Below are positions 1 through 64,000 of a stretch of 64,000 nucleotides of DNA, piece by piece (the stretch's first letter is position 1; the number at the start of each line of letters is the position of its first letter). The translations under genes and the position numbers were made by a program. Under the pieces are notes generated by a model. It saw only the letters and a list, made by a program, of their open reading frames with translations, made no database searches and had not been told where the DNA came from. Source of the DNA: Myroides marinus. Lineage in GTDB: Bacteria > Bacteroidota > Bacteroidia > Flavobacteriales > Flavobacteriaceae. The stretch spans positions 124,001 through 188,000 of the forward strand of contig NZ_FNYS01000005.1 in assembly GCF_900109075.1 (NCBI RefSeq). The letters run 5' to 3'.

Positions 1-531
1 ACAGTAGCTCAAATTAAGTTTAGCTTCTGCTACAGCAGCCTGAGCTTGAGCTACATTTGCCTTAGCGTTATCTAATACCGCTTCAGCTGTTTTTAACTGT
101 ATTGGAGATACGAACTTATTATCTAATAACGACTGTACTTTATCCTTCTCTAATTGAGCATTTACTAAAGCAGCCTGTGCAGCTTTTAAACTTGCATTTG
201 CATTATTTAATTGAATACGATAAGGTTGTGCATCGATAAGTATTAATGCTTGTCCTTTTTTCACATAGCTTCCTTCTTCTACTAATATTTTTTCGATATA
301 TCCTGAAGCTTGTGCACGTACTTCTACGTTAACTCTTCCTTCTAATGATGCAGTATATTTCTTTAATACTAATGCATCACCTTTCTCCACTACACTGGTT
401 TTTACCTCTAACGCATCTGTTGCTTCAGCCCCTTCGTTTGAGTCATTTTTACAACTAACGAAAAATACAGATAAACCAAATAATAGTCCTCCTAAAAACA
501 AAACTTTCGTACTTCTATAAATTTTATTCAT
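1..531 (-). CDS. RND efflux periplasmic adaptor lipoprotein (partial, 3' end outside window)
   Basis: The first 177 residues of a membrane-fusion protein of the AcrA/MexA (HlyD) family, which links an inner-membrane RND pump to an outer-membrane channel. The N-terminus has a hydrophobic signal ending in a lipobox (SVFFVSC) with Cys about residue 27. A lipoyl-like beta domain follows (SGYIEKILVEEGSYVKKGQ), then an Ala/Gln-rich helical hairpin (NANASLKAAQAALVNAQ, later AKANVAQAQAAVAEAK) typical of the adaptor coiled coil. The rest of the gene lies beyond base 1, so the pump partner is not visible. It reads in the same direction as the LytTR pair upstream but is separated from it by a terminator, so it probably starts its own efflux operon. 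The substrate cannot be inferred. Confidence 0.9.
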   Translation of the reverse strand, partial: MNKIYRSTKVLFLGGLLFGLSVFFVSCKNDSNEGAEATDALEVKTSVVEKGDALVLKKYTASLEGRVNVEVRAQASGYIEKILVEEGSYVKKGQALILIDAQPYRIQLNNANASLKAAQAALVNAQLEKDKVQSLLDNKFVSPIQLKTAEAVLDNAKANVAQAQAAVAEAKLNLSYC

Positions 532-673
532 TTCTAACGCTTTTAACACAACAAAAATCAAAAATTATACCATTACAACTTCTAGAATTAGTTCGAAGCG
601 TAAAAATTCGAACCTGAAGCGTCAAAAGTGATTACCAATACGATTAAGCAGTTTCCGAACCGTATAAATAGGC

Positions 674-702
674 ATAAAAAAAAGCTACCTAAGTAGCTTT
701 TA
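674..702 (-). terminator. Intrinsic terminator of the LytTR regulator gene
   Basis: Hairpin AAAGCTAC/GTAGCTTT (681-688 with 693-700) with a four-base loop, followed on the minus strand by a run of eight or more T. It overlaps the stop codon of the regulator. Confidence 0.85.
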
Positions 703-1458
703 TGAGTTCAACCAATTCTTTAAAATAGGAGCCTTTTCACGGCTTACAATCACCTCGCGTTGAGGATCTTTAACCAATCCTACTTTCAACTTACCATTGT
801 GATAATTCTGTATATTATCAATACTATCAATACTAATGATATGTTGTCTATTCGCTCTAAAGAAAATCTTTGGGTCTAATTCGTCTTCTAACTCTTCTAA
901 AGTTTGTCCGACGATAATTACAGACTTATTTTTTAGCACTAGATGAGTAATCTTTAACTCTGAAAAGATAAAGTCAATCTCATCTACCTTCACAGTTTTA
1001 AAACCATCTTTATAAGGAATAAGAAAACGAGATCTATAAAACGCTTCCTTTTTATACAAGTTGCCCAATATATCTTTTATAGAATCACTAAGTTCTGGTG
1101 TAGATCTAAGCGATTTAAACTTCTCCAAAGCCTGTTCCAATTCTTCTTCTCTCACAGGTTTCATGATATAATCGATACTATTGACCTTAAATGCTTTTAG
1201 AGCATACTCATCATAAGAGGTTGTAAATATTACAGGAGCTTTTACCTCCACCTGTTCAAAAATCTCAAAACACAGTCCATCCTCTAATCGAATATCCATC
1301 ATTATAAGTGAAGGCTCCTCATTATTCTTTAACCAATCTACACACTCCTTTACACTTTCTACCACAGCTAGAATCTCTATCTCAGAATCTAGCATCTGTA
1401 ATAATCGAGATAACTTATTAGCATTTCTTACCTCATCTTCTACTATCAAAACTTTCAT
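700..1458 (-). CDS. LytTR-family response regulator (LytR/AlgR type)
   Basis: 252-residue two-component regulator. Residues 1-120 form a receiver domain with the acidic pair ED at 7-8, the phosphoacceptor Asp55 (MMDIRLEDG) and the conserved Lys in YIMKPV. Residues about 145-250 form a LytTR DNA-binding domain (FLIPYKDGFKTVKVDEIDFIFSE; FFRANRQHIISIDSI is the recognition segment). LytTR proteins bind short direct repeats in promoters. It lies 26 bp downstream of its cognate LytS-type kinase gene and is almost certainly cotranscribed with it. Targets are unknown; the efflux adaptor gene just downstream is a candidate by proximity only. Confidence 0.95.
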   Translation of the reverse strand: MKVLIVEDEVRNANKLSRLLQMLDSEIEILAVVESVKECVDWLKNNEEPSLIMMDIRLEDGLCFEIFEQVEVKAPVIFTTSYDEYALKAFKVNSIDYIMKPVREEELEQALEKFKSLRSTPELSDSIKDILGNLYKKEAFYRSRFLIPYKDGFKTVKVDEIDFIFSELKITHLVLKNKSVIIVGQTLEELEDELDPKIFFRANRQHIISIDSIDNIQNYHNGKLKVGLVKDPQREVIVSREKAPILKNWLNS

Positions 1459-1484
1459 ATATCCTCTATCTTTTGCTGTATTTA

Positions 1485-2594
1485 TTACTTATCATTTTTA
1501 TTAATCAACAAAGGCAACTTCACAGTAAAGCTATCTTTTGACTTATCTATTACCACTTTGTGCTTACTCAGTAGTCTATAGCGCTCCTTAATGTTAGTCA
1601 GACCTACCTTAGATGATGGCAAGGTCACTACTAACTCTTGTATATTATTACTAATCACTACATAGTTACCCTCTACGTAGATATCTATTTTTAAAGGGTT
1701 TTCTTTAGAGGCGCTATTGTGCTTAACTGCATTCTCCACTAAAAGCTGTATCGCAATAGGAGCTACATAAAAGCCTCTTTTAATCTCTTCTGATACATTG
1801 ATATTTAACCTCACCTTACTCCCCATCCTTTCTTTAATCAGGTAAAAGTAAGACTCTACGAATGTTAGTTCTTCTGCCAGACTAATTGTATTCTTACGCA
1901 CATTAGACAGCATATATCGATACACTATGGATAAGTGATCTATAAACTTCACCGCAATATCCTGATCCTCTACGACTAACTCTGATAATGTACTAAAGTT
2001 ATTAAATAAGAAGTGAGGATCTAACTGCATCTTTAGAGATTCTAATTCTGCCTGACTCGCTATACGCTCTAACTGTTCTGCTTTTAACTTTAGATCTGCG
2101 GCATCCACCATAGACTTCTTCCAGTTATTAATCAAAAAATAACCTGTGTGAATAGCACTAATAAATATACCTGTATTAAAACTAATAATCAATGACTGCC
2201 ATATATCTATCTTATCTTCTAAATCTATGATATCAAATGTATTATAAGGAGAGATATAGATATATACAAAGTTAATAGCAAAGTAAATAATAAAGATAAA
2301 CAGGATCAACAAAAAGAACTGTACCACTACTCGCATGACAGGTAACTTATCCCATGGCAAAAGCTTATTAAGTACCCTACTCAACCAAAGGCTTACCTCA
2401 GTAATAGCCATACAATAAACAAACAATACTAAAGCAGACTCCCACATCTCCTTAACATCCATCTCTACCCAATCAGCATCATAAGGGTTTAATAAGAAAT
2501 GAGAAAATAAATAAAGAATAAAAACTAATGGAACAACCATTAATCTATAATGTTTCAAGAACATTGATTCTTCTTTTACTTTCTTAGCCGCCAT
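1485..2594 (-). CDS. LytS-like sensor histidine kinase (His_kinase family)
   Basis: 369-residue membrane kinase. Four hydrophobic segments lie at about residues 17-33, 53-72, 88-114 and 136-155, with no recognisable extracytoplasmic sensor domain. A short coiled coil (LKLKAEQLERIASQAELESLK) leads into the His_kinase motif QLDPHFLFNN, phosphoacceptor His194, followed by a HATPase domain (PIAIQLLVENAVKHN is the N box; SKVGLTNIKERYRLL the G region). This is the typical Bacteroidota LytS/AlgZ-like kinase that phosphorylates a LytTR regulator; that gene follows immediately. The signal sensed is unknown. Confidence 0.93.
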   Translation of the reverse strand: MAAKKVKEESMFLKHYRLMVVPLVFILYLFSHFLLNPYDADWVEMDVKEMWESALVLFVYCMAITEVSLWLSRVLNKLLPWDKLPVMRVVVQFFLLILFIFIIYFAINFVYIYISPYNTFDIIDLEDKIDIWQSLIISFNTGIFISAIHTGYFLINNWKKSMVDAADLKLKAEQLERIASQAELESLKMQLDPHFLFNNFSTLSELVVEDQDIAVKFIDHLSIVYRYMLSNVRKNTISLAEELTFVESYFYLIKERMGSKVRLNINVSEEIKRGFYVAPIAIQLLVENAVKHNSASKENPLKIDIYVEGNYVVISNNIQELVVTLPSSKVGLTNIKERYRLLSKHKVVIDKSKDSFTVKLPLLINKNDK

Positions 2595-2616
2595 ATATTT
2601 TGTTTTAATTCTAGAA

Positions 2617-2624
2617 CAAAAATA
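2617..2624 (-). promoter_or_regulatory. Candidate -7 element upstream of the LytS-type kinase gene
   Basis: TATTTTTG on the minus strand matches the Bacteroidota TAnnTTTG consensus and lies 23 bp before the kinase start codon. No clear TTG -33 element at the usual spacing was found, so this is a moderate call. Confidence 0.45.
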
Positions 2625-2825
2625 AATTTATATTTCCATATAACTAAATCTACCTCACTCAAAATGATATATAATTACTTGAAACGGAAAAATACTTAAC
2701 TAATCTGTAACAATATTTAGGTTTTACTGATTTGTTCTCTCTATTATAAGAAACTCTCTATTCTTCCTAATAGTACCTGATCACTACTCTTAACTGAGCT
2801 ATCTAGATTTCCTAAGGAGTACAAG

Positions 2826-2861
2826 ACAAAAAAAATAGTGTAGCCTATTACAGCTACACTA
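2826..2861 (-). terminator. Intrinsic terminator, hypothetical gene 2934-3455
   Basis: Nine-base stem TAGTGTAGC/GCTACACTA (2836-2844 with 2853-2861), followed by a long T run on the minus strand. It lies about 70 bp past the stop codon. Confidence 0.8.
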
Positions 2862-2933
2862 CCTTACGTCAAAACCTGAAAACTTAATTGTTATGAAAAA
2901 AAACTCAACTATTTATATTTACTAACGCTTTAA

Positions 2934-3455
2934 CTAGCTAGCCAATAATAACCTATTATCTAAAAACTCATAAAATGAGTGTTCTAATACTGTCATTACT
3001 CCACTGCCGTCTGATAATAGCGCTGTCACAGTATCTCCATCGTTCTTTAATACTATGTGTATATCCTCTACATCCATATCTTCTAACAGCTCCTCTATAC
3101 TATCTATATCACAAATTTTATCCTCTGCTATTAACACTATAGCTCCTTTACGATCTCCTACTAATACTTCACCTATTAACATATCTCTACTCCATCGTCC
3201 GATGATAAATATATAAGGCGAAAAAATACTGTCTTCATTCACCTCCTCTAAAGTCTCTGAAGTGTTATGCACACTCAAATCAAAAAAGGACACTTCTGTA
3301 GATGTCTGCACTAATGAAGAACCACTACTGATTAGTAAAAAACGGAAATAATCATCTGAGAATTGATAAGAACATTGAAGGCTGCTTATCTCTCTTTTAA
3401 ACAGCACATCGACACCTGAATCTACCAGAAATCGATAACGTAAAAATTCATTCAT
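2934..3455 (-). CDS. Hypothetical protein, possibly SMI1/KNR4 (SUKH)-like
   Basis: 173 acidic residues with no signal peptide or membrane segment. The N-terminal part (QFSDDYFRFLLISSGSS, then FFDLSVHNTSETLEEV) and the middle (SPYIFIIGRWSRDMLIGEV) resemble the layout of SMI1/KNR4-type domains, where a DYxxFL segment precedes a residue series binding a partner. This is a weak pattern resemblance, not a recognised family assignment. SUKH proteins often act as immunity or nuclease-toxin partners, but no toxin gene is next to it. Single gene with its own terminator. Confidence 0.7.
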   Translation of the reverse strand: MNEFLRYRFLVDSGVDVLFKREISSLQCSYQFSDDYFRFLLISSGSSLVQTSTEVSFFDLSVHNTSETLEEVNEDSIFSPYIFIIGRWSRDMLIGEVLVGDRKGAIVLIAEDKICDIDSIEELLEDMDVEDIHIVLKNDGDTVTALLSDGSGVMTVLEHSFYEFLDNRLLLAS

Positions 3456-3711
3456 AATAGTTGTATTGGTTATTCTAAAAATACATAATTATAGCCTAAC
3501 CATATACATACAAATAAAAACATAACAATCTGATAACATTAGAATTAAAACAAAAAAACCTTCATTAAAAAGAATAAAATCAAATATTTTACACGCTAAA
3601 AACACTAAATACTATCAATAATCAAACATCTCAATCTAATAGTAAATAACACTTAGTAATATTCAATATATTTAAATCAGAAAAAGAAATATAAACACTA
3701 AAATTTAATAC

Positions 3712-4275
3712 ATGAACAACAATTATCCTGCTAATTTGTATGATTACTTTAGAGCAAATCCTCAAGACTTTGAACTGCGAACTAACATGCTTAAGAAAGC
3801 GATATGGGGCTTTATAACTATTGCTAGTATAGTACTAATCATTTATCCTAGTCTAATACAAGATGGATGGTTAGTTAGAGGTCTAGCAATCCTAATAGCG
3901 CTAATAGGGCTATTTAATACTTTCGTTATGTCTTCTAATTTTTATAGTAAAAAGACAGGAGGTAAAATTACAGGTATAGGTACAGCTAAATTTGCTAATC
4001 CTCCACGTGGTACAGAACCTTATGGTCCTGGAGATATGCGCATTATCAATATGTATGAAAACGAAGACTGGAATAACCTAACTAACGAAAAAACTACGCA
4101 TGACAGACCTATGCAATTGCAAATAGAAGCAGATAAAGAAGGTAAGGTTATCTATCTACTACTGTGTAGATATTTTTCGAATGCTGATTTTAGAGGTATT
4201 GCTCCTGTAAAGATAATTTCGGGTGCTGACTATGATAAATACATCGCTAGATTAATCAACTTAGCAAAAAACTAA
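3712..4275 (+). CDS. Hypothetical membrane protein, two transmembrane segments
   Basis: 187 residues. A short cytosolic N-terminus is followed by two adjacent hydrophobic segments (about residues 29-46 and 52-72), and a hydrophilic C-terminal domain of about 110 residues. The conserved-looking features are a Gly/Lys-rich turn (KKTGGKITGIGTAKFANPPRG) and YFSNADFRGIAPVKIISG near the end. I do not recognise the family. It is monocistronic, facing away from the preceding gene and ending at a strong terminator. Confidence 0.75.
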   Translation: MNNNYPANLYDYFRANPQDFELRTNMLKKAIWGFITIASIVLIIYPSLIQDGWLVRGLAILIALIGLFNTFVMSSNFYSKKTGGKITGIGTAKFANPPRGTEPYGPGDMRIINMYENEDWNNLTNEKTTHDRPMQLQIEADKEGKVIYLLLCRYFSNADFRGIAPVKIISGADYDKYIARLINLAKN

Positions 4276-4304
4276 ACAAATCATACCAAGTATAAAATAC
4301 ACAC

Positions 4305-4341
4305 AGAGCATCTCATAGCCTTATGAGATGCTCTATTTTTT
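4305..4341 (+). terminator. Strong intrinsic terminator
   Basis: Thirteen-base perfect stem AGAGCATCTCATA/TATGAGATGCTCT with a four-base loop (4318-4321), followed by ATTTTTTT. It closes the hypothetical gene 3712-4275. Confidence 0.92.
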
Positions 4342-4435
4342 TGTAATCACTTCAGAAATAGAAATAAGTATACAAATACTACTTATACTACATATCTATA
4401 AAGTCAAAGCCTTTTCTTCGGGAGTTCGTTAAGCA

Positions 4436-4516
4436 GACTTTTGAAAGTCTTCGGAAAACCTCGGCTCTTTCCGAACAAACACTGAACTCTTCCGAAGCCC
4501 TTCCGAATAAACAGGT
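4436..4516. repeat. Cluster of TTCCGAA / TTCGGAA motifs
   Basis: Within about 80 bp there are three copies of TTCCGAA and one of its complement TTCGGAA, in a locally more GC-rich patch than the flanks. Pairs such as CTTCGGAA with TTCCGAAG could form hairpins. The role is unknown. Confidence 0.5.
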
Positions 4517-4563
4517 GTACAAAAAACAGCAAACATTTACTATACAACTAGTTATATTTTTAA

Positions 4564-4643
4564 AAATGGAATTAAGTGGAACTTTATGGAAGAAAAAAGA
4601 AATATTTGGAATTAAATGGTCATAAATGGAAGAATGTGGAAGT
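4564..4643. repeat. Degenerate 10-bp tandem array with TGG in strict helical phase
   Basis: TGG occurs at 4567, 4577, 4587, 4607, 4617, 4627 and 4637, with only the 4597 unit degenerate. Most units read TGGAA followed by A/T-rich sequence. The spacing is exactly one DNA turn over about 80 bp, so every TGG faces the same side of the helix. Confidence 0.75.
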
Positions 4644-4775
4644 CTTTCTCTCCTGTTTTTGTTTTTATTAATTACTTTGTGTAGTGAATCAGATTACTAA
4701 ATAACTGTTTCATTTATGTCTACTTATCTCCTCAATATGAGTTTGGGTCTTGTTATTATAGAGTTCTTATTTGGA

Positions 4776-4821
4776 TGAGTCCGTTGTGAGTCCGTTAAAA
4801 TGATAAAAACAACGGACTCAC
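4776..4821. repeat. Direct and inverted GAGTCCGTT repeats
   Basis: TGAGTCCGTT occurs twice in direct orientation (ending about 4785 and 4796). The second copy is the left arm of a perfect 11-base inverted repeat GTGAGTCCGTT/AACGGACTCAC (4786-4796 with 4811-4821) with a 14-base loop. No T run follows, so an operator or RNA hairpin is more likely than a terminator. Confidence 0.7.
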
Positions 4822-5035
4822 ACCAGAGACACTCCCCTCTCACTAAAGACTTACCCAAAACATAACGCTATGAATACTAATACAGGCATCAATCTGAAGT
4901 AGAATAGCTTACATTAGAAAACACTAATCAACATACCTTCTACAAAACAAATAACTAACTGATAATAAGACTCTAAGCGTATTCTAATGGTACATTAAAT
5001 TTCTCTAATACTTAAAAGTGGCTCGATATATGCTT

Positions 5036-5043
5036 TAGTTTTG
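5036..5043 (+). promoter_or_regulatory. Candidate -7 promoter element of the OmpR-type two-component operon
   Basis: TAGTTTTG matches TAnnTTTG and lies 15 bp before the start codon of the response regulator, giving a very short leader. No convincing -33 TTG was found. Confidence 0.5.
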
Positions 5044-5058
5044 TAAAAAATCAGTGCT

Positions 5059-5736
5059 ATGAATATACTTTTAATAGAAGACGAAGTAAGTGTATCTAAC
5101 TTTATCAGAAAAGGATTAGAAGAGAGTCAACATCAGGTATCTTTTGCTTATGATGGGATGATCGGGTTACAACTAGCAATGCAACAAGAATTTGACCTAA
5201 TTATCTTAGATGTCATATTACCTCACATGAACGGTTTTGAAGTATGTCAAGAGATCAAAAAATATAAAGGAGATATTCCTATCCTTATGCTTACTGCCTT
5301 ATCAACACTTAATGATAAGGTAAAAGGATTTAATATGGGAGCTGATGATTATCTGACTAAGCCATTTCACTTTGAAGAATTGCTGTTGAGAATAAAAGCC
5401 TTGACTCGTAGAAATACAATGTCTATGCCTACTCTCGAATATAAAGCAGCAGACCTAGTAATGAATACTTATAAAAAAACAGTTACTAGAGCTAATAAGG
5501 AGATTGTACTAACACAAAAAGAATATACACTATTAGAGTACTTCTTAGTGAATAAAAACAGGGTCCTAGCACGTACTCAAATAGCAGAGGCAGTATGGGG
5601 AATCGGCTTTGATAGAGGTACTAATCTGATAGATGTATATGTCAACTATGTGAGACGTAAGATAGATAAAGAGTTTGACACACAATTAATCCATACTGTT
5701 ATTGGTATGGGATACATTCTAAAAGATGAGATATGA
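5059..5736 (+). CDS. OmpR/PhoB-family response regulator
   Basis: 225 residues. The receiver domain spans 1-115 with acidic residues at 8-9, phosphoacceptor Asp51 (LIILDVILPHMNG) and the Lys in DDYLTKPFHFEE. A winged-helix trans_reg_C domain covers about 125-222 (LTQKEYTLLEYFLVNKNRVLARTQ, then DVYVNYVRRKID, the recognition helix). It overlaps the downstream kinase gene by four bases (ATGA), so translation is coupled. This is the CusR/CzcR-like architecture, but no metal-export gene is adjacent and the regulon is not visible. Confidence 0.96.
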   Translation: MNILLIEDEVSVSNFIRKGLEESQHQVSFAYDGMIGLQLAMQQEFDLIILDVILPHMNGFEVCQEIKKYKGDIPILMLTALSTLNDKVKGFNMGADDYLTKPFHFEELLLRIKALTRRNTMSMPTLEYKAADLVMNTYKKTVTRANKEIVLTQKEYTLLEYFLVNKNRVLARTQIAEAVWGIGFDRGTNLIDVYVNYVRRKIDKEFDTQLIHTVIGMGYILKDEI

Positions 5737-7121
5737 AAATACGCAATAGACTTTCACTTCAATTCTCAGGCTTATTTGCCATTCTACTCTTAGGAGTATT
5801 AATGGCTGTATACTTTGTGGTATCTAATCACTGGCAAAATACATTCTTTAAACAACTTGAAGATAGAGCATTTACAGTAGGACATAACTATCTAGCAGAG
5901 GACAACTTCACTAAGGCTGAATACGATGAAGTACAACGCAAATATCCACGAACATTATCTCAAGAAAAGATAAGAATATACGATATCAATTTCTCTCCTA
6001 CTTTTATAGAAGAGGGCGATCTTAAATGGAATAAAGCAATACTAGCTGAAGTAATAGACAAGAAAAAAGTAAACTTCAAAATAGGTGATGAATATGTGGT
6101 AGGAATCTTCTATAGAGATAACTCTGGAGACTTTATTGTGATGGCAAAAGCGACTAATGACAAGGGAATGGCTGCTTTAAAACAATTGAGAACAGTAATG
6201 TTAGGTAGTCTTATCATAGCCTTATTAATAACTTTCTTCTTGTCTAGATGGTTTGCAGGTTATTTCCTAATACCAATTACACGTATCAATAGACATGTGT
6301 CTAGAAAAGATATTTCTACACTTTATCCTATTCCTACACAAGACATGTCTAAGGATGAGATTAGAACACTGAGTGAGACAATTAATGAGTTGTTTAGAAG
6401 GTTACAAGATTCCTTTGATAATCAACAAGCCTTCGTTTCTCATGCTTCACACGAGTTAAAAACACCTATAGCTTCTCTGATGGGCAATGCAGAAATAGCC
6501 CTTAGACAATCTCGTAGTGAGGATGAATATAAAAAAGTGCTACAAGGAGTAGTCAACGATGCTACTCATATGGATCAAATGATTAATAATCTACTTGCTC
6601 TATCTCAATTAGATAGTTCTGTATATCCGTTACACAAGCACGCTTTTGAGGAGTTCTGGTGGACAATGATAGATCACCTTATAGCGGCACAAAAAGACTT
6701 AAATCTTGAGCTAAATATTAATACAGAAGAAGAGTTGCACAAGCTATTCTTTAATGGTAATGGCAACTTACTAGAACTAGCATTGTCTAATATTATATTT
6801 AATGCGAGTAAGTTCTCACAGAACGAACCTGTAGAGTTAATCCTAGAAACAGATGAGGACAATATCATCATTATTGTCAAAGATCAAGGGATAGGAATAA
6901 GAAAAGAAGACTTGGACAAACTATTTCTACCTTTTTACCGTTCTAGTAATGCATTCGGTATTAAAGGCACTGGATTAGGATTGTCTTTAGCACATAAAAT
7001 AGTACTCCTACACAAAGGTCAACTGATGATAGACTCAGAGTTAGGAGCGGGAACTACAGTGACACTAAAGATCCCTAAAGTCAATACAGATCACGAATCT
7101 CAATCATTATCTAAATTATAA
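5733..7121 (+). CDS. Sensor histidine kinase with HAMP domain
   Basis: 462 residues. TM1 lies at about 13-31, a periplasmic sensor of about 120 residues follows (its AKATNDKG end is near residue 140), and TM2 is at about 155-178. A HAMP linker leads to the HisKA box SHASHELKTP with phosphoacceptor His240. The HATPase_c domain has an N box (LELALSNIIFNASKFS), a G1 box (VKDQGIGI) and a G2 box (GTGLGLSLAHKI). It acts with the response regulator encoded immediately upstream and overlapping. The signal is unknown. Confidence 0.95.
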   Translation: MKIRNRLSLQFSGLFAILLLGVLMAVYFVVSNHWQNTFFKQLEDRAFTVGHNYLAEDNFTKAEYDEVQRKYPRTLSQEKIRIYDINFSPTFIEEGDLKWNKAILAEVIDKKKVNFKIGDEYVVGIFYRDNSGDFIVMAKATNDKGMAALKQLRTVMLGSLIIALLITFFLSRWFAGYFLIPITRINRHVSRKDISTLYPIPTQDMSKDEIRTLSETINELFRRLQDSFDNQQAFVSHASHELKTPIASLMGNAEIALRQSRSEDEYKKVLQGVVNDATHMDQMINNLLALSQLDSSVYPLHKHAFEEFWWTMIDHLIAAQKDLNLELNINTEEELHKLFFNGNGNLLELALSNIIFNASKFSQNEPVELILETDEDNIIIIVKDQGIGIRKEDLDKLFLPFYRSSNAFGIKGTGLGLSLAHKIVLLHKGQLMIDSELGAGTTVTLKIPKVNTDHESQSLSKL

Positions 7122-7147
7122 TTCACGCTTTCTAAGAAAGCAACACT

Positions 7148-7182
7148 AAAGCGAACCTCTCATCTGGTTCGCTTTTTTTATG
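7148..7182 (+). terminator. Intrinsic terminator of the OmpR-type two-component operon
   Basis: Ten-base stem AAAGCGAACC/GGTTCGCTTT (7148-7157 with 7166-7175) followed by a T run. Confidence 0.9.
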
Positions 7183-7187
7183 GATAA

Positions 7188-7630
7188 TACAAGGTACAGA
7201 CGCAGCACCTTGCGTGTCACACAATAATTATCACGCACAACATATCCACAATCATAAAGGTAAATTACCATTCGCCCCACAACACACAAAGTCAGGAGGC
7301 TATTGCGTAGCAATGAGAATGTTAGTGTGTCACACAATATTATCACGCACAGCATATCCACAATCGTAGGAATTACCATTCGTCCGACAATACAAAGTAC
7401 AGACGCAATACCTTGCGTGTCAAACAATCATTATCACACACAGCATATCCACAATAGTAAGGGCGAATTACCATTCACTTGACAATACAAGGTACAGACG
7501 CAATACCTTGCGTGTCACACAATCATTATCACGCACAGCATATCCACAATCATAGGGGCCTTTACCATTCGCCCAATAACACAAAAGAACGCAAAGTCAG
7601 GAGACTATTGCGTAGCAATGAGGATGTTTA
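7188..7630. repeat. Tandem array of about four degenerate 95-105 bp units
   Basis: Units begin near 7190, 7286, 7394 and 7488, with a partial fifth from about 7583. Each carries TTATCACGCACAGCATATCC-like sequence, a TTACCATTCG block, and either an ACGCAATACCTTGCGT hairpin (three units; stem ACGCAA/TTGCGT) or a GGAG(G/A)CTATTGCGTAGCAATGA block with hairpin ATTGC/GCAAT (second and terminal units). No protein-coding frame is maintained through the array. The 7122-7796 interval contains no gene. Confidence 0.85.
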
Positions 7631-7758
7631 AGTGACACGGATAATACCCCAAGCAAACATTCCTCATTCCTCATTCTTTTCATGTGACATTAAAATTTTC
7701 TAATCCCCTTTTAATCTCCCACTCATACCTCTTTAAGACCATCCTAATTAAGTTAAAA

Positions 7759-7766
7759 TAAGTTTG
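7759..7766 (+). promoter_or_regulatory. Candidate -7 promoter element for susCD
   Basis: TAAGTTTG matches TAnnTTTG, 30 bp before the preferred ATG of the SusC-like gene. The -33 element is not obvious. Confidence 0.5.
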
Positions 7767-7796
7767 TATTGTTAAAAATTGAACAATAACTTATTT

Positions 7797-10700
7797 ATGC
7801 ATATCACTAAAAGATCACTGTTGTCTCTTGCCTTTTTAATGGCTGTGACAGCTAGCAGTTACGCTCAACAGAAGAAAGCACCTATAGTGGTGAGAGACGC
7901 TGAGACGCTTCTACCCTTACCTGGTGTTACGATAGAGAACATCACTAAAGACGAAGTTGGAATCACGCAAGATGACGGTCATTTCGAATTAGATAATGGA
8001 GATTTAAAAGAGATTAAACTTCGCTTATCTTATATCGGATATTTCGATAAAGAAATCACGATTAAAGGTGGAGATTATCCAAGCTTTATTGATTTAGATG
8101 TAGAAGATAACTTATTAGAAGGAATCGTAGTTACAGGATATACTAAACAATCGCGTTCTAAAACAACGGGAGCGGTTAGTAAAATAGAGGCACAATCGCT
8201 TAATAAGTCACAAGTGAGTTCTATGGATCAAGCTCTACAAGGACAAGTACCTGGGCTTTATGTAGCTTCTCCTTCTGGGCAGCCTGGTACACCTGGTAGA
8301 GTTACTATTCGTGGTATCGGTTCGCTTCAAGATGAAAATACCAATCCCCTGTATGTATTAAATGGAATGCCTATCTCACCAGCAACCTTCTCTGCTCTTA
8401 ATCCTGAAGATTTTGAAGATATCACTGTACTAAAAGATGCGGCTGCTACCGCTCAATATGGTTCTAGAGGTGCTAATGGAGTTATCGTTATCACATCTAA
8501 GAAAGGACCTAGTGACTCTAATGGAATGAGAGTAACTTATCAAACACAATATGGATATTCTGAAGCTAATAATAGCAAATGGGATATGATGAATACCAAC
8601 CAACGTCTTCAATTTGAAGAGATGCTTCAAGATCAAGATTTACCAGGATGGGCTTATTCTAGAAACAATCCTTATAAGATAGTAAACGGTGTTCAGGTGG
8701 CTAAGTCTGATGTGGATTATATAGAAGGAGATAGACGCTTAGCAGAGATTAGAAACACTAATATTGATTGGAAAAAGAAGCTTCTTAGAAGAGGGATTAA
8801 TCAATCTCACAATTTGAGCTTTCAAGGAGGAAATAATGAAACACAACACTATACTTCTGTGAATTACTTCAAACAAGATGGAGTGCTTTATAACTCTGGT
8901 ATAGAGAAATTTAATGTGAATAGTAATATTCATCACAAATCAGGTAGACTGAGCTCTAACTTCTTTATCAATTTAGCAAATATCAACAGTCAATCTTCTG
9001 AATCTGATTTTGATGTAAGTGAAACTAATCCTGTGGCATCAATGTATTTCGCTTTGCCTTATGAAAATCCTTATGATGAAAATGGAAGGCTTACACCTGG
9101 TCCTAATAGATTTGGTACTAATGCACTATCAATGTACAATGATGTTAGTAGAAGAGAAAAACAACAGAAAGGTGTATTAGCAGGTAACTTCTCTTTTGAT
9201 ATTACAGATGATTTAAAACTGACAAGCACATTAGGTGTTGACTATACCAAAATAGGCAATACACATATCATCAAACCTGATACTTACTTTGGAGATCTTG
9301 TAGAAGAAGGTGGAAAAGGGATGTTTAGTCAAGGAGATCAGACTAATATTGGGCTAATGGCTAACTTCGGTGCCAACTATAAATACAGATGGGATGCACA
9401 TGAGATAGAGGCTATCGCCTTAATGGAGATGAACAGACAGAAGTATAACTACCACGGATTTACAGGTTATGGATTAATAGACGGATTAGATCACACAGCT
9501 GGTGGTATTACTCCAGGTACTCCTGAGAATGACTTTATCCCTAAGGTAGAGGGTAGAGAATCTGAGAACTTATTGGTATCTCAAGTGGCTTTACTTAGAT
9601 ATTCTTATGAGAATAGATTTACATTATCTACTAGTTTTAGACGTGATGGGTCGTCACGTGTTCCTAGCAACAATAGATATAAGCACTTCTACGCTGTAGG
9701 TGGTAGTTGGAATATGAAATCAGAAGACTTTATGCAAGACATAGATGTAGTATCTATGGCACGTCTTAGAGCTAGTTATGGTTTGACTGGTAATGCTAAT
9801 GGATTTGCGAGTGACTTCGGATACCGTCGTTTATATGGCCCGGGACAATATAACGGAGGTACTGCATTAAACCCAATCTCTCCAGGTAACAGTAACTACA
9901 ACTGGGAAATGAATAGAATACTAGATTTAGGTTTAGAGTTTGGATTATTTGGAAATAGATTAGTGGGAGAAGTAGACTTCTACAACCGTATTACAAGTGA
10001 TTTATTCTTAGATAGATCACTGTCTAGCACTTCTGGTTTTGAATCAGTAGCTGATAATATGGGTAAAATTAGAAATAGAGGTATCGAGCTAAAACTATCA
10101 GGTGACGTGATTAGAAGTGGAGACTTTACTTTTAACCTAGGTGTAAACTTTGCTTACAACAAAAACAAAATCTTGAGTTTAGGTGATGAGGATGAAATCA
10201 TCACTGAGGACTACTCTATCCACCAAGTAGGTAAACAAATTGGACATTTCTATATGGTAAAATGGGCGGGCGTAGATCAACAAACTGGTGCTCCATTATA
10301 CTATGACAAAGAAGGAAATATTACAACTACTTATGATCCTGACAATGCTGTGTTAGTAAAAGGTGGTTTTGACCCTGCTATAAAAGGTGGTTTTACAACG
10401 AACTTTAAATATAAGAATCTAGAAGTAAGTGCTCTATTCTCATTTATCAAAGGGATGTATCGTCTAAATACAGGTGAGTTCTACAGAACTTCTGCTGACC
10501 AGACTTATCGCATCTATAACCAATCTACAAGTATGTTAGATATGTGGCAAAACCCTGGTGATGTAAGTGATAATCCTAGCGCAAAATATGCTCGTTACAT
10601 GACAGATAGAGAGTTACAAAAAGCTGATTACTTAAAGCTTAGAAACCTAAGTGTAAACTATAAGTTTAAAAACTTTGGTAAATGGAATAAAGTGGTGAAA

Positions 10701-10844
10701 GAAGTAAATGTATTCGCTCAAGGACAAAACTTACTTACGTGGACGAATTGGAAAGGACAAGATCCTGAAGATGACAACAACTGGTACCAATATGAATACC
10801 CTCTTCCACGTACTATCACAGCTGGTCTAAGAGTAATTTTTTAA
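7797..10844 (+). CDS. SusC/RagA-family TonB-linked outer-membrane protein
   Basis: A TonB-dependent transporter that takes up large oligomeric nutrients together with a SusD lipoprotein lid. I chose ATG 7797 over the in-frame TTG at 7779 because it gives a normal signal peptide (KRSLLSLAFLMAVTASSYAQQ). Mature order: carboxypeptidase-regulatory-like beta domain (about 20-105), TonB plug (GAVSKIEAQSLNKSQVSSMD, GTPGRVTIRGIGSL), then the 22-strand barrel ending in an aromatic residue (AGLRVIF). About 1015 residues is standard length. The susD gene follows after two bases. No glycoside hydrolase, peptidase, sulfatase or anti-sigma factor gene is adjacent, so the substrate is unknown. Confidence 0.95.
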   Translation: MHITKRSLLSLAFLMAVTASSYAQQKKAPIVVRDAETLLPLPGVTIENITKDEVGITQDDGHFELDNGDLKEIKLRLSYIGYFDKEITIKGGDYPSFIDLDVEDNLLEGIVVTGYTKQSRSKTTGAVSKIEAQSLNKSQVSSMDQALQGQVPGLYVASPSGQPGTPGRVTIRGIGSLQDENTNPLYVLNGMPISPATFSALNPEDFEDITVLKDAAATAQYGSRGANGVIVITSKKGPSDSNGMRVTYQTQYGYSEANNSKWDMMNTNQRLQFEEMLQDQDLPGWAYSRNNPYKIVNGVQVAKSDVDYIEGDRRLAEIRNTNIDWKKKLLRRGINQSHNLSFQGGNNETQHYTSVNYFKQDGVLYNSGIEKFNVNSNIHHKSGRLSSNFFINLANINSQSSESDFDVSETNPVASMYFALPYENPYDENGRLTPGPNRFGTNALSMYNDVSRREKQQKGVLAGNFSFDITDDLKLTSTLGVDYTKIGNTHIIKPDTYFGDLVEEGGKGMFSQGDQTNIGLMANFGANYKYRWDAHEIEAIALMEMNRQKYNYHGFTGYGLIDGLDHTAGGITPGTPENDFIPKVEGRESENLLVSQVALLRYSYENRFTLSTSFRRDGSSRVPSNNRYKHFYAVGGSWNMKSEDFMQDIDVVSMARLRASYGLTGNANGFASDFGYRRLYGPGQYNGGTALNPISPGNSNYNWEMNRILDLGLEFGLFGNRLVGEVDFYNRITSDLFLDRSLSSTSGFESVADNMGKIRNRGIELKLSGDVIRSGDFTFNLGVNFAYNKNKILSLGDEDEIITEDYSIHQVGKQIGHFYMVKWAGVDQQTGAPLYYDKEGNITTTYDPDNAVLVKGGFDPAIKGGFTTNFKYKNLEVSALFSFIKGMYRLNTGEFYRTSADQTYRIYNQSTSMLDMWQNPGDVSDNPSAKYARYMTDRELQKADYLKLRNLSVNYKFKNFGKWNKVVKEVNVFAQGQNLLTWTNWKGQDPEDDNNWYQYEYPLPRTITAGLRVIF

Positions 10845-10846
10845 AC

Positions 10847-12232
10847 ATGTCAAGAATGAAAAAAGCAATATATAAAATCAATACAGCCTTATTACTTTTA
10901 ATAGGAGCATTAAGCTTTCAGAGTTGTGATAATATGTTAGATATAGATCCTAAAGATTCTGTTAGCGATGATCACATCTACAGTTCTGTGAAGCAATTCG
11001 AATATGGTGTATTAGGAGCGTATACTCAATTAAACATAGAATACAATACATTAATCGGGTCTATTATGGCAGATGACTGCCAATTAGCTCCTACTAATGC
11101 AGGGGTAAACTCCTATGCAGTGAATATCAACAGATGGACATTTAGCGCGGATGATGATATTTTACACCAAATTTGGTTAGACTACTACCACAGTGTATAT
11201 AAAGTAAATGTACTATTAGAAAATATTTATAGAGTTCCTACAAATACTGAAGATGAAGTACAAAAACTAAGTGAGCTAAAAGGAGAACTACACGGGCTTA
11301 GAGCTTTAGTGTTATTTGAATTACACCGTATCTTCGGACAGTCAGATTACTTAGGAGGAAATGCGAGTACTATTCCATATAAAACAAGTTCTAATGTATA
11401 TGAAAAGCCAGGAAAACTAACAATTGGTGAGTTTTACTCAAATCTTTGGAAGGATATTAAGGACGCTCAAGAGCTTATTAAAAGTGATTCGAAGATAAGA
11501 TTAAGTCACGATGCTATCATTGCTCTATCGGCACGTATAGCCTTATATCAAAAGGATTACAATAAAGCTTTAAAATATACAAGTGAGTTGATCAATAAAT
11601 ACCCTCTAGCTACTGCTAAGGAATTTGAAGGAATATGGGAAGACACTTCGAATGCTGAAGTAATCTTTAAGTTAAAGAGAAACAACGATGATAAGATCAG
11701 ACCAAACATTTTCTGGTATGACTTTAGTAGCGGAAAATCATTATACTTTGCATCTAAGAAACTAAGAAACCAATTTGATGCTGATAATGATATGAGATAC
11801 GAGCATTTCTTCGGAGTAGAAAATGAGGATATTATCAGTAAATATGATGGTAGTGCATTTAATGATCGTATTAATGATTATAAGGTTTTCAGAATTAGTG
11901 AAATGTACTTAATCCGTGCTGAAGCTGCTCTTCAATTAGGAAACACTCAAGGAGCTACTTCAGATATAAACATATTAAGAGAGAACAGAATTAAAGGAGT
12001 CTCTAAATTTAATACTGTTGCCTTAAAAGATATCTTACAAGAGCGCTTCTTAGAGTTGTCATTTGAAGGACATCGTTACTTTGATTTAAAGCGATTAGGC
12101 ATGCCTTTAGAGAGAGAAGATTATGACCTAGCTGTAGATACAGATGAGTTAACTGTACAACCATTTGAAGAGTTTTATCAACTTCCTATACCACAGAAAG
12201 AAATACAAGCTAATCCTGGATTAAAATACTAA
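10847..12232 (+). CDS. SusD/RagB-family nutrient-binding outer-membrane lipoprotein
   Basis: 461 residues with a lipoprotein signal and lipobox ending FQSC (Cys about residue 27). SusD-like features include the N-terminal MLDIDPKDSVSDDHIY segment, TPR-like helical repeats (ALSARIALYQKDYNKALKYTSELI) and the C-terminal RisEmYLIRAEA region followed by ILQERFLELSFEGHRYFDLKRLG and the terminal LPIPQKEIQANPGL signature. It caps the SusC partner encoded directly upstream (2-bp gap). A terminator follows at once, so the operon is only susCD. Confidence 0.96.
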   Translation: MSRMKKAIYKINTALLLLIGALSFQSCDNMLDIDPKDSVSDDHIYSSVKQFEYGVLGAYTQLNIEYNTLIGSIMADDCQLAPTNAGVNSYAVNINRWTFSADDDILHQIWLDYYHSVYKVNVLLENIYRVPTNTEDEVQKLSELKGELHGLRALVLFELHRIFGQSDYLGGNASTIPYKTSSNVYEKPGKLTIGEFYSNLWKDIKDAQELIKSDSKIRLSHDAIIALSARIALYQKDYNKALKYTSELINKYPLATAKEFEGIWEDTSNAEVIFKLKRNNDDKIRPNIFWYDFSSGKSLYFASKKLRNQFDADNDMRYEHFFGVENEDIISKYDGSAFNDRINDYKVFRISEMYLIRAEAALQLGNTQGATSDINILRENRIKGVSKFNTVALKDILQERFLELSFEGHRYFDLKRLGMPLEREDYDLAVDTDELTVQPFEEFYQLPIPQKEIQANPGLKY

Positions 12233-12252
12233 GAGATTTTTCTCCAATTAAT

Positions 12253-12285
12253 AAAAAAGACCGTTTTATCAAACGGTCTTTTTTT
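12253..12285 (+). terminator. Intrinsic terminator of susCD
   Basis: Stem GACCGTTT/AAACGGTC (12259-12266 with 12271-12278), loop TATC, followed by a T run. Confidence 0.92.
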
Positions 12286-12386
12286 GTACTGTAACGATAT
12301 TATTCTATATCTCAATTTTATGTTAGTAAATCGTGCCAGATAGTTAACACTATCTCTTATAATTAACCAAACGTGAAACTGAATTA

Positions 12387-12422
12387 AATCAAAAATAGCA
12401 GGCCCCCACCTGCTATTTTTTT
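12387..12422. terminator. Bidirectional intrinsic terminator
   Basis: Ten-base stem AAATAGCAGG/CCTGCTATTT (12393-12402 with 12409-12418) with T runs on both strands. It most likely ends the minus-strand WYL gene. A second hairpin, AGATAGT/ACTATCT, lies upstream near 12338-12355. Confidence 0.8.
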
Positions 12423-12508
12423 AGAAACAAACTAACCGTTGTTCTGTATATTTTGACTTAATAATAACTTATCATATACAGTACAACATTTACATTAATT
12501 CCCCCAAA

Positions 12509-13417
12509 CTAATGTACTTTTAAATATTCTTCTTCGTGTTGCTCTAAAGCAAAACGAAGTTCTTCTATTATATCTTCTTTAAGTTGTTGTGGTTCTATGA
12601 CCTTTACTAACTTTCCAAACTTCATAATTTGTTGTTTTAATTCAAAGTTTGGTTTAACTAATAAAGTTACAAGAACTCTGTTATCATTGTCTTCTTCAGT
12701 AATAACTTGAGAAGAGTGAAGTGGACAAGCTTGTAACAATTCTCTTTGACTCTTGTCAAAAGACAGAACAACCTCATGTAAGTCACTTCCTGTAAAGTTA
12801 AGTCCTATAATTTCACTAAACTTAGCTCTTGCAGATTCAGAACATGCTTTAAAGCGTTCGCTTTCTAACTTAACATCGTAAATCTTATCTAAGAAGTAAG
12901 TCTTATACTGATCATTTTCTATAGCTACAACATACCATGTGTCTTCAAACTGTTTAAAAAGTATTGGTGCAATCTTTAAACGATTTGAACTTTCTTCTAG
13001 TGTGTTTGCATAAATAAAAGATACTTTTTGTCCTTTAGTCATTGCAGTATATATTAGACGAACTGTATCGATAGGCATTACACCCTTCTTCTTCTCTGCG
13101 TCAACGAATATAGATACAGCAGATTTAGCCCCATTACTTGAATTTAATATATCTGTAGTAACTAAATCTTTAAGATGTAAAAGAACTTGATTTGCTGTTG
13201 CTAAATATTTAGGAGCTATGTAGTACCCCTTTTTAGCATTATCTAAAGAAATCTCTACTCCGAATTCTGTAGACAAATCACTTAGTGCGCGATATAGTGT
13301 TCGTTCACTAATATCAATATCATAACTTGCTAAATACTCTAAAAGTCTTTCCCGCGAAGGGTAATGGTTTTGGTTTAGGTAATTTAATACCAAAAAATAG
13401 TAGCGTAATTTCTTCAT
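12509..13417 (-). CDS. WYL-domain transcriptional regulator (DeoR-like HTH)
   Basis: 302 residues. An N-terminal winged helix-turn-helix (about 1-65, with ERTLYRALSDLSTEFGVEIS as the recognition part) is followed by a WYL domain from about 130 (KGQKVSFIYAN, then DTWYVVAIENDQYKTYFLDKI) and a WCX-like C-terminal extension (VLVTLLVKPNFELKQQIMKFG). WYL regulators bind nucleic-acid or nucleotide ligands and often control DNA damage or defence genes. No defence genes are adjacent here. It stands alone. Confidence 0.9.
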   Translation of the reverse strand: MKKLRYYFLVLNYLNQNHYPSRERLLEYLASYDIDISERTLYRALSDLSTEFGVEISLDNAKKGYYIAPKYLATANQVLLHLKDLVTTDILNSSNGAKSAVSIFVDAEKKKGVMPIDTVRLIYTAMTKGQKVSFIYANTLEESSNRLKIAPILFKQFEDTWYVVAIENDQYKTYFLDKIYDVKLESERFKACSESARAKFSEIIGLNFTGSDLHEVVLSFDKSQRELLQACPLHSSQVITEEDNDNRVLVTLLVKPNFELKQQIMKFGKLVKVIEPQQLKEDIIEELRFALEQHEEEYLKVH

Positions 13418-13652
13418 TTTAACCCCAATTAAAATTAAGTTATAGTTGTGTTTTTTATCAATAACTAAAATAATCCTTTTTTTGAATAAAAAAAACTATC
13501 TAATTGGGAAACAAAACTAACCCTATATAATAGAATCAAGTAAAAAAATGGGTGAAACTGTATTTTTTCTTAGTTAAGCTTACCTATACTTATTATCCAA
13601 TATTGTATTTTTTATAAAAAAACAACAATATTATTATCATATATTCACTGCT

Positions 13653-13753
13653 GTCCCCACCATATCTCACATGAGACATTATGCGAATATATTCTTGTTA
13701 ATACTTAAAAAAATAAGCACCTATCATTACTAAACAATAGGTGCTGTGGGGAC
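13653..13753. repeat. GC-rich 8-base inverted repeat enclosing two hairpins
   Basis: GTCCCCAC (13653-13660) and GTGGGGAC (13746-13753) are perfect complements in otherwise AT-rich DNA. Between them lie TCTC/GAGA near 13665-13676 and the strong hairpin AGCACCTAT/ATAGGTGCT (13716-13724 with 13737-13745). This could be one folded RNA on the plus strand. Confidence 0.6.
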
Positions 13754-13782
13754 TTTAGCTTTTATCTTTTTTAAATGTAAAA
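13706..13782 (-). ncRNA. Candidate small RNA with its own promoter and terminator
   Basis: On the minus strand a TTG (13818-13820), a 21-bp spacer and TACGTTTG (13789-13796) form a good Bacteroidota promoter. About 40 bases past the expected start, a nine-base hairpin (AGCACCTAT/ATAGGTGCT) is followed by TATTTTTTT. The predicted transcript is about 75-80 nt with no open reading frame. The start site is an estimate from the promoter position. Confidence 0.5.
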
Positions 13783-13788
13783 GGGTAA

Positions 13789-13820
13789 CAAACGTAACCT
13801 TTTAAAGAGTAATTAATCAA
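13789..13820 (-). promoter_or_regulatory. Promoter TTG-N21-TACGTTTG for the candidate small RNA
   Basis: Matches the -33 TTG and -7 TAnnTTTG consensus of the Bacteroidota primary sigma factor. No protein gene starts downstream on this strand. Confidence 0.55.
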
Positions 13821-13863
13821 TTAAAAAGGGTGAACCTCTATAAAAATTGAGTAAAGCTAGTGC

Positions 13864-13902
13864 AAAAATAAAAAAAGAGTTGAATAAAAAATTCAACTCT
13901 TT
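13864..13902 (-). terminator. Intrinsic terminator of the cvfB-like gene
   Basis: Stem AGAGTTGAAT/ATTCAACTCT (13876-13885 with 13891-13900) followed on the minus strand by a T run. Confidence 0.88.
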
Positions 13903-13927
13903 ATATAATTATTACAATTCAGGTAAA

Positions 13928-14761
13928 TTATCTTACTAGATGAATTCCATCCTCCTTGATTTCAATCTTTTTTTCTTTATACAGTGTACCAACAGCTTTC
14001 TTAAAAGCTTTTTTACTCATGTTTAGAACTGTCTTTATATCTTCTGGATGGCTATTATCATTTAGCCCTAAGAAACCTCTATTGTGCTCTAGTTCTCTAA
14101 TAATGATAGCTGCGTTATCAGCTATTCCAACAAAACCAGTCTTAGTTCTACTAACATCAATCTTTCCATCAGGACGGATTGATTTGATATAACCTATAAT
14201 ACGGTCCCCTGTATGTAACTCTTCAAACACTTCATTCTTATACATTAATCCAGCGTGTTTCTCATTGATAATTACGTTGATTCCTAAATCTGTAATATGA
14301 GATACAACTAATTCTACTTCTTCACCTTCTGCTACAGTAATATCTTTATTGTCTACAAACTGTTTTAATTTACTTGATCCTACTAACCTATTAGTTTGGT
14401 CATCTAGGTACATATAGATTAAGTATTTATTTCCTTCTTTCATAGGACGAGCTTGTTCTCTAAAAGGAACGAACAAGTCTTTCTCTAGTCCCATATTCAT
14501 AAAGGCACCAAATTCATTGATATAACTCACTTTTAATAAAGCGAATTCATTTACATATATACTAGGTTCTAAAGTAGTTGCTACAGGTCTTTCTTCTTGA
14601 TCTAAGTAAACAAAAACAATTAACTCATCTCCTACTTTAATACCTTCAGGTTCATATTTACTAGGCAAAAGAATATCTGTTACTCCATCAGTCAAATAAA
14701 GTCCTATACCCGCAGCAAAACGAGCAACCTTTAATTTATTATCATCTCCTATTTTTATCAT
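13928..14761 (-). CDS. CvfB-family S1 RNA-binding protein
   Basis: 277 residues matching the CvfB/YitL architecture of repeated S1-like OB folds followed by a winged helix. The OB folds are at about 1-60 (GIGLYLTDGVTDILLPSKY), 70-130 (VSYINEFGAFMNMGLEKDLFVPFREQ) and 145-210 (VSHITDLGINVIINEKHAGLMY, GDRIIGYIKSIRPDGKIDVS). The C-terminal winged helix (NMSKKAFKKAVGTLYKEKKIEIKEDGIHLV) completes the family pattern. In Firmicutes CvfB affects virulence gene expression; here a general RNA-binding role is all that can be inferred. Confidence 0.92.
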   Translation of the reverse strand: MIKIGDDNKLKVARFAAGIGLYLTDGVTDILLPSKYEPEGIKVGDELIVFVYLDQEERPVATTLEPSIYVNEFALLKVSYINEFGAFMNMGLEKDLFVPFREQARPMKEGNKYLIYMYLDDQTNRLVGSSKLKQFVDNKDITVAEGEEVELVVSHITDLGINVIINEKHAGLMYKNEVFEELHTGDRIIGYIKSIRPDGKIDVSRTKTGFVGIADNAAIIIRELEHNRGFLGLNDNSHPEDIKTVLNMSKKAFKKAVGTLYKEKKIEIKEDGIHLVR

Positions 14762-14800
14762 TTCCTTATCTCTTTAATATTGTGAAAACCTTACTTCTTA

Positions 14801-15613
14801 TTATTTTAATTCTAAATCAAATATATCCCTTAGCTTCTCTACTTCAGGATTAATATTGACAAAATGTTGGTACTTATCTTTCGAATCAAGTACTCGTTTT
14901 ACTAATTTTATTTCTTCATTTACTATAATAGTTAACTCAATATCAAAGTTCTGTAATTTCTTTCTAAGGTAGTTAACTAAATCATACTTATTTTCTTCGA
15001 AGCTTAACTTCGACCCTGCATTAGGTAATTCTAGTTCTATTTGGAATCCTTTTAGAGTAGGTCTAGCCATATTCATCAATGAAGCCATTAATGGTAATCC
15101 TCCACGAAGTAAACGATCCATATAATAGTTCCACTCTCCAATTAATTGGTCATAAGTAAAAGGCTCTTTTGGTAAATCATCTGGATTAATCACATTCTTC
15201 TCTAAAGAAGAAGCTAGCTCCTTTCGATTTCGAATACTAGTTAAAGATAATGCCGAAGCTCTCTTAGGTTGTGGTACTTCATTGCCACTCGTTTCATTAC
15301 CTGTTACGTTGTTAGCAGGAGTGATAACACTATTTAGAGGAGCCTGACTTACTTCATTACTTGGAATACTTGTAGCAGGAGCACTATACTGCTCATTTTC
15401 TACTTGTGCAAAAGTAGATTGAGAAGGCATTATACTATTCTCTACAGCAGAAACTTGAATATTTGTTTGTTGTAATATACTTAATTCTTGGCTATCTACT
15501 TGAGTATGATTATTACCAACTTGACTAAGACCACTTAATACAGTATTATTACTAAACTGGCCACTTGTCAATAAATCCCTAAGAACAGAAGCAGGAATTA
15601 TGAATTGCTTATC
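14801..15613 (-). CDS. dnaX: DNA polymerase III tau-specific C-terminal region, reached by -1 frameshift from the dnaX ORF
   Basis: This frame continues dnaX after the A10 run at 15614-15623. With a one-base backward slip the product reads ...GEKKK then DKQFIIPASVLRDL and on to the end, adding 270 residues for a tau of about 627. A TTG in this frame at 15571 exists, but the conserved-looking FIIPAS segment lies upstream of it, so independent initiation is unlikely. The region has a Gln/Ser/Asn-rich linker (about the first 110 residues) and a C-terminal domain (PFTYDQLIGEWNYYMDRLLRGG... FEENKYDLVNYLRKKLQNFDIELTII) equivalent to the tau domain contacting the polymerase alpha subunit. A single-base homopolymer error in the assembly is the main alternative. 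Confidence 0.8.
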   Translation of the reverse strand, partial: DKQFIIPASVLRDLLTSGQFSNNTVLSGLSQVGNNHTQVDSQELSILQQTNIQVSAVENSIMPSQSTFAQVENEQYSAPATSIPSNEVSQAPLNSVITPANNVTGNETSGNEVPQPKRASALSLTSIRNRKELASSLEKNVINPDDLPKEPFTYDQLIGEWNYYMDRLLRGGLPLMASLMNMARPTLKGFQIELELPNAGSKLSFEENKYDLVNYLRKKLQNFDIELTIIVNEEIKLVKRVLDSKDKYQHFVNINPEVEKLRDIFDLELK

Positions 15614-16683
15614 TTTTTTTTTTCGCCTTCAAAAGACAAAGACGCTAACTGCATAAGACACAACTCTACTAATAACCTTTGGTTCTGACTTGATTTATAC
15701 TTCAAATCACAATCATTTGCAATCTCAATTGCTTGCAAAAGAAATGGCATTGATGTTTGTTGAGATTGATTGTAGAATAATTGCTTACCATGATCACCTA
15801 TTTCTAACAGATTTATTGTCTCAGGAGTCTTACATACCATTAGATCTCTAAAATGAGATGCTAATCCAGATACGAAGTGATGACCGTCAAATCCTTTAGA
15901 TAAGATGTCGTTATAAGCAAGTAACAAACCTGGGATATTACCTTGTAGTACCATATCTGTAATACGGATATAATACTCAAAATCTAATACATTAAGATTC
16001 TCTGCTACTGCCTGTCTAGTCAAGTTTCTACCACAATAAGATACTACTCTATCAAAAATAGACAAAGCATCACGCATAGCTCCATCAGCTTTTTGAGCGA
16101 TAATACGCAGTGCATCATCTTCAAAGTTGATACCTTGGCTTCTAGCTACGTCTGCTAAATGATTAGCAGCATCTGCTATAGTAATACGTTTAAAGTCAAA
16201 GATCTGACATCTAGACAATATCGTTGGTATAATCTTGTGTTTCTCTGTAGTTGCTAAAATAAAGATAGCATGACGTGGTGGCTCTTCTAATGTTTTTAAG
16301 AAAGCATTAAAAGCAGCTGAAGATAACATATGCACCTCATCTATAATATACACCTTGTACTTACCTGTTTGTGGAGGTATACGTACTTGGTCAATAAGAC
16401 TTCTGATATCATCCACCGAGTTATTAGAGGCAGCATCTAGTTCAAATACATTAAATGCGAAATCCTCATTCGGATCGTCATACCCTTCTTGGTTTATCTT
16501 TCTTGCTAAAATACGAGCACAAGTCGTCTTTCCTACTCCTCTAGGTCCAGTAAATAATAAAGCTTGTGCTAAGTGATTACTCTCTATAGCATTAACTAGT
16601 GTACTTGTAATAGCTTGTTGTCCTACTACATCCTTAAATGTCTGGGGTCTATATTTTCGGGCAGATACGATAAATTGTTCCAT
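15598..16683 (-). CDS. dnaX: DNA polymerase III subunit gamma (DnaX clamp-loader ATPase)
   Basis: 361-residue zero-frame product. AAA+ features are Walker A GPRGVGKT (46-53), Walker B VYIIDE (111-116), sensor 1 (ILATTEKHKIIPTILSRC) with the arginine finger motif SRC, and the clamp-loader collar domain to the end. It loads the beta clamp at replication forks. The C4 zinc module normally between Walker A and the DAASNNSVDDIR motif is missing; only about 17 residues (NQEGYDDPNEDFAFNVFE) are there, which I believe is usual in Flavobacteria. The ORF stops nine residues after a run of ten A that contains the heptamer A AAA AAG in frame, the E. coli dnaX slippery site. Confidence 0.93.
   Translation of the reverse strand: MEQFIVSARKYRPQTFKDVVGQQAITSTLVNAIESNHLAQALLFTGPRGVGKTTCARILARKINQEGYDDPNEDFAFNVFELDAASNNSVDDIRSLIDQVRIPPQTGKYKVYIIDEVHMLSSAAFNAFLKTLEEPPRHAIFILATTEKHKIIPTILSRCQIFDFKRITIADAANHLADVARSQGINFEDDALRIIAQKADGAMRDALSIFDRVVSYCGRNLTRQAVAENLNVLDFEYYIRITDMVLQGNIPGLLLAYNDILSKGFDGHHFVSGLASHFRDLMVCKTPETINLLEIGDHGKQLFYNQSQQTSMPFLLQAIEIANDCDLKYKSSQNQRLLVELCLMQLASLSFEGEKKKISNS
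15613..15623 (-). promoter_or_regulatory. dnaX: dnaX slippery sequence (programmed frameshift candidate)
   Basis: Minus strand reads G-A10-G. In the zero frame it is GAA AAA AAA AAG, so A_AAA_AAG is correctly phased for tandem -1 slippage. Downstream, AAGCA and TGCTT can pair around an inner ATT/AAT stem, a weak stimulatory hairpin candidate. Transcriptional slippage on A10 (compare Thermus, A9) is equally possible. Confidence 0.65.
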
Positions 16684-16699
16684 AGGTCTCTTATTATCG

Positions 16700-16707
16700 C
16701 AAAGGTA
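16700..16707 (-). promoter_or_regulatory. Candidate -7 promoter element of dnaX
   Basis: TACCTTTG on the minus strand matches TAnnTTTG and lies 16 bp before the dnaX ATG. Confidence 0.55.
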
Positions 16708-16730
16708 GTTTATTTTTTATAATACAGAAA

Positions 16731-17429
16731 TTATTCTCGTAACTCTGAAGGGAAAAACTCATCCTCTCCTATCTTACTAGACCATTGTTTTCTAAGCTGA
16801 TTTAAGTTAATAGGTTTATGAGGTGCTCTCTCTTCTAACTGATTTGAATAGAACAGATACTGCAATTGCACTTCTATATAAAAATCATCAAGTTCTGATT
16901 CTGGATGATATTCTGATTTTAAGTTTAAACTAAATGTTCTAGCTGCGGTATTAGACCAAAAAGCCTTCCATCCACTCTTAAATTCCTTTATTAGCTTAAA
17001 AACAGTCTGTCCTGTCTGTCTGTCTATCAACTTTATTAGAATCTTACCATCGTTTCTAGATAGTTTCTTTAACTTCTCTGTAAACTGTTCTTCTAGATAC
17101 TTCTGTGATCGTTTTATATATCTACGTTTATCACCACTACTTGACATCTTATCAAGATTAGCATTTAGAATAACTAAGTTCTCAGCAGTTGCTTTCGCAT
17201 AAGGATACACTCTACGCAATCTGTTGCGAAGAATAATCATATCTCTTCTATATTTTTCGTCCTTGACATCTACTCCTATAAATATCTCAGGTATTGTATA
17301 TTCTTGTATTGTATCCCCATTAATAATTATTTCGTGAGGAATCTCTGGTACAGCTACAAGCCCTTTCTCTTCCTGCGCTATCAGTAGTTGTGCCAACAAG
17401 AGAAAACTAAACAACAAAAGCTTTTTCAT
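16731..17429 (-). CDS. DUF4294-domain protein, secreted
   Basis: 232 residues with a clear signal peptide (KKLLLFSFLLLAQLLIAQEE, cleavage about residue 19). The body matches DUF4294, found mainly in Bacteroidota: RLRRVYPYAKATAENL, then the basic helix KRRYIKRSQKYLEEQFTEKLKKL and GKILIKLIDRQTGQTVFKLI. The function of the family is unknown. It faces the M42 peptidase gene divergently (about 80 bp apart) and lies upstream of dnaX on the same strand, which has its own promoter. Confidence 0.88.
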   Translation of the reverse strand: MKKLLLFSFLLLAQLLIAQEEKGLVAVPEIPHEIIINGDTIQEYTIPEIFIGVDVKDEKYRRDMIILRNRLRRVYPYAKATAENLVILNANLDKMSSSGDKRRYIKRSQKYLEEQFTEKLKKLSRNDGKILIKLIDRQTGQTVFKLIKEFKSGWKAFWSNTAARTFSLNLKSEYHPESELDDFYIEVQLQYLFYSNQLEERAPHKPINLNQLRKQWSSKIGEDEFFPSELRE

Positions 17430-17508
17430 AACTTAAAATATACATCAAAATTATTGCTTTTTGTTGAGTAATAATAATGTATTGGGTAAATTAGCAAAAA
17501 ATAAAATT

Positions 17509-18600
17509 ATGAGTGCAAAGACAATTCTAGATGATCAATCTCTAGCATTTTTAGAGACATATTTAAATAATCCTTCTCCTACTGGACACGAATCTAATAA
17601 CCAAAAAACGTGGATGGAGTATCTAAAACCTTATGTAGATACTTTTATTACTGACACTTACGGAACAGCAGTAGGAATTATTAACCCTGATGCTCCATAT
17701 AAAGTAGTTATAGAAGGACACGCGGATGAAATCTCTTGGTACGTAAAATATATAACAGAAGAAGGATTTATCCACGTTGTACGCAATGGTGGTAGTGATC
17801 ATATGATTGCTCCTTCTAAGAGAGTTCACATTCACACTAAAAAAGGTATTGTAGAAGGTGTATTCGGATGGCCAGCTATTCACATCAGAAATAGAGCAGG
17901 TAAAGAAGAATCTCCAAAAATAGAGACTAACTTTATCGACCTAGGTTGTGATTCTAAAGCAGAAGTAGAAGCTTTAGGAGTACATGTTGGTTGTGTTATC
18001 ACATATCCTGATACATTTACTATACTTAATAAAAACCGTTTTGTATGTCGTGCTATTGACAATAGAATGGGTGGTTTTATGATTGCTCAAGTGGCGCGTC
18101 TATTAAAAGAAAATAATAAAACTCTTCCTTTCGGATTATATATCGTTAATGCTGTACAAGAAGAAGTAGGTTTACGTGGAGCAGAAATGATTACTCAGAC
18201 AATCAAACCTAATGTTGCTATCGTAACGGATGTTTGTCACGATTCTAATACTCCTATGGTTGATAAGAATATAGAAGGTGATAATAAAATAGGTAGAGGA
18301 CCTGTAGTAGGTTATGCTCCAGCTATTCAGAATAACCTTAGAGAATTAATCGAAGAAACTGCTGAGAACAACAATATCCCATTCCAACGCAATGCTATGA
18401 GTAGAGTAACAGGTACTGATACTGACGCATTCGCTTACAGCAATGGTGGTGTAGCTTCTGCTCTTATCTCTCTTCCGTTGAGATATATGCATACTACAGT
18501 AGAGATGGTACACAGAGATGATGTGGAGAACACTATCAAACTAATCTACGAAACACTATTAAAGATTGAGAATAACGAAACATTCTCATATTTTAAATAA
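17509..18600 (+). CDS. M42-family metallopeptidase (glutamyl/tetrahedral aminopeptidase type)
   Basis: 363 residues from ATG 17509; an upstream in-frame TTG at 17461 would add 16 unlikely residues. The dinuclear metal site can be followed: IEGHADEISWYV (His and Asp ligands), CRAIDNRMGG (bridging Asp), NAVQEEVGLRGAEM (catalytic Glu pair), VTDVCHD (Asp ligand) and the C-terminal MHTTVEMVHRDD (His ligand). M42 enzymes form dodecameric shells that trim peptides in the cytosol. Monocistronic with a terminator right after the stop. Confidence 0.94.
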   Translation: MSAKTILDDQSLAFLETYLNNPSPTGHESNNQKTWMEYLKPYVDTFITDTYGTAVGIINPDAPYKVVIEGHADEISWYVKYITEEGFIHVVRNGGSDHMIAPSKRVHIHTKKGIVEGVFGWPAIHIRNRAGKEESPKIETNFIDLGCDSKAEVEALGVHVGCVITYPDTFTILNKNRFVCRAIDNRMGGFMIAQVARLLKENNKTLPFGLYIVNAVQEEVGLRGAEMITQTIKPNVAIVTDVCHDSNTPMVDKNIEGDNKIGRGPVVGYAPAIQNNLRELIEETAENNNIPFQRNAMSRVTGTDTDAFAYSNGGVASALISLPLRYMHTTVEMVHRDDVENTIKLIYETLLKIENNETFSYFK

Positions 18601-18604
18601 TAAA

Positions 18605-18633
18605 TCAAGGCAGTTCTATACTGCCTTTTTTAT
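18605..18633 (+). terminator. Intrinsic terminator of the M42 peptidase gene
   Basis: Stem AAGGCAGT/ACTGCCTT (18607-18614 with 18620-18627) followed by T residues. Confidence 0.9.
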
Positions 18634-18692
18634 TTCCTTACTCCTATTGAGATTTTTACAATTCTTTACAAAGCTAGTATGATTAAATCCTT

Positions 18693-18700
18693 TATCTTTG
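18693..18700 (+). promoter_or_regulatory. Candidate -7 promoter element, sseB-like/cat operon
   Basis: TATCTTTG matches TAnnTTTG, 19 bp before the start codon at 18720. Confidence 0.5.
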
Positions 18701-18719
18701 AATAAAAATACATTCTATA

Positions 18720-19484
18720 ATGTCAAATTATAATCGAAACAAGAATACAACCACTAAACTTAATACAAATCTTACTTTAGCTCAAATTATAGAGCAAGCA
18801 GGAAGTAACCCAGAATATAGAGCTGTTTTTTATAACCGTTTCTTAAAAGACTACATCTACATATTAGTACAAAAAGACTCAACTACTGAAGATAGTGAGA
18901 CACCTCCTATTATCGCTTTTGAAAACAACTGCATACCTGTATTCACTGATCCAGATAGAATATATGATGGTAGTGCTATACACCAAGAAATGGATTATAT
19001 GAAAGTAAGAGGACATGCTTTCTTAGAAATGACTGTAGGTGCTACAATCATAGTAAACCCATTCTCTAAAGTTTACAAAGAATTAGTAGTTGAAGAAATA
19101 GCTGATATGCTTAATGGAAGTATATTTAATACTGTATCAAGTCCTGTATTAAGAGGTCAGATGAATGTGCAAATTGGCAAACCTGACAACAACCCAACTA
19201 CATTATTAAACGAACTTAAAAGTGCTTTTTATCAAAACGAACATATAACTGCTGCTTATATAGGATGGACTTTTAATGAGATTTTAGACAAAGAACCTCA
19301 CTATATCTTTGCTATCGAATGTTCAGAAGAATTAAGTAATTTTAAAGAAGTAGCCAATTTAGTCTCGACTTTCTGTAAATCTCATTTTAAAGAAGGCGAA
19401 TATGCTGATATTATCAAATTAGAACAAAATGGCAACTATAGCGATTACTTCTACAACCAAGCAAAACCTTTCTATGTAAAGTAA
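18720..19484 (+). CDS. SseB-family protein
   Basis: 254 residues. The N-terminal half (YRAVFYNRFLKDYIYILVQ, then IIAFENNCIPVFTDPDRIYD, MTVGATIIVNPFSKVYKEL) follows the SseB N-terminal domain, and the second half (TTLLNELKSAFYQNEHITAAYIGWTF, HYIFAIECSEE) the SseB C-terminal domain. The E. coli protein affects serine sensitivity; the molecular role is unclear, and members also occur in type VII secretion or toxin contexts. Its stop codon is directly followed by the ATG of the acetyltransferase gene, so both are translated from one message. No signal peptide. Confidence 0.8.
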   Translation: MSNYNRNKNTTTKLNTNLTLAQIIEQAGSNPEYRAVFYNRFLKDYIYILVQKDSTTEDSETPPIIAFENNCIPVFTDPDRIYDGSAIHQEMDYMKVRGHAFLEMTVGATIIVNPFSKVYKELVVEEIADMLNGSIFNTVSSPVLRGQMNVQIGKPDNNPTTLLNELKSAFYQNEHITAAYIGWTFNEILDKEPHYIFAIECSEELSNFKEVANLVSTFCKSHFKEGEYADIIKLEQNGNYSDYFYNQAKPFYVK

Positions 19485-20147
19485 ATGGATACTAATGCTA
19501 TATTCACTCCTATTGATCTGAATACCTGGAAACGTACTCCTTATTACGAGTACTATCGCAATATTCTGAAGACAAAGTACACTGTTAGTATCAAAATAGA
19601 CATAACAGACATCATCTCATTATACAAGAGTAAAGGATATAAGTTCTTCCCTACTTTTTTATATGTAATTATGAAAGCTCTAAACAATAGTGAAGAATTG
19701 CGCACTAGTATACAAGATGGCAAGCTGGGCACTTGGAATTATCTAACGCCTCAGTTTACACTATTTCACGAAGATGATAAAACATTCTCTGACTTATGGA
19801 GTGACTATAGTGATGATTTTGCTGTATTTCATCAAAATATAATCAATGACATCCAACAGTATAAAGATGTAAAGGGCATTAAAGTTAAACAAGGTTTACC
19901 TGCTAACTTCGTTCCTATTTCATGCGTTCCATGGATTAGTTTTGAAAGTATAAGTCAAGACACATCTCACGACAGTGATTTCTTAAAACCAATTATACGT
20001 TTTGGAAAATACTACACAGAGAATGACAAGGTGTTAATCCCTTTATCTGTATATGTCAATCACGCTATAGCAGATGGATATCACACATCAATGTTTCTAC
20101 AAGATGTACAAAACATAGCAAATAACGCTAAAAACTGGATACTATAA
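19485..20147 (+). CDS. Type A chloramphenicol acetyltransferase-like protein
   Basis: 220 residues, the length of CatA trimers, which transfer acetyl from acetyl-CoA to the 3-hydroxyl of chloramphenicol. Family landmarks: W-x-R-x-x-Y-Y-E-Y near the N-terminus, FFPTFLYVIMKALN, a TPQFTLFHEDDKTFSDLW block, PISCVPWISFESI, and the active-site VNHAIADGYH with catalytic His193 and Asp197. The usual HHxxxDG motif here starts with Asn instead of the first His. It follows the SseB-like gene with no gap and precedes a Bcr/CflA drug exporter. Whether it confers resistance cannot be told; chromosomal CAT-like enzymes may have other substrates. Confidence 0.88.
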   Translation: MDTNAIFTPIDLNTWKRTPYYEYYRNILKTKYTVSIKIDITDIISLYKSKGYKFFPTFLYVIMKALNNSEELRTSIQDGKLGTWNYLTPQFTLFHEDDKTFSDLWSDYSDDFAVFHQNIINDIQQYKDVKGIKVKQGLPANFVPISCVPWISFESISQDTSHDSDFLKPIIRFGKYYTENDKVLIPLSVYVNHAIADGYHTSMFLQDVQNIANNAKNWIL

Positions 20148-20180
20148 GGATTATCTCTACAAGAGGTAATCCTTTTTTAT
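20146..20180 (+). terminator. Intrinsic terminator of the sseB-like/cat operon
   Basis: Stem AAGGATTA/TAATCCTT (20146-20153 with 20167-20174) and T run. It overlaps the cat stop codon. Confidence 0.88.
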
Positions 20181-20309
20181 TTTCAATACCACCCCATAAA
20201 ATACTCACTTACAATAAACTACCAAAACCACTCTGTTTAGTATTAGCTTTATCTATACTTGCAATAAAAACAAACAATAATAATTCATCCCCACCTTACT
20301 TAATTAGTG

Positions 20310-20317
20310 TACTTTTG
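20310..20317 (+). promoter_or_regulatory. Candidate -7 promoter element of the Bcr/CflA transporter
   Basis: TACTTTTG matches TAnnTTTG, 22 bp before the start codon, which together with the preceding terminator makes the pump a separate unit. Confidence 0.5.
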
Positions 20318-20339
20318 CCGATTCTAAAATTTTCAATAT

Positions 20340-21515
20340 ATGCCACAAAAGAACAAGAATAGTTTTTTCTTTTTAATATATCTAGTAGGTTTGAGCATCA
20401 TCGGTTTCTTAGCTACAGATATGTATCTACCTGCATTCGATACAATGCGTATCGATCTTAATACCTCAAAGAGTAATATTAGTGCTACATTGAGTTTATT
20501 CCTTGCGGGATATGCTATTGCACAATTAATATGGGGACCTATTTCAGACAGATTCGGTAAACCAAAAACAATTATTGTAGGTCTTAGTATCTTCACTATT
20601 TCTTCTTTAATCATCTTCTTTACAGAAAGCGTTATTGCGTTTATGCTATTGAGATTGATTCAAGCTATTGGAGTATGTGCAGCAGCTGTTAGCTGGCAGG
20701 CACTAGTAATCGAAAAATACCCAGCGGCAGAAACGACTAAAGTCTTTGCATCTATTATGCCATTAGTTGCATTATCACCTGCCTTAGCACCTTTATTAGG
20801 AGTTTATTTACTAAACCACTTTGGATGGAGATCTATCTTTATCACACTAGCTGTTATAGCAGTACTACTTATCCTATATACTTTTACAATTAAAGAAGAT
20901 AAGACTGCAAAAGAAACTACAACATCTGAAACTATGAGGATATCATACTTCGCTATACTTAAATCAAAAAAATACTTAGGTAATGTTATGATTTACGCTT
21001 TATGTTCAGCTGCTTTCTTTGCTTGGTTGACAGGATCACCTTTCTTCTTAAAAGAAATGGGATATAGTGAAAGTGAAATAGGATTTAGCTTCGTTCCACA
21101 GACTATTGCTTTCTTGATAGGAGGTTTTGGATACAGAACTTTATCTGCTAAAGTAAATGGAGAAGTACTGATGCCTTACTTTATTGCACTTTTCGTAATA
21201 GCTGTTAGTTCACTTACTGCTTTAGCTGTATTTACTAATCCTACCTTAACTACACTACTTATACCATTCTGTTTAATGGCATTCGTAAATGGAGCATGTT
21301 ACCCAATTGTAGTATCTGAAGCATTAAAGTTATATCCTAATAACTCAGGAAAAGCAGCAGCTCTACAAAACACCATACAATTAGGAATGTGTTTTATAGC
21401 AAGCTCTATAGTATCTCTATTTACAGCAGATGCTTTATTCACTACAGTATTAGTTATGGCAGGTACTATACCGTTAATATACATCGCTTTTAGATTGACT
21501 AAAAGCCCTAAATAA
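20340..21515 (+). CDS. Bcr/CflA-family multidrug efflux MFS transporter
   Basis: 391 residues with about 12 transmembrane segments. The family motif ATDMYLPAFDTM sits at the end of TM1 and the MFS motif A WGPISDRFGKPKT between TM2 and TM3; RLIQAIGVCAAAVSWQALV is the motif C-like drug:H+ antiporter region. Relatives export bicyclomycin, chloramphenicol/florfenicol, or sulfonamides and dipeptides. Placement after the cat-like gene suggests a phenicol-related role, an inference from context. It converges on the oxoamine synthase gene through a shared terminator. Confidence 0.92.
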   Translation: MPQKNKNSFFFLIYLVGLSIIGFLATDMYLPAFDTMRIDLNTSKSNISATLSLFLAGYAIAQLIWGPISDRFGKPKTIIVGLSIFTISSLIIFFTESVIAFMLLRLIQAIGVCAAAVSWQALVIEKYPAAETTKVFASIMPLVALSPALAPLLGVYLLNHFGWRSIFITLAVIAVLLILYTFTIKEDKTAKETTTSETMRISYFAILKSKKYLGNVMIYALCSAAFFAWLTGSPFFLKEMGYSESEIGFSFVPQTIAFLIGGFGYRTLSAKVNGEVLMPYFIALFVIAVSSLTALAVFTNPTLTTLLIPFCLMAFVNGACYPIVVSEALKLYPNNSGKAAALQNTIQLGMCFIASSIVSLFTADALFTTVLVMAGTIPLIYIAFRLTKSPK

Positions 21516-21522
21516 TAAGCAT

Positions 21523-21554
21523 AAAAAAAGGAACCAATATAGGTTCCTTTTTTT
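21523..21554. terminator. Bidirectional terminator between bcr-like and oxoamine synthase genes
   Basis: Stem AAAGGAACC/GGTTCCTTT (21527-21535 with 21542-21550) with A and T runs on both sides, between convergent stops. Confidence 0.92.
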
Positions 21555-21571
21555 ATATCTATAATCTACGA

Positions 21572-22837
21572 TTATGAGTTAGATACATCTACAGTAGTTG
21601 CTTCAGCAATTTGTTTGTAAGTACCATTCTCTAACTTCTCGCGGATAGCTTCATAAGCTTTTAATGTCTCATCAATATCCTCTTTAGTATGAGTAGCCGT
21701 AGGGATCATTCTCAATAAGATAATTCCTTTAGGGATTACTGGATAAACAACGATTGATAAGAAGATATTATAGTTCTCTCTTAAGTCATTTACCATTACC
21801 ATTGCCTCAGGAATACTTCCTTCTAAGTATACAGGAGTAACACAAGTGTTAGTATCACCAATATTAAATCCTCTATCTTTTAATCCATTCTGAAGCAAGT
21901 TTACATTCTCCCATAATTTAGCTTTTAATGAAGGGTTAGTTCTTAAAAGATCTAAACGTTTTAATGCTCCTTTAGTGAAAATCATTGGTAATGATTTAGC
22001 GAACATTTGAGAACGTAAGTTATATTTTAAATAATCAATAATATCTTTATCTGCTGCTACGAATGCTCCGATAGAAGCCATAGACTTAGCAAATGTAGAG
22101 AAGTAAACATCAATACCATCTTGACATTCTTGCTCTTCTCCTGCTCCAGCACCTGTAACACCTAAAGTACCAAATCCGTGAGCATCATCAACTAATAAAC
22201 GGAAATTATACTTCTCTTTAAGAGCTACTATTTCTTTTAATTTACCTTGTTGACCTCTCATTCCGAATACTCCTTCAGTGATCACTAAAATACCTCCACC
22301 TGTAGTTTCAGCCATTTTAGTTGCTCTCTCCATATTCTTTTCGAAACTTTCAATATCATTGTGTTTATAAGTAAAACGTTTACCCATATGTAAACGAACA
22401 CCATCAATGATACAAGCGTGAGAATCCACGTCGTATACAATCACATCATTCTTAGTTACTAAAGCATCGATGATAGAAACCATCCCTTGGTAACCAAAGT
22501 TTAATAAATAAGCAGCTTCTTTCTTAACGAATGCAGCTAACTCATCTTGTAATTGCTCATGCATTGTAGTATGTCCCGACATCATACGCGCACCCATTGG
22601 GTATGCAGCACCATATTCAGCAGCTGCCTCAGCATCTACTTGTCTTACTTCTGGGTGATTAGATAAACCTAAATAATCATTGATACTCCAGTTAATAACT
22701 TCTTTTCCATGAAACATCATACGATTTGACAAAGGTCCTTCTAACTTAGGAAAAACATAATATCCTTCTGCTTGAGATGCCCATTTTCCTAAAGGCCCTT
22801 TATTTTTCTGTATTCTGTCAAATAAATCGTTTACCAT
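21572..22837 (-). CDS. PLP-dependent alpha-oxoamine synthase (serine palmitoyltransferase / cysteate acyltransferase group)
   Basis: 421 residues of the family that condenses an amino acid with an acyl-CoA. PLP site: His140 (DVDSHACIIDG), VDDAHGFGTLG (Asp218, His220 region) and Lys251 in STFAKSMASIGAF. The AKSMAS lysine box and the N-terminal INWSINDYLGLSNHP fit the Bacteroidota serine palmitoyltransferase-like group better than BioF or Kbl. In this phylum members make the sphingoid base from serine or the sulfonolipid base capnine from cysteate; the sequence alone does not settle which. No other lipid gene is adjacent. Candidate -7 element at 22866-22873. Confidence 0.88.
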   Translation of the reverse strand: MVNDLFDRIQKNKGPLGKWASQAEGYYVFPKLEGPLSNRMMFHGKEVINWSINDYLGLSNHPEVRQVDAEAAAEYGAAYPMGARMMSGHTTMHEQLQDELAAFVKKEAAYLLNFGYQGMVSIIDALVTKNDVIVYDVDSHACIIDGVRLHMGKRFTYKHNDIESFEKNMERATKMAETTGGGILVITEGVFGMRGQQGKLKEIVALKEKYNFRLLVDDAHGFGTLGVTGAGAGEEQECQDGIDVYFSTFAKSMASIGAFVAADKDIIDYLKYNLRSQMFAKSLPMIFTKGALKRLDLLRTNPSLKAKLWENVNLLQNGLKDRGFNIGDTNTCVTPVYLEGSIPEAMVMVNDLRENYNIFLSIVVYPVIPKGIILLRMIPTATHTKEDIDETLKAYEAIREKLENGTYKQIAEATTVDVSNS

Positions 22838-22865
22838 AATATAACTATGTTTAAAAAAACAATTG

Positions 22866-22873
22866 CAAAAATA
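22866..22873 (-). promoter_or_regulatory. Candidate -7 promoter element of the oxoamine synthase gene
   Basis: TATTTTTG on the minus strand, 28 bp before the ATG; no clear -33 partner. Confidence 0.42.
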
Positions 22874-23035
22874 ATGATATTTTGTATGCTTTCATAATAA
22901 ATAGAAAACTATTTAGTCCTTAATCCCACTAACTATGACAGTATTAAAACCATTTTAAGTATAATATATCAATATAAAAATGCGAATAAAAAATACCATT
23001 TTATTACAAAATTCTCGATGAAAAGTGCTTTTAAA

Positions 23036-23064
23036 ACAAAAACCTCCCTATATGGGAGGTTTTT
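23036..23064 (-). terminator. Intrinsic terminator of the 798-residue E1 gene
   Basis: Stem AACCTCCC/GGGAGGTT (23041-23048 with 23054-23061), loop TATAT, followed by T residues on the minus strand. Confidence 0.88.
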
Positions 23065-23075
23065 GTTTCTTATTT

Positions 23076-25472
23076 TTAATATAATGCAGGATATAAACTT
23101 GGATTTACCTCATTCATAATTGCATAAATTTTTTCAAATACATCTTCAGAAGAAGGTTTAGAGAAGTAATCTCCATCAGTACCATAAGCTGGTCTGTGCT
23201 CTTTTGAAGTTAATGTTTGAGGCTCGCTATCTAAATATTTATAACCTTTTTGCTCTTCTAGTACTTTTTGAAGAATATAAGCAGAAGCTCCTCCTGGTAC
23301 ATCTTCATCAATTACCAATAAACGGTTAGTTTTAGCAAGACTCTTCACGATATCGTGGTTTAAGTCAAATGGAAGTAATGACTGAGCATCTATAATCTCA
23401 ACATCAATACCTACTTCTAACAATTCCTTAGCAGCTTGTTCGATCACTCTTAAAGTAGACCCATAAGATACCACAGTGATATCCTTACCTTCTTTAATTG
23501 TTTCTACTACTCCGATAGGTGTTTTGAATTCTCCTAAGTTATTAGGCATCTTCTCTTTTAATCGGTATCCATTTAGACACTCAATTAATAAAGCAGGCTC
23601 ATCACTCTCTAATAAAGTGTTATAGAATCCTGCTGCCTTAGTCATATCTCTAGGGACTAATACATGCATTCCTCTAATAGAGTTAATGATCATTCCCATA
23701 GGAGAACCTGAATGCCAGATACCTTCTAATCTATGACCACGAGTTCTAACGATTAATGGAGCTTTTTGACGTCCTACTGTTCTATACTGAAGAGTAGCTA
23801 AGTCATCACTCATAATTTGGATAGCGTATAATAAATAATCTAAATACTGAATCTCAGCAATAGGTCTTAATCCACGCATAGCCATTCCTATACCTTGTCC
23901 TAAGATTGTAGCTTCTCTAATACCAGTATCTGTTACTCTATTTACTCCGTGTTTCTCTTGAAGGCCTTCTAATCCTTGGTTAACGTCACCGATATTACCA
24001 GAATCTTCTCCAAAGATCATTACATTTTTGTGTTTCTCTAAAATAAAGTCAAAGTTGTCTTTAAGCACCACACGAGCATCTACCTCTGTTGCATCTGCAT
24101 CATAAGTAGGCACTACCTCTGCTACATTAGTAGCCGTACCAGTCATTAAGTGAGAACTATAACGAGGTTGGTTTTTAGCAAAGAAATCAGCGATATATTG
24201 TACTAAGACACCTTTACCAGATTCTTTAATTACCATTCTCAATACTTTACGAGCAGTAGTAATTACATCTCTTCTGATAGGTTCTTTAATACCAGCTAAA
24301 TCATTAGCCATTTTTTCGATAAACACTCTGTTAGCACTAGAAGCAGCAACAGTACCTAATAAAGTTACTAACTCATCACGTTCTGCAACAATAGGATCTA
24401 CATAAGCTTTCCATGCAGCCTTTTTACCTTCTAATACTTCTTTCTTAAGCTGTTTGTCTAATTCGTCTAACTCTTCTGCAGTAGCAATATCAGACGAAAT
24501 CATCCAACTTCTCATTTGTGCAACACAGTCGTGCTCTACTTCCCAAGCTAAACGCTCTGGGCTTTTGTATCTTTCATGAGATCCAGAAGTTGAGTGACCT
24601 TGAGGTTGAGTCAACTCTTGAACGTGAACCAATACAGGTACATGTTCTTCTCTAGCTATTTTTGATGCTTTGTTATAAGTATCTACTAAAGCTACATAAT
24701 CCCATCCTTTAACACGTAAGATTTCATATCCTTTACCATTTTCATCTCTTTGGAATCCTTTTAAGATTTCAGAGATATTTTCTTTTGTAGTTTGATATTT
24801 AGCATGTACAGAGATACCATATTGATCATCCCATACATTCATTACCATAGGTACTTGTAATACACCAGCCGCATTAATTGTCTCAAAGAACAATCCTTCT
24901 GATGTAGAAGCATTACCGATAGTACCCCAAGCTACCTCATTACCATTTACTGAGAAGTTTCCTTCTTTATCAGCATCTGCAAATTCTCTATAGAATTTAG
25001 AAGCTTGAGCTAAACCTAACAATCTAGGCATTTGCCCAGCTGTAGGAGATATATCAGCACTTGAATTTTTCTGATCTACTAATTTCTTCCAGTTACCATT
25101 TTCATCTAAACTGTGAGTAGCAAAGTGCCCTCCCATTTGACGACCTCCAGACATAGGATCATTTTCTATATCAGCATGTCCAAAAAGTCCTGCAAAAAAT
25201 TGTTCTACTGTCAATTGTCCTATCGCCATCATAAATGTCTGATCGCGGTAGTATCCAGATCTAAAGTCTCCATTCTGAAAAGCCTTTGCCATCGCTAATT
25301 GAGGCACCTCTTTACCATCACCAAATATTCCAAATTTAGCTTTTCCTGTAAGTACTTCACGTCTACCAAGTAAACTACATTCTCTACTTAGTTTCGCAAT
25401 TTTATAATCTTGAATTACCTCTTTCTTAAAATCATCGTAAGAAAGAGCCGTTTTTGTTTCTTTTTGACTCAT
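23076..25472 (-). CDS. Fused alpha/beta 2-oxoacid dehydrogenase E1 (branched-chain type)
   Basis: 798 residues from ATG 25472; a GTG at 25484 would add four. The N-terminal half is an E1-alpha dehydrogenase domain, the C-terminal half (from about 460, VVLKDNFDFILEKHKNVMIFGED) an E1-beta transketolase domain with PMGMIINSIRGMHVLVPRD and the C-terminal DIEIIDAQSLLPFD. It should decarboxylate a 2-oxoacid with ThDP and hand the acyl group to a lipoyl E2, which is not in the window. The ThDP region reads GNASTSEG...NVWDDQYGIS in place of the common GDG...NN pattern, so substrate or cofactor handling may differ from the second E1 at 27333-29318. Such long fusions are common in Bacteroidota. Confidence 0.88.
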   Translation of the reverse strand: MSQKETKTALSYDDFKKEVIQDYKIAKLSRECSLLGRREVLTGKAKFGIFGDGKEVPQLAMAKAFQNGDFRSGYYRDQTFMMAIGQLTVEQFFAGLFGHADIENDPMSGGRQMGGHFATHSLDENGNWKKLVDQKNSSADISPTAGQMPRLLGLAQASKFYREFADADKEGNFSVNGNEVAWGTIGNASTSEGLFFETINAAGVLQVPMVMNVWDDQYGISVHAKYQTTKENISEILKGFQRDENGKGYEILRVKGWDYVALVDTYNKASKIAREEHVPVLVHVQELTQPQGHSTSGSHERYKSPERLAWEVEHDCVAQMRSWMISSDIATAEELDELDKQLKKEVLEGKKAAWKAYVDPIVAERDELVTLLGTVAASSANRVFIEKMANDLAGIKEPIRRDVITTARKVLRMVIKESGKGVLVQYIADFFAKNQPRYSSHLMTGTATNVAEVVPTYDADATEVDARVVLKDNFDFILEKHKNVMIFGEDSGNIGDVNQGLEGLQEKHGVNRVTDTGIREATILGQGIGMAMRGLRPIAEIQYLDYLLYAIQIMSDDLATLQYRTVGRQKAPLIVRTRGHRLEGIWHSGSPMGMIINSIRGMHVLVPRDMTKAAGFYNTLLESDEPALLIECLNGYRLKEKMPNNLGEFKTPIGVVETIKEGKDITVVSYGSTLRVIEQAAKELLEVGIDVEIIDAQSLLPFDLNHDIVKSLAKTNRLLVIDEDVPGGASAYILQKVLEEQKGYKYLDSEPQTLTSKEHRPAYGTDGDYFSKPSSEDVFEKIYAIMNEVNPSLYPALY

Positions 25473-25664
25473 TGTAAAATACACTAATTTACTCGTTACG
25501 AATATAAAATATTATCAAGAAAAAAGCTAGTATATACTTCTTCATTATATTGAATTAATACATACTTCTATTGCTATTCACTCAATAAAACAGCAAAAAA
25601 AATACACTATCAAAAAATTTAAGTATTTTTAGTAAATTGATATTATGAATTTGATAATCACTGT

Positions 25665-25695
25665 CAAAAAAATATCCCCTACTATGAGGGGATAT
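25665..25695 (-). terminator. Intrinsic terminator of the nitroreductase gene
   Basis: Stem ATATCCCCT/AGGGGATAT (25672-25680 with 25687-25695), with a T run on the minus strand. Confidence 0.88.
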
Positions 25696-25698
25696 AAA

Positions 25699-26334
25699 TT
25701 ATTCGATAACTGTTAAAATATCTTCAAGTGCAAAACGTACTTTCTTCATAGGTAATAACCAATCATTTTCATGATCTCTTTCTCCTAATGCTAAAATAGT
25801 TACACTTTTTAATCCTTTTTTATCTAGTCCTAAAGCTTCATCTAATTGATCGTTATAAAAGCCTTCCATAGGAGAAGCATCTACTCTCAATTCTGCTGCT
25901 GCTGCAATAGCCATTCCGAAAGCAATATAAGCTTGACGAGCGGCATGTTGAAACTGTTGGTCTTTAGTCAAACTATTAAAGTTTCCTTTTATAGAAGCTT
26001 TATAGTCATCTGTAGAACCAGGAGTTAACTCCCTAATTGTTTCTACATTTTTAAACACAGCATCAATGCGCTCTTCTGTATAAGCATCCCATGCTGCAAA
26101 AACCAATACATGAGAACTGTCTTTTATCTGACTTTGATTCATTACCACAGGAACTAACTTTTCTTTTAACTCCTGATTTTTTATCAATATCATTTCAAAA
26201 GGTTGTAACCCAGAAGATGTAGGCGCCATACGAGCAGCCTCTATAATCTGCATTACTTTATCCTCTGCTACTTTTACTGTATTGTTATATTTCTTAGTAG
26301 CATAACGCCACTGTAGACTATTTAATAACTCCAT
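25699..26334 (-). CDS. NAD(P)H-dependent nitroreductase family flavoprotein
   Basis: 211 residues, NfsB-like. FMN-binding landmarks are the N-terminal RYATKKYN, EAARMAPTSSGLQPFEMILIKN, the central HAARQAYIAFGMAIAAAAELRVDASPMEGF and the C-terminal LGLDKKGLKSVTILALGERD. Such enzymes reduce nitroaromatics and quinones as FMN homodimers. It follows purC by 11 bp on the same strand and may be cotranscribed with it; no functional link to purine synthesis is apparent. Confidence 0.93.
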   Translation of the reverse strand: MELLNSLQWRYATKKYNNTVKVAEDKVMQIIEAARMAPTSSGLQPFEMILIKNQELKEKLVPVVMNQSQIKDSSHVLVFAAWDAYTEERIDAVFKNVETIRELTPGSTDDYKASIKGNFNSLTKDQQFQHAARQAYIAFGMAIAAAAELRVDASPMEGFYNDQLDEALGLDKKGLKSVTILALGERDHENDWLLPMKKVRFALEDILTVIE

Positions 26335-26345
26335 AAATATATAAA

Positions 26346-27299
26346 TTACCTCTTAGCTAAAAATGCTAAGACATTATTCTCTATACGTTCATTGATATTA
26401 GAGACATCCGCTTTTACAAAAGGTTCACCTATAATGTTCTCGTATAATTCGATATAACGTTCAGACACACTGTTGATGTATTCTTCTGTCATTTCAGGTA
26501 CTACTTGTCCCTCTTTTCCTTGAAAACCATTACTGATTAACCATTGTCTTACAAATTCTTTAGACAATTGTTTTTGAGCCTCCCCTTTTGCTTGTCTTTC
26601 TTCGTATCCTTCTGCATAGAAATAACGAGAAGAATCAGGCGTGTGTATCTCATCAATTAACACAATCTTTCCGTCTTTAGTCTTCCCAAATTCATATTTA
26701 GTATCCACTAAGATAAGTCCCCTTTCTGCAGCTATCTCAGTTCCTCTTTTATAAAGTGCGTGAGTGTACTGCTCTAATACTAGATAATCCTCTTCTGACA
26801 CAATACCTCTAGCTAAGATATCTTCGCGAGAAATATCAACATCATGTAATCCTAAATCCTCTTTTGTAGAAGGAGTGATGATTGGCATAGGTAGCTTATC
26901 ATTCTCTTTTAATCCTTCTGCTAATGTTACTCCGCATAACACTCTCTTTCCTTCTGCATATTCACGTGCAGCATGCCCTGCTAAGTATCCTCTGATTACC
27001 ATCTCCACTTTAAACGGCTCACACACGTGTCCTACCGCTACATTAGGATCTGGAGTAGCCACTAACCAGTTCGGAACGATGTCACTTGTCATCTCCATAA
27101 ACTTAGTAGCTATCTGATTTAAGATTTGTCCTTTAAAAGGGATTCCTTTAGGCATAATAACGTCAAAAGCTGATAATCTATCCGTAGCAACCATAACCAA
27201 TAGGTCGTCTGCTATGTTGTAAACTTCTCTTACTTTTCCGCGGTAAACTGACTTTTGATTTGGAAACTCAAAACCCGTTTTTGTGATTGTGTTATTCAT
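26346..27299 (-). CDS. purC: Phosphoribosylaminoimidazole-succinocarboxamide synthase (SAICAR synthetase)
   Basis: 317 residues. Catalyses the ATP-dependent condensation of CAIR with aspartate in de novo purine synthesis. Clear family blocks: [10 protein letters not shown] (nucleotide loop), [88 protein letters not shown]. The longer eukaryote-like length is usual for Bacteroidota. It lies 34 bp downstream of the E1 gene stop on the same strand. Confidence 0.97.
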
Positions 27300-27332
27300 A
27301 TTCTTGTTATAGTTGTGTAGTTCTTTTCTATT

Positions 27333-29318
27333 CTAGTAGGCCATTAATTCTAATAGTGCTGTTTCAAATCTGTCCTTAGGCAGATACTGATCTTCTAAAG
27401 CTTTCACAAATGGTATGGCTGTTTCTAAACTAGCTACCCTTCTAACAGGTGCATCTAAGTATTCAAAACAATTCTCCATAATCATCGCCGACATATCACT
27501 TGCGATTCCTCCGAACATGGAATCTTCTTGCAAAATTATAACTTTATTTGTTTTTTTCACTGATTTAAATACAGTTTCCTCATCTAAAGGTTGTAATGTG
27601 CGTAAATCTATCAAATCAGCCTTAATATCAGGATGTTTATCTAAAACTTCCATCGCCCAATGCACTCCTGCTCCGAAAGAAATAACTGTAACATCTCCAC
27701 CTTCTCTTAATACACCTGCCTTTCCAAACGGCAGTGTATAATACGCTTTAGGAACATCCTGATAAATACTTCTATACAACAACTTATGTTCAAAGAAGAT
27801 TACTGGATTAGGATCATTAATAGCAGTTGCCATTAATCCTTTAGCATCATAAGGAAATGCTGGATACACTACCTTTAACCCAGGTGTTTTAGTAAACCAT
27901 GCTTCATTAGTCTGAGAGTGAAACGGTCCTGCCTGAGTACCTCCTCCACATGGCATACGTACCACTACATCTGCTTTCTCATTCCAGCGATAGTGTATCT
28001 TTGCTAGATAATTCACTATTGGATTAAACCCTGTAGACACAAAATCTCCAAACTGCATCTCCATAATCGCCTTTCCTCCATTTATAGAATATCCCATAGC
28101 AGCAGATACTACAGCACTCTCACAGATAGGAGTATTGCGAATACGCCCTTTGCCAAATTGCTCTACAAAACCATCTGTCACTTTAAACGCTCCTCCATAC
28201 TCTGCAATATCTTGCCCCATAATAACTAGATTATCATGACGCTCAAATGACTGCTTTAACCCTTCTGATATCGCATCTATTAATCTAATATTTGCTACTT
28301 CACCAGTAGGTTTAACATCTTCATACGCATAAGGCGCATACATATCTTCTAATTCTGTCGCTAGATCAGCCACTATAGCTGGCTCTTCTTGTGTAGTCTT
28401 CCAGTCTTTATCTATTTCTTTCTTAAAAGCTGCTCTTATCTCTTCATCAGCAATATCAGTTAGTACACTTATCTCTTTCAGATAAGTTCTGTAATTCTCT
28501 ACTGGATCTTTTAGCTGCCACATATCCATAAGTTCTTGTGGTACATACTTAGTTCCACTCGCTTCTTCGTGTCCGCGCATTCTAAAAGTCAAGAATTCTA
28601 TAAGCACAGGTCTAGGGTTCTCACGAATAGACTGAGCCAATGCGCTAATCTGTTGATATACCTCTAGTATATTGTTCCCATCGATAATATGACTTTCCAT
28701 GCCATATCCCTTCGCTCTATCAGCTAGATGCTCACATCTATATTGTTCATTAGTAGGTGTAGATAATCCATATCCATTATTTTCAATAACAAACAACACA
28801 GGAAGATCCCACACAGAAGCTATATTTAATGCCTCGTGAAAGTCTCCTTCTGAAGTTCCTCCTTCTCCTGTAAATACAGCTGTTATTTTCTTTTCTTGAC
28901 GAAGTGTATGTGCTAGCGCGATTCCATCAGCCACTCCTAGTTGAGGACCTAAGTGAGAAATCATCCCAACGATGTGGTATTCTTGCGTTCCAAAGTGAAA
29001 TGAACGCTCTCTTCCTTTAGTAAAGCCATTTGCTTTTCCTTGCCATTGAGAGAAAAGACGGTAAAGTGGAATATCTCTTGAAGTAAACACTCCTAAGTTG
29101 CGGTGCATAGGTAAGATATATTCATCCTTATCTAAGCTAGCTGTTATACCTACGCTAATAGCCTCCTGTCCTATTCCTGAGAACCATTTAGACACCTTAC
29201 CTTGTCTGATTAAGATAAGCATCTTCTCCTCTATCATACGAGGCTTGAGTAGTTTTTTATAAAGTCCAAGTAACTCTTGGTCTGTTAAGTTTTTACGGTT
29301 GTAATGTAATTGTTTCAT
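27333..29318 (-). CDS. Fused alpha/beta 2-oxoacid (branched-chain) dehydrogenase E1
   Basis: 661 residues from ATG 29318 (KQLHYNRKNLTDQELLGLYKK); upstream in-frame codons to 29366 give an implausible hydrophobic, Cys-containing extension. The alpha domain carries RMIEEKMLILIRQGKVSKWF, SGIGQEAISVG, and the ThDP motif GEGGTSEGDFHEALN...ENNGYGLS. The beta domain starts about residue 335 (NIRLIDAISEGLKQSF) with GQDIAEYGGAFKVTDG and RNTPICESAVVSAAMGYS. It makes branched acyl-CoA primers from valine, leucine and isoleucine keto acids, consistent with the iso-branched lipids typical of Flavobacteria. No E2 or E3 gene is adjacent. Confidence 0.93.
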   Translation of the reverse strand: MKQLHYNRKNLTDQELLGLYKKLLKPRMIEEKMLILIRQGKVSKWFSGIGQEAISVGITASLDKDEYILPMHRNLGVFTSRDIPLYRLFSQWQGKANGFTKGRERSFHFGTQEYHIVGMISHLGPQLGVADGIALAHTLRQEKKITAVFTGEGGTSEGDFHEALNIASVWDLPVLFVIENNGYGLSTPTNEQYRCEHLADRAKGYGMESHIIDGNNILEVYQQISALAQSIRENPRPVLIEFLTFRMRGHEEASGTKYVPQELMDMWQLKDPVENYRTYLKEISVLTDIADEEIRAAFKKEIDKDWKTTQEEPAIVADLATELEDMYAPYAYEDVKPTGEVANIRLIDAISEGLKQSFERHDNLVIMGQDIAEYGGAFKVTDGFVEQFGKGRIRNTPICESAVVSAAMGYSINGGKAIMEMQFGDFVSTGFNPIVNYLAKIHYRWNEKADVVVRMPCGGGTQAGPFHSQTNEAWFTKTPGLKVVYPAFPYDAKGLMATAINDPNPVIFFEHKLLYRSIYQDVPKAYYTLPFGKAGVLREGGDVTVISFGAGVHWAMEVLDKHPDIKADLIDLRTLQPLDEETVFKSVKKTNKVIILQEDSMFGGIASDMSAMIMENCFEYLDAPVRRVASLETAIPFVKALEDQYLPKDRFETALLELMAY

Positions 29319-29551
29319 AATTGGTTTAATAGACTCTAAAAATAAACATTTGGCTCTACTAAACAAATTTTAATACAAGGAATAAGACATAATATACTTA
29401 TCATTTTGTTCTTTCTGTTTTAAATACATTTATATAAAAAACTCATTTCTTTACTCTAATCAATACTCTTCTAGAATAATAATTCAACAATTACAACCTT
29501 AAAAATTGCCTAAGATTTAAGAATAATAAACTCAATCCCATTAATAGTCCT
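29319..29551. other. Divergent intergenic region upstream of the E1 gene and the riboswitch
   Basis: 233 bp of AT-rich DNA between the E1 start and the promoter of the cobalamin leader. No further feature is supported. Confidence 0.5.
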
Positions 29552-29559
29552 TATATTTG
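29552..29559 (+). promoter_or_regulatory. -7 promoter element of the cobalamin-riboswitch transcript
   Basis: TATATTTG matches TAnnTTTG exactly and sits just ahead of the riboswitch aptamer, as expected for a leader RNA. Confidence 0.65.
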
Positions 29560-29562
29560 CAA

Positions 29563-29670
29563 GGTTATACCCATGTATAATAGCTTAGCAGGGGAATCGT
29601 GTGAAACTCACGAACTGTCGCGCAACTGTAAGTAATACTATTACAAGTCAGATTACCAGTTAAGTTATTC
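29563..29670 (+). promoter_or_regulatory. Cobalamin (B12) riboswitch
   Basis: The conserved core is readable: AGCAGGGGAATCGTGTGAAA (AGGGAA-type element and P5 arm CGTG/CACG), GTCGCGCAACTGTAAG (the invariant GCAACTGTAA), and AAGTCAGATTACC (the AGTCAGATACC-like element). Spacing is typical. A later hairpin (TGCTT/AAGCA around 29688-29707) could belong to the expression platform. The only gene downstream on this strand is the thioesterase at 29846; no btuB, nrdD, metE or cobalamin-synthesis gene is near. Confidence 0.88.
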
Positions 29671-29845
29671 GGTATAATATTATGGTATTGCTTTCGCGAT
29701 TTGAAGCAACATAGATGTACTCCTCTTTCACTTATGACATTTTAGAAAGACTGTGCACTAAAGAGATTAAAGCCAAAACAGCTATTCCATAATTCATGAA
29801 TAATTAAAGTAATAAACTAACTGACAAAAGAATCATTACAACAAT

Positions 29846-30271
29846 ATGGAAAGTCAATTAACAAACAGAGAGTTACGTATTCAGAAGAAAATAAAAGACT
29901 CAGAAACACACGTATTTAAAGCGGTATTCCCAGGTCAAACTAACCACCACAACACTATGTTCGGTGGAGCTGTAATGTATATCATGGATGAAATTGCATT
30001 TATGACTGCTACGCGTTTTTGTCGTAAGCCTATCGTTACAGTATCTAGTGATAAGATTGACTTTAACCACCCTATCCCTGCAGGTACTTTAGTAGAGCTT
30101 ATCGGAACAGTGGTGCGTGTAGGTCGTACAAGTTTAGATGTTAGAGTAGATGTATTCGTAGAGAGTATGTATAGAGATGGTAGAGAAAAAGCGATGACTG
30201 GTACATTCACACTAGTTGCTATTAACGAAAGCAAACGTCCTGTACCTGTATTTGACGAAGTAGAAGAATAA
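29846..30271 (+). CDS. Hotdog-fold acyl-CoA thioesterase (YciA/BFIT type)
   Basis: 141 residues forming one hotdog domain. Landmarks: FPGQTNHHNTMFGGAVMYIMDEIAFMTATRFC (substrate channel and catalytic Asn/Asp helix), VSSDKIDFNHPIPAGTLVELIGTVVRVGRTSLDVRVDV and TGTFTLVAINESKRP. It hydrolyses acyl-CoAs; the chain-length preference is unknown. Its leader of about 285 nt contains the cobalamin riboswitch, an unusual link. A strong terminator follows at 30294, so it is the only gene of the transcript. Confidence 0.92.
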   Translation: MESQLTNRELRIQKKIKDSETHVFKAVFPGQTNHHNTMFGGAVMYIMDEIAFMTATRFCRKPIVTVSSDKIDFNHPIPAGTLVELIGTVVRVGRTSLDVRVDVFVESMYRDGREKAMTGTFTLVAINESKRPVPVFDEVEE

Positions 30272-30293
30272 TCAAAACTGATATAAATACAAA

Positions 30294-30325
30294 AATCCCT
30301 AATGGCCTCCATTAGGGATTTTTTA
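30294..30325 (+). terminator. Intrinsic terminator of the thioesterase gene
   Basis: Ten-base stem AATCCCTAAT/ATTAGGGATT (30294-30303 with 30311-30320) and T6. Confidence 0.93.
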
Positions 30326-30413
30326 TACACACTATTTTTACATCAAGCTAAAAACAGCACAACACTTGGTTTTTCTAATTCGAACAACTCAAGCCACAAC
30401 AATATTTCACAAT

Positions 30414-30600
30414 AAAAGCTATCCCGAAAGATAGCTTTTAACCCCAGTTTCTGCATTAGCCCAATACTATGAGCTAATTCTACGTTATCTCTCTTTCACT
30501 TCTTCTAAAACCATACTACAGTATGCTTTTTTCATAAGTTCAGAGATATTTAGTATAATTATCTCTCGTTTATAGGTCTATAACAGAACCTGGGGATTAA
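30414..30600 (-). ncRNA. Candidate structured RNA, 6S-like
   Basis: On the minus strand a closing stem pairs CCCCAGGTTCTG with CAGAAACTGGGG (30584-30595 with 30442-30453; one mismatch in 12). Inside lie the hairpins TTATA-GACC-TATAA and TTAGCTC/GGGCTAA, and a long imperfect arm from TATCTCT (30548-30542) to AGAGATA (30492-30486) capped by CATAC-TGTA-GTATG. A perfect terminator hairpin AAAAGCTATC/GATAGCTTTT (30414-30423 with 30430-30439) ends it. The roughly 185-nt length, closing stem, bulged centre and long distal arm recall 6S RNA; Flavobacteria are known to have a 6S-Flavo RNA. No open reading frame fits here. Confidence 0.5.
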
Positions 30601-30615
30601 GCAAAAAAATAAAGA

Positions 30616-31551
30616 TTATTCAGCAATTGCTTGCTCAACCTCGTCTAACATCATTTTGATAGACTTAAGTCCTCCTCCTGATAAGTACCATACTTCAGGA
30701 TTTAAGAAGATGATTTTATCATTTTTATAAGCGCTTGTTTCTTTCACTAATGCATTAGCAAATTCTTCTTTACCCATAGTAGCTCTCTTAATAGCAGCTC
30801 CTCTGTCGATTACGAAGATATAATCTGGGTTTATCTCTTTAATAAACTCATTAGAGATAGCTTGTCCATGTGTAGAAGCTTCTATTTTTTGGTCAGCTGG
30901 TTTTAAACCAAATACATCGTGAACAATACCAAAGCGAGAACCAGTACCATAAGCACTTAAACGTCCCTCGTTAGCTAATACTACTAAACCTCTTTTTTCA
31001 GACTTAGCAGTAGCTTCCTTAATCTTAGCTACGCGCTCATCGATTACTTTAAGTTCTTTCTCTACTAATTCTTCTTTACCGAATAACTTACCGATAGTAC
31101 GTTGGTTCGCTTTAAAAGAATTCATATAATCTTTAGTATCGATATCTAAATTAATCGTAGGAGCTATTTTACTAAACTCATCATACATAGACGCAGTACG
31201 TGCAGAGATAATGATAAGCTCAGGCTCTAATGCATTTACTTTTTCCATGTTTGGTTCTTTGATACCTCCTACATCTACGATGTTAGCATCATCAGCATAT
31301 TTAGATAAATACGCAGGTAGATTTGTCTTAGGAGCCCCTTTAAACTCAATACCTAAATCTTCAAAAGTATCTACAATACCATAAGTTAATACTACAGCAT
31401 TTTTAGGGTTTTTATTTACTTCAGTAGTTCCTGATAAATGCTCTACTGATACCTTCTCTACATTTTCATCTGTAGTTTCTGTTTTTGTCTCTTTACAAGA
31501 AGTAAAGATCAAGGCTGAAGCTGCGATACAGCTTATTAAAAATTTACTCAT
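30616..31551 (-). CDS. Siderophore ABC transporter substrate-binding lipoprotein (CeuE/YclQ-like)
   Basis: 311 residues of the cluster A-II binding proteins. Lipoprotein signal ends in the lipobox IFTSC (Cys about 19). The body has VVLTYGIVDTFEDLGIEF, VGGIKEPNMEKVNALEPELIIIS, a long backbone helix, and YIFVIDRGAAI near the C-terminus, as in CeuE, VctP and YclQ that bind ferric catecholates such as enterobactin fragments or petrobactin. Last gene of a four-gene operon in the same order as ceuBCDE. A vitamin B12 ligand is a less likely alternative for this fold. Confidence 0.9.
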   Translation of the reverse strand: MSKFLISCIAASALIFTSCKETKTETTDENVEKVSVEHLSGTTEVNKNPKNAVVLTYGIVDTFEDLGIEFKGAPKTNLPAYLSKYADDANIVDVGGIKEPNMEKVNALEPELIIISARTASMYDEFSKIAPTINLDIDTKDYMNSFKANQRTIGKLFGKEELVEKELKVIDERVAKIKEATAKSEKRGLVVLANEGRLSAYGTGSRFGIVHDVFGLKPADQKIEASTHGQAISNEFIKEINPDYIFVIDRGAAIKRATMGKEEFANALVKETSAYKNDKIIFLNPEVWYLSGGGLKSIKMMLDEVEQAIAE

Positions 31552-31571
31552 AACAACTCGATTAGTTAAAA

Positions 31572-32330
31572 TTATTTAAAGTATATACACACTTTATTAT
31601 TACAGTTATCTACGATAGTCATATCTATATCAAAGACTTCTTTCATAATATCTTCTCTGATGATATCATCCGTCAGTCCGAAGTGAATAATCTTATGATC
31701 TTTGACCGCTGCAATATAGTCTGCATACGAAGACGCATAATTAATGTCGTGCACTACAATAATTATCGTTTTACCATAGTCATCTGCTAAGACACGAAGT
31801 ATCTTCATAATCTCAACAGAGTGTTTCATATCCAAATTATTTAATGGCTCATCCAGCAAGATATACTCTGTATCCTGAGCCAGTACCATCGCTAAAAATG
31901 TACGTTGGCGTTGTCCCCCACTTAACTCATCTATATACTGATCTTGTATATCTGTAAGCCCCATAAAAGCAATACTCTCTAATACTTTCTCTTTATCTAA
32001 GGCATTCATTCTCCCTTGTGAATGAGGAAAACGTCCGAACTCCACCAGCTCTTTTACTGTCAATCGTACATTAGGATGATTAGCCTGCTTTAGTATAGAC
32101 AGCCTCTTTGCAAAGTCTCTATTCTTAAAGTTTACTATGTCTTTATCTAAGAGATTAATAAGTCCAGAATCTTTAGCCACCAAACGACTAATGATTGATA
32201 ACAATGTACTCTTACCCGTACCATTACCTCCTACTAAGCATGTTATTTTTCCTTTAGGGAAAGAAACCGACACATCATTTAAGATCATCTTCTCTCCATA
32301 CATCTTCGATACGTTCTTTACCTCTATCAT
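31572..32330 (-). CDS. Siderophore ABC transporter ATP-binding protein (CeuD/YclP-like)
   Basis: 252 residues with all ABC motifs: Walker A GGNGTGKST (about 34-42), Q loop (LKQANH), signature LSGGQRQR, Walker B YILLDEPLNNLD, and switch His in VVHDINYA. FepC/YclP subfamily. It overlaps the end of the upstream permease gene by four bases and energises the two FecCD permeases. Confidence 0.95.
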   Translation of the reverse strand: MIEVKNVSKMYGEKMILNDVSVSFPKGKITCLVGGNGTGKSTLLSIISRLVAKDSGLINLLDKDIVNFKNRDFAKRLSILKQANHPNVRLTVKELVEFGRFPHSQGRMNALDKEKVLESIAFMGLTDIQDQYIDELSGGQRQRTFLAMVLAQDTEYILLDEPLNNLDMKHSVEIMKILRVLADDYGKTIIIVVHDINYASSYADYIAAVKDHKIIHFGLTDDIIREDIMKEVFDIDMTIVDNCNNKVCIYFK

Positions 32331-33283
32331 CCTTTGTTGCTTTTTAATAATAAATAAATAAAATAAACCCCTCCTACGAAGTTTATAATAATGCTAATAG
32401 TAGTACTCATGTTAAACAAGTGTTCTACTAAGTACTGCCCACCTATCACTGTTACAGATGTAAGTAGACAACAAGCCAATACCATCTGACTATGTTTACT
32501 ACTCTTCACTAATTCGTATGTCAAGTTAGCTACTAATATTCCTAAGAAAGTAATAGGACCTACTAAGGCAGTAGATATAGCCACCATCACAGATATGATA
32601 AGTAAGTTAGCTTTAATCACCTTGTGATAATCCACTCCTAAACTAATCGCGTTCTCTCTACCAAGACTTAATACATCTAACTGTCTAAAATATCTTGAAC
32701 CAGCTATCATCGATACGATAAGTAACACTGCTGATATACCTAATAAGTTTAGATTAATCTTATCAAATGAAGCAAACATAGCTGACTGTATCATCAAGAA
32801 TTCGTTAGGGTCTATCAACATACTGATAAATGAAGAGAAGCTTCTAAATAAAGTTCCCATCAATAATCCTACTAATAAAAGTAAATACATACTCTTACTC
32901 TCTCGCTTAAACACAGCATAATACATCACTAATGAGAAGCCTAACATCAGTACGACAGAGATAGCAAAGTTCTTCTCTGATGTCAGTATTTGAAAGGTTT
33001 TATCCCCGTAAGCAAATACCAATAAAGACTGCAATAACAAATAGAAGGAGTCAAACCCCATAATAGAAGGAGTCAATATTCTATTGGCTGAAATAGTCTG
33101 AAATATAATAGATGAATATCCAATAGCAAAAGAGATCAAGATCATCGCAGCTACTTTATATCCTCGTCTTGGCAATACATAATCCAGCTTTGTTCCTGTA
33201 AAAGTGAACATATAAATAGCAATGAATAATATCAATACAACTGCTAAAACTGTAATCGCTTTATTCTTATACATTTTTGGCAC
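32327..33283 (-). CDS. Siderophore ABC transporter permease (FecCD family, CeuC/YclO-like)
   Basis: 318 residues, about 9-10 transmembrane segments. Family blocks include SSIIFQTISANRILTPSIMGFDSFY (coupling-helix region), SLGRENAISLGVDYHK and ALVGPITFLGILVANLTYEL. It pairs with the second permease to form the inner-membrane channel. Its start overlaps the end of that gene by 17 bases and its end overlaps the ATPase start by four. Confidence 0.94.
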   Translation of the reverse strand: MPKMYKNKAITVLAVVLILFIAIYMFTFTGTKLDYVLPRRGYKVAAMILISFAIGYSSIIFQTISANRILTPSIMGFDSFYLLLQSLLVFAYGDKTFQILTSEKNFAISVVLMLGFSLVMYYAVFKRESKSMYLLLLVGLLMGTLFRSFSSFISMLIDPNEFLMIQSAMFASFDKINLNLLGISAVLLIVSMIAGSRYFRQLDVLSLGRENAISLGVDYHKVIKANLLIISVMVAISTALVGPITFLGILVANLTYELVKSSKHSQMVLACCLLTSVTVIGGQYLVEHLFNMSTTISIIINFVGGVYFIYLLLKSNKG

Positions 33284-34217
33284 GTTTAAATATTAATATT
33301 AAGAATATCATTCCTCCAATTATACTAACCGTTAACCCAATAGGTATCTCATAAGGAGCTATTAACAGTCGGCTAATAATATCACATATCATCAAGAATA
33401 TAGCACCTATTAAAGCCGTATAACTAACTGTCTTCTTAAGATTATCCCCAAACATCAGACTAACAATGTTAGGAATAATAAGCCCTAAGAACGTAATAAC
33501 ACCTGCCGTAAGCACAACTACCGTAGATGTAATAGATACAAAGACAAGTCCTAAATAGGTTATTCTTTTGTGATTTAACCCTAAACTACTAGCAGTATCC
33601 TCTCCTAACCCTACTATGGTAAATTTATTAGCATATAGGTAACTAAGTATTACGATAGGCACTCCTAAGTATAGGATCTCATAATTTCCTTTAATAATAG
33701 ATGAGAAGTCACCGATAAGCCATCCTTCCATATTCTGAACAAGATTAGTCTTATAGGCAAAGAAAGTTGAGATTGCGCTTAAGATATTACCAAATACAAT
33801 CCCCACTAATGGGATAAAGATGATATTACGCATCTTTATTTTACTTGAAATTTTTAAGAAAATAACACTTGCTAATAATGCTATACTGAATGATAAAATC
33901 ATCTTATACATCATTCCTCCACCTGGAAATAGGATCATACTGAATAATATCCCCATCTTACAGGCATCTAATGTACCCATCGTAGTAGGAGAAACGAACT
34001 TATTCATTGAAATCTGTTGTACTATCAACCCTGATATACTCATACCTACACCTGCTATTAATACAGATATCATACGAGGTAATCTACTTACTAACATAAC
34101 CAACAATTCATCCTGGTCTAGTCTGTGTATATCGAATATAGATATATCCTTTACACCTACAAAAACAGAAATAAAAGAAACTATTATCAGTATAAGAATT
34201 AGTATTATTCTTATCAT
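33267..34217 (-). CDS. Siderophore ABC transporter permease (FecCD family, CeuB/YclN-like)
   Basis: 316 residues, about 9-10 transmembrane segments. Blocks: SRLPRMISVLIAGVGMSISGLIVQQISMNKFVSPTTMG, GLGEDTASSLGLNHKR and TAGVITFLGLIIPNIVSLM. First gene of the operon ceuB-ceuC-ceuD-ceuE-like, behind the promoter at 34258-34287. No clear Fur box is visible; iron control is likely from family knowledge but not shown here. Confidence 0.94.
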   Translation of the reverse strand: MIRIILILILIIVSFISVFVGVKDISIFDIHRLDQDELLVMLVSRLPRMISVLIAGVGMSISGLIVQQISMNKFVSPTTMGTLDACKMGILFSMILFPGGGMMYKMILSFSIALLASVIFLKISSKIKMRNIIFIPLVGIVFGNILSAISTFFAYKTNLVQNMEGWLIGDFSSIIKGNYEILYLGVPIVILSYLYANKFTIVGLGEDTASSLGLNHKRITYLGLVFVSITSTVVVLTAGVITFLGLIIPNIVSLMFGDNLKKTVSYTALIGAIFLMICDIISRLLIAPYEIPIGLTVSIIGGMIFLILIFKRAKNV

Positions 34218-34257
34218 TTATTTATTTGTTTTTATTTAGAATCATATTAAATAATCG

Positions 34258-34287
34258 CAAATATAAAAAAGTAAACTTGCTCACAAA
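34258..34287 (-). promoter_or_regulatory. Promoter of the siderophore transport operon
   Basis: TTTG (34284-34287), an 18-bp spacer and TATATTTG (34258-34265) on the minus strand, almost the ideal Bacteroidota TTTG-N19-TAnnTTTG promoter, about 40 bp before the first start codon. Confidence 0.75.
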
Positions 34288-34479
34288 AGAAAAAAGCTTT
34301 TCAAATAATGGAAAAACAAGGACTTAGATTATCAGTATAATAGTTTATCGTGATTTTAATTCCCACATACATAAAATATAACCTACCTTATTTAAATTAA
34401 TTAAATATTATAACGCTAAACTTAAGGTTCTCACAAATCGACCTCTAAATCAAAAAAATAGACAATTTGCCACTTTTAC

Positions 34480-34518
34480 CGAAAAAAGCCTATACCCATT
34501 AGCAAGGATATAGGCTTT
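34480..34518 (-). terminator. Intrinsic terminator of the LysR-family gene
   Basis: Ten-base stem AAAGCCTATA/TATAGGCTTT (34485-34494 with 34509-34518), followed by T6 on the minus strand. Confidence 0.85.
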
Positions 34519-34600
34519 AAGTCTATAAATATCAAAGATTATAAGTATTATACAGCTAAATTATAGTCAACTCAGCACCTAAATACACATACTTAGTTTA

Positions 34601-35497
34601 CTACTTATTTTGATCAAATTCATCTTTATTCTCATTTAGCAATAAATCAATGAATACCCTTACTGCTATTTTATGATAACTATCTTTTAGTTGAATGACT
34701 ACAGCTTCTCTCTTCATATCAATATCAATAATCGGTATAGCTTTTAGGTTATCTTCATTGTACACAGTAGCGTGTGCTAGCACAGTTTGATATGCTCCTA
34801 ATTCTACCAAATCTATAATCATTGAAGTCTGATTGGTTTCTATCGCAATATTAGGCACTATATGGTATTTCTCAAATGCCCTATCTAAAAAGTCTCTTGT
34901 ACTAAATCCTTTAACAGGTAGCGCTAATCTATACTGCTCTAACTCCTTTAACTTTATTCCTTTTGGATTTGCTAGTTCAGAATCAGAAGAAACCATTAAA
35001 GCCATATCAGAAGTCAAGACCGACTGATAAATAAAGTTCTCCTCATGTGCTCCATCAAAATAAGTAAGAGCGCAGTCTATCTTCTGCTTTAAGAGATCTT
35101 CCATAAGCTCATTAGTTGTCCCAAAGCTTACCTCAATCTTCACCTCTGGATATGTCTCTGTGAATATCTTTAAGGATGATAGTGCCAATGTCTTTAACCC
35201 CCATGTAAGCCCTATCTTTAAAATACCTGTTTTTAGTCCACCTAAGTCCTCTAATAACAATTTACCATCTTCTGCAGCTCGGATACTGCGCTCTGCATAA
35301 AAAGCAAATAATTCTCCTGCCTCGGTAAGAGCTATCCGCTTCCCTATACGATCAAATAAGGGTTGCCCCAATTCTTCTTCTAACTGTTTTATCTGTTGAG
35401 ACAAAGTACTCTGAGTAATGTATAGGTGCTTAGAAGCCTCAGTAAAGTTGAGCATTTCTTTAGCTTTCAAGAAATATTTAAGTTGTCTTAACTCCAT
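34601..35497 (-). CDS. LysR-family transcriptional regulator
   Basis: 298 residues. N-terminal HTH (RQLKYFLKAKEMLNFTEASKHLYITQSTLSQQIKQLEEELGQPLFDR) and a C-terminal periplasmic-binding-like effector domain (LKIGLTWGLKTLAL...). Divergent from an MFS exporter 92 bp away, the classic arrangement in which the regulator controls the neighbouring transporter and itself. The effector is unknown. A T-N11-A palindrome lies between the two genes. Confidence 0.94.
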   Translation of the reverse strand: MELRQLKYFLKAKEMLNFTEASKHLYITQSTLSQQIKQLEEELGQPLFDRIGKRIALTEAGELFAFYAERSIRAAEDGKLLLEDLGGLKTGILKIGLTWGLKTLALSSLKIFTETYPEVKIEVSFGTTNELMEDLLKQKIDCALTYFDGAHEENFIYQSVLTSDMALMVSSDSELANPKGIKLKELEQYRLALPVKGFSTRDFLDRAFEKYHIVPNIAIETNQTSMIIDLVELGAYQTVLAHATVYNEDNLKAIPIIDIDMKREAVVIQLKDSYHKIAVRVFIDLLLNENKDEFDQNK

Positions 35498-35502
35498 ATA
35501 TT

Positions 35503-35519
35503 AATCGGTTTTATCGATT
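35503..35519. promoter_or_regulatory. Candidate LysR-binding site
   Basis: AATCG-N7-CGATT includes a T-N11-A core (T35505 to A35517), the general LysR box form, and lies between the divergent LysR and MFS start codons. Confidence 0.5.
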
Positions 35520-35588
35520 GATGTGATAGAAAAATACCGTTTTACTAATATAACACTTACCCTTAACTTTACAAAAAATAAAGGACAA

Positions 35589-36815
35589 ATGAGTACAACA
35601 ACCTATACAGAAAATATAGAAATAGCTAGAGCTATAAAAGGTACTACTACATATAAGAGAATTAAATGGTGTATTTTTTTAGTAGGAGTTTCTGTATTTG
35701 CTCAACTATATAACTTCCAACCTATACTCTCGGAAATCACTACACACTTTAGAGTTACACCTGCTGAGAGCAGCTACTTAGTATCTGCAGGAACTATGGG
35801 AATGGCATTCGGATTATTGCTTTTTGCATTCATTGCAGATAGTTATCCGCGTAAAGATGTTATGATCTTCTCTTTAGTCACCTCGACTATGTTAACGCTA
35901 TTATCAGCATTCGTATCAGACTTCTCTATCTTAGTCAATATCAGCTTTATTAAAGGAATGTGTATCTCAGGAGTATCCGCAGTAACACTAGCATATCTAG
36001 CAGAAGAAATAGATCCTAAATATATAGGTACAGCGATTAGTTTTTATTTAGCAGGTAATACCTTCGGAGGAATGTTTGGTCGTATAGTAGCAGCACTTGT
36101 CTCAGGATGGCTTGGATGGCAGGCGGCAGTCTTTACTATTGGAATCATCGCTGTGATTATCGCTATTGTCTTCTATATATACTTTCCAGATTCTAAATTC
36201 TTTAGCCCTAAGAAACTAAAGATGAACAATAAGTTAAATCAGATGAAAACGATCTTTAAGAATTATAAGATTATGGCTATGTACTTAGTCGCTATCTGTC
36301 TGATGGGATCTTTTGTGAGTGCTTATAACTTTTTAGGTTTTAAACTAGAAGCTGCACCTTATAATCTCCCACATTACCTTATCGCTATGATATTCTTAAT
36401 GTACGCCTTCGGTATAGGCGGTAATATGGTAGCTGGACGTTTATCAGACAAGTATTCCCCTCGTAAGATTATGCTTATCGCACTAACCTTAATGATAGTG
36501 GGTACTATAGGAATGTACATGCAAAGCCTAATTCTTATCTTAATAGGACTTACCTTCTTTACTATTTCTTTCTTTAGTGGACACACCATCGCTAGCCGAG
36601 TAGTGACTACCCTAGGAAAAGAGGCTAAAAGCTCAGCTACAGCACTATACTGGTTCTTTTACTATATTGGATCAAGTGTTATCGGGAGCTCCACAGGTAT
36701 CTTTGTAAACAAAGGCAATTGGAACGGGTTCTTTTATAGCATTATGACTATGGGAATTATAGCTTTAGTAGCTACTTATATCACTACGAGAAAAAGCACT
36801 AAAAAAACAGATTAG
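35589..36815 (+). CDS. MFS transporter, YnfM-like exporter
   Basis: 408 residues from ATG 35589 (STTTYTENIEIARAIKG); the GTG at 35523 would add 22 residues across the regulatory region and is rejected. About 12 transmembrane segments. Motif A-like ADSYPRKDVMIFS follows TM2, GRLSDKYSPRKIMLI is the repeat in the second half, and YNFQPILSEITTHFRVTP lies in TM1-loop1 as in YnfM/YtbD arabinose-efflux-type permeases. Substrate unknown; control by the divergent LysR is likely. Confidence 0.92.
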   Translation: MSTTTYTENIEIARAIKGTTTYKRIKWCIFLVGVSVFAQLYNFQPILSEITTHFRVTPAESSYLVSAGTMGMAFGLLLFAFIADSYPRKDVMIFSLVTSTMLTLLSAFVSDFSILVNISFIKGMCISGVSAVTLAYLAEEIDPKYIGTAISFYLAGNTFGGMFGRIVAALVSGWLGWQAAVFTIGIIAVIIAIVFYIYFPDSKFFSPKKLKMNNKLNQMKTIFKNYKIMAMYLVAICLMGSFVSAYNFLGFKLEAAPYNLPHYLIAMIFLMYAFGIGGNMVAGRLSDKYSPRKIMLIALTLMIVGTIGMYMQSLILILIGLTFFTISFFSGHTIASRVVTTLGKEAKSSATALYWFFYYIGSSVIGSSTGIFVNKGNWNGFFYSIMTMGIIALVATYITTRKSTKKTD

Positions 36816-36837
36816 TACTAATCTAACCTATAGGCAT

Positions 36838-36879
36838 AAAAAAAAGCAACCTGAAAGGCATCAGGTTGCTTTTTTTTGC
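36838..36879. terminator. Bidirectional terminator
   Basis: Stem AGCAACCTGA/TCAGGTTGCT (36845-36854 with 36861-36870), flanked by A8 and T8, between convergent genes. Confidence 0.93.
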
Positions 36880-36902
36880 TAGTAAGGTGAACAGATTTCA
36901 TA

Positions 36903-37349
36903 TTATTTAGAAAAATTCACCAACTCAATTCTTGAGATTTCTTTACAATTCACAGGACTAACTATCGCATCAGCTCTATTTAGTTCTTCGATTTTGTATC
37001 TCAATACTTCCCCAGTGGCATTGTCGCTTAAGCTAATCACATCTCCATTTAGCACCCATTGACCGTCAGACTTTTTTAAAGAATACTTGTCAATAGATTT
37101 GTAAACACCACCTTTCATAATGTCAATTTGCACAGCTGACTTCTGATAAGCCTCTTTATGACTTCGATTAATATCTGCCTCAAAATCATAATGAGCCACA
37201 ATCCATTTCTTTTCAATGCTTACATTGTTTATAGACATTGGTGGATTGCTGTTTACTAAGTTGTTACTATCATCAGCACTACAGCTAACAAATAATGAAC
37301 TTAAACTTAACACTAAAACTCCTACTAAAACTTGCGCACATCGTTTCAT
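36903..37349 (-). CDS. Small lipoprotein, lipocalin-like
   Basis: 148 residues. Signal with lipobox SSLFVSC (Cys about 23), then an Asp/Ser/Asn linker and a beta-rich domain beginning EKKWIVAHYDFEADINRS and ending EVLRYKIEELNRADAIVSP, the pattern of Bacteroidota lipocalin-like lipoproteins that compare measured with default properties. No ligand or function can be assigned. Monocistronic. Confidence 0.8.
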   Translation of the reverse strand: MKRCAQVLVGVLVLSLSSLFVSCSADDSNNLVNSNPPMSINNVSIEKKWIVAHYDFEADINRSHKEAYQKSAVQIDIMKGGVYKSIDKYSLKKSDGQWVLNGDVISLSDNATGEVLRYKIEELNRADAIVSPVNCKEISRIELVNFSK

Positions 37350-37459
37350 AATACTATAAATTAAAAAAAATTAATGAAAATCTTTTTTAATCCGTACCGA
37401 CTTCTTCTCCCTAAAGAAGCTTAATACATGAACTGCATTGTATTTCCCCATTTCGACAT

Positions 37460-37487
37460 TTATAACATAAAAGGAATTATGTTATAA
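37460..37487. repeat. Perfect 11-base inverted repeat
   Basis: TTATAACATAA/TTATGTTATAA separated by AAGGAA. No T run follows, so an operator or a stable RNA hairpin is possible. Confidence 0.6.
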
Positions 37488-38560
37488 GTAATAAACACAA
37501 TTAAGTTTACATAATAAAACAGACTAAAAAAGAACGTTTTGAATTAGGTAACTCCGACATTGTTACCTTTCTCTTATTTACTGGTACAAATGTATAGTGG
37601 TACTTTTTATGCGATTATGACTCAAATCATATAAATTGTTGATTTTAAGTCATATATTAAAGAGAGTCCTCTAATAATATCTTAATATTTTAAAGGTTAT
37701 TTGTAGAAAATAAAATCACAAATTGTGATTTAAAGAGGCATAATGCATTTAATTAACAATTAGATTTAAAGAAAAGAAAAACTTTAATTTTCACTTTCAA
37801 TTAAAACAAATAAATGACCGCAAGAAATTCCTTAAAATCTTGTTGTCATTTTGCCTTATAAAAGTTTCGTTAAACTTTATTTTTAACCTATTGTACGCTT
37901 TAAATAAGCTCAAATTGGCATCTCAAATATGATATAATGATAGTCTATAGCTCCTAATTTCAGTAACAATCTTTCTATGTTTAACCTGAAACAGAGGTCA
38001 CTATAAAGTGACAAATATTTTGAGCAAAAGGATTCCAGAATTCTAAACAATAATCCCCATCGTATTAGAAAACTGGAATCCACAAACACAATAACTCCTC
38101 CGTCATAAATCAAATACATCTGTCTCACCTATAAACAAATTGTATTGCTCACTATCTTCTCAATTACTATATATGTAATCTAATCATTATCGTATAACCA
38201 AAAATCTGTGCTTATCTTCTTAATAAAACCAAAAACCGTTCCATTAAACTAAAAACAATATTTATTAGTATACTTTAAAATACTAAACCATCAAAAAACA
38301 ACTAAAAAACTCAAATAAAACACTAATAAAACACTAATAAACAGGATTTTAAAATGAATTAAAATATTTACTAAAAACAATATCCCGTTTTAGAGTACCT
38401 ATATTTTTCACAATAAGATTTCTCTCTAAATAACCACATACCCTACTCTTCTAAAATATGGTATTAGTTTAAAAAAAAAGCTTAGACTTTTGCCTTTGTC
38501 ACACTTTACTAAATATTTGATTTACTTAATCCTCACTTCACTTCTTAGTACAATGCTAGT

Positions 38561-38637
38561 ATAGTGTAAGTACAGTGCAAGTACCAAAACACCGTAAAAT
38601 GGTACTTAAACCATACTTACATTACACTTAGATTATT
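38561..38637. repeat. Imperfect extended inverted repeat upstream of 38719-39456
   Basis: Inner stem AAGTACC/GGTACTT (38579-38585 with 38601-38607). Outer arms AGTGTAAGTA and TACTTACATTACACTT are largely complementary. Lies about 80-150 bp before an orphan gene and could be its operator. Confidence 0.5.
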
Positions 38638-38718
38638 CTTTGAATACTATTAAAATATATCTAACGCATTAATTAACTTCACTTTATAAAACCATCAATA
38701 AATTTAATACATTACATC

Positions 38719-39456
38719 ATGGCGATAATAGATAACAAAGGAAATATAAGAGGAAAGGTGGGACCAACCATTACAAGAATCGTAAGAGAAAAGAATATAA
38801 TGCAGACAACGCCTAGACAACATAAAAAACATGAGAATACCTTAAAACAAGCTAAGACATTCGGAGGTATATCTAAAAGTGCAAAAAAAGTTAGAGATGT
38901 AATACAACCATTCTTAGGACAGAGACATGATCCTTATATGTACAATAGATTTAACTCAATAATAGCTAATGCATTAAAGAAAAACACTACCCTTAGTGAT
39001 GAAGACAAAACACTAAATAAAGCAGATATGTTTGAGCTATCAGGTTTTGACTTTAATATAGATAGCCTTTTCAGAGATTCTTTACTAGCTCCTATACAGT
39101 GTGAAATGATAGATGATATTCACCTAGAGATAACAGTACCATCCTTCTCTACTATGTCAGATGTACTCTATCCTCCTACTGTTAACAGTAGTAAACTAAG
39201 GCTTATGATATATGAATATCAAGAACTGACAGATAAACCCATTTCACACGTAGTATATACTTTAGATCTTGACAAGAATCAAGAGCAAACAAAACAACAA
39301 CAATGGGTACAAGAAATAAATAATCCTGATAGATTAGTAATGGTCGTAACAGAGTTACTCTTCTACTCGGTAGACACTGACAATAGCAAAATATTATATA
39401 ACAGCAAATCATTTAACCCTGCTGCTATAGTCTATGTCAAACCCAAAAAAAACTAA
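38719..39456 (+). CDS. Hypothetical protein, DUF6266-like N-terminus
   Basis: 245 residues, basic N-terminus, no signal or membrane segment. The start (IDNKGNIRGKVGPTITRIVREKNIMQTTP, split here as GKVGPTITRIVREKNI) resembles the GxxGKxGxxxxRxxxGxxxxxxxP opening of DUF6266 proteins of Bacteroidota, followed by a helical KKHENTLKQAKTFGGISK region and a beta-rich C-terminal half. This is resemblance, not a firm assignment. It stands alone after a 1.4-kb gene-poor stretch with inverted repeats, which hints at later acquisition. Function unknown. Confidence 0.7.
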   Translation: MAIIDNKGNIRGKVGPTITRIVREKNIMQTTPRQHKKHENTLKQAKTFGGISKSAKKVRDVIQPFLGQRHDPYMYNRFNSIIANALKKNTTLSDEDKTLNKADMFELSGFDFNIDSLFRDSLLAPIQCEMIDDIHLEITVPSFSTMSDVLYPPTVNSSKLRLMIYEYQELTDKPISHVVYTLDLDKNQEQTKQQQWVQEINNPDRLVMVVTELLFYSVDTDNSKILYNSKSFNPAAIVYVKPKKN

Positions 39457-39470
39457 TACATATATCCTAT

Positions 39471-39497
39471 AATATCAAGTCTATATAGACTGATATT
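39471..39497. repeat. Near-perfect palindrome
   Basis: AGTCTATATAGACT (39478-39491) is a perfect 14-base palindrome, extended by AATATC on the left and GATATT on the right with one extra base. It sits 15 bp after the stop of the hypothetical gene. Confidence 0.6.
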
Positions 39498-39512
39498 ACT
39501 TCTTCACTTTTC

Positions 39513-39556
39513 ATAAAAAAATCCATAGAAACACTCCTGTTTCTATGGATTTTTGA
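39513..39556. terminator. Bidirectional terminator between the hypothetical gene and bioB
   Basis: Stem ATCCATAGAAAC/GTTTCTATGGAT (39521-39532 with 39539-39550), A7 before and T5 after, between convergent genes. Confidence 0.93.
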
Positions 39557-39581
39557 TTATTTATGAATGTATATAATGTAG

Positions 39582-40556
39582 CTATACTGCCATTTCTTTT
39601 TTAGATCTCATAGGATTAAGTCCTAAGTTTTTCATCAGCATCTGATCTGCAGACAGACTAGGATTAGGGGTCACTAATAGCGTCTCGTTATCACCTGAAA
39701 ACATAGAGTTAGCACCAGCCATGAAGCACATTGCCTGCTCATACTCTGACATTTCGATACGACCAGCACTTAATCTTACCATCGTAGTAGGCATGATAAT
39801 ACGCGCTGTAGCGATCATGCGTATCATATCCCATGTATCTACTTTAGGCATATCTTCCATAGGTGTCCCCTTTACACGTACTAGAGCATTGATAGGTACT
39901 GACTCAGGATGCTTATGCATAGTAGCTAATGTGTGTAACATAGATATTCTATCTGCGTCCTTCTCTCCTAAACCTATAATCCCTCCTGAGCAAACTGTGA
40001 TACCAGCTTTACGTACATTATCTATCGTATTGATACGATTAGAAAAGTTACGCGTAGAGATAACATTATTATAGTGATCCTCAGAGGTATCTAGATTGTG
40101 ATTATACGCATACAGCCCAGCCTCTTGTAGTCTATTCGCTTGATCTTCTGTAAGCATTCCTAGTGTACAGCATACTTCTAAGCCCATATCATTAACTCCT
40201 TTTACCATATCGATAACTTTATCAAAGTCTCTATTATCACGTACTTCTCTCCAGGCTGCTGCCATACAAAAACGAGACGAACCACTATCTTTAGCCTTCT
40301 GAGCTGTCTCTAACACTGTCTCTAAAGGCAATAAACGTTGTACCTTGATATCTGTATGATATCTCGCTGCCTGCCCACAGTATGAGCAGTCTTCTGTACA
40401 TCCTCCTGTCTTTATAGACAATAGTGTACTTACTTGTACTTCATTCGGATTGTGATATTGTCTATGTACTGTAGACGCTTTATAGATTAACTCTAATAAT
40501 GGGGTATCATATATCGCTTGTATTTCTTCTTTTGTCCAGTCGTGTCTAATATTCAT
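39582..40556 (-). CDS. bioB: Biotin synthase
   Basis: 324 residues. Radical-SAM enzyme that inserts sulfur into dethiobiotin. The 4Fe-4S motif is [12 protein letters not shown] (Cys53, Cys57, Cys60). Other blocks: [50 protein letters not shown] and [10 protein letters not shown] (the 2Fe-2S arginine region). No other bio gene is adjacent, so it is a stand-alone unit with its own candidate promoter. Confidence 0.97.
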
Positions 40557-40581
40557 CTTTCTAGTTTATTTTTATTTCGCC

Positions 40582-40589
40582 CAAAACTA
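40582..40589 (-). promoter_or_regulatory. Candidate -7 promoter element of bioB
   Basis: TAGTTTTG on the minus strand, 25 bp before the ATG. Confidence 0.5.
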
Positions 40590-40986
40590 TAAGGAATGCC
40601 TCAGTCTTAGGTAGTCCACTTTCACATTACTACCTCATCCACTTGTATGGCATAACACTATGAGAAACTCACAAAACAAATTACACAACTAATAAAATAC
40701 ATTTAGATTTTATAAAAATAACATACCTATATATCAAAAAAAGTAAAAAACTCTCAACACACTAATAACAAACTAGTTACTTAAAAACAAGTCAAAATTA
40801 CAATTATCAAAATATCAAAAACAAACAGATTAGTACATATTTAATTAAACTAATAATAATTTATAAAAACATATTATTATAATTAATACTTATTTAATAA
40901 TTATACCACAATAACAATATACTTTTACAGTTAGTTATTATAACAATGATTTTTTTATTAACTAAATACGAATTACTAAAACACAA
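40590..40986. other. Divergent intergenic region between bioB and the LTA-synthase-like gene
   Basis: About 400 bp, extremely AT-rich from 40690 on. No open frame, RNA or repeat stands out. It must hold the promoter of the gene at 40987, which I could not identify. Confidence 0.5.
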
Positions 40987-43068
40987 ATGTCAACTAATTC
41001 ATCTTTCTTTGTCCCTTACAAGTATTTGCTAAGTTTCTACTTAGTTTTAAATATTGTACTAAGAATAATCTTAATCAACCACCCAATAACTACATCTTCC
41101 TTTAGTGTATTAGAGCTCTTATCTATATTTGCTTTAGGTATACTTAGAGATGCTGTGATATTTAGCCTTGGTTATATTGTATTCTGGTTATACTTCATAT
41201 TTCTATCAAATAACAAGTATAGCAAGCCTTACGGGTATATCATCTTCGCTATATTATTAGGTCTATGGGGATGGGTGACTTTTGGCAAAACTATTTTTAA
41301 TGAATATGGTGGAGTAATACCTGAGATAGCGATAACATTTCTATCTATCAAAATGGCTTTCTTCGGACTTTGTTTGTTCTTCCCTAATCAAAGACTAAAA
41401 ATCAGAAAGATTAATTACGCCTTTGTCTTATTCTTATTCACTTTAGTATTACTTCAAAACACGATAAGTGAGTTCTTTTTTTGGAATGAGTTTGGAGTTA
41501 GATATAACTTCATCGCTGTGGACTATCTAGTATATACTAATGAGGTTATCGGTAATATTATTGAGTCTTATCCTGTAGTTCCCTTATTTATTGGTATTGG
41601 CATCACTACATTACTAGTAACTTACTTTATTTATAAAAAGACAGTCTATGTGGTAGAGAACATCGTTCCGCTTGGAAATAAAGTTCTACTTAGTGTATGT
41701 TACTTCTTTATATTCGGATTTTCACTAGCATTAGTCAATAAAATAATGACACCGCTTAACACAAACAACATTTTTACAGAAGAACTAGAGAGCAATGGTA
41801 TGTTTAAGTTTTATCAGGCATTTAATAACAGTGTTATTGATTACCTAAAATTCTATAATACCCTACCGCAAGAAGAAGTAGCTACTAACCTAAAAACCTT
41901 CTACCCTAGCTATACAGGTGGAGAATCTCTACTGAGAACTATACAAGGAGATACGGTAACTTCTAAAAAGAATGTAGTGCTGATCAGTATAGAGAGTCTT
42001 AGTGCTGACTTTATGGAATATTATGGCAATGATAAGAAGCTTACTCCATTTTTAGATAGTTTAGCGACTAAGAGTGTATTCTTTGCTAACACTTATGCTA
42101 CTGGAAATAGAACAGTACGTGGATTAGAAGCTATCACTATGTGTATCCCTCCTTCTCCTGGAGAAAGTGTAGTCAAACGCAAGGATAATAAAGACAAATT
42201 TACAACTGGATCTGTATTTGCTAAAAATGGATACGCTGTCAAATATTTATATGGTGGAGATGCGTACTTTGACAATATGCAAGATTTCTTTGGAGGAAAC
42301 AAATATGATATCGTAGACAAATCAGACTTTACTCCTAATGAGATAACATTCCAAAATATATGGGGTGTAGCTGATGGGGATATGGCCAAAAAAGCCATAA
42401 AAGTAATGGATAAAGAGTATCAATCAGGTAAACCATTCTTTAACCATATTATGACAGTGAGTAATCACCGTCCATTTACTTATCCTGATGGTGTTATAGA
42501 TACATCTGACTTAAGTAATGACCGCGATAAAGGTGTGAGATACACTGATTACTCTATCAAAAAGTTCTTTGAACTTGCACAGAAACAACCTTGGTATAAC
42601 AATACTGTTTTTGTTATTCTAGCTGATCACTGTGCTTCTAGTGCAGGAAAGACAGAATTACCGTTAGACAAGTATAGAATCCCTGCTATGATATATGCTC
42701 CCGAAGGATTGACTCCACAAAAGGTAGACAAAATGATCTCTCAGATAGATGTAATGCCTACTTTATTAGGTATTCTAAACTTTAATTATGAGTCTAAATT
42801 CTTTGGAGTTGATGTATTAAAAGAAGATTATGTACCTAGAGCATTTATCGCTACTTATCAAGACTTAGGATATATAAGAGACAATACACTGACTATACTG
42901 AGTCCTAATCAGAAGATAAAACAGTATTCTTTTAAAGATAATAAAATAGATGTGTTAGTAACTCCTTTAGACGAAATAAAGCAACCTAAACAGAAGTATG
43001 TAAATGAGGCGATATCGTTCTATCAGTTTACAGCTACTCAATTACAGAATAAACAATACAATAAATAA
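40987..43068 (+). CDS. LTA synthase-family membrane sulfatase/phosphoglycerol transferase
   Basis: 693 residues. Five N-terminal transmembrane segments (to about residue 245) are followed by an extracytoplasmic alkaline-phosphatase-like domain. Metal-site and nucleophile features: NVVLISIESLSADF (Glu ligand), NRTVRGLEA (nucleophile Thr) and VFVILADHCASSAG (Asp-His ligands). Gram-positive relatives polymerise lipoteichoic acid; in Gram-negative Bacteroidota the members probably add phosphoglycerol or phosphoethanolamine to envelope glycans, which is inference. Single gene with a strong terminator. Confidence 0.93.
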   Translation: MSTNSSFFVPYKYLLSFYLVLNIVLRIILINHPITTSSFSVLELLSIFALGILRDAVIFSLGYIVFWLYFIFLSNNKYSKPYGYIIFAILLGLWGWVTFGKTIFNEYGGVIPEIAITFLSIKMAFFGLCLFFPNQRLKIRKINYAFVLFLFTLVLLQNTISEFFFWNEFGVRYNFIAVDYLVYTNEVIGNIIESYPVVPLFIGIGITTLLVTYFIYKKTVYVVENIVPLGNKVLLSVCYFFIFGFSLALVNKIMTPLNTNNIFTEELESNGMFKFYQAFNNSVIDYLKFYNTLPQEEVATNLKTFYPSYTGGESLLRTIQGDTVTSKKNVVLISIESLSADFMEYYGNDKKLTPFLDSLATKSVFFANTYATGNRTVRGLEAITMCIPPSPGESVVKRKDNKDKFTTGSVFAKNGYAVKYLYGGDAYFDNMQDFFGGNKYDIVDKSDFTPNEITFQNIWGVADGDMAKKAIKVMDKEYQSGKPFFNHIMTVSNHRPFTYPDGVIDTSDLSNDRDKGVRYTDYSIKKFFELAQKQPWYNNTVFVILADHCASSAGKTELPLDKYRIPAMIYAPEGLTPQKVDKMISQIDVMPTLLGILNFNYESKFFGVDVLKEDYVPRAFIATYQDLGYIRDNTLTILSPNQKIKQYSFKDNKIDVLVTPLDEIKQPKQKYVNEAISFYQFTATQLQNKQYNK

Positions 43069-43071
43069 AAA

Positions 43072-43137
43072 CAAAAAACGGAAGAGTACCACTTACCTTA
43101 CTCTTCCGTTTTTGTTTTAAAAAACACTTATCACTTG
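43072..43137 (+). terminator. Strong terminator; first copy of a 66-bp direct repeat
   Basis: Stem AAACGGAAGAGTA/TACTCTTCCGTTT (43076-43088 with 43099-43111) and T run. The whole segment through CACTTATCACTTG recurs at 43287-43351. Confidence 0.92.
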
Positions 43138-43286
43138 AATATATTATCCGAGACTTATAACCACCACACCTACACGAAAGATGGTTATAAATATCTTAGA
43201 ATTTTAATCCTACAATCTACAAATGAATTATTATTAAATCAAATAAACTATTGATCAAACAGTCTTAAAACTTAGTGATTATTAGT

Positions 43287-43351
43287 CAAAAAACGGGACA
43301 GTACCACTTACCTTACTCTCCCATTTCTGATTTAAAAACACTTATCACTTG
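43287..43351 (+). repeat. Degenerate second copy of the 66-bp terminator segment
   Basis: Shares the AGTACCACTTACCTTACTCT core and the CACTTATCACTTG tail with 43072-43137, but the hairpin arms carry uncompensated changes and the T run is interrupted, so it should no longer terminate. Confidence 0.8.
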
Positions 43352-43540
43352 TAAAATATAATTGAAAAAAACTTATCAAATTAAATTAAAGAAAACACCA
43401 GCACAGCATTCTTCTTAATCTTAGTATAAAACTTCTTAATTCATTTAGATTAACAAGTAATAATACTTAATTTTGATACTGCAAAAATCACTATTATTGT
43501 ATAACCCACATAGGACATTTGTCCCTAAGGCTATAAAAAA
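43352..43540. other. Intergenic region before the Crp/Fnr gene
   Basis: AT-rich; contains the palindrome GGACA-TT-TGTCC at 43513-43524, 16 bp before the start codon. Nothing else supported. Confidence 0.5.
43513..43524. promoter_or_regulatory. Palindrome just upstream of a Crp/Fnr-family gene
   Basis: GGACATTTGTCC is a perfect inverted repeat with a two-base centre, close to the start codon of the regulator. It may be its autoregulatory operator. Confidence 0.4.
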
Positions 43541-44113
43541 ATGTTAAGAATAAATATTAATTTTCTATCGTATATAGAATCGCTAGCGCAGACTGATGTG
43601 TTTAATGATAAGATCCTCTTACAGCCCTATAAGCCTAAGGAAATTCTCCTTCATCAAGGAGATCCTGTCACAAAGGTAATAGTTATAAAGGAAGGTATCA
43701 CAAAATGTTTTATCACTGAAGAAAACGGAAAAGAGTATATCCCTGAATTTCTTAGTACTGGAGAGATTATGGGTGAGATTGAGTTTATCGGTAAGAAGAA
43801 CTGTTTATGCTCTGTAGAAGCTATCACTCCAGTGAATGCTTATATCATACCTCTATCTGTATTCGAACATCTATTAAAGACCGATATCACATTTAATAAT
43901 ACGCTATTAGAAGTAGAATCATTAAGAGTGTATCACACAAGTGAGAGAGCTTCGTTTCAACAGCTGTATACTGTAGAACACGCTCTAGAAAAACTATTAG
44001 AACTACAAGAAAAAGAACAAGTACATATATCTAAAGAAGATATGGCTTCTTATCTAGGAATAACAACTAGAACATTAAACAGAGCTCTTAAAAAGGTTCA
44101 AGATGATGAATAA
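43541..44113 (+). CDS. Crp/Fnr-family transcriptional regulator
   Basis: 190 residues. Cyclic-nucleotide-binding-like beta-roll (KPKEILLHQGDPVTKVIVIKEG, FLSTGEIMGEIEFIGKKNCLCSVEA), central helix, and a C-terminal HTH (SKEDMASYLGITTRTLNRALKKV). The cAMP-contacting Arg/Glu pair of Crp is not evident, and there is no Cys cluster for an Fe-S sensor, so the ligand is unknown. Monocistronic, converging on the PH-domain pair. Confidence 0.92.
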   Translation: MLRININFLSYIESLAQTDVFNDKILLQPYKPKEILLHQGDPVTKVIVIKEGITKCFITEENGKEYIPEFLSTGEIMGEIEFIGKKNCLCSVEAITPVNAYIIPLSVFEHLLKTDITFNNTLLEVESLRVYHTSERASFQQLYTVEHALEKLLELQEKEQVHISKEDMASYLGITTRTLNRALKKVQDDE

Positions 44114-44117
44114 GTAT

Positions 44118-44164
44118 ATAAACTAGCAGAGGGAATAGTGTGACTACTCCCTCTGTTAGTTTAT
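44118..44164. terminator. Bidirectional terminator
   Basis: Stem CAGAGGGA/TCCCTCTG (44127-44134 with 44148-44155), extended outward by AACTA/TAGTT and inward by TAGT/ACTA, between convergent genes. Confidence 0.88.
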
Positions 44165-44167
44165 ATA

Positions 44168-45682
44168 CTACATCCAGTTTAATGCAGTTGACTCTACCTG
44201 ATACAGCCACTTATCACGTAACTGTACTAACTCACTATAGCGAGTAGTACTAAAGCTAATAATACCTCCTGCTGTATAAATCTGTAAGCTACCTACATCT
44301 GCAGACTGCTGCCACCACAACTGTGATACTACAATCTTCTGTATCTTATGAGGTTGAATATAGATATGAGATACATCCCATACTCCCTTGCGAATAACGA
44401 TAAACGAATCACTTACATAAAGACGGCCTACTCGGTATAATCTATAAAGGACTAGTCCTACTACAAAACAATAAGTGAATATTAAATAACTATATACTGT
44501 TATGGTAAACTCTGTTTTAAAAAAACAAGTGAACAAGGATGCAGGAAGGACTATTAGAAGAAAGATTCTAAAACCTAGAAACCTATAATTATGCTTTAAC
44601 TCTGTAGAATAATCACCTCCAGCACTGCCAACTAATATATTAAACAGTTCTTCTTTCTCTACAGCAGAACATCCTGGTATCTGTAAACCTGTCTTCTTAT
44701 TGGTTGTATCTTCTCCTGCTACCTGACTAATTTTCAAACTACAAATATCTAATAGTTTTTGAAAATAGTTTTGCTCTACTTCTATCTTCTGTACTCGTTC
44801 TGGGCGTATAATAGTATTACGTGTAGACAATAGTCCATGAGATAATAGTAATGTCTCTCTTGAAAGTATTGCTTTAAAATCCCAGAACTTTAAAAATGTA
44901 CGCACTACATTAACTACTAATATAGCTACGATCAATAAAACCACGAGATAAATAATGATTAAAGTAGGTACTCCTCTCTCTACATAAGACGTTACTTCAT
45001 CAGTATTAACATACTGTTCTATAGCAAACTTATTCACTAAAGTATCATAGAGCATATTAAAGAACAACAAAATAACTCCTAATGTGTAGAGATAGTTAGT
45101 CGTTAGTCCTACTTTTAGTAGTGTAGAGACACTAATTCGCTTAGTCTCTATCGGGTGATATTCAGTAGAAATATTTGACTCTGATAGATTAGTATAGTGT
45201 ATTGATTGGTTCTCAGATTTATAATCTAACAAAATTTGCTTTAGAACGTTAGCATCTGCTAAGGCCATAGACGGAATAGTAGCTTCTTTATCCTTACTAC
45301 CAGCAGAGTCAATCTCTACTGAGTATACATTAATTAACTTATTAATAAAGCTCTGATTAAGATTAACTTGTTGTATCTTCTCTAACTGAATGGTTACTTT
45401 AGATTTGTTTATTATTCCTTGTTGGATAATGAATGAATTGGTTTGTTCATCTATATAAAACAAGAAATTTCGATAACTAAGATAGGCTATTCCTAAACTT
45501 AAGAATGCTCCTATAATGACAAATGCCCAAATACTAGTTGATAATTCGATGCGTTTATTGACAAAAAATACAATTAAAAGGGGAACAAACGCTCTCACTA
45601 CCTTTTGTAATGCATTTAAAAAATTGGCAATTATACCTATCTGAGCCTGTCGAGTAGGTCTGTAGAAGTTACTCTGTCTCAT
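44168..45682 (-). CDS. PH (bPH2, YdbT-like) domain membrane protein
   Basis: 504 residues with three bacterial PH (bPH2) domains separated by paired transmembrane segments. The repeats show as FLFYIDEQTNSFIIQQGIINKSKVTIQLEKIQQVNL, FKAILSRETLLLSHGLLSTRNTIIRPERVQKIEV and RLYVSDSFIVIRKGVWDVSHIYIQPHKIQKIVV. It matches B. subtilis YdbT, which works with YdbS; in bacilli the pair affects resistance to membrane-active compounds. Starts inside the end of the YdbS-like gene (14-base overlap). Confidence 0.9.
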   Translation of the reverse strand: MRQSNFYRPTRQAQIGIIANFLNALQKVVRAFVPLLIVFFVNKRIELSTSIWAFVIIGAFLSLGIAYLSYRNFLFYIDEQTNSFIIQQGIINKSKVTIQLEKIQQVNLNQSFINKLINVYSVEIDSAGSKDKEATIPSMALADANVLKQILLDYKSENQSIHYTNLSESNISTEYHPIETKRISVSTLLKVGLTTNYLYTLGVILLFFNMLYDTLVNKFAIEQYVNTDEVTSYVERGVPTLIIIYLVVLLIVAILVVNVVRTFLKFWDFKAILSRETLLLSHGLLSTRNTIIRPERVQKIEVEQNYFQKLLDICSLKISQVAGEDTTNKKTGLQIPGCSAVEKEELFNILVGSAGGDYSTELKHNYRFLGFRIFLLIVLPASLFTCFFKTEFTITVYSYLIFTYCFVVGLVLYRLYRVGRLYVSDSFIVIRKGVWDVSHIYIQPHKIQKIVVSQLWWQQSADVGSLQIYTAGGIISFSTTRYSELVQLRDKWLYQVESTALNWM

Positions 45683-46265
45683 TTATACGCTCTATTTCAG
45701 ATTCTTTATATTCTTTCTCTTCTACTATTAAAGCAGGCTTTACAGACTTTGTAATCTTCTGTATCACATAAGCTTTTAGTCTCTCTCCTTCTTCTTTGGA
45801 TATTCCTGATATTTTCAAATCACCTAATGCACCTCCTGCTGTAAAAAACTCTACTGTACACAATCCGAAAACTCTTAGTAATGCTCCTTCATATACCACC
45901 ACGTGTTGAACTCTATTAAATGGAATAACAGTCTGACTTCTACTAATAATCCCTGTCTTATAAATAATGTCGTGTTCTCTAAGTGCATACCCTTTCATTT
46001 GCACTCCTTTTAAAGAAATAATACACATCAGAATAACTAACAAGACCCCTACTCCACAAATAGAAACAAGCCAAATATCACTGATAGGTAAACTATTAGT
46101 GATGTGTTGAAATATATAGGGAGAAGATGAAAGCAGAAGAATAAAAATACTAGCTATTAATAACCTTATCCCTATTACCGTCTTATACTTAGGGTGCAAG
46201 TTTTTAAAATCTACTTGTGCTACTTGAGGTAGTGTACTTATATCTATTTGTTTATTGTCAAACAT
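45669..46265 (-). CDS. PH (bPH2, YdbS-like) domain membrane protein
   Basis: 198 residues. Two transmembrane segments (about 27-47 and 62-84) precede one bPH2 domain (KGYALREHDIIYKTGIISRSQTVIPFNRVQHVVVYEG... VEFFTAGGALGDLKISGI). First gene of a two-gene operon with the YdbT-like gene. The strong TAGG glycine turn is typical of the family. Confidence 0.9.
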   Translation of the reverse strand: MFDNKQIDISTLPQVAQVDFKNLHPKYKTVIGIRLLIASIFILLLSSSPYIFQHITNSLPISDIWLVSICGVGVLLVILMCIISLKGVQMKGYALREHDIIYKTGIISRSQTVIPFNRVQHVVVYEGALLRVFGLCTVEFFTAGGALGDLKISGISKEEGERLKAYVIQKITKSVKPALIVEEKEYKESEIERINETE

Positions 46266-46469
46266 ATCTTTCTATTGTTAAGTTGTGCTTTATTCATCTA
46301 TTCTATAGTGACAGATGTACTCAGTCGAGTAAAGATATTACATAATGCTTATGTACAACAAAAGCTCAACTAAAAAACAGTATATAACTATAGTATAATA
46401 ACAACTAAAAAATGCTAAACATTCTTATCCAATCGTGAACTCTATAATAACTCATCTAATGTATATGAA

Positions 46470-46508
46470 ACAAAAAATCCCTTATAACCTAAACCTGGTT
46501 ATAAGGGA
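46470..46508 (-). terminator. Intrinsic terminator of the DUF4397-like lipoprotein gene
   Basis: Thirteen-base stem ATCCCTTATAACC/GGTTATAAGGGAT (46476-46488 with 46496-46508), T run on the minus strand. Confidence 0.92.
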
Positions 46509-46534
46509 TCTAGTATTTTATAAATTAATAACTC

Positions 46535-47257
46535 TTATTTCACTAATTGATTTACTACACCAACGTAATAAGGTTTATTAGCATTATCCTTTGATCCTGT
46601 CAACATAATAGAGTAAAATTTAGAAGGTTCTAATACTATATTTTCACGTTTTACTATTTCTTTACCGTCTTTGTCTTTGATAGAAATAGTATAAGTATTA
46701 GAATCCACAACATTAAAACGTTGAGTATTAACTACAGTTGTTTCATTGTCTTGTACTCTGTTTTCAAATTCTTTTACTAAAGCTTTACCATTAAACTCAA
46801 CAGTAGCCACTACCTCATCAGAACTAAGGTTAAAGAAGCGTATTCCTGACTGTTTAGCATCTTCACGAGGATTAATTTTGTTTACTACATCTTCTGTAAT
46901 AAAATGAATAGGTTTACTTTTTCCTCCACCTATAAAAGAAGTATAGAACTGCTGAGGAAGTATCTTCTGTGTTTTATTAGCAAGTACTCTAGACTCTCCG
47001 AATCCAAATACTTCTATAAATCTAGTTCCTGACCATAAGTTAATATAACCAACACTGCGGTATATCATAGGGTAATATGGATTCTGGATAGCACGACCAT
47101 CTGCTGCATAGATAACAGCATCACTACCTTCGTAGGCATTAACCATCGTAAAACCTCCTACTTGGTTAGACACGTCTATATAGTTATCATCGCTGCTACA
47201 GCTAAACAAGAATAGACTCAAAAACAAAATGGGTAAAAAGCTTAAAACTCTTTTCAT
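46535..47257 (-). CDS. Lipoprotein resembling DUF4397 proteins
   Basis: About 240 residues from the ATG that gives the signal KRVLSFLPILFLSLFLFSCSS (lipobox LFSC); the frame is open to an ATG at 47341 but that extension lacks sense. The mature part has two beta-rich modules starting VGGFTMVNAYEGSDAVIYAADGR and SGIRFFNLSSDEVVATVEFNGK, the VNAxPxxxxVxxxxDG and IRFxNxS layout of DUF4397. Surface or periplasmic protein of unknown role. Monocistronic. Confidence 0.8.
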   Translation of the reverse strand: MKRVLSFLPILFLSLFLFSCSSDDNYIDVSNQVGGFTMVNAYEGSDAVIYAADGRAIQNPYYPMIYRSVGYINLWSGTRFIEVFGFGESRVLANKTQKILPQQFYTSFIGGGKSKPIHFITEDVVNKINPREDAKQSGIRFFNLSSDEVVATVEFNGKALVKEFENRVQDNETTVVNTQRFNVVDSNTYTISIKDKDGKEIVKRENIVLEPSKFYSIMLTGSKDNANKPYYVGVVNQLVK

Positions 47258-47359
47258 AATAAATCTTTTAAAATTGGTACTTATATTTTTTCGCACTGAC
47301 AATGTAAACAATAACCATGCAATTGTATGATAAACAAACATTAAAAGTTTCTAATATAT

Positions 47360-47884
47360 TTACTCACTAAGTTTTCTATTAGCATATAGTAATAAGGATT
47401 CTACATAGTCTCCATCAAAATCTATCTTATATACTTTAGAAATCTTAAACTCTTCTATCTCTTCAAACCACTCACCCGAAGCTGATAATTCTTCGAAAGC
47501 AAAATACTCATCATCTTCACTGTCCATGTATTTACCAACATAAACACAGTCTTCTTCTTTAAATTCTAGGCCAAAAGCACCATATTTACTTCCGATATCT
47601 TTAAGAGTATGAAAGATATTATTTTTCAATTGTATAGGAGTACTATAAAAATCAACGTGTTTTGCCTTTAATACCTCTTCAATAAAGGTGATATTCTCTC
47701 CGCGTTCTATAGTAGAGATCTTATCTATAGCAATTAACTCATACCCATCTACAATATAATCAACAGCATTACACTTAGTTAATACCCACTTTTCATTATA
47801 CGCTAATACTATACCTAGTATCAACTCTTTCTTTCTACCTTTTAAGCGAATGCCTACTAGTTTATTCAAGTAATCTTTTATCAT
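47360..47884 (-). CDS. Hypothetical cytosolic protein
   Basis: 174 acidic residues, no signal peptide. The N-terminal half (GIVLAYNEKWVLTKCNAVDYIVDGYELIAIDKISTIERG) reads like a small SH3/Lsm-type beta barrel, a layout I associate with a widespread uncharacterised family in Firmicutes and Bacteroidota. The C-terminal half (DCVYVGKYMDSEDDEYFAFEELSASGEW) is a second beta-rich unit. I cannot name a function. It lies about 100 bp upstream of the lipoprotein gene. Confidence 0.72.
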   Translation of the reverse strand: MIKDYLNKLVGIRLKGRKKELILGIVLAYNEKWVLTKCNAVDYIVDGYELIAIDKISTIERGENITFIEEVLKAKHVDFYSTPIQLKNNIFHTLKDIGSKYGAFGLEFKEEDCVYVGKYMDSEDDEYFAFEELSASGEWFEEIEEFKISKVYKIDFDGDYVESLLLYANRKLSE

Positions 47885-48157
47885 AGTAAAATAGATATTA
47901 ATGAATTAGGTAACACACTTTATTAAAGATAATAGGCTATAATCCCCTACTACCTAACCTATTCTAAATAGGACTTTACTAAAATTAAGAATATTTCAAC
48001 AATTATTCATAAATATCTATAGTTTTTTCACTTTATCACGTTTTAAAATAATTACTTATTAATCAACCAGATACCATACAAACTAAGGCTCTCCTGCAAA
48101 AATACTTTACAATCTATATCAGGAGATAACAGTAAATAACCTCTTATTTATATAAAA
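47885..48157. other. Intergenic region
   Basis: AT-rich stretch upstream of the hypothetical gene 47360-47884; apart from the CMD-gene terminator at its distal end (48161-48190), no structure or coding potential was seen. Confidence 0.5.
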
Positions 48158-48160
48158 AGC

Positions 48161-48190
48161 AAAAAAGCAGAAGATAGTTCTTCTGCTTTT
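48161..48190 (-). terminator. Intrinsic terminator of the CMD-family gene
   Basis: Stem AAAAGCAGAAG/CTTCTGCTTTT (48163-48173 with 48180-48190) and A/T runs. Confidence 0.88.
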
Positions 48191-48201
48191 TATAGTATTG
48201 A

Positions 48202-48639
48202 TTATTTTGCTTTCATATGAGTAGCTACTCCTATTCTATTCCAAGCATTTATAGTTACCATACACATAATTAGTTGTGCTAAATACACTTCGTTGAATAA
48301 CTGTTGTGCCTTAACATATAACTCGTTACTTATTCCTCCTTTATGAATAAAAGTAACCGCTTCTGTCATTGCTAGGATTACTTGTTCTTCTTCTGTGAAT
48401 AATTCTGATTCTTGCCATCCTGCTAACACAAAAAGTCTTCTAGTTGTCTCCCCATACTTTATAGCATCCTGAGTATGAATATCTAGACAATATCCGCATC
48501 CGTTGAGTTGAGATGTTCTGATCTTAATAAGTTCTTTATGAATAGGTGTTAACTGAGAATTGTTTAGATATTCTTCTAACATCATCATTCCCTCATAAGC
48601 CTTTGGCTCAACACTGTAAATTGTTTTTCTCTTTGCCAT
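48202..48639 (-). CDS. Carboxymuconolactone decarboxylase/AhpD-like protein
   Basis: 145 residues, all-helical. The redox motif GCGYCLDIHTQDA has the C-x-x-C of AhpD-like alkylhydroperoxidases and the proton-relay His four residues on. The YCLDIHT form is typical of single-domain CMD proteins of the YnjA type. Likely peroxidase activity is inferred from the motif. It is the last gene of a five-gene same-strand run and has its own candidate -7 element (48664-48671). Confidence 0.9.
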   Translation of the reverse strand: MAKRKTIYSVEPKAYEGMMMLEEYLNNSQLTPIHKELIKIRTSQLNGCGYCLDIHTQDAIKYGETTRRLFVLAGWQESELFTEEEQVILAMTEAVTFIHKGGISNELYVKAQQLFNEVYLAQLIMCMVTINAWNRIGVATHMKAK

Positions 48640-48663
48640 AATTGTTCTTTTATTTAACTATGA

Positions 48664-48671
48664 CAAAGCTA
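48664..48671 (-). promoter_or_regulatory. Candidate -7 promoter element of the CMD-family gene
   Basis: TAGCTTTG on the minus strand, 24 bp before the ATG, within the gap behind the Crp/Fnr gene. Confidence 0.48.
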
Positions 48672-48703
48672 TTCTATACGAGCAGCAATAAACTTAAACA
48701 GGT

Positions 48704-49279
48704 TTAAGAAAACCTCTTCTTCTTAATTTCACTCAAATACTCTGGACTAAAACCTAAATAAGAAGCCATCAGATACTGTGGTATTCGCTGAATAAACTCA
48801 GGAAAACGCTCTTCAAAATGGAAGTACAACTCCTCTCTACTAAATTCGTATAGATACTTTAGGCGATACTGAGCCGCTGCATAAGCACGTTGAAATACTT
48901 GTCTATAATACTTCTCCATAATAGGATGACTGACTAATAACGCTGAGAACTTATCCTTAGTAATGGTCAAAACAAGGGATTTTTCTACAGATTGAATATA
49001 AAATCCACTATTACTCTTATGTTCAAAAGCCATATTATCTGTTAACCACCAGTTCTCTATTGCGAAATCTATAGTCTGCTCAACTCCATTAGCCTTCATA
49101 TAATAACTTCTAAGACAGCCCTGCTCTACGAAAAATAATTTATCGCATAGCATATCTGCTTCTTGTAAAACCTCTTTCTTCTTCACAGTAATGATTTCAA
49201 AATAAGATAGTATAGTCTCTATCTCTTCTTCTGATAATTGACCAATAAACTTTTCTAAATGTCTTTTGAAGTTATTCAT
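48704..49279 (-). CDS. Crp/Fnr-family regulator (cAMP-binding-like)
   Basis: 191 residues. Beta-roll (FEIITVKKKEVLQEADMLCDKLFFVEQGCLRSYYMKANGVEQTIDFAIENWWLTD), connecting helix and a short C-terminal HTH (PQYLMASYLGFSPEYLSEIKKKR). This is the small Bacteroidota Crp subgroup usually found next to one target gene; here the CMD-family gene follows 64 bp downstream. Ligand unknown. Confidence 0.92.
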   Translation of the reverse strand: MNNFKRHLEKFIGQLSEEEIETILSYFEIITVKKKEVLQEADMLCDKLFFVEQGCLRSYYMKANGVEQTIDFAIENWWLTDNMAFEHKSNSGFYIQSVEKSLVLTITKDKFSALLVSHPIMEKYYRQVFQRAYAAAQYRLKYLYEFSREELYFHFEERFPEFIQRIPQYLMASYLGFSPEYLSEIKKKRFS

Positions 49280-49309
49280 ATCTCTTATTTTAATATGTGA
49301 TAAATATAC

Positions 49310-50254
49310 TTACATCGAGTATAACTTTTTAAAATAATCCATCTTATACTGAGTGAAATCAGTAGTAATAGCACATTCAAAGAAATCAAAAGTATGCACT
49401 GCTCCCTTTATCTCTTTAACTTCTATCTGTCCAGCACTCTGCTGTACTAACTTTACGTACTCTTTAGCTTCATCAATAAGAGGATCACATTCTGCTAAGA
49501 TAAATGTCATCGGTGGTAGATCTTCATAATCATTCATTTGATTTGGGATAGCATACTCTCTCCACTTACTCTCGTTCCCTGATAAATAATGTTTCCACAT
49601 ATATATAGCACTATGTTTAGACTGCATAGGTGCATTAGCATAAGTCTGCATAGATAGTGTGTCTAATTTATCTGAAGTAGGTGGATATAGAATAAAGGCA
49701 TTAGTTATCGGTATCTTATCACTATCTCTATTTAGGTGTAGTAATGACAAAGCGATAGTTCCCCCTGCACTACTTCCCATTACACTAATATTTTGTTTAT
49801 TTCCTCCAAGAGTCTCTGCATATTTATAAACATATTGAAGAGCAATAATACTGTCTTCTAAAGCAGCAGGAAAAGGATACTCTGGGGCTAGTCGATAATC
49901 AACTGATACAACAATAACCTGAGCTTCACGCACTAAGTCGAACAATTGAAAGTCATATTGCTCTGGACTACCAAAGATAAAGGCTCCACCATGTAAGAAT
50001 AAAACTACAGGTAATGGTTTGTGTATTTCTTTTGGCTTATAAATTCTTAAGCTCAAAGAAGTATTATATGATGTAAGAATCTCTTTATTATACACCTCTA
50101 AATCAGTAGGAATTGTTACTTGTCCTTCTAATCTCATCAATTGCTCTTCTTCTACACGGATCTGCTGAGGATTAAACTCTAAGAGAGTATCATAAGGAAT
50201 TTGTGTCCACGCACTCATCATAAGAGCTAATAATAGTTCTTTATCTATATTCAT
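49310..50254 (-). CDS. Alpha/beta-hydrolase, HSL-family esterase
   Basis: 314 residues. The hormone-sensitive-lipase oxyanion motif LHGGAFIFGS is near residue 88, the nucleophile elbow GSSAGG has Ser162, and the acid and base are Asp in AECDPLIDEA and His in GAVHTFDFF. Acts on short acyl esters. It follows a Crp/Fnr gene by 63 bp and precedes another by 30 bp. No signal peptide, so cytosolic. Confidence 0.93.
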   Translation of the reverse strand: MNIDKELLLALMMSAWTQIPYDTLLEFNPQQIRVEEEQLMRLEGQVTIPTDLEVYNKEILTSYNTSLSLRIYKPKEIHKPLPVVLFLHGGAFIFGSPEQYDFQLFDLVREAQVIVVSVDYRLAPEYPFPAALEDSIIALQYVYKYAETLGGNKQNISVMGSSAGGTIALSLLHLNRDSDKIPITNAFILYPPTSDKLDTLSMQTYANAPMQSKHSAIYMWKHYLSGNESKWREYAIPNQMNDYEDLPPMTFILAECDPLIDEAKEYVKLVQQSAGQIEVKEIKGAVHTFDFFECAITTDFTQYKMDYFKKLYSM

Positions 50255-50317
50255 ATCTAATAGTTTATTTAAAGCACAAAGGTCTTGGCTTTAAATAACT
50301 AAAAAGAGGACATAGGT

Positions 50318-50887
50318 CTATAAATGAGCTTCCTTGCGTATTCGACTCAAATGTCGTGGGGTAATATTTAAGAATGAGGCCAAGTATATACCTGGTATTC
50401 GCTGGATATATTGGGGGTAGTGCTGCAATAGTTTTAGATATCTCTCCTTTGCTTCTAAACGTTGAATATCAAAAAGCTTCTCTTCTAACTCCATAAATTG
50501 CTCTTCTAACAGCTGCTTAAAAAAGATAGTCCATACTATATTATTCTCACATAACTTATCTACATCTGCCTTATATAATACGTATAATTCTGTTGTTCCT
50601 ATAGATTGAATATTCTCTTTAGAAGGTTTGCCTGAAATAAAAGACGTCATCGCTGTCATCATACTCTCATCAAAAGTAATACAGTACGTACGTTCTTGTC
50701 CATCTTCTAACAAAAAATAAGAACGCAACACTCCTGCTCTAATCCACACAATCTTATCTGCTATCTCTCCTTCTCGGATTAGCATCTCTTTATTGTCTAG
50801 AACTTCTTCGTGAAGTAATGGTAATAGTGTATGCCATAATTCTTGATTCATTACATTAGACAGTGTACTAAATGACTTTTGTTTCAT
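50318..50887 (-). CDS. Crp/Fnr-family regulator
   Basis: 189 residues, same subgroup as the gene at 48704-49279: beta-roll (NKEMLIREGEIADKIVWIRAGVLRSYFLLEDGQERTYCITFDES) and a C-terminal HTH (PGIYLASFLNITPRHLSRIRKEAH). Begins 7 bp after the alkB stop codon, so it is cotranscribed with alkB. Probably controls the esterase gene immediately downstream, by position. Confidence 0.92.
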   Translation of the reverse strand: MKQKSFSTLSNVMNQELWHTLLPLLHEEVLDNKEMLIREGEIADKIVWIRAGVLRSYFLLEDGQERTYCITFDESMMTAMTSFISGKPSKENIQSIGTTELYVLYKADVDKLCENNIVWTIFFKQLLEEQFMELEEKLFDIQRLEAKERYLKLLQHYPQYIQRIPGIYLASFLNITPRHLSRIRKEAHL

Positions 50888-50894
50888 AAATCCC

Positions 50895-51509
50895 TTATTC
50901 TTTTATTTCGATGGTTCTAAAGGTAAGATTAATACGTGGAGTATGTACTACTTTAGTTGGAGGTAGTCTATGTAGCCAATTTTCTTGTGTTGTACCTTTC
51001 ATTACTAACAAGCTTCCATGATCTAAAACTATGTCAATTTTGTTACCATTAATCTTATGTTTAAAAGCAAACTTACGTACTGCTCCTAAACTTACAGATG
51101 CAATAGCTCCGTGCTTTTTTAAATCTTTCTCTCCATCACTATGCCAAGCCATACCTTCTTCACCTGTATGATAGAGATTAAGTAAACAAGAATTATAGGT
51201 CTCACCCGTTTTCTCTTCTATAAGTTTCTTCAGAGCAACTAGAGTTTCTGTCCAGGCCAAAGCTGTCTTAGTAATATTAGAATATGTATAGCTAAACGAC
51301 ACATCACCATACCAAGCTACTTTGCGTTTAGTGGTAACTTTCTTCCCAAAAATAATAGCTTGATCATGTTGCCAATCAATATTCGAGAGAAACTCTTGGT
51401 AATAATAATCACTTGTCTTCTTATCTAATACAATACCGTAATAATCTACTTCTCCATCATAAGGAAGGAGATTAGTAAACTCTTGATTATAATCACTAAA
51501 CAAATCCAT
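50895..51509 (-). CDS. Alpha-ketoglutarate-dependent dioxygenase AlkB family
   Basis: 204 residues, ALKBH2/3-like 2OG-Fe(II) oxygenase that removes alkyl damage from DNA or RNA bases. Iron ligands His123 and Asp125 in EEGMAWHSDGEKDL, distal His in HRLPPTKVVHTPRINLTFR, whose Arg-x-Asn-x-x-x-Arg also binds 2-oxoglutarate; NLYHTGEEG precedes the HxD. First gene of the alkB-crp-esterase-crp-CMD run. Confidence 0.94.
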   Translation of the reverse strand: MDLFSDYNQEFTNLLPYDGEVDYYGIVLDKKTSDYYYQEFLSNIDWQHDQAIIFGKKVTTKRKVAWYGDVSFSYTYSNITKTALAWTETLVALKKLIEEKTGETYNSCLLNLYHTGEEGMAWHSDGEKDLKKHGAIASVSLGAVRKFAFKHKINGNKIDIVLDHGSLLVMKGTTQENWLHRLPPTKVVHTPRINLTFRTIEIKE

Positions 51510-51594
51510 AGTATTTGATTTTTATTATACAAGTTTAGAAAATATCTAACGGAGTATAAAAAATGTCATGCTATAAATTAAAGCAATTAAAGGG

Positions 51595-51636
51595 TACAAA
51601 AAAACCACTAAAAAATACTTTAGTGGTTTTAAAAAA
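51595..51636 (-). terminator. Intrinsic terminator of the lipoprotein gene 51696-52250
   Basis: Stem AAAACCACTA/TAGTGGTTTT (51601-51610 with 51621-51630) with A and T runs on both sides. Confidence 0.85.
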
Positions 51637-51695
51637 ATCTGAATATATAATCCAAAAAATAACGTCTATTTAAAAGGTAACCTTACTAGCCTTTA

Positions 51696-52250
51696 TTACT
51701 TCATAGTCTTTAACTCATACTGTAAGTACTTGGCTTCTTTAGGAAAATTATATTTGATAGCTTCTTCCTCTGTTAACTCATAATCTTTTCTGATTAATAA
51801 CATTTTATTCTTGCGCATCTCGTGTATTTCAAAAAAGTATATCATAAGTTGGTCTCCATCGTTTACCAATGCAGTAACTAATTCATTGCCATTCAAAATA
51901 TTATAAGGAATTTGTTTTCTATGTTCTTCACATTTTCCTGTTTCTGGATCTTCTATATAAGATAAGTCTGTTCTCACTTTTATCTTTTCTTTATTCTCAT
52001 CCAGTTCTTCCTTAAATATCCATAAATTATTTTTGCAATCTGCTCCTTTGGAATCCATCTCAAAAACAACCTTTCTGTCTTTGTCTAATAATTGATACTT
52101 TGTGAAAGCCCATTCATTTTGGATAAATTTATCATAATCTGTCACAATTGGTGGCTCAATAATAGGAGCTTCACCTCCGTCATCTGATGAACATCCAAAG
52201 CTAAACATTGTCAATAAAGACACTGCCATAAACATAAAAATTTTCTTCAT
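51696..52250 (-). CDS. Lipoprotein, copy 1 of a tandem pair
   Basis: 184 residues. Signal peptide KKIFMFMAVSLLTMFSFGC with lipobox FSFGC, then the SSDDGGE linker and a domain with a TKYQLLDKDRKVVFEMD segment, DLSYIEDPETGKCEEHRKQIPY, and a C-terminal RKDYELTEEEAIKYNFPKEAKYLQY block. About two thirds identical by eye to the next gene (52515-53066), including upstream DNA. Two conserved Cys (in KGADCKNN and GKCEEH) may form a disulfide. Function unknown. Confidence 0.82.
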   Translation of the reverse strand: MKKIFMFMAVSLLTMFSFGCSSDDGGEAPIIEPPIVTDYDKFIQNEWAFTKYQLLDKDRKVVFEMDSKGADCKNNLWIFKEELDENKEKIKVRTDLSYIEDPETGKCEEHRKQIPYNILNGNELVTALVNDGDQLMIYFFEIHEMRKNKMLLIRKDYELTEEEAIKYNFPKEAKYLQYELKTMK

Positions 52251-52276
52251 AATAATTAATTAATTTGGTTAGACTC

Positions 52277-52284
52277 CAAATATA
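52277..52284 (-). promoter_or_regulatory. -7 promoter element of lipoprotein copy 1
   Basis: TATATTTG on the minus strand; the equivalent position upstream of copy 2 reads TACATTTG. Both are preceded by the same TTTGG-containing tract. Confidence 0.6.
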
Positions 52285-52514
52285 TAACCATCAATAACGA
52301 AGAAAACCAAACAAAACAAAGTAAAACTTATTGAATCTTATAGTATTCAACGATTACAAAAAAAGAAAGTACACTTTGTCGGTATACTCTCTCTAATTTT
52401 GTACATTTTAATTCTTTAAGCTAATTTAAAAGTTTAATATTATCTTCTTTAAAACACTACATTATACTTCTCTTCTATCATCATGCATGTTCAATGCTGT
52501 GTAATAGTAACTCT

Positions 52515-53066
52515 TTATTTTTTAAGCTTTAACTTATATTGTAAATACTTAGCTTCTTTAGGATAATTATATTTAATAGCTTCTTCTTCTGTTAACTCAT
52601 AATCTTTTCTGATTAATAACATTTGCTCCTTACCTATTTCACGGATTTCAAAAAAATAAACCATCATTTGATCACCATCATTTACTAGGGCAGTTATTAA
52701 TTCTTTATCTTTAATACTATAAGGTGCTACTTTTCTATGTTCTATACACTCATTAGTATCTGGATCAGTTATATAAGATAAATCTACTCTTGCATTCTGT
52801 TTCACATTATCCTCGTTAACTATTTCTTTAAAATTCCAAATGTTCTTTTTACATTCAAATTGTCCCATAGCATCGAACTCTTTAACTACTTTTCTATCTT
52901 TATCTAATAATTGATAATTATCAAATACCCATTCTTTCATTATTGCTTTTTCATAGTTCGTTTCAATAGGAGGTTCAATAATTGGTTTATCATTATCATC
53001 TGATGAACATCCAATACTAAATACTGTCAATAATGACAAAGTCATAAACATAAAAACTTTTTTCAT
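52515..53066 (-). CDS. Lipoprotein, copy 2 of a tandem pair
   Basis: 183 residues from ATG 53066, which gives the signal KKVFMFMTLSLLTVFSIGC. An upstream ATG at 53189 in the same frame falls inside the preceding terminator and is rejected. Paralogue of 51696-52250, with the shared C-terminus RKDYELTEEEAIKYN(Y/F)PKEAKYLQY and conserved Cys in FECKKN and NECIEH. Each copy carries its own promoter, so both are probably expressed. Function unknown. Confidence 0.82.
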   Translation of the reverse strand: MKKVFMFMTLSLLTVFSIGCSSDDNDKPIIEPPIETNYEKAIMKEWVFDNYQLLDKDRKVVKEFDAMGQFECKKNIWNFKEIVNEDNVKQNARVDLSYITDPDTNECIEHRKVAPYSIKDKELITALVNDGDQMMVYFFEIREIGKEQMLLIRKDYELTEEEAIKYNYPKEAKYLQYKLKLKK

Positions 53067-53088
53067 AATAATTAATTTGATTAGACTC

Positions 53089-53096
53089 CAAATGTA
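53089..53096 (-). promoter_or_regulatory. -7 promoter element of lipoprotein copy 2
   Basis: TACATTTG on the minus strand, 23 bp before the ATG, at the same relative place as in copy 1. Confidence 0.6.
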
Positions 53097-53167
53097 TAAC
53101 CTCCAATAACGAAGAAAACCAAACAAAACAAAGTAAAACAGCTCTAGTCTTACAGTATTCACATATT

Positions 53168-53210
53168 CCAAAAAAAAAAGAGTGTACATTTAGATGTACA
53201 CTCTCTCTTA
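53168..53210 (-). terminator. Intrinsic terminator of the truncated-haemoglobin gene
   Basis: Stem GAGTGTACAT/ATGTACACTC (53180-53189 with 53194-53203), followed by T10 on the minus strand. A decayed copy lies at about 52357-52395. Confidence 0.9.
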
Positions 53211-53233
53211 TTATCTTTATTCTATCCTTTAAT

Positions 53234-53623
53234 TTATTCTAAAGGTTTCATATTAGCCTCTCTAAAATACTGAATCTTACTTAAGAACATTGCAGCCATA
53301 CGTTCTGCACGCCACTTAGCTTCATCAGCTCTTTTTCCTTCATATAACTCATCTACTGTAGCATTAAAAAGTACTTTCCATGCTTCAAAATGCTCTGCTT
53401 CAACTGGTAGTTGAGCATGTGGGGGAAATGGTTTTCCTCTATAGCTGTATTCTTCTAAAAGAATAGTCTCCCAAAACGCATACATCTTCTCAATGTGTTC
53501 TGGCCATCGCCCTTCTAATTTACTATTAAAAATAGGTCCTATAAACTCATCCTCTTGCACTCTTCCATAAAAGGTATCAACTAACACTTTAATATCTTCT
53601 ATATTTTCTATGTCTTTTCTCAT
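53234..53623 (-). CDS. Group III truncated haemoglobin
   Basis: 129 residues with the 2-on-2 globin pattern of group III: VDTFYGRVQEDEFIGPIFN at the B/C region, RWPEHIEKMYAFWETILL (E helix), FPPHAQLPVEAEHFEAWKVLF containing the proximal His region, and a C-terminal helix. Group III proteins bind O2 or NO; their physiological task is still uncertain. Monocistronic, divergent from the DUF2520 gene. Confidence 0.92.
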   Translation of the reverse strand: MRKDIENIEDIKVLVDTFYGRVQEDEFIGPIFNSKLEGRWPEHIEKMYAFWETILLEEYSYRGKPFPPHAQLPVEAEHFEAWKVLFNATVDELYEGKRADEAKWRAERMAAMFLSKIQYFREANMKPLE

Positions 53624-53681
53624 TACAAATTGCTAATTTTACAGTCAATCAGTTTACAAATTAATGCTAAACTTTACTGCT

Positions 53682-54431
53682 ATGATTACAATATCTATTT
53701 TAGGTTCAGGTAAAGTTGCTCACCACTTGATTCTAGAGTTCTTAGAACACGATGATATCAAGTTGCAACAAGTCTACTCAAGAAACCCTAACAAAGTTAA
53801 GAACTTAGTCTCTGACAATCAAATTATTTCTGATATCAGTGAGCTAAAACCTGCTGATATTTTTATAATTGCAGTCAGTGATGATGCTATAGAAGAAGTC
53901 TCTTCGTCTATCCCTCTAAAAAATGCTTTTATAGTGCATACCTCTGGTACCAAGCCGATGGATTCTATTATGAATACCACAAGAAAAGGCGTGTTCTATA
54001 TGCTGCAAACATTTTCTATAGATAAAGAAGTAGATTTTAGCCAAATACCTTACTGTATTGAGGCTAATAATCCTACTGATTTTCTTCTTTTAGAAAAGTT
54101 AGCACTAGCATTCTCTGAAAAGGTATATAAAATATCGTCTGTACAAAGACAGTCTATTCACCTAGCGGCAGTATTTGTAAACAACTTTACCAATCATCTA
54201 TTCAAATTAGGAGAAGATATTTGTAAAGAAAATATGGTTCCTTTTGATATTCTAAAGCCACTGATTTTAGAAACAGCAAATAAAGTTCAGACCTTATCTC
54301 CGAGAGAAGCACAAACTGGACCTGCTGCACGTAATGACCAAGGAACTATAGATCGTCACTTAGAAGCACTAAATGACCCTATTAAAAAAGAAATATATCA
54401 ACTTATAACTAATTCAATACAAAATAACTAA
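53682..54431 (+). CDS. Rossmann-like/DUF2520 domain protein
   Basis: 249 residues from ATG 53682; ATG 53664 six codons upstream is also possible. N-terminal dinucleotide-binding fold (ITISILGSGKVAHHL, a GxGxxA loop) and a helical DUF2520 C-terminal domain (HLAAVFVNNFTNHLF..., LSPREAQTGPAARNDQGTIDRHL). Probable NAD(P)-dependent reductase with unknown substrate; in Bacteroidota it is constantly found before the KdsC-like and Maf genes. Its stop overlaps the next start by one base (TAATG). Confidence 0.9.
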   Translation: MITISILGSGKVAHHLILEFLEHDDIKLQQVYSRNPNKVKNLVSDNQIISDISELKPADIFIIAVSDDAIEEVSSSIPLKNAFIVHTSGTKPMDSIMNTTRKGVFYMLQTFSIDKEVDFSQIPYCIEANNPTDFLLLEKLALAFSEKVYKISSVQRQSIHLAAVFVNNFTNHLFKLGEDICKENMVPFDILKPLILETANKVQTLSPREAQTGPAARNDQGTIDRHLEALNDPIKKEIYQLITNSIQNN

Positions 54432-54958
54432 TGTCTAAACATTTTAAAGAAATAATGAATGACATCACTACTTTTATCTTTGACGTAGATGGTGTGTTAA
54501 CAGATGGAACAGTTCACGTAGCTCAAGATGGTAACTTACTTAGAGATATGTTTATCAGAGATGGATATGCAATGAAAGCAGCTGTAGAAAATGGATATAA
54601 CGTATGTATTATCTCTGGAGGAAGTAATGAAGGAGTTAGAACTAGATTTAGTAATTTAGGTATTAAAGATATTCACTTAGGAGTATCTGATAAAGTAAAA
54701 GTGTTTAAAGAATATATAGCTGCTAATAATATCTCTCCTGATACAGTACTATACATGGGTGATGATATTCCAGATTACCATATCATGCATGAAGTAGCAC
54801 TACCTACTTGTCCTCAAGATGCTGTACAAGAAATAAAGAGAATCTCTAAATATATTTCTCACCTTAATGGAGGTAGAGGTGCTGTTAGAGACGTAATCGA
54901 ACAAGTGATGAAGACTCAACACAAATGGTTTCAACATTTCAATGCTAAATTTGATTAA
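54431..54958 (+). CDS. KdsC-like HAD phosphatase
   Basis: 175 residues, type C0 HAD enzyme. DxD nucleophile motif FIFDVDGVLTDG (Asp21 and Asp23 region), Ser/Thr motif ISGG, Lys (SDKVKVF), and acidic motif MGDDIPD. KdsC cleaves 3-deoxy-manno-octulosonate 8-phosphate in lipopolysaccharide synthesis; that assignment for this copy is likely but not proven by context. Second gene of the operon. Confidence 0.92.
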   Translation: MSKHFKEIMNDITTFIFDVDGVLTDGTVHVAQDGNLLRDMFIRDGYAMKAAVENGYNVCIISGGSNEGVRTRFSNLGIKDIHLGVSDKVKVFKEYIAANNISPDTVLYMGDDIPDYHIMHEVALPTCPQDAVQEIKRISKYISHLNGGRGAVRDVIEQVMKTQHKWFQHFNAKFD

Positions 54959-54975
54959 TACAGATATTCACTGTT

Positions 54976-55560
54976 ATGCTAAATAACTTATTAAAAGATT
55001 ACAAAATAGTGTTAGGTTCTAACTCGCCTCGTCGTAAACAATTCTTAACTGAATTAGGTATTGACTTTACAGTTAGAGCTTCTGATATTGATGAAACATA
55101 TCCTGTAGAACTTACTGGAGCACAAATCACAGACTTTATTGCTAAGGCAAAAGCTGATGCAATAGAACTACAGCATGATAATGAAATTATTATCACTAGT
55201 GATACTACAGTATGGAACAACAATCTGTCATTAGGTAAACCAGAAAGTCGCGAAGAAGCATATGTGATGTTAAAAAGTCTTTGTGGACACGAACATGAAG
55301 TTATCAGTTCAGTTTGCCTTAAAAGTCGAAACAAAACGACATTGTTCCACTGTACTACTAAAGTCAGCTTTGCTAATTTATCAGACAAGGCCTTATACTT
55401 CTATATAGATACCTATAAACCTTATGATAAAGCGGGTGCTTATGGCATACAAGAATGGATAGGATTAGTAGGAATAGATAAAATAGAAGGATCTTACACT
55501 AATATAGTTGGTTTACCAACCAAGGAGTTAGTTGACGAATTATTACAATTCATTAAATAA
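54976..55560 (+). CDS. Maf-family nucleotide pyrophosphatase
   Basis: 194 residues. N-terminal Maf motif LGSNSPRRKQFL, DIDETYP, the catalytic base region ITSDTTVW, LGKPESREEAYVMLKSLCGHEHEVISSVCL and the C-terminal YDKAGAYGIQEWIGLVGIDKIEGSYTNIVGLP. Hydrolyses dTTP/UTP or modified nucleotides to their monophosphates. Cotranscribed with the KdsC-like gene. Confidence 0.95.
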   Translation: MLNNLLKDYKIVLGSNSPRRKQFLTELGIDFTVRASDIDETYPVELTGAQITDFIAKAKADAIELQHDNEIIITSDTTVWNNNLSLGKPESREEAYVMLKSLCGHEHEVISSVCLKSRNKTTLFHCTTKVSFANLSDKALYFYIDTYKPYDKAGAYGIQEWIGLVGIDKIEGSYTNIVGLPTKELVDELLQFIK

Positions 55561-55565
55561 AAAAT

Positions 55566-56090
55566 ATGTTTGCAGAATATTATCCAGAAATCATAGCAAC
55601 AGCAATTACATTAGCCTTATACATTCCTTTTAGAAAATTAGTAGGTTATATCATACGTTCTTTTTCTACAAAAGAACAACGTAAAGATAGTCGTGTAGTA
55701 TTGATTATACGCTTATTTAATACACTACTATCTGTTATATTTTTAATCGTTATTCTTACTATTTGGGGGGTTAAAGCAGAGAACTTTATGCTTACTCTTA
55801 CTTCAGTCTTCACAGTTATAGGAGTAGCTATGTTTGCACAATGGTCTCTATTGAGTAACATAACTGCAGGTATTTTATTATTCTTCTCTTTCCCTTTTAG
55901 AATTGGAGATACAATCAGAATTCAAGACAAAGACTTCCCTATTGAGGCTAAAATAATTGATATTAAAGCATTCTGTACAATATTAATGACAGCAGATAAC
56001 GAAAAAATATCTTACCCTAATAGCTTATTACTTCAAAAAGGTATAGTAATAGTTGAGAAAAAAGAAGATATAGACAATCCTACTATTTAA
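55566..56090 (+). CDS. Small mechanosensitive-channel (MscS) family protein
   Basis: 174 residues, short for the family. Three transmembrane helices, the last being the pore-lining segment (ENFMLTLTSVFTVIGVAMFAQ), then an abbreviated MscS beta domain (WSLLSNITAGILLFFSFPFRIGDTIRIQDKDFPIEAKIIDIKAF). The usual cytosolic cage domain is absent. Starts 5 bp after maf, last gene of the operon. Confidence 0.9.
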   Translation: MFAEYYPEIIATAITLALYIPFRKLVGYIIRSFSTKEQRKDSRVVLIIRLFNTLLSVIFLIVILTIWGVKAENFMLTLTSVFTVIGVAMFAQWSLLSNITAGILLFFSFPFRIGDTIRIQDKDFPIEAKIIDIKAFCTILMTADNEKISYPNSLLLQKGIVIVEKKEDIDNPTI

Positions 56091-56148
56091 TAGTGGCACA
56101 AAATTTGTAATTACCATTATGGTTTAAATAGTCAAATGGTAGTAATTT

Positions 56149-56195
56149 AAGGCTAGCTAACCTCATCACGCAGGTTGTGCTAGCCTTATTTTTTA
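56149..56195 (+). terminator. Terminator of the DUF2520-KdsC-Maf-MscS operon
   Basis: AAGGCTAGC/GCTAGCCTT (56149-56157 with 56179-56187), with an inner AACCT/AGGTT, followed by ATTTTTT. A second weak hairpin (AATTACCATT with AATGGTAGTAATT) precedes it. Confidence 0.88.
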
Positions 56196-56409
56196 TAAGA
56201 CTCTCATTTTTACTACATAAACCTCCTCAAAAACAAGACACTAAGAACTTCATTTACTACTTAACCGAGATACAGTATTGAGTACATATATCATGTAACT
56301 CCTTTATTGTGATGTTAACTCTAGTTTACATATAACTAGGTTTGACCTATTATTAATATACGTTAGTAAGGTATTAGAATTAACCTACTAACCAAATAAG
56401 TTAGTTAAA
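56196..56409. other. Intergenic region before the SSS-like gene
   Basis: 214 bp without recognised promoter or structure. Confidence 0.5.
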
Positions 56410-58101
56410 ATGAATACGATTGATTGGAGTATTTTTATCCTTATTCTAATTATTACATTAGCTATAAAGCAGTTTAAACTACAGAAAGTAAATAGTAGCT
56501 CTATTTATGACAAATCTACTTTGAACTATGGTGTAAAGCTTATAGCTATACAATCTTTTGTCTATTCCTTCATTTCTCTACCTGGGCAGGCATATTCCCA
56601 AGGTATTACCTTCTTACAACTATACTTAGGTATACCAATTGCTGTTTTTTTTACATTGTATGTAATCATTCCTAAATACAAAATAGCAAAAACAAAAAAT
56701 GCTTTTGAGTACATACTCAATCATTCAGATAAAAAAATACACAACTTAACTGTTGTTCTATACCTTATATTGAGAATGCTAATATTAACTATTACATTCT
56801 ATGCTATAGCTATGGTCTTATCAATCTTAGTGAAGGTGAACTTTAAAACACTTCTTATATTTATCAGTATTGGTTTTATAGTATTGCACTTACTTTTTAA
56901 AAATAAAAACTACCTATTTCAAAAGCACAATCAACTACTATATTGCACGATTATAATCATTCTTATCTTCACTTGTATTTTGTATAAACTTCCTCTTGGG
57001 ATGTATATAGATGATACCTTAAGCTTTACAGCCTCATTTGATAAGTTAACTTTAATAGACAGTAAACTAGCTGAAAAAGACAAGTTTGATTTAACGAAAT
57101 GTCTTATTAATGGCACAATCCTGTTTGTTGCATTATTAGCAATGAATACTAAAACACTTCAAATCTATAGACAGAGCAAATATTCTTATAAAACTAAGGA
57201 CAGCCTATTTATCTATGGTTTATTAAATATTCCTTTCCAGTTTTTCATTCTTTTGACAGGATGTATACTTTTTACATTCTATCAGTTTAATGACGCTCCA
57301 TTACATTATAACCCTAATAATGTACATACTGTTAAACAGTCAATATATGCAGATCAATACAATGAAATAAAACAAAAATATCACAAGATACTTAGCCTTA
57401 GAAAAGAAGCAAGCCTTTTATATAGTGGGCAAATCTACCAGAACTATAGTAATGAGGTACTCCAAGACCAAATATTGAGTTTAACAGAGAATGCAAATAA
57501 ACTACAACAAGAAGCAAAAACACTTATTAAAAAAGCTAATGATGATGTAGAGGTTAATGACTCTGATTTTATTCTATTACACTTTATCAATTTCTATGTA
57601 CCAGATGGTATCACAGGTATTATTATTGCAATATTTTTAATTAGCTTAATATCTCTTGGCTTACGTGAAATAAACTGGTTAACAAAAAGTATACTCAATA
57701 TACTACCTATCAAAAAGAAAAACAAAGCAAATGAACATCCTATTAAAAACAGGTATTTCTTAGTTAGTATACTCGTTATAATACTTATACTTTTGATAAC
57801 GTATCACGTTCCAGTATTCCTAAACCTGATTCAAATACTGTGGACTTATGCTTCTTTATTTTCAGGTACATTACTTGCCATCCTATTAATAAGCATGTAT
57901 GGTCGAGCTAATAATCAAATATTCTTTGTCAGTATTATCATTGTTCAACTTAGCATATTCTACCTATACTTTACCACAAACATTCATTATCTATGGTACA
58001 ATGCCATAGGGTTATCAGGGCTTACTGTGCTTACATTTGTTCTAAGTACGGTATACAACTCTATCTCTATAAGTCAAAAAGAAAAGGATATCCTGATCTA
58101 A
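56410..58101 (+). CDS. Divergent SSS-family (sodium:solute symporter-like) membrane protein
   Basis: 563 residues with about 13 hydrophobic segments and a hydrophilic, partly coiled-coil insert of about 85 residues (roughly 300-385: KQKYHKILSLRKEASLL..., ENANKLQQEAKTLIKKA). The layout and FxHFINFYVPDGITGIIIAIFLISLIS, which in symporters is lPxGlxGlxxAxxxAAxMSTxDS, point to SSS. The helix-8 Ser/Thr pair that binds sodium is replaced by ISLGLREINW, so sodium coupling is probably lost. Such a gene often accompanies the DUF2520-KdsC-Maf cluster. Role unknown. Confidence 0.78.
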   Translation: MNTIDWSIFILILIITLAIKQFKLQKVNSSSIYDKSTLNYGVKLIAIQSFVYSFISLPGQAYSQGITFLQLYLGIPIAVFFTLYVIIPKYKIAKTKNAFEYILNHSDKKIHNLTVVLYLILRMLILTITFYAIAMVLSILVKVNFKTLLIFISIGFIVLHLLFKNKNYLFQKHNQLLYCTIIIILIFTCILYKLPLGMYIDDTLSFTASFDKLTLIDSKLAEKDKFDLTKCLINGTILFVALLAMNTKTLQIYRQSKYSYKTKDSLFIYGLLNIPFQFFILLTGCILFTFYQFNDAPLHYNPNNVHTVKQSIYADQYNEIKQKYHKILSLRKEASLLYSGQIYQNYSNEVLQDQILSLTENANKLQQEAKTLIKKANDDVEVNDSDFILLHFINFYVPDGITGIIIAIFLISLISLGLREINWLTKSILNILPIKKKNKANEHPIKNRYFLVSILVIILILLITYHVPVFLNLIQILWTYASLFSGTLLAILLISMYGRANNQIFFVSIIIVQLSIFYLYFTTNIHYLWYNAIGLSGLTVLTFVLSTVYNSISISQKEKDILI

Positions 58102-58117
58102 ATCAAGATATCCTTTT
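58082..58117. terminator. Bidirectional terminator overlapping the SSS-like stop codon
   Basis: Stem AAAAGGATATC/GATATCCTTTT (58082-58092 with 58107-58117) with inner TGAT/ATCA; convergent genes on both sides. Confidence 0.88.
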
Positions 58118-58145
58118 ATACATAGTACACGTTAAAAGTCTCTAC

Positions 58146-58754
58146 TTATACATTAGCGAAAGGTAAACTCCATTTATACTTAACTGCTAATACTCTTATA
58201 AGAATAATAATTCCAGCTGTTCCTATATATAAAATGTCTTTACTCAACTCAAAATAGTTTAATAAATAATACACTAATCCTCCTAAAATACAAGCCGTAG
58301 CGTATATCTCTTGTTTAAAGATCAAAGGTATCTTATTGGCTAATATATCTCGTATTACCCCTCCAAAACAAGCTGTAATGGTTCCTAGAGTAACACAAAT
58401 AACAGGATGTAATCCTACTTTCATCCCTTTCTCAATACCTATCAATGTGAATACTGCAATCCCTATTGTATCAAATAAAAACAATGAATAGCGTAAGAAA
58501 TTAAACTTTTTATAGAATACAATAGCCATTACAACACCTAACAAAGTAACATAAAAATAACTCAGATTAGTTAACCACATCACTGGGGTCCATCCAATCA
58601 TCATATCTCTTATAGTTCCTCCGCCTATGGCTGTTGCAAATGCTAAAATAGTCATCCCAAACAAATCCAACCTTCTTTCACGCCCTGCTAATGCTCCGGA
58701 AATAGCAAATGCCAATGTTCCTAGCAAGTCTAAAATGTAAAAAAAATCAAACAT
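58146..58754 (-). CDS. Trimeric intracellular cation channel (TRIC, YicG/UPF0126) family protein
   Basis: 202 residues, seven transmembrane segments in two repeated halves. The paired glycine motifs ATAIGGGTIRDMM and GTITACFGGVIRDILANKIPLIF are diagnostic of bacterial TRIC channels, which conduct K+ or other monovalent cations. Separated from the RDD gene upstream by 20 bp and likely in the same transcript. Confidence 0.94.
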   Translation of the reverse strand: MFDFFYILDLLGTLAFAISGALAGRERRLDLFGMTILAFATAIGGGTIRDMMIGWTPVMWLTNLSYFYVTLLGVVMAIVFYKKFNFLRYSLFLFDTIGIAVFTLIGIEKGMKVGLHPVICVTLGTITACFGGVIRDILANKIPLIFKQEIYATACILGGLVYYLLNYFELSKDILYIGTAGIIILIRVLAVKYKWSLPFANV

Positions 58755-58774
58755 TAAATAATAATAAAAATCTG

Positions 58775-59512
58775 CTAACTCTTAGCTGTTAAATAATTGT
58801 AGTCTTTTAAAATAGTCTCGACAAACTCTAATTCAGAGGAAGATTTGATATCTACTATCCCCAAAACATTCTTTAGCTTATCTACTAACTTGTATAATAA
58901 TTGTACATCTCTACTTGCTTTTATTCTAGTTAAAGCTTCTTTTATGATATATACATCTTTGTCTGTTAAACTTAGTACCTGTGAAAATAATGGCACATAC
59001 TGCTCATCAACTTCCTGAAATATAGTTGCAGATAAAAAAACTCTCTCTTTTACAGAGATTACAGCTGTTCCTGCTAAAATATCCCCTAATCGCTGTCCCT
59101 TATCAGACGAAATAACTGTGATTAACCCGATTACTGCTGACCCTATCCAAAAGTCAACTAATCTCATCACCCATCTAGTAGCATAATCTATAATAGTTGC
59201 CTCATACCCATCTATCTTAATCACCTTTATCCTCATTATCTTTTTACCAGGAGTTGCTCCTTGCAGAATAGTTTCAAAAAATAAAGAATAAAAGAACGCT
59301 GGAAGTAAAAATGTAATTGTAATAGCAGCTTCTGACCATCTATCTAATCCTTGTTTAAAAACATTAAATTCCTCTAATAAATAAAAAACTAAAATAACAT
59401 ATAGAATCTTAAATATCATGTCTAATATAGACGATAACATACGCTCTCCTAGTGAGGCTGGATTAAATTCTATTTTAATATTTTGTGTCGTATTTATTGT
59501 TAAATTAGCCAT
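58775..59512 (-). CDS. RDD-family membrane protein
   Basis: 245 residues. RDD domain of four transmembrane segments: FNPASLGERMLSSILDMIF (the Arg/Asp-Asp region), ILQGATPGKKIMRIKVI, and SDKGQRLGDILAGTAVI. A cytosolic C-terminal helical tail of about 75 residues follows. Divergent (18 bp) from the SpoIIM-like gene, as in other Bacteroidota where RDD, SpoIIM-like, DUF4129, DUF4350, MoxR and DUF58 genes cluster. Function unknown. Confidence 0.9.
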   Translation of the reverse strand: MANLTINTTQNIKIEFNPASLGERMLSSILDMIFKILYVILVFYLLEEFNVFKQGLDRWSEAAITITFLLPAFFYSLFFETILQGATPGKKIMRIKVIKIDGYEATIIDYATRWVMRLVDFWIGSAVIGLITVISSDKGQRLGDILAGTAVISVKERVFLSATIFQEVDEQYVPLFSQVLSLTDKDVYIIKEALTRIKASRDVQLLYKLVDKLKNVLGIVDIKSSSELEFVETILKDYNYLTAKS

Positions 59513-59530
59513 AAATTACATTGCTTTTAA

Positions 59531-60496
59531 ATGAGAGAAGTCGCTTTTATCAAATATAATAAAGAAAAGTGGATTGAATTCGAACATACTTTATATGCCG
59601 AAACAATTCACAAACCTGATTATCTTGCTGATATGTACATTCAGATAATGAATGATTTATCTTATGCACAGACTTACTATCCTCATAGTAAAGTTACACA
59701 ATATCTCAATACTTTAGCGGCACAAACTTATCAAAAAATTTACAAAACTAAACGTATTGAAGAAAATAGAATAGTACATTTTTTCAAGACAGAAGTACCC
59801 CTTATTGTATATGAATACAAAAACTATTTATACTTCTCAGTTTTGACGTTTCTAATTCTATTTACCATTGGTCTTGTTTCTGCTCATTATGACTTAGGTT
59901 TTATAAGATTAATCCTTGGTGATTATTATGTTAATACCACCTTGGATAACATTAACAATGAAGATGCAATGGCTATCTATAAATCTGGTAGTAATTGGGG
60001 AAGCTTTATCGGAATAGCTTTTAACAACTTATTTGTATCTCTTAAATTCTTCGTATATGGTATTTTTGCAGGAATAGGTACATTAGTGTACTTGTTATAT
60101 AACGGTATTATGGTTGGAGCCTTTCAATATCTATTTATAAAAGAAGGTGCTTTCTTAGAAAGCCTTAAAGGTATCTGGTTACACGGTGCAATAGAGATTA
60201 CAGGAATAATTATTGAGGCTTTTGCTGGTTTTATCTTTGGAGGTAGTATTTTATTTCCTAAAACATATTCTCGTAAGAACTCTTTTATTATAGGGTTTAA
60301 AAATGGATTCAAGATATTCATTGCTATGATCCCTTTTGTAATTACAGCAGCATTTATAGAAGGCTTTATCACTAGATACGCTAAAGAAATGCCAGATATT
60401 TTGAACTACTTTATTATCCTGAGTACATTCTCCTTAATTATTTTCTACTTTTTTATCTATCCTAAAAAAGTATATTCTAAACTTAATAAACAATAG
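59531..60496 (+). CDS. SpoIIM-like (stage II sporulation protein M) integral membrane protein
   Basis: 321 residues with a cytosolic N-terminal helical domain (to about 95; FIKYNKEKWIEFEHTL) and about six transmembrane segments matching SpoIIM/DUF95 (SNWGSFIGIAFNNLFVSLKFFVYGIFAG, GIWLHGAIEITGIIIEAFAGFIFGGSIL). This organism does not sporulate; the family in Bacteroidota is linked to the MoxR/DUF58 cluster. First gene of a plus-strand operon. Confidence 0.92.
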   Translation: MREVAFIKYNKEKWIEFEHTLYAETIHKPDYLADMYIQIMNDLSYAQTYYPHSKVTQYLNTLAAQTYQKIYKTKRIEENRIVHFFKTEVPLIVYEYKNYLYFSVLTFLILFTIGLVSAHYDLGFIRLILGDYYVNTTLDNINNEDAMAIYKSGSNWGSFIGIAFNNLFVSLKFFVYGIFAGIGTLVYLLYNGIMVGAFQYLFIKEGAFLESLKGIWLHGAIEITGIIIEAFAGFIFGGSILFPKTYSRKNSFIIGFKNGFKIFIAMIPFVITAAFIEGFITRYAKEMPDILNYFIILSTFSLIIFYFFIYPKKVYSKLNKQ

Positions 60497-60499
60497 TCT

Positions 60500-61426
60500 A
60501 TGTTCATTGTATTTAAAAGAAGATCCTTTAGTAATCTAATGAACGATACTATCGAATTCTTCAAAACTGAAGGAGCTGTATATTTTAAAAATTACTTTTC
60601 TATTTGTGGTGTTTTAATAATGCTATACTTATTGTGTTCTTACTTCTTAATTGATGTAATTTTTAACGCAATTAGAGAAAGTAAATATGAGACTTCACCT
60701 ATAAACTCTTTTATAGATAATAATATTGGATTAATCATAGGCTTAGTGATAGTATCTATTATTCTGGTAACTATCATCAGTATTATATCCGCAAGTTACC
60801 CTGTATATTTTCTAAAAAATATAGAGGAACAGCCTAAAGAATATCAAAATAAAAACCTTGTTGTAAAGACAATAAAGAAAGACTTTGGTAGATTATTCGG
60901 TTTTGGATTAGGTACGTTATTTCTTATTGGCCCCTTATCATTATTACTACTAAGTCTCTCTACTCTTTTAGTCATATTTGTAATCGGAATTCCATTAGTT
61001 TTAGCCTTATTCCCAACTATTACATCTTGGATAAGTTTATCTCTATACGAATATATTACGAATAGAAAAGGCTTTTTCGAATCATATAAGATTGGTTTAA
61101 ATATGTTATTTAGTCAATTCTGGATTATCATTGGTAACACTCTTCTATTTTATGTAGTAATGCAAATAATCCTAGGATTAATAACTTCCATACCTCAGCT
61201 ACTTTTCTATGGAAATTTATTCTTATCACAGAAGAACAATAGTGATTTTTCTGAGACACAAGGCTTCAAATTAATGTTTTTAGCCATATTCTTACTTACA
61301 TCTTTAGTCTCATTTATAGCTAACAATGTATTACTGATCAATCAAGGACTAATTTATTACAGTATTAGAGAAAGTAAAGAAAACAAACAGTCTTACGCAG
61401 ACATTGATATGATAGGAACTAACTAA
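60500..61426 (+). CDS. Hypothetical multi-pass membrane protein
   Basis: 308 residues, about six transmembrane segments in a tandem of long hydrophobic stretches (39-60, 90-115, 150-195, 215-245, 270-290). I do not recognise the family. Lies 3 bp after the SpoIIM-like gene, and its stop overlaps the DUF4129 gene start by one base, so it is a cotranslated component of the cluster, probably a membrane partner. Confidence 0.85.
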   Translation: MFIVFKRRSFSNLMNDTIEFFKTEGAVYFKNYFSICGVLIMLYLLCSYFLIDVIFNAIRESKYETSPINSFIDNNIGLIIGLVIVSIILVTIISIISASYPVYFLKNIEEQPKEYQNKNLVVKTIKKDFGRLFGFGLGTLFLIGPLSLLLLSLSTLLVIFVIGIPLVLALFPTITSWISLSLYEYITNRKGFFESYKIGLNMLFSQFWIIIGNTLLFYVVMQIILGLITSIPQLLFYGNLFLSQKNNSDFSETQGFKLMFLAIFLLTSLVSFIANNVLLINQGLIYYSIRESKENKQSYADIDMIGTN

Positions 61427-62256
61427 TGAAAAAGTTATATATAAAAATATTATTATCCTTATTTACCATTCACTCTTTTGGTCAGGTAGAGCATGATACC
61501 TTGTCTGAACCATCTTCAGATCATTCTAATATAGAAGAAGACGAAGATTATGATGAAGATGAAGAAATAGAGAAAGTCATAAATGTACTACCATACACTG
61601 AGGATAAAACAGATAGTATTGTAATTAATAAATTCAAAACAGATTATAAGAAGAAGTATAAATCTGACGAAGAATTTGATTATACTGAGCATGTTAGAAA
61701 GAAATCTGCTTGGCAACGTTTTAAAGATTGGCTTAATAAGAAATTAGATGAGCTCTTTAAACCTCTGAATGTCCAAACCAACACATCTCGTCATCTTGAT
61801 GATCTGTACCGAATCGCTTCTGTATTTGTCATCATACTATTATTATTTTATATAATTAGAGCATTTATCCAAAAGGATATGTATTGGTTATTTAAGAAAA
61901 AAGGACGTAAAATAGATGTCCCAGTAAATGATATAGAGCTTAACTTAACTACTGTTAACTTCCCTGCTTTACTAGAAAAAACAATAAACGAGAAGCAATA
62001 CAGATTGAGTATTCGTTATTATTATCTATGGTTATTACAACGTTTACAAGATCAACAGCAAATAGTATGGAATATAGAAAAAACTAATGCTGACTATTTA
62101 AATGAAATTAAAGACGCTAAACTAAAAGAAGACTTTACTTACCTCTCTTATATCTATAACAATATATGGTATGGAGAATTTGAAATAACAGAAACTGAAT
62201 TTAAACAAGCTCAGAAATCTTTTGATGCTCTATTAAAACAAAGCCATAATGAATAA
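61426..62256 (+). CDS. DUF4129-domain membrane protein
   Basis: 276 residues. N-terminal signal-like segment, a very acidic linker (NIEEDEDYDEDEEIEKV), a basic helix, one transmembrane segment (about 131-150: YRIASVFVIILLLFYIIRAF) and a C-terminal DUF4129 domain (YRLSIRYYYLWLLQRLQDQQQIVW..., TYLSYIYNNIWYGEFEITETEF). The family often sits between transglutaminase or MoxR/DUF58 genes; function unknown. Ends overlapping the DUF4350 gene by eight bases. Confidence 0.9.
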   Translation: MKKLYIKILLSLFTIHSFGQVEHDTLSEPSSDHSNIEEDEDYDEDEEIEKVINVLPYTEDKTDSIVINKFKTDYKKKYKSDEEFDYTEHVRKKSAWQRFKDWLNKKLDELFKPLNVQTNTSRHLDDLYRIASVFVIILLLFYIIRAFIQKDMYWLFKKKGRKIDVPVNDIELNLTTVNFPALLEKTINEKQYRLSIRYYYLWLLQRLQDQQQIVWNIEKTNADYLNEIKDAKLKEDFTYLSYIYNNIWYGEFEITETEFKQAQKSFDALLKQSHNE

Positions 62257-63454
62257 TACTTCTAAAAAAATGCTGTTCCTCTTCTTGGTGATAGTTGGCT
62301 TTGTATATTTTATAGAGTCTAATAAAGTCGACCCTATCAACTGGAGAGTAACCTTAGACAATACTAGTAAATCTCCTTACGGAACCTACATACTTGATAA
62401 GGAGATTGATTATATGTTTCCTAAAGACAGTGTTGTTCGTATCACTGAGCATCTCTATGATTTTTTTGATAATAGTAACTATGATAGCATTCATACTAAT
62501 AGCCTATTCTCTTTAAAAGACTATGGTTATCTAGACTCTTTTTCTAGAGTAAAACTAAATGAATATATACTTAAAGGAAATACAGCATTAATTATCCAAG
62601 ACAATATAGATGGATTAATAGCCGGCATAGAAACCTCTTCTCTTTACTATGAAGTGGATTATAATAACGCAGAAAGCGAACAATTATTTGTTACACTAGC
62701 TAATCAAAGCATATCTACTTACTCTTATAAAATCAAAGGATTAAATCCTTACTTCTTTGATATTCCAGATTCATTAAGAAGTAAAATAGAAGTACTTGGT
62801 TACCTGAAATACAACGGTGTTAAGTACCCTAATCTTATTCGTCAAAGACAAGAAAAAGGACAATTAATACTAGGGCTTCAACCTATTGCTTTTACTAACT
62901 ACAATCTACTAGAAAGTAATAATCACTTATATGCACAAGGGATTCTATCTTATTTACCTCAACAAAAAACGTATTACACGGTCAATAAACTACCTACAGA
63001 TACAGAGTACCACTCTGAGTCTATATTGAGATTTGTATTTAAGAATCCTGCGCTTAAATGGGCTTGGTACTTCTTTTTGGGTACGATAGTCGTATTTATT
63101 CTATTCACTGCTAAGAGAAAACAAAGAATAATACCGATAATCAAACCACTTTCTAATACAACAGTCGAATTCACTAAAACAGTGTCTAACCTATACATTC
63201 AGAACAAGGATTATCACGATCTAATGAATAAACAAATCATCTATACATTAGAAAAAATAAGAAGAGAGTACTGGATAGATACTACTAAGTTAGACGAGCA
63301 CTTTATCAATAATCTTCATGCTAAGACTAAAAAGAATAAAGAGGACATTGTTAAGTTTATACGCTTTATAGAACAATTTAGAGCATCTGAAAATTATGCA
63401 TCTGAAACCTTATTAATCGAATTAAATAAATTAATAGAAAACATCATTGACTAA
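62249..63454 (+). CDS. DUF4350-domain protein
   Basis: 401 residues. One transmembrane segment at about 8-22, an extracytoplasmic DUF4350 domain beginning INWRVTLDNTSKSPYGTYIL (a GATase-like fold; GNTALIIQDNIDGL), a second membrane segment (about 275-290: WAWYFFLGTIVVFILF) and a C-terminal cytosolic helical tail. Typical partner of MoxR/DUF58 clusters. Function unknown. Confidence 0.9.
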   Translation: MNNTSKKMLFLFLVIVGFVYFIESNKVDPINWRVTLDNTSKSPYGTYILDKEIDYMFPKDSVVRITEHLYDFFDNSNYDSIHTNSLFSLKDYGYLDSFSRVKLNEYILKGNTALIIQDNIDGLIAGIETSSLYYEVDYNNAESEQLFVTLANQSISTYSYKIKGLNPYFFDIPDSLRSKIEVLGYLKYNGVKYPNLIRQRQEKGQLILGLQPIAFTNYNLLESNNHLYAQGILSYLPQQKTYYTVNKLPTDTEYHSESILRFVFKNPALKWAWYFFLGTIVVFILFTAKRKQRIIPIIKPLSNTTVEFTKTVSNLYIQNKDYHDLMNKQIIYTLEKIRREYWIDTTKLDEHFINNLHAKTKKNKEDIVKFIRFIEQFRASENYASETLLIELNKLIENIID

Positions 63455-63463
63455 AAATATACT

Positions 63464-64000
63464 ATGGAAAATATACTAAACACAGAAGAGAACCTACACT
63501 TTGAATCTCGCCTTGACTTAAACCTTTTACAAGAGAAAGTACAAGCTATAAAAACTGAAATCAAAAAAGTAATTGTAGGGCAAGACAAAACGATTAACCA
63601 ATTAATAGTAGCTCTTCTAGCTAATGGACATATTCTACTAGAAGGAGTTCCTGGAGTAGCGAAGACTTTATCTGCTAAGCTACTAGCTCAGACTATTTCT
63701 ATGGATTTTAGTCGTATTCAGTTTACACCAGATTTAATGCCTTCTGACATACTAGGTACATCTATATTCAATATGCAGAAGAGTGAGTTCGAATTTAAAA
63801 AAGGACCTATATTCTCTAATCTAATCCTAATTGATGAGATTAACCGTGCTCCTGCTAAAACTCAGGCTGCTTTATTTGAAGTAATGGAAGAGAGACAGAT
63901 CACTATAGATGGGCATTCATATATCATGAGTGAACCTTTCTTAGTTATTGCTACCCAAAACCCAATAGAACAAGAAGGTACGTATAGACTACCTGAAGCC
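63464..64000 (+). CDS. MoxR-family AAA+ ATPase (partial, 3' end outside window)
   Basis: First 179 residues. Walker A GVPGVAKT (61-68), Walker [12 protein letters not shown] (about 121), sensor-1 [21 protein letters not shown] at the window edge. MoxR ATPases act as chaperones that assemble metal-centre or von Willebrand-A-containing complexes and are usually followed by DUF58 and VWA genes. The reading frame is open to the last base. Confidence 0.93.

Follow-up and report, generated by a model that had tools for sequence, protein, structure and literature searches.

Two forms of the DnaX protein, gamma and tau, can be produced from one gene, and three described systems are relevant for the gene examined here. 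In Thermus thermophilus, dnaX is reported to undergo transcriptional slippage on an A-run of nine, with tau read from the frame of the gene itself and gamma produced by the slip (Baranov et al., 2005, PMC1088944; Atkins et al., 2016, PMC5009743). The dnaX gene of Escherichia coli, which we read as a control (L340), contains the heptamer A_AAA_AAG in register, no run longer than six, the sequence AGGGAG ten bases upstream and a predicted stem of -19.7 kcal/mol within 45 nt. Finally, Antonov et al. (2013) reported two-ORF dnaX genes, namely, 17 genes of 12 genera, nine of these with 10 A, for which transcriptional realignment was predicted (PMC3711429). Here we describe the dnaX gene of Myroides marinus, which lies on the minus strand of an analyzed stretch of 64,000 nucleotides (hereinafter, the window; coordinates are those of the window unless a contig is named), and compare it with its homologs in the same genus, family, order, class and phylum.

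Results

The dnaX gene in the window consists of two open reading frames. The zero-frame ORF (15598..16683, minus strand, with the start of the gamma frame at 16683) encodes the gamma form of DnaX, a protein of 361 aa that comprises the AAA+ ATPase, the lid and domain III, as judged from the list of open reading frames and from profile searches in which this part matched PF13177, PF00004, PF22608 and PF12169, the last of these at residues 222-350, as well as TIGR02397 with an E-value of 2.8e-115. Close to the end of this frame is the candidate slippage site, a run of ten A at 15614..15623 (minus strand; T10 on the plus strand), which falls within the codons GAA AAA AAA AAG and the last six A of which, together with the following G, make up the heptamer A_AAA_AAG, in register, at 15613..15619 (minus strand). 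The gamma frame ends with a TAA at 15598..15600 (minus strand), four codons (I S N S) past the AAG codon, and the third, +1 frame contains a TAA directly past the run, at 15609..15611 (minus strand), that is, at a distance of 0 codons. The -1 frame remains open and encodes the tau-specific tail (14801..15613, minus strand), 270 codons followed by a stop at 14801-14803; the tail was recognized from the list of open reading frames and from the match of its residues 51-269 to the C-terminal part of NF011531 (positions 397-613 of the 614 in the model, E-value of 1.8e-19). In the window, tau can be reached through one A more, two A fewer or a -1 ribosomal shift, and its length is 627 aa if the run gains one A or the frame shifts by -1. 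Both marks of a two-ORF dnaX are thus found here, namely, gamma and tau frames that differ by -1 at the DNA level and an A10 run at the transition. The earlier note on this stretch of DNA had claimed just such a split, with a zero-frame gamma of 361 aa, a -1-frame tau of about 627 aa and a correctly phased heptamer, all of which is confirmed by the letters; however, it had placed the zero-frame stop nine residues past the ten A rather than four codons past AAG.

For comparison, we read 258 loci (252 distinct sequences) that came from 80 named loci, from genomes of the same genus and from a one-per-genus sampling of the family; the count of 252 does not include L001, which is another gene, L002 and L083, both of which duplicate the window, or six identical sequences. 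Among the 80 named loci, several are metagenome bins that carry the names of other genera; these were retained on the basis of similarity. In the 61 genomes of the genus, the one of the window included, the DnaX match was full-length in 59, partial in one and only distant in one, and 30 loci were read; among the 59 full-length matches, the open frame was at most 401 codons long in 58 and reached 609 codons in one. The family sampling yielded matches in 196 of 199 genomes and, besides the window and G060, the 148 best-scoring of the other 194 were read. A wider sampling matched in 196 of 198 genomes and contributed 62 loci from outside the family. In the following, the near set denotes the window together with L003-L112 (104 distinct genes), and the further genera denote L113-L260 (148 loci).

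All 252 distinct related dnaX genes contain a run of nine to thirteen A at the junction, with exactly ten in 233 of them, eleven in nine, nine in five, twelve in three and thirteen in two. An alignment with other Flavobacteriaceae had been proposed as a check of the split, and both the run and the two frames are indeed kept in the relatives. The same run, A10 or A11, is present in 17 of 17 further loci of the genus and family, a few of which belong to genomes already counted, and 28 of the 30 loci read from the order and class contain A9-A11, including three GC-rich ones (L293, L296 and L307, the first 1800 bases of which are 60-64% GC); the arrangement is split in 11 of these 30. In the phylum's other classes (L308-L339), a run of nine or ten was found in 16 of 32 loci and A6 or less in the other 16, with nothing between, so outside the class the junction run is patchy across the phylum, yet either present or absent. 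Given that the 4.16 Mb genome contains 23 exact A10 runs whereas A9-A13 is found at the junction in every one of the 252 genes, the conservation of the junction run is beyond chance. The 80 named loci (533 kb) similarly contain 84 A10 or T10 runs, and A10 is at the junction in 76 of the 80 dnaX genes there.

Two loci of the same class, both from one genus, differ in this respect: L300, with A7, and L304, with nothing above A6, lack a run of at least nine A, and tau is in frame in both. Conceivably, this lineage may have lost the slip site.

Codon choice at the junction is constrained as well. All 240 genes with Glu at the start of the run use GAA for it, compared with 6-89% GAA in ten other conserved Glu columns. 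For the next two Lys codons, AAA is used in 252 of 252 genes, whereas its share in nine other conserved Lys columns is 62-87%. A run that begins in a different codon phase, yet is A10 all the same, was found in five genes. Across the family, it is the A-run of 9-13 nt that is kept and not A_AAA_AAG: the heptamer is in register in 93 of the 107 genes with tau at -1, in 25 of the 139 with tau in frame and in none of the four at +1. In the 139 in-frame genes, the base after the run is T in 90 cases, G in 27 cases and C in 22 cases, and the heptamer as such is therefore not conserved there.

The tail shows a coding constraint even where it is split from gamma. In 49 pairs of nearest neighbors among the split genes, differences at the three codon positions of the tau frame number 1272, 929 and 3188 over 10922 codons. 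Over the whole set of 250 tails, identity exceeds 80% in 43 columns; when the 111 split and the 139 in-frame genes are considered separately, 41 of these columns are above 70% in each group. By the substitution pattern, the tail in the split genes is coding.

The frame of tau relative to gamma differs among the relatives. In the 252 genes, tau is in frame in 139, at -1 in 107 and at +1 in four; in the remaining two, the frame could not be told, with no long tail frame seen in the sequence at hand. The near set is mostly split (96 of 104 distinct genes, with 94 at -1 and two at +1, along with seven in frame and one not told), and the further genera are mostly in frame (132 of 148 loci, with 13 at -1, two at +1 and one not told, that is, 15 split). 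The split genes with A10 include those of named Flavobacterium relatives, for example L023 and L029. Together with a locus outside the 252 (L273, A10), there are five genes with tau at +1, the other four being L026 (A9), L078 (A12), L180 (A12) and L206 (A11). Mapped onto a single FastTree tree, built from the gamma part in 282 rows with the run excluded, changes between the in-frame and the split arrangement within the family number 17, or 15 when branches with support below 90 are collapsed, or 8 when those below 95 are collapsed. Because the tree needs 8 to 17 changes within the family, the frame switches represent more than one event.

Whichever frame encodes tau, stops are close to the run in the frames that do not. 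The farther of the two off-frame stops is at a median distance of 4 codons and at most 17 codons in the 252 genes (the two are at 4 and 0 in the window), whereas, among control positions taken from these genes, about 8.5% have stops that are equally close. The 139 in-frame genes, too, retain the A-run along with nearby stops in both other frames. An I-I-P sequence just past the run is kept in 85-96% of the 250 tails, and its conservation, with codons that hold a stop in another frame, probably explains part of the closeness of the stops.

Only two of the 23 exact A10 runs in the genome, those of dnaX and of L392, join two sense frames of at least 70 codons. The other A10 of the window, at 53170-53179 (plus strand), is antisense to the start region of a lipoprotein-like ORF and is contained in no sense ORF of at least 70 codons. 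In L392 (G000:C45, around 8911-10520, minus strand), A10 joins two long sense frames, of which the upstream one encodes an endonuclease/exonuclease/phosphatase protein of 299 codons and ends 7 nt past the run; overlapping it in another frame are 246 codons for a second domain that belongs to the same Pfam family. With a cutoff of E<=1e-20, the downstream part was matched in 3 of 40 genomes: the one that contains L392 and, with 30-34% identity, two others from its order; none of 24 others of the genus gave a match. On account of this narrow distribution, L392 is not put forward as a second case of recoding; it may be a coupled gene pair, the result of an indel or a lineage-specific recoding site.

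Discussion

Taken together, the conserved run and the frames around it suggest that both gamma and tau are probably made from one dnaX gene by slippage, as the earlier note had suggested; its proposal of a slip at A10 is supported, whereas the weight that it had put on an E. coli-type site and on a stem is not. Of the two mechanisms it had offered, ribosomal frameshifting or transcriptional slippage, the comparison favors the latter. We consider it probable that the A10 at the gamma/tau junction serves for programmed slippage and that it is the RNA polymerase, rather than the ribosome, that slips. The polymerase would slip on A10 and produce a mixed pool of dnaX mRNAs. Translation would end after four codons on those with 10 or 13 A and immediately on those with 9 or 12 A, in either case yielding gamma, with its ATPase and domain III; those with 8, 11 or 14 A would run into the tail and yield tau, of 627 aa in the case of 11. 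Relatives would then retain the A-run and the stops, with only the tau-yielding run length changing. From the genes as they are written, then, we infer that slippage occurs, that the polymerase is the slipping machine and that the cell produces and uses both proteins.

The switching between in-frame and split arrangements, taken alone, fits either machine, provided that it works at near 50%, so other features have to be considered. The most serious alternative is -1 programmed ribosomal frameshifting at A_AAA_AAG, either alone or along with polymerase slippage, with the products reversed compared with E. coli, that is, with tau as the shifted form. We consider this unlikely, although by no means negligible. 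The heptamer is the same as in E. coli and is in register in the window and in most of the near relatives, as in the great majority of all -1 genes, which would allow a ribosomal shift there and counts against a polymerase-only view; furthermore, two overlapping heptamers would likewise hold the GAA codon constant. However, the heptamer is the part of the site that is not kept in the 139 in-frame genes, and tau could not be made by a -1 ribosomal shift in the five genes in which a net +1 is needed, a conclusion that rests on the homopolymer lengths in the respective assemblies.

The accessory signals of ribosomal shifting also do not appear as they do in E. coli. The earlier note had pointed to a weak AAGCA/TGCTT stem downstream of the run; the pairing is present in the letters, but it is absent from the predicted structure, and 185 of 200 shuffled sequences fold at least as well. 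For the region downstream of the run in the window, the fold of 74 nt has -8.4 kcal/mol and a z of +1.28, which points to no particular structure. In the relatives, represented by 60 of the 107 -1 genes and 60 of the 139 in-frame genes with 40 shuffles each, the mean z was 0.38 over 40 nt and -0.13 over 70 nt in the -1 genes, and -0.02 and -0.34, respectively, in the in-frame genes, with individual genes that fold better than their shuffled versions (e.g., L039, z -2.5). A Shine-Dalgarno (SD)-like sequence of four or more nucleotides at 7-22 nt, a distance comparable to that in E. coli, was detected in just 14 of the 252 genes. A GGAG, an SD-like core, is located directly before the run in 185 of the 252 genes, which can be counted in favor of a ribosomal shift, and it may have a role; however, the window has GGCG instead, and the GGAG was left out of the SD test because it is just 4 nt ahead of the last heptamer of the A10 run, unlike the more distant element of E. 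coli.

Two properties of the translation machinery bear on the same question. A genome scan turned up three tRNA-Lys genes, all UUU, on contig C29 at about 26118-27836, and no CUU, in a set that is incomplete in that no tRNA-Ala or tRNA-Ile turned up in it. The sole tRNA-Lys species found is the one of E. coli, where a review ties the sole tRNA-Lys(UUU) to ribosomal shifting and mentions two tRNA-Lys species for Thermus (PMC5009743). Conversely, ribosomes of Bacteroidia are reported to sequester the anti-SD (PMC9976891), and low prfB frameshifting is reported for Flavobacterium johnsoniae (PMC12421855), both of which speak against a ribosomal shift. Transcriptional slippage is favored, then, because the run and not the heptamer is kept, because of the five +1 genes, because no stem and no correctly spaced SD were found in these searches, and because the anti-SD is reportedly hidden.

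A broader form of the polymerase slippage hypothesis would cover the whole family and the 28 loci of the order and class with A9-A11. Under this scenario, dnaX would be decoded by polymerase slippage at 9-13 A, the frame of tau would drift since a slipping polymerase samples all three frames, and the class would rely on the polymerase since ribosomes with a hidden anti-SD could not run the E. coli mechanism. On the present comparison, we regard the chances of this generalization as evenly balanced.

The remaining alternatives dispense with slippage altogether or move it to the DNA. Gamma and the tail could be two separate proteins, the latter translated from an internal start, for which a TTG at 15571 in the tail ORF of the window is a possible candidate; this appears highly improbable, given that the first 20 tail codons contain no ATG, GTG or TTG in 100 of the 111 split genes (seven have GTG or TTG, and four have ATG) and that the tail is fused to gamma in frame in 139 of the 252 genes. 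No more plausible is phase variation at the DNA level, whereby the run length would differ between cells and tau would be switched on and off. A-runs can mutate by strand slippage, and the lengths do vary slightly, from A9 to A13, but a hypermutable contingency site would hardly keep exactly ten A in 233 of 252 genes, and tau is expected to be necessary for replication. It is scarcely credible that the split is false, whether through an error in sequencing or assembly or because dnaX is a pseudogene here: although homopolymers are error-prone and a few relatives deviate (L026, A9; L078, A12), error is very unlikely because all 252 genes have A9-A13 at the junction, and it is rejected for the group as a whole by the comparison of relatives, the split being found in 96 of 104 near genes from separate assemblies, including the single-contig genomes G010, G042 and G058 (loci L104, L099 and L096). 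A false split is also at odds with the 250 conserved tails, with the excess of third-position differences in the 49 pairs of split genes and with the status of the window gene as the sole close DnaX match in its genome, other listed matches showing 33-35% identity over part of the query.

If slippage indeed occurs at the run, these genes would be a case in which the slippage site of a replication gene is retained throughout a family even as the frame downstream of it switches many times, and they would offer a natural comparison between tau made by a slip and gamma made by a slip. They also make testable the question whether a bacterial class with ribosomes that ignore Shine-Dalgarno sequences uses the polymerase for recoding instead. 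On the practical side, a plain ORF call on such a dnaX yields gamma alone, and the tau tail is missed.

Comparison with known systems

The gene in the window has in common with E. coli dnaX the A_AAA_AAG heptamer in register and the same two products. The run in E. coli does not exceed A6, and the AGGGAG at 10 nt upstream and the strong stem of that gene have no counterpart found in the window; moreover, the shifted product is gamma in E. coli and tau in the window. As for Thermus, both genes have a run of at least nine A (nine in Thermus and ten in the window), close stops in the frames that do not encode tau, and gamma and tau from one gene. The two differ in that tau is in the DNA frame in Thermus whereas gamma is in the DNA frame in the window, and for this reason we do not assign the window to the Thermus type, although it may work in the same way; the in-frame relatives of the window do share the Thermus layout.

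The closest correspondence is with the two-ORF dnaX genes of Antonov et al., which share with the window the two ORFs, the -1 relation at the DNA level, the A10 junction and the need for recoding to produce tau; the members named in the part of that report cited here are three Chlorobi with shorter runs (PMC3711429). Beyond that set, the present counts also cover the sister arrangement, in which the same run is followed by tau in frame, as well as the +1 cases and the repeated switching. Among the titles and abstract openings on dnaX frameshifting or slippage that we covered, a partial selection that included those on Flavobacteri- and Bacteroidetes, none described family-wide switching of the dnaX frame. 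As far as we have seen, the gene in the window belongs to the known two-ORF, A10 kind of dnaX, to which the present analysis adds the breadth of the distribution and the counted switches.
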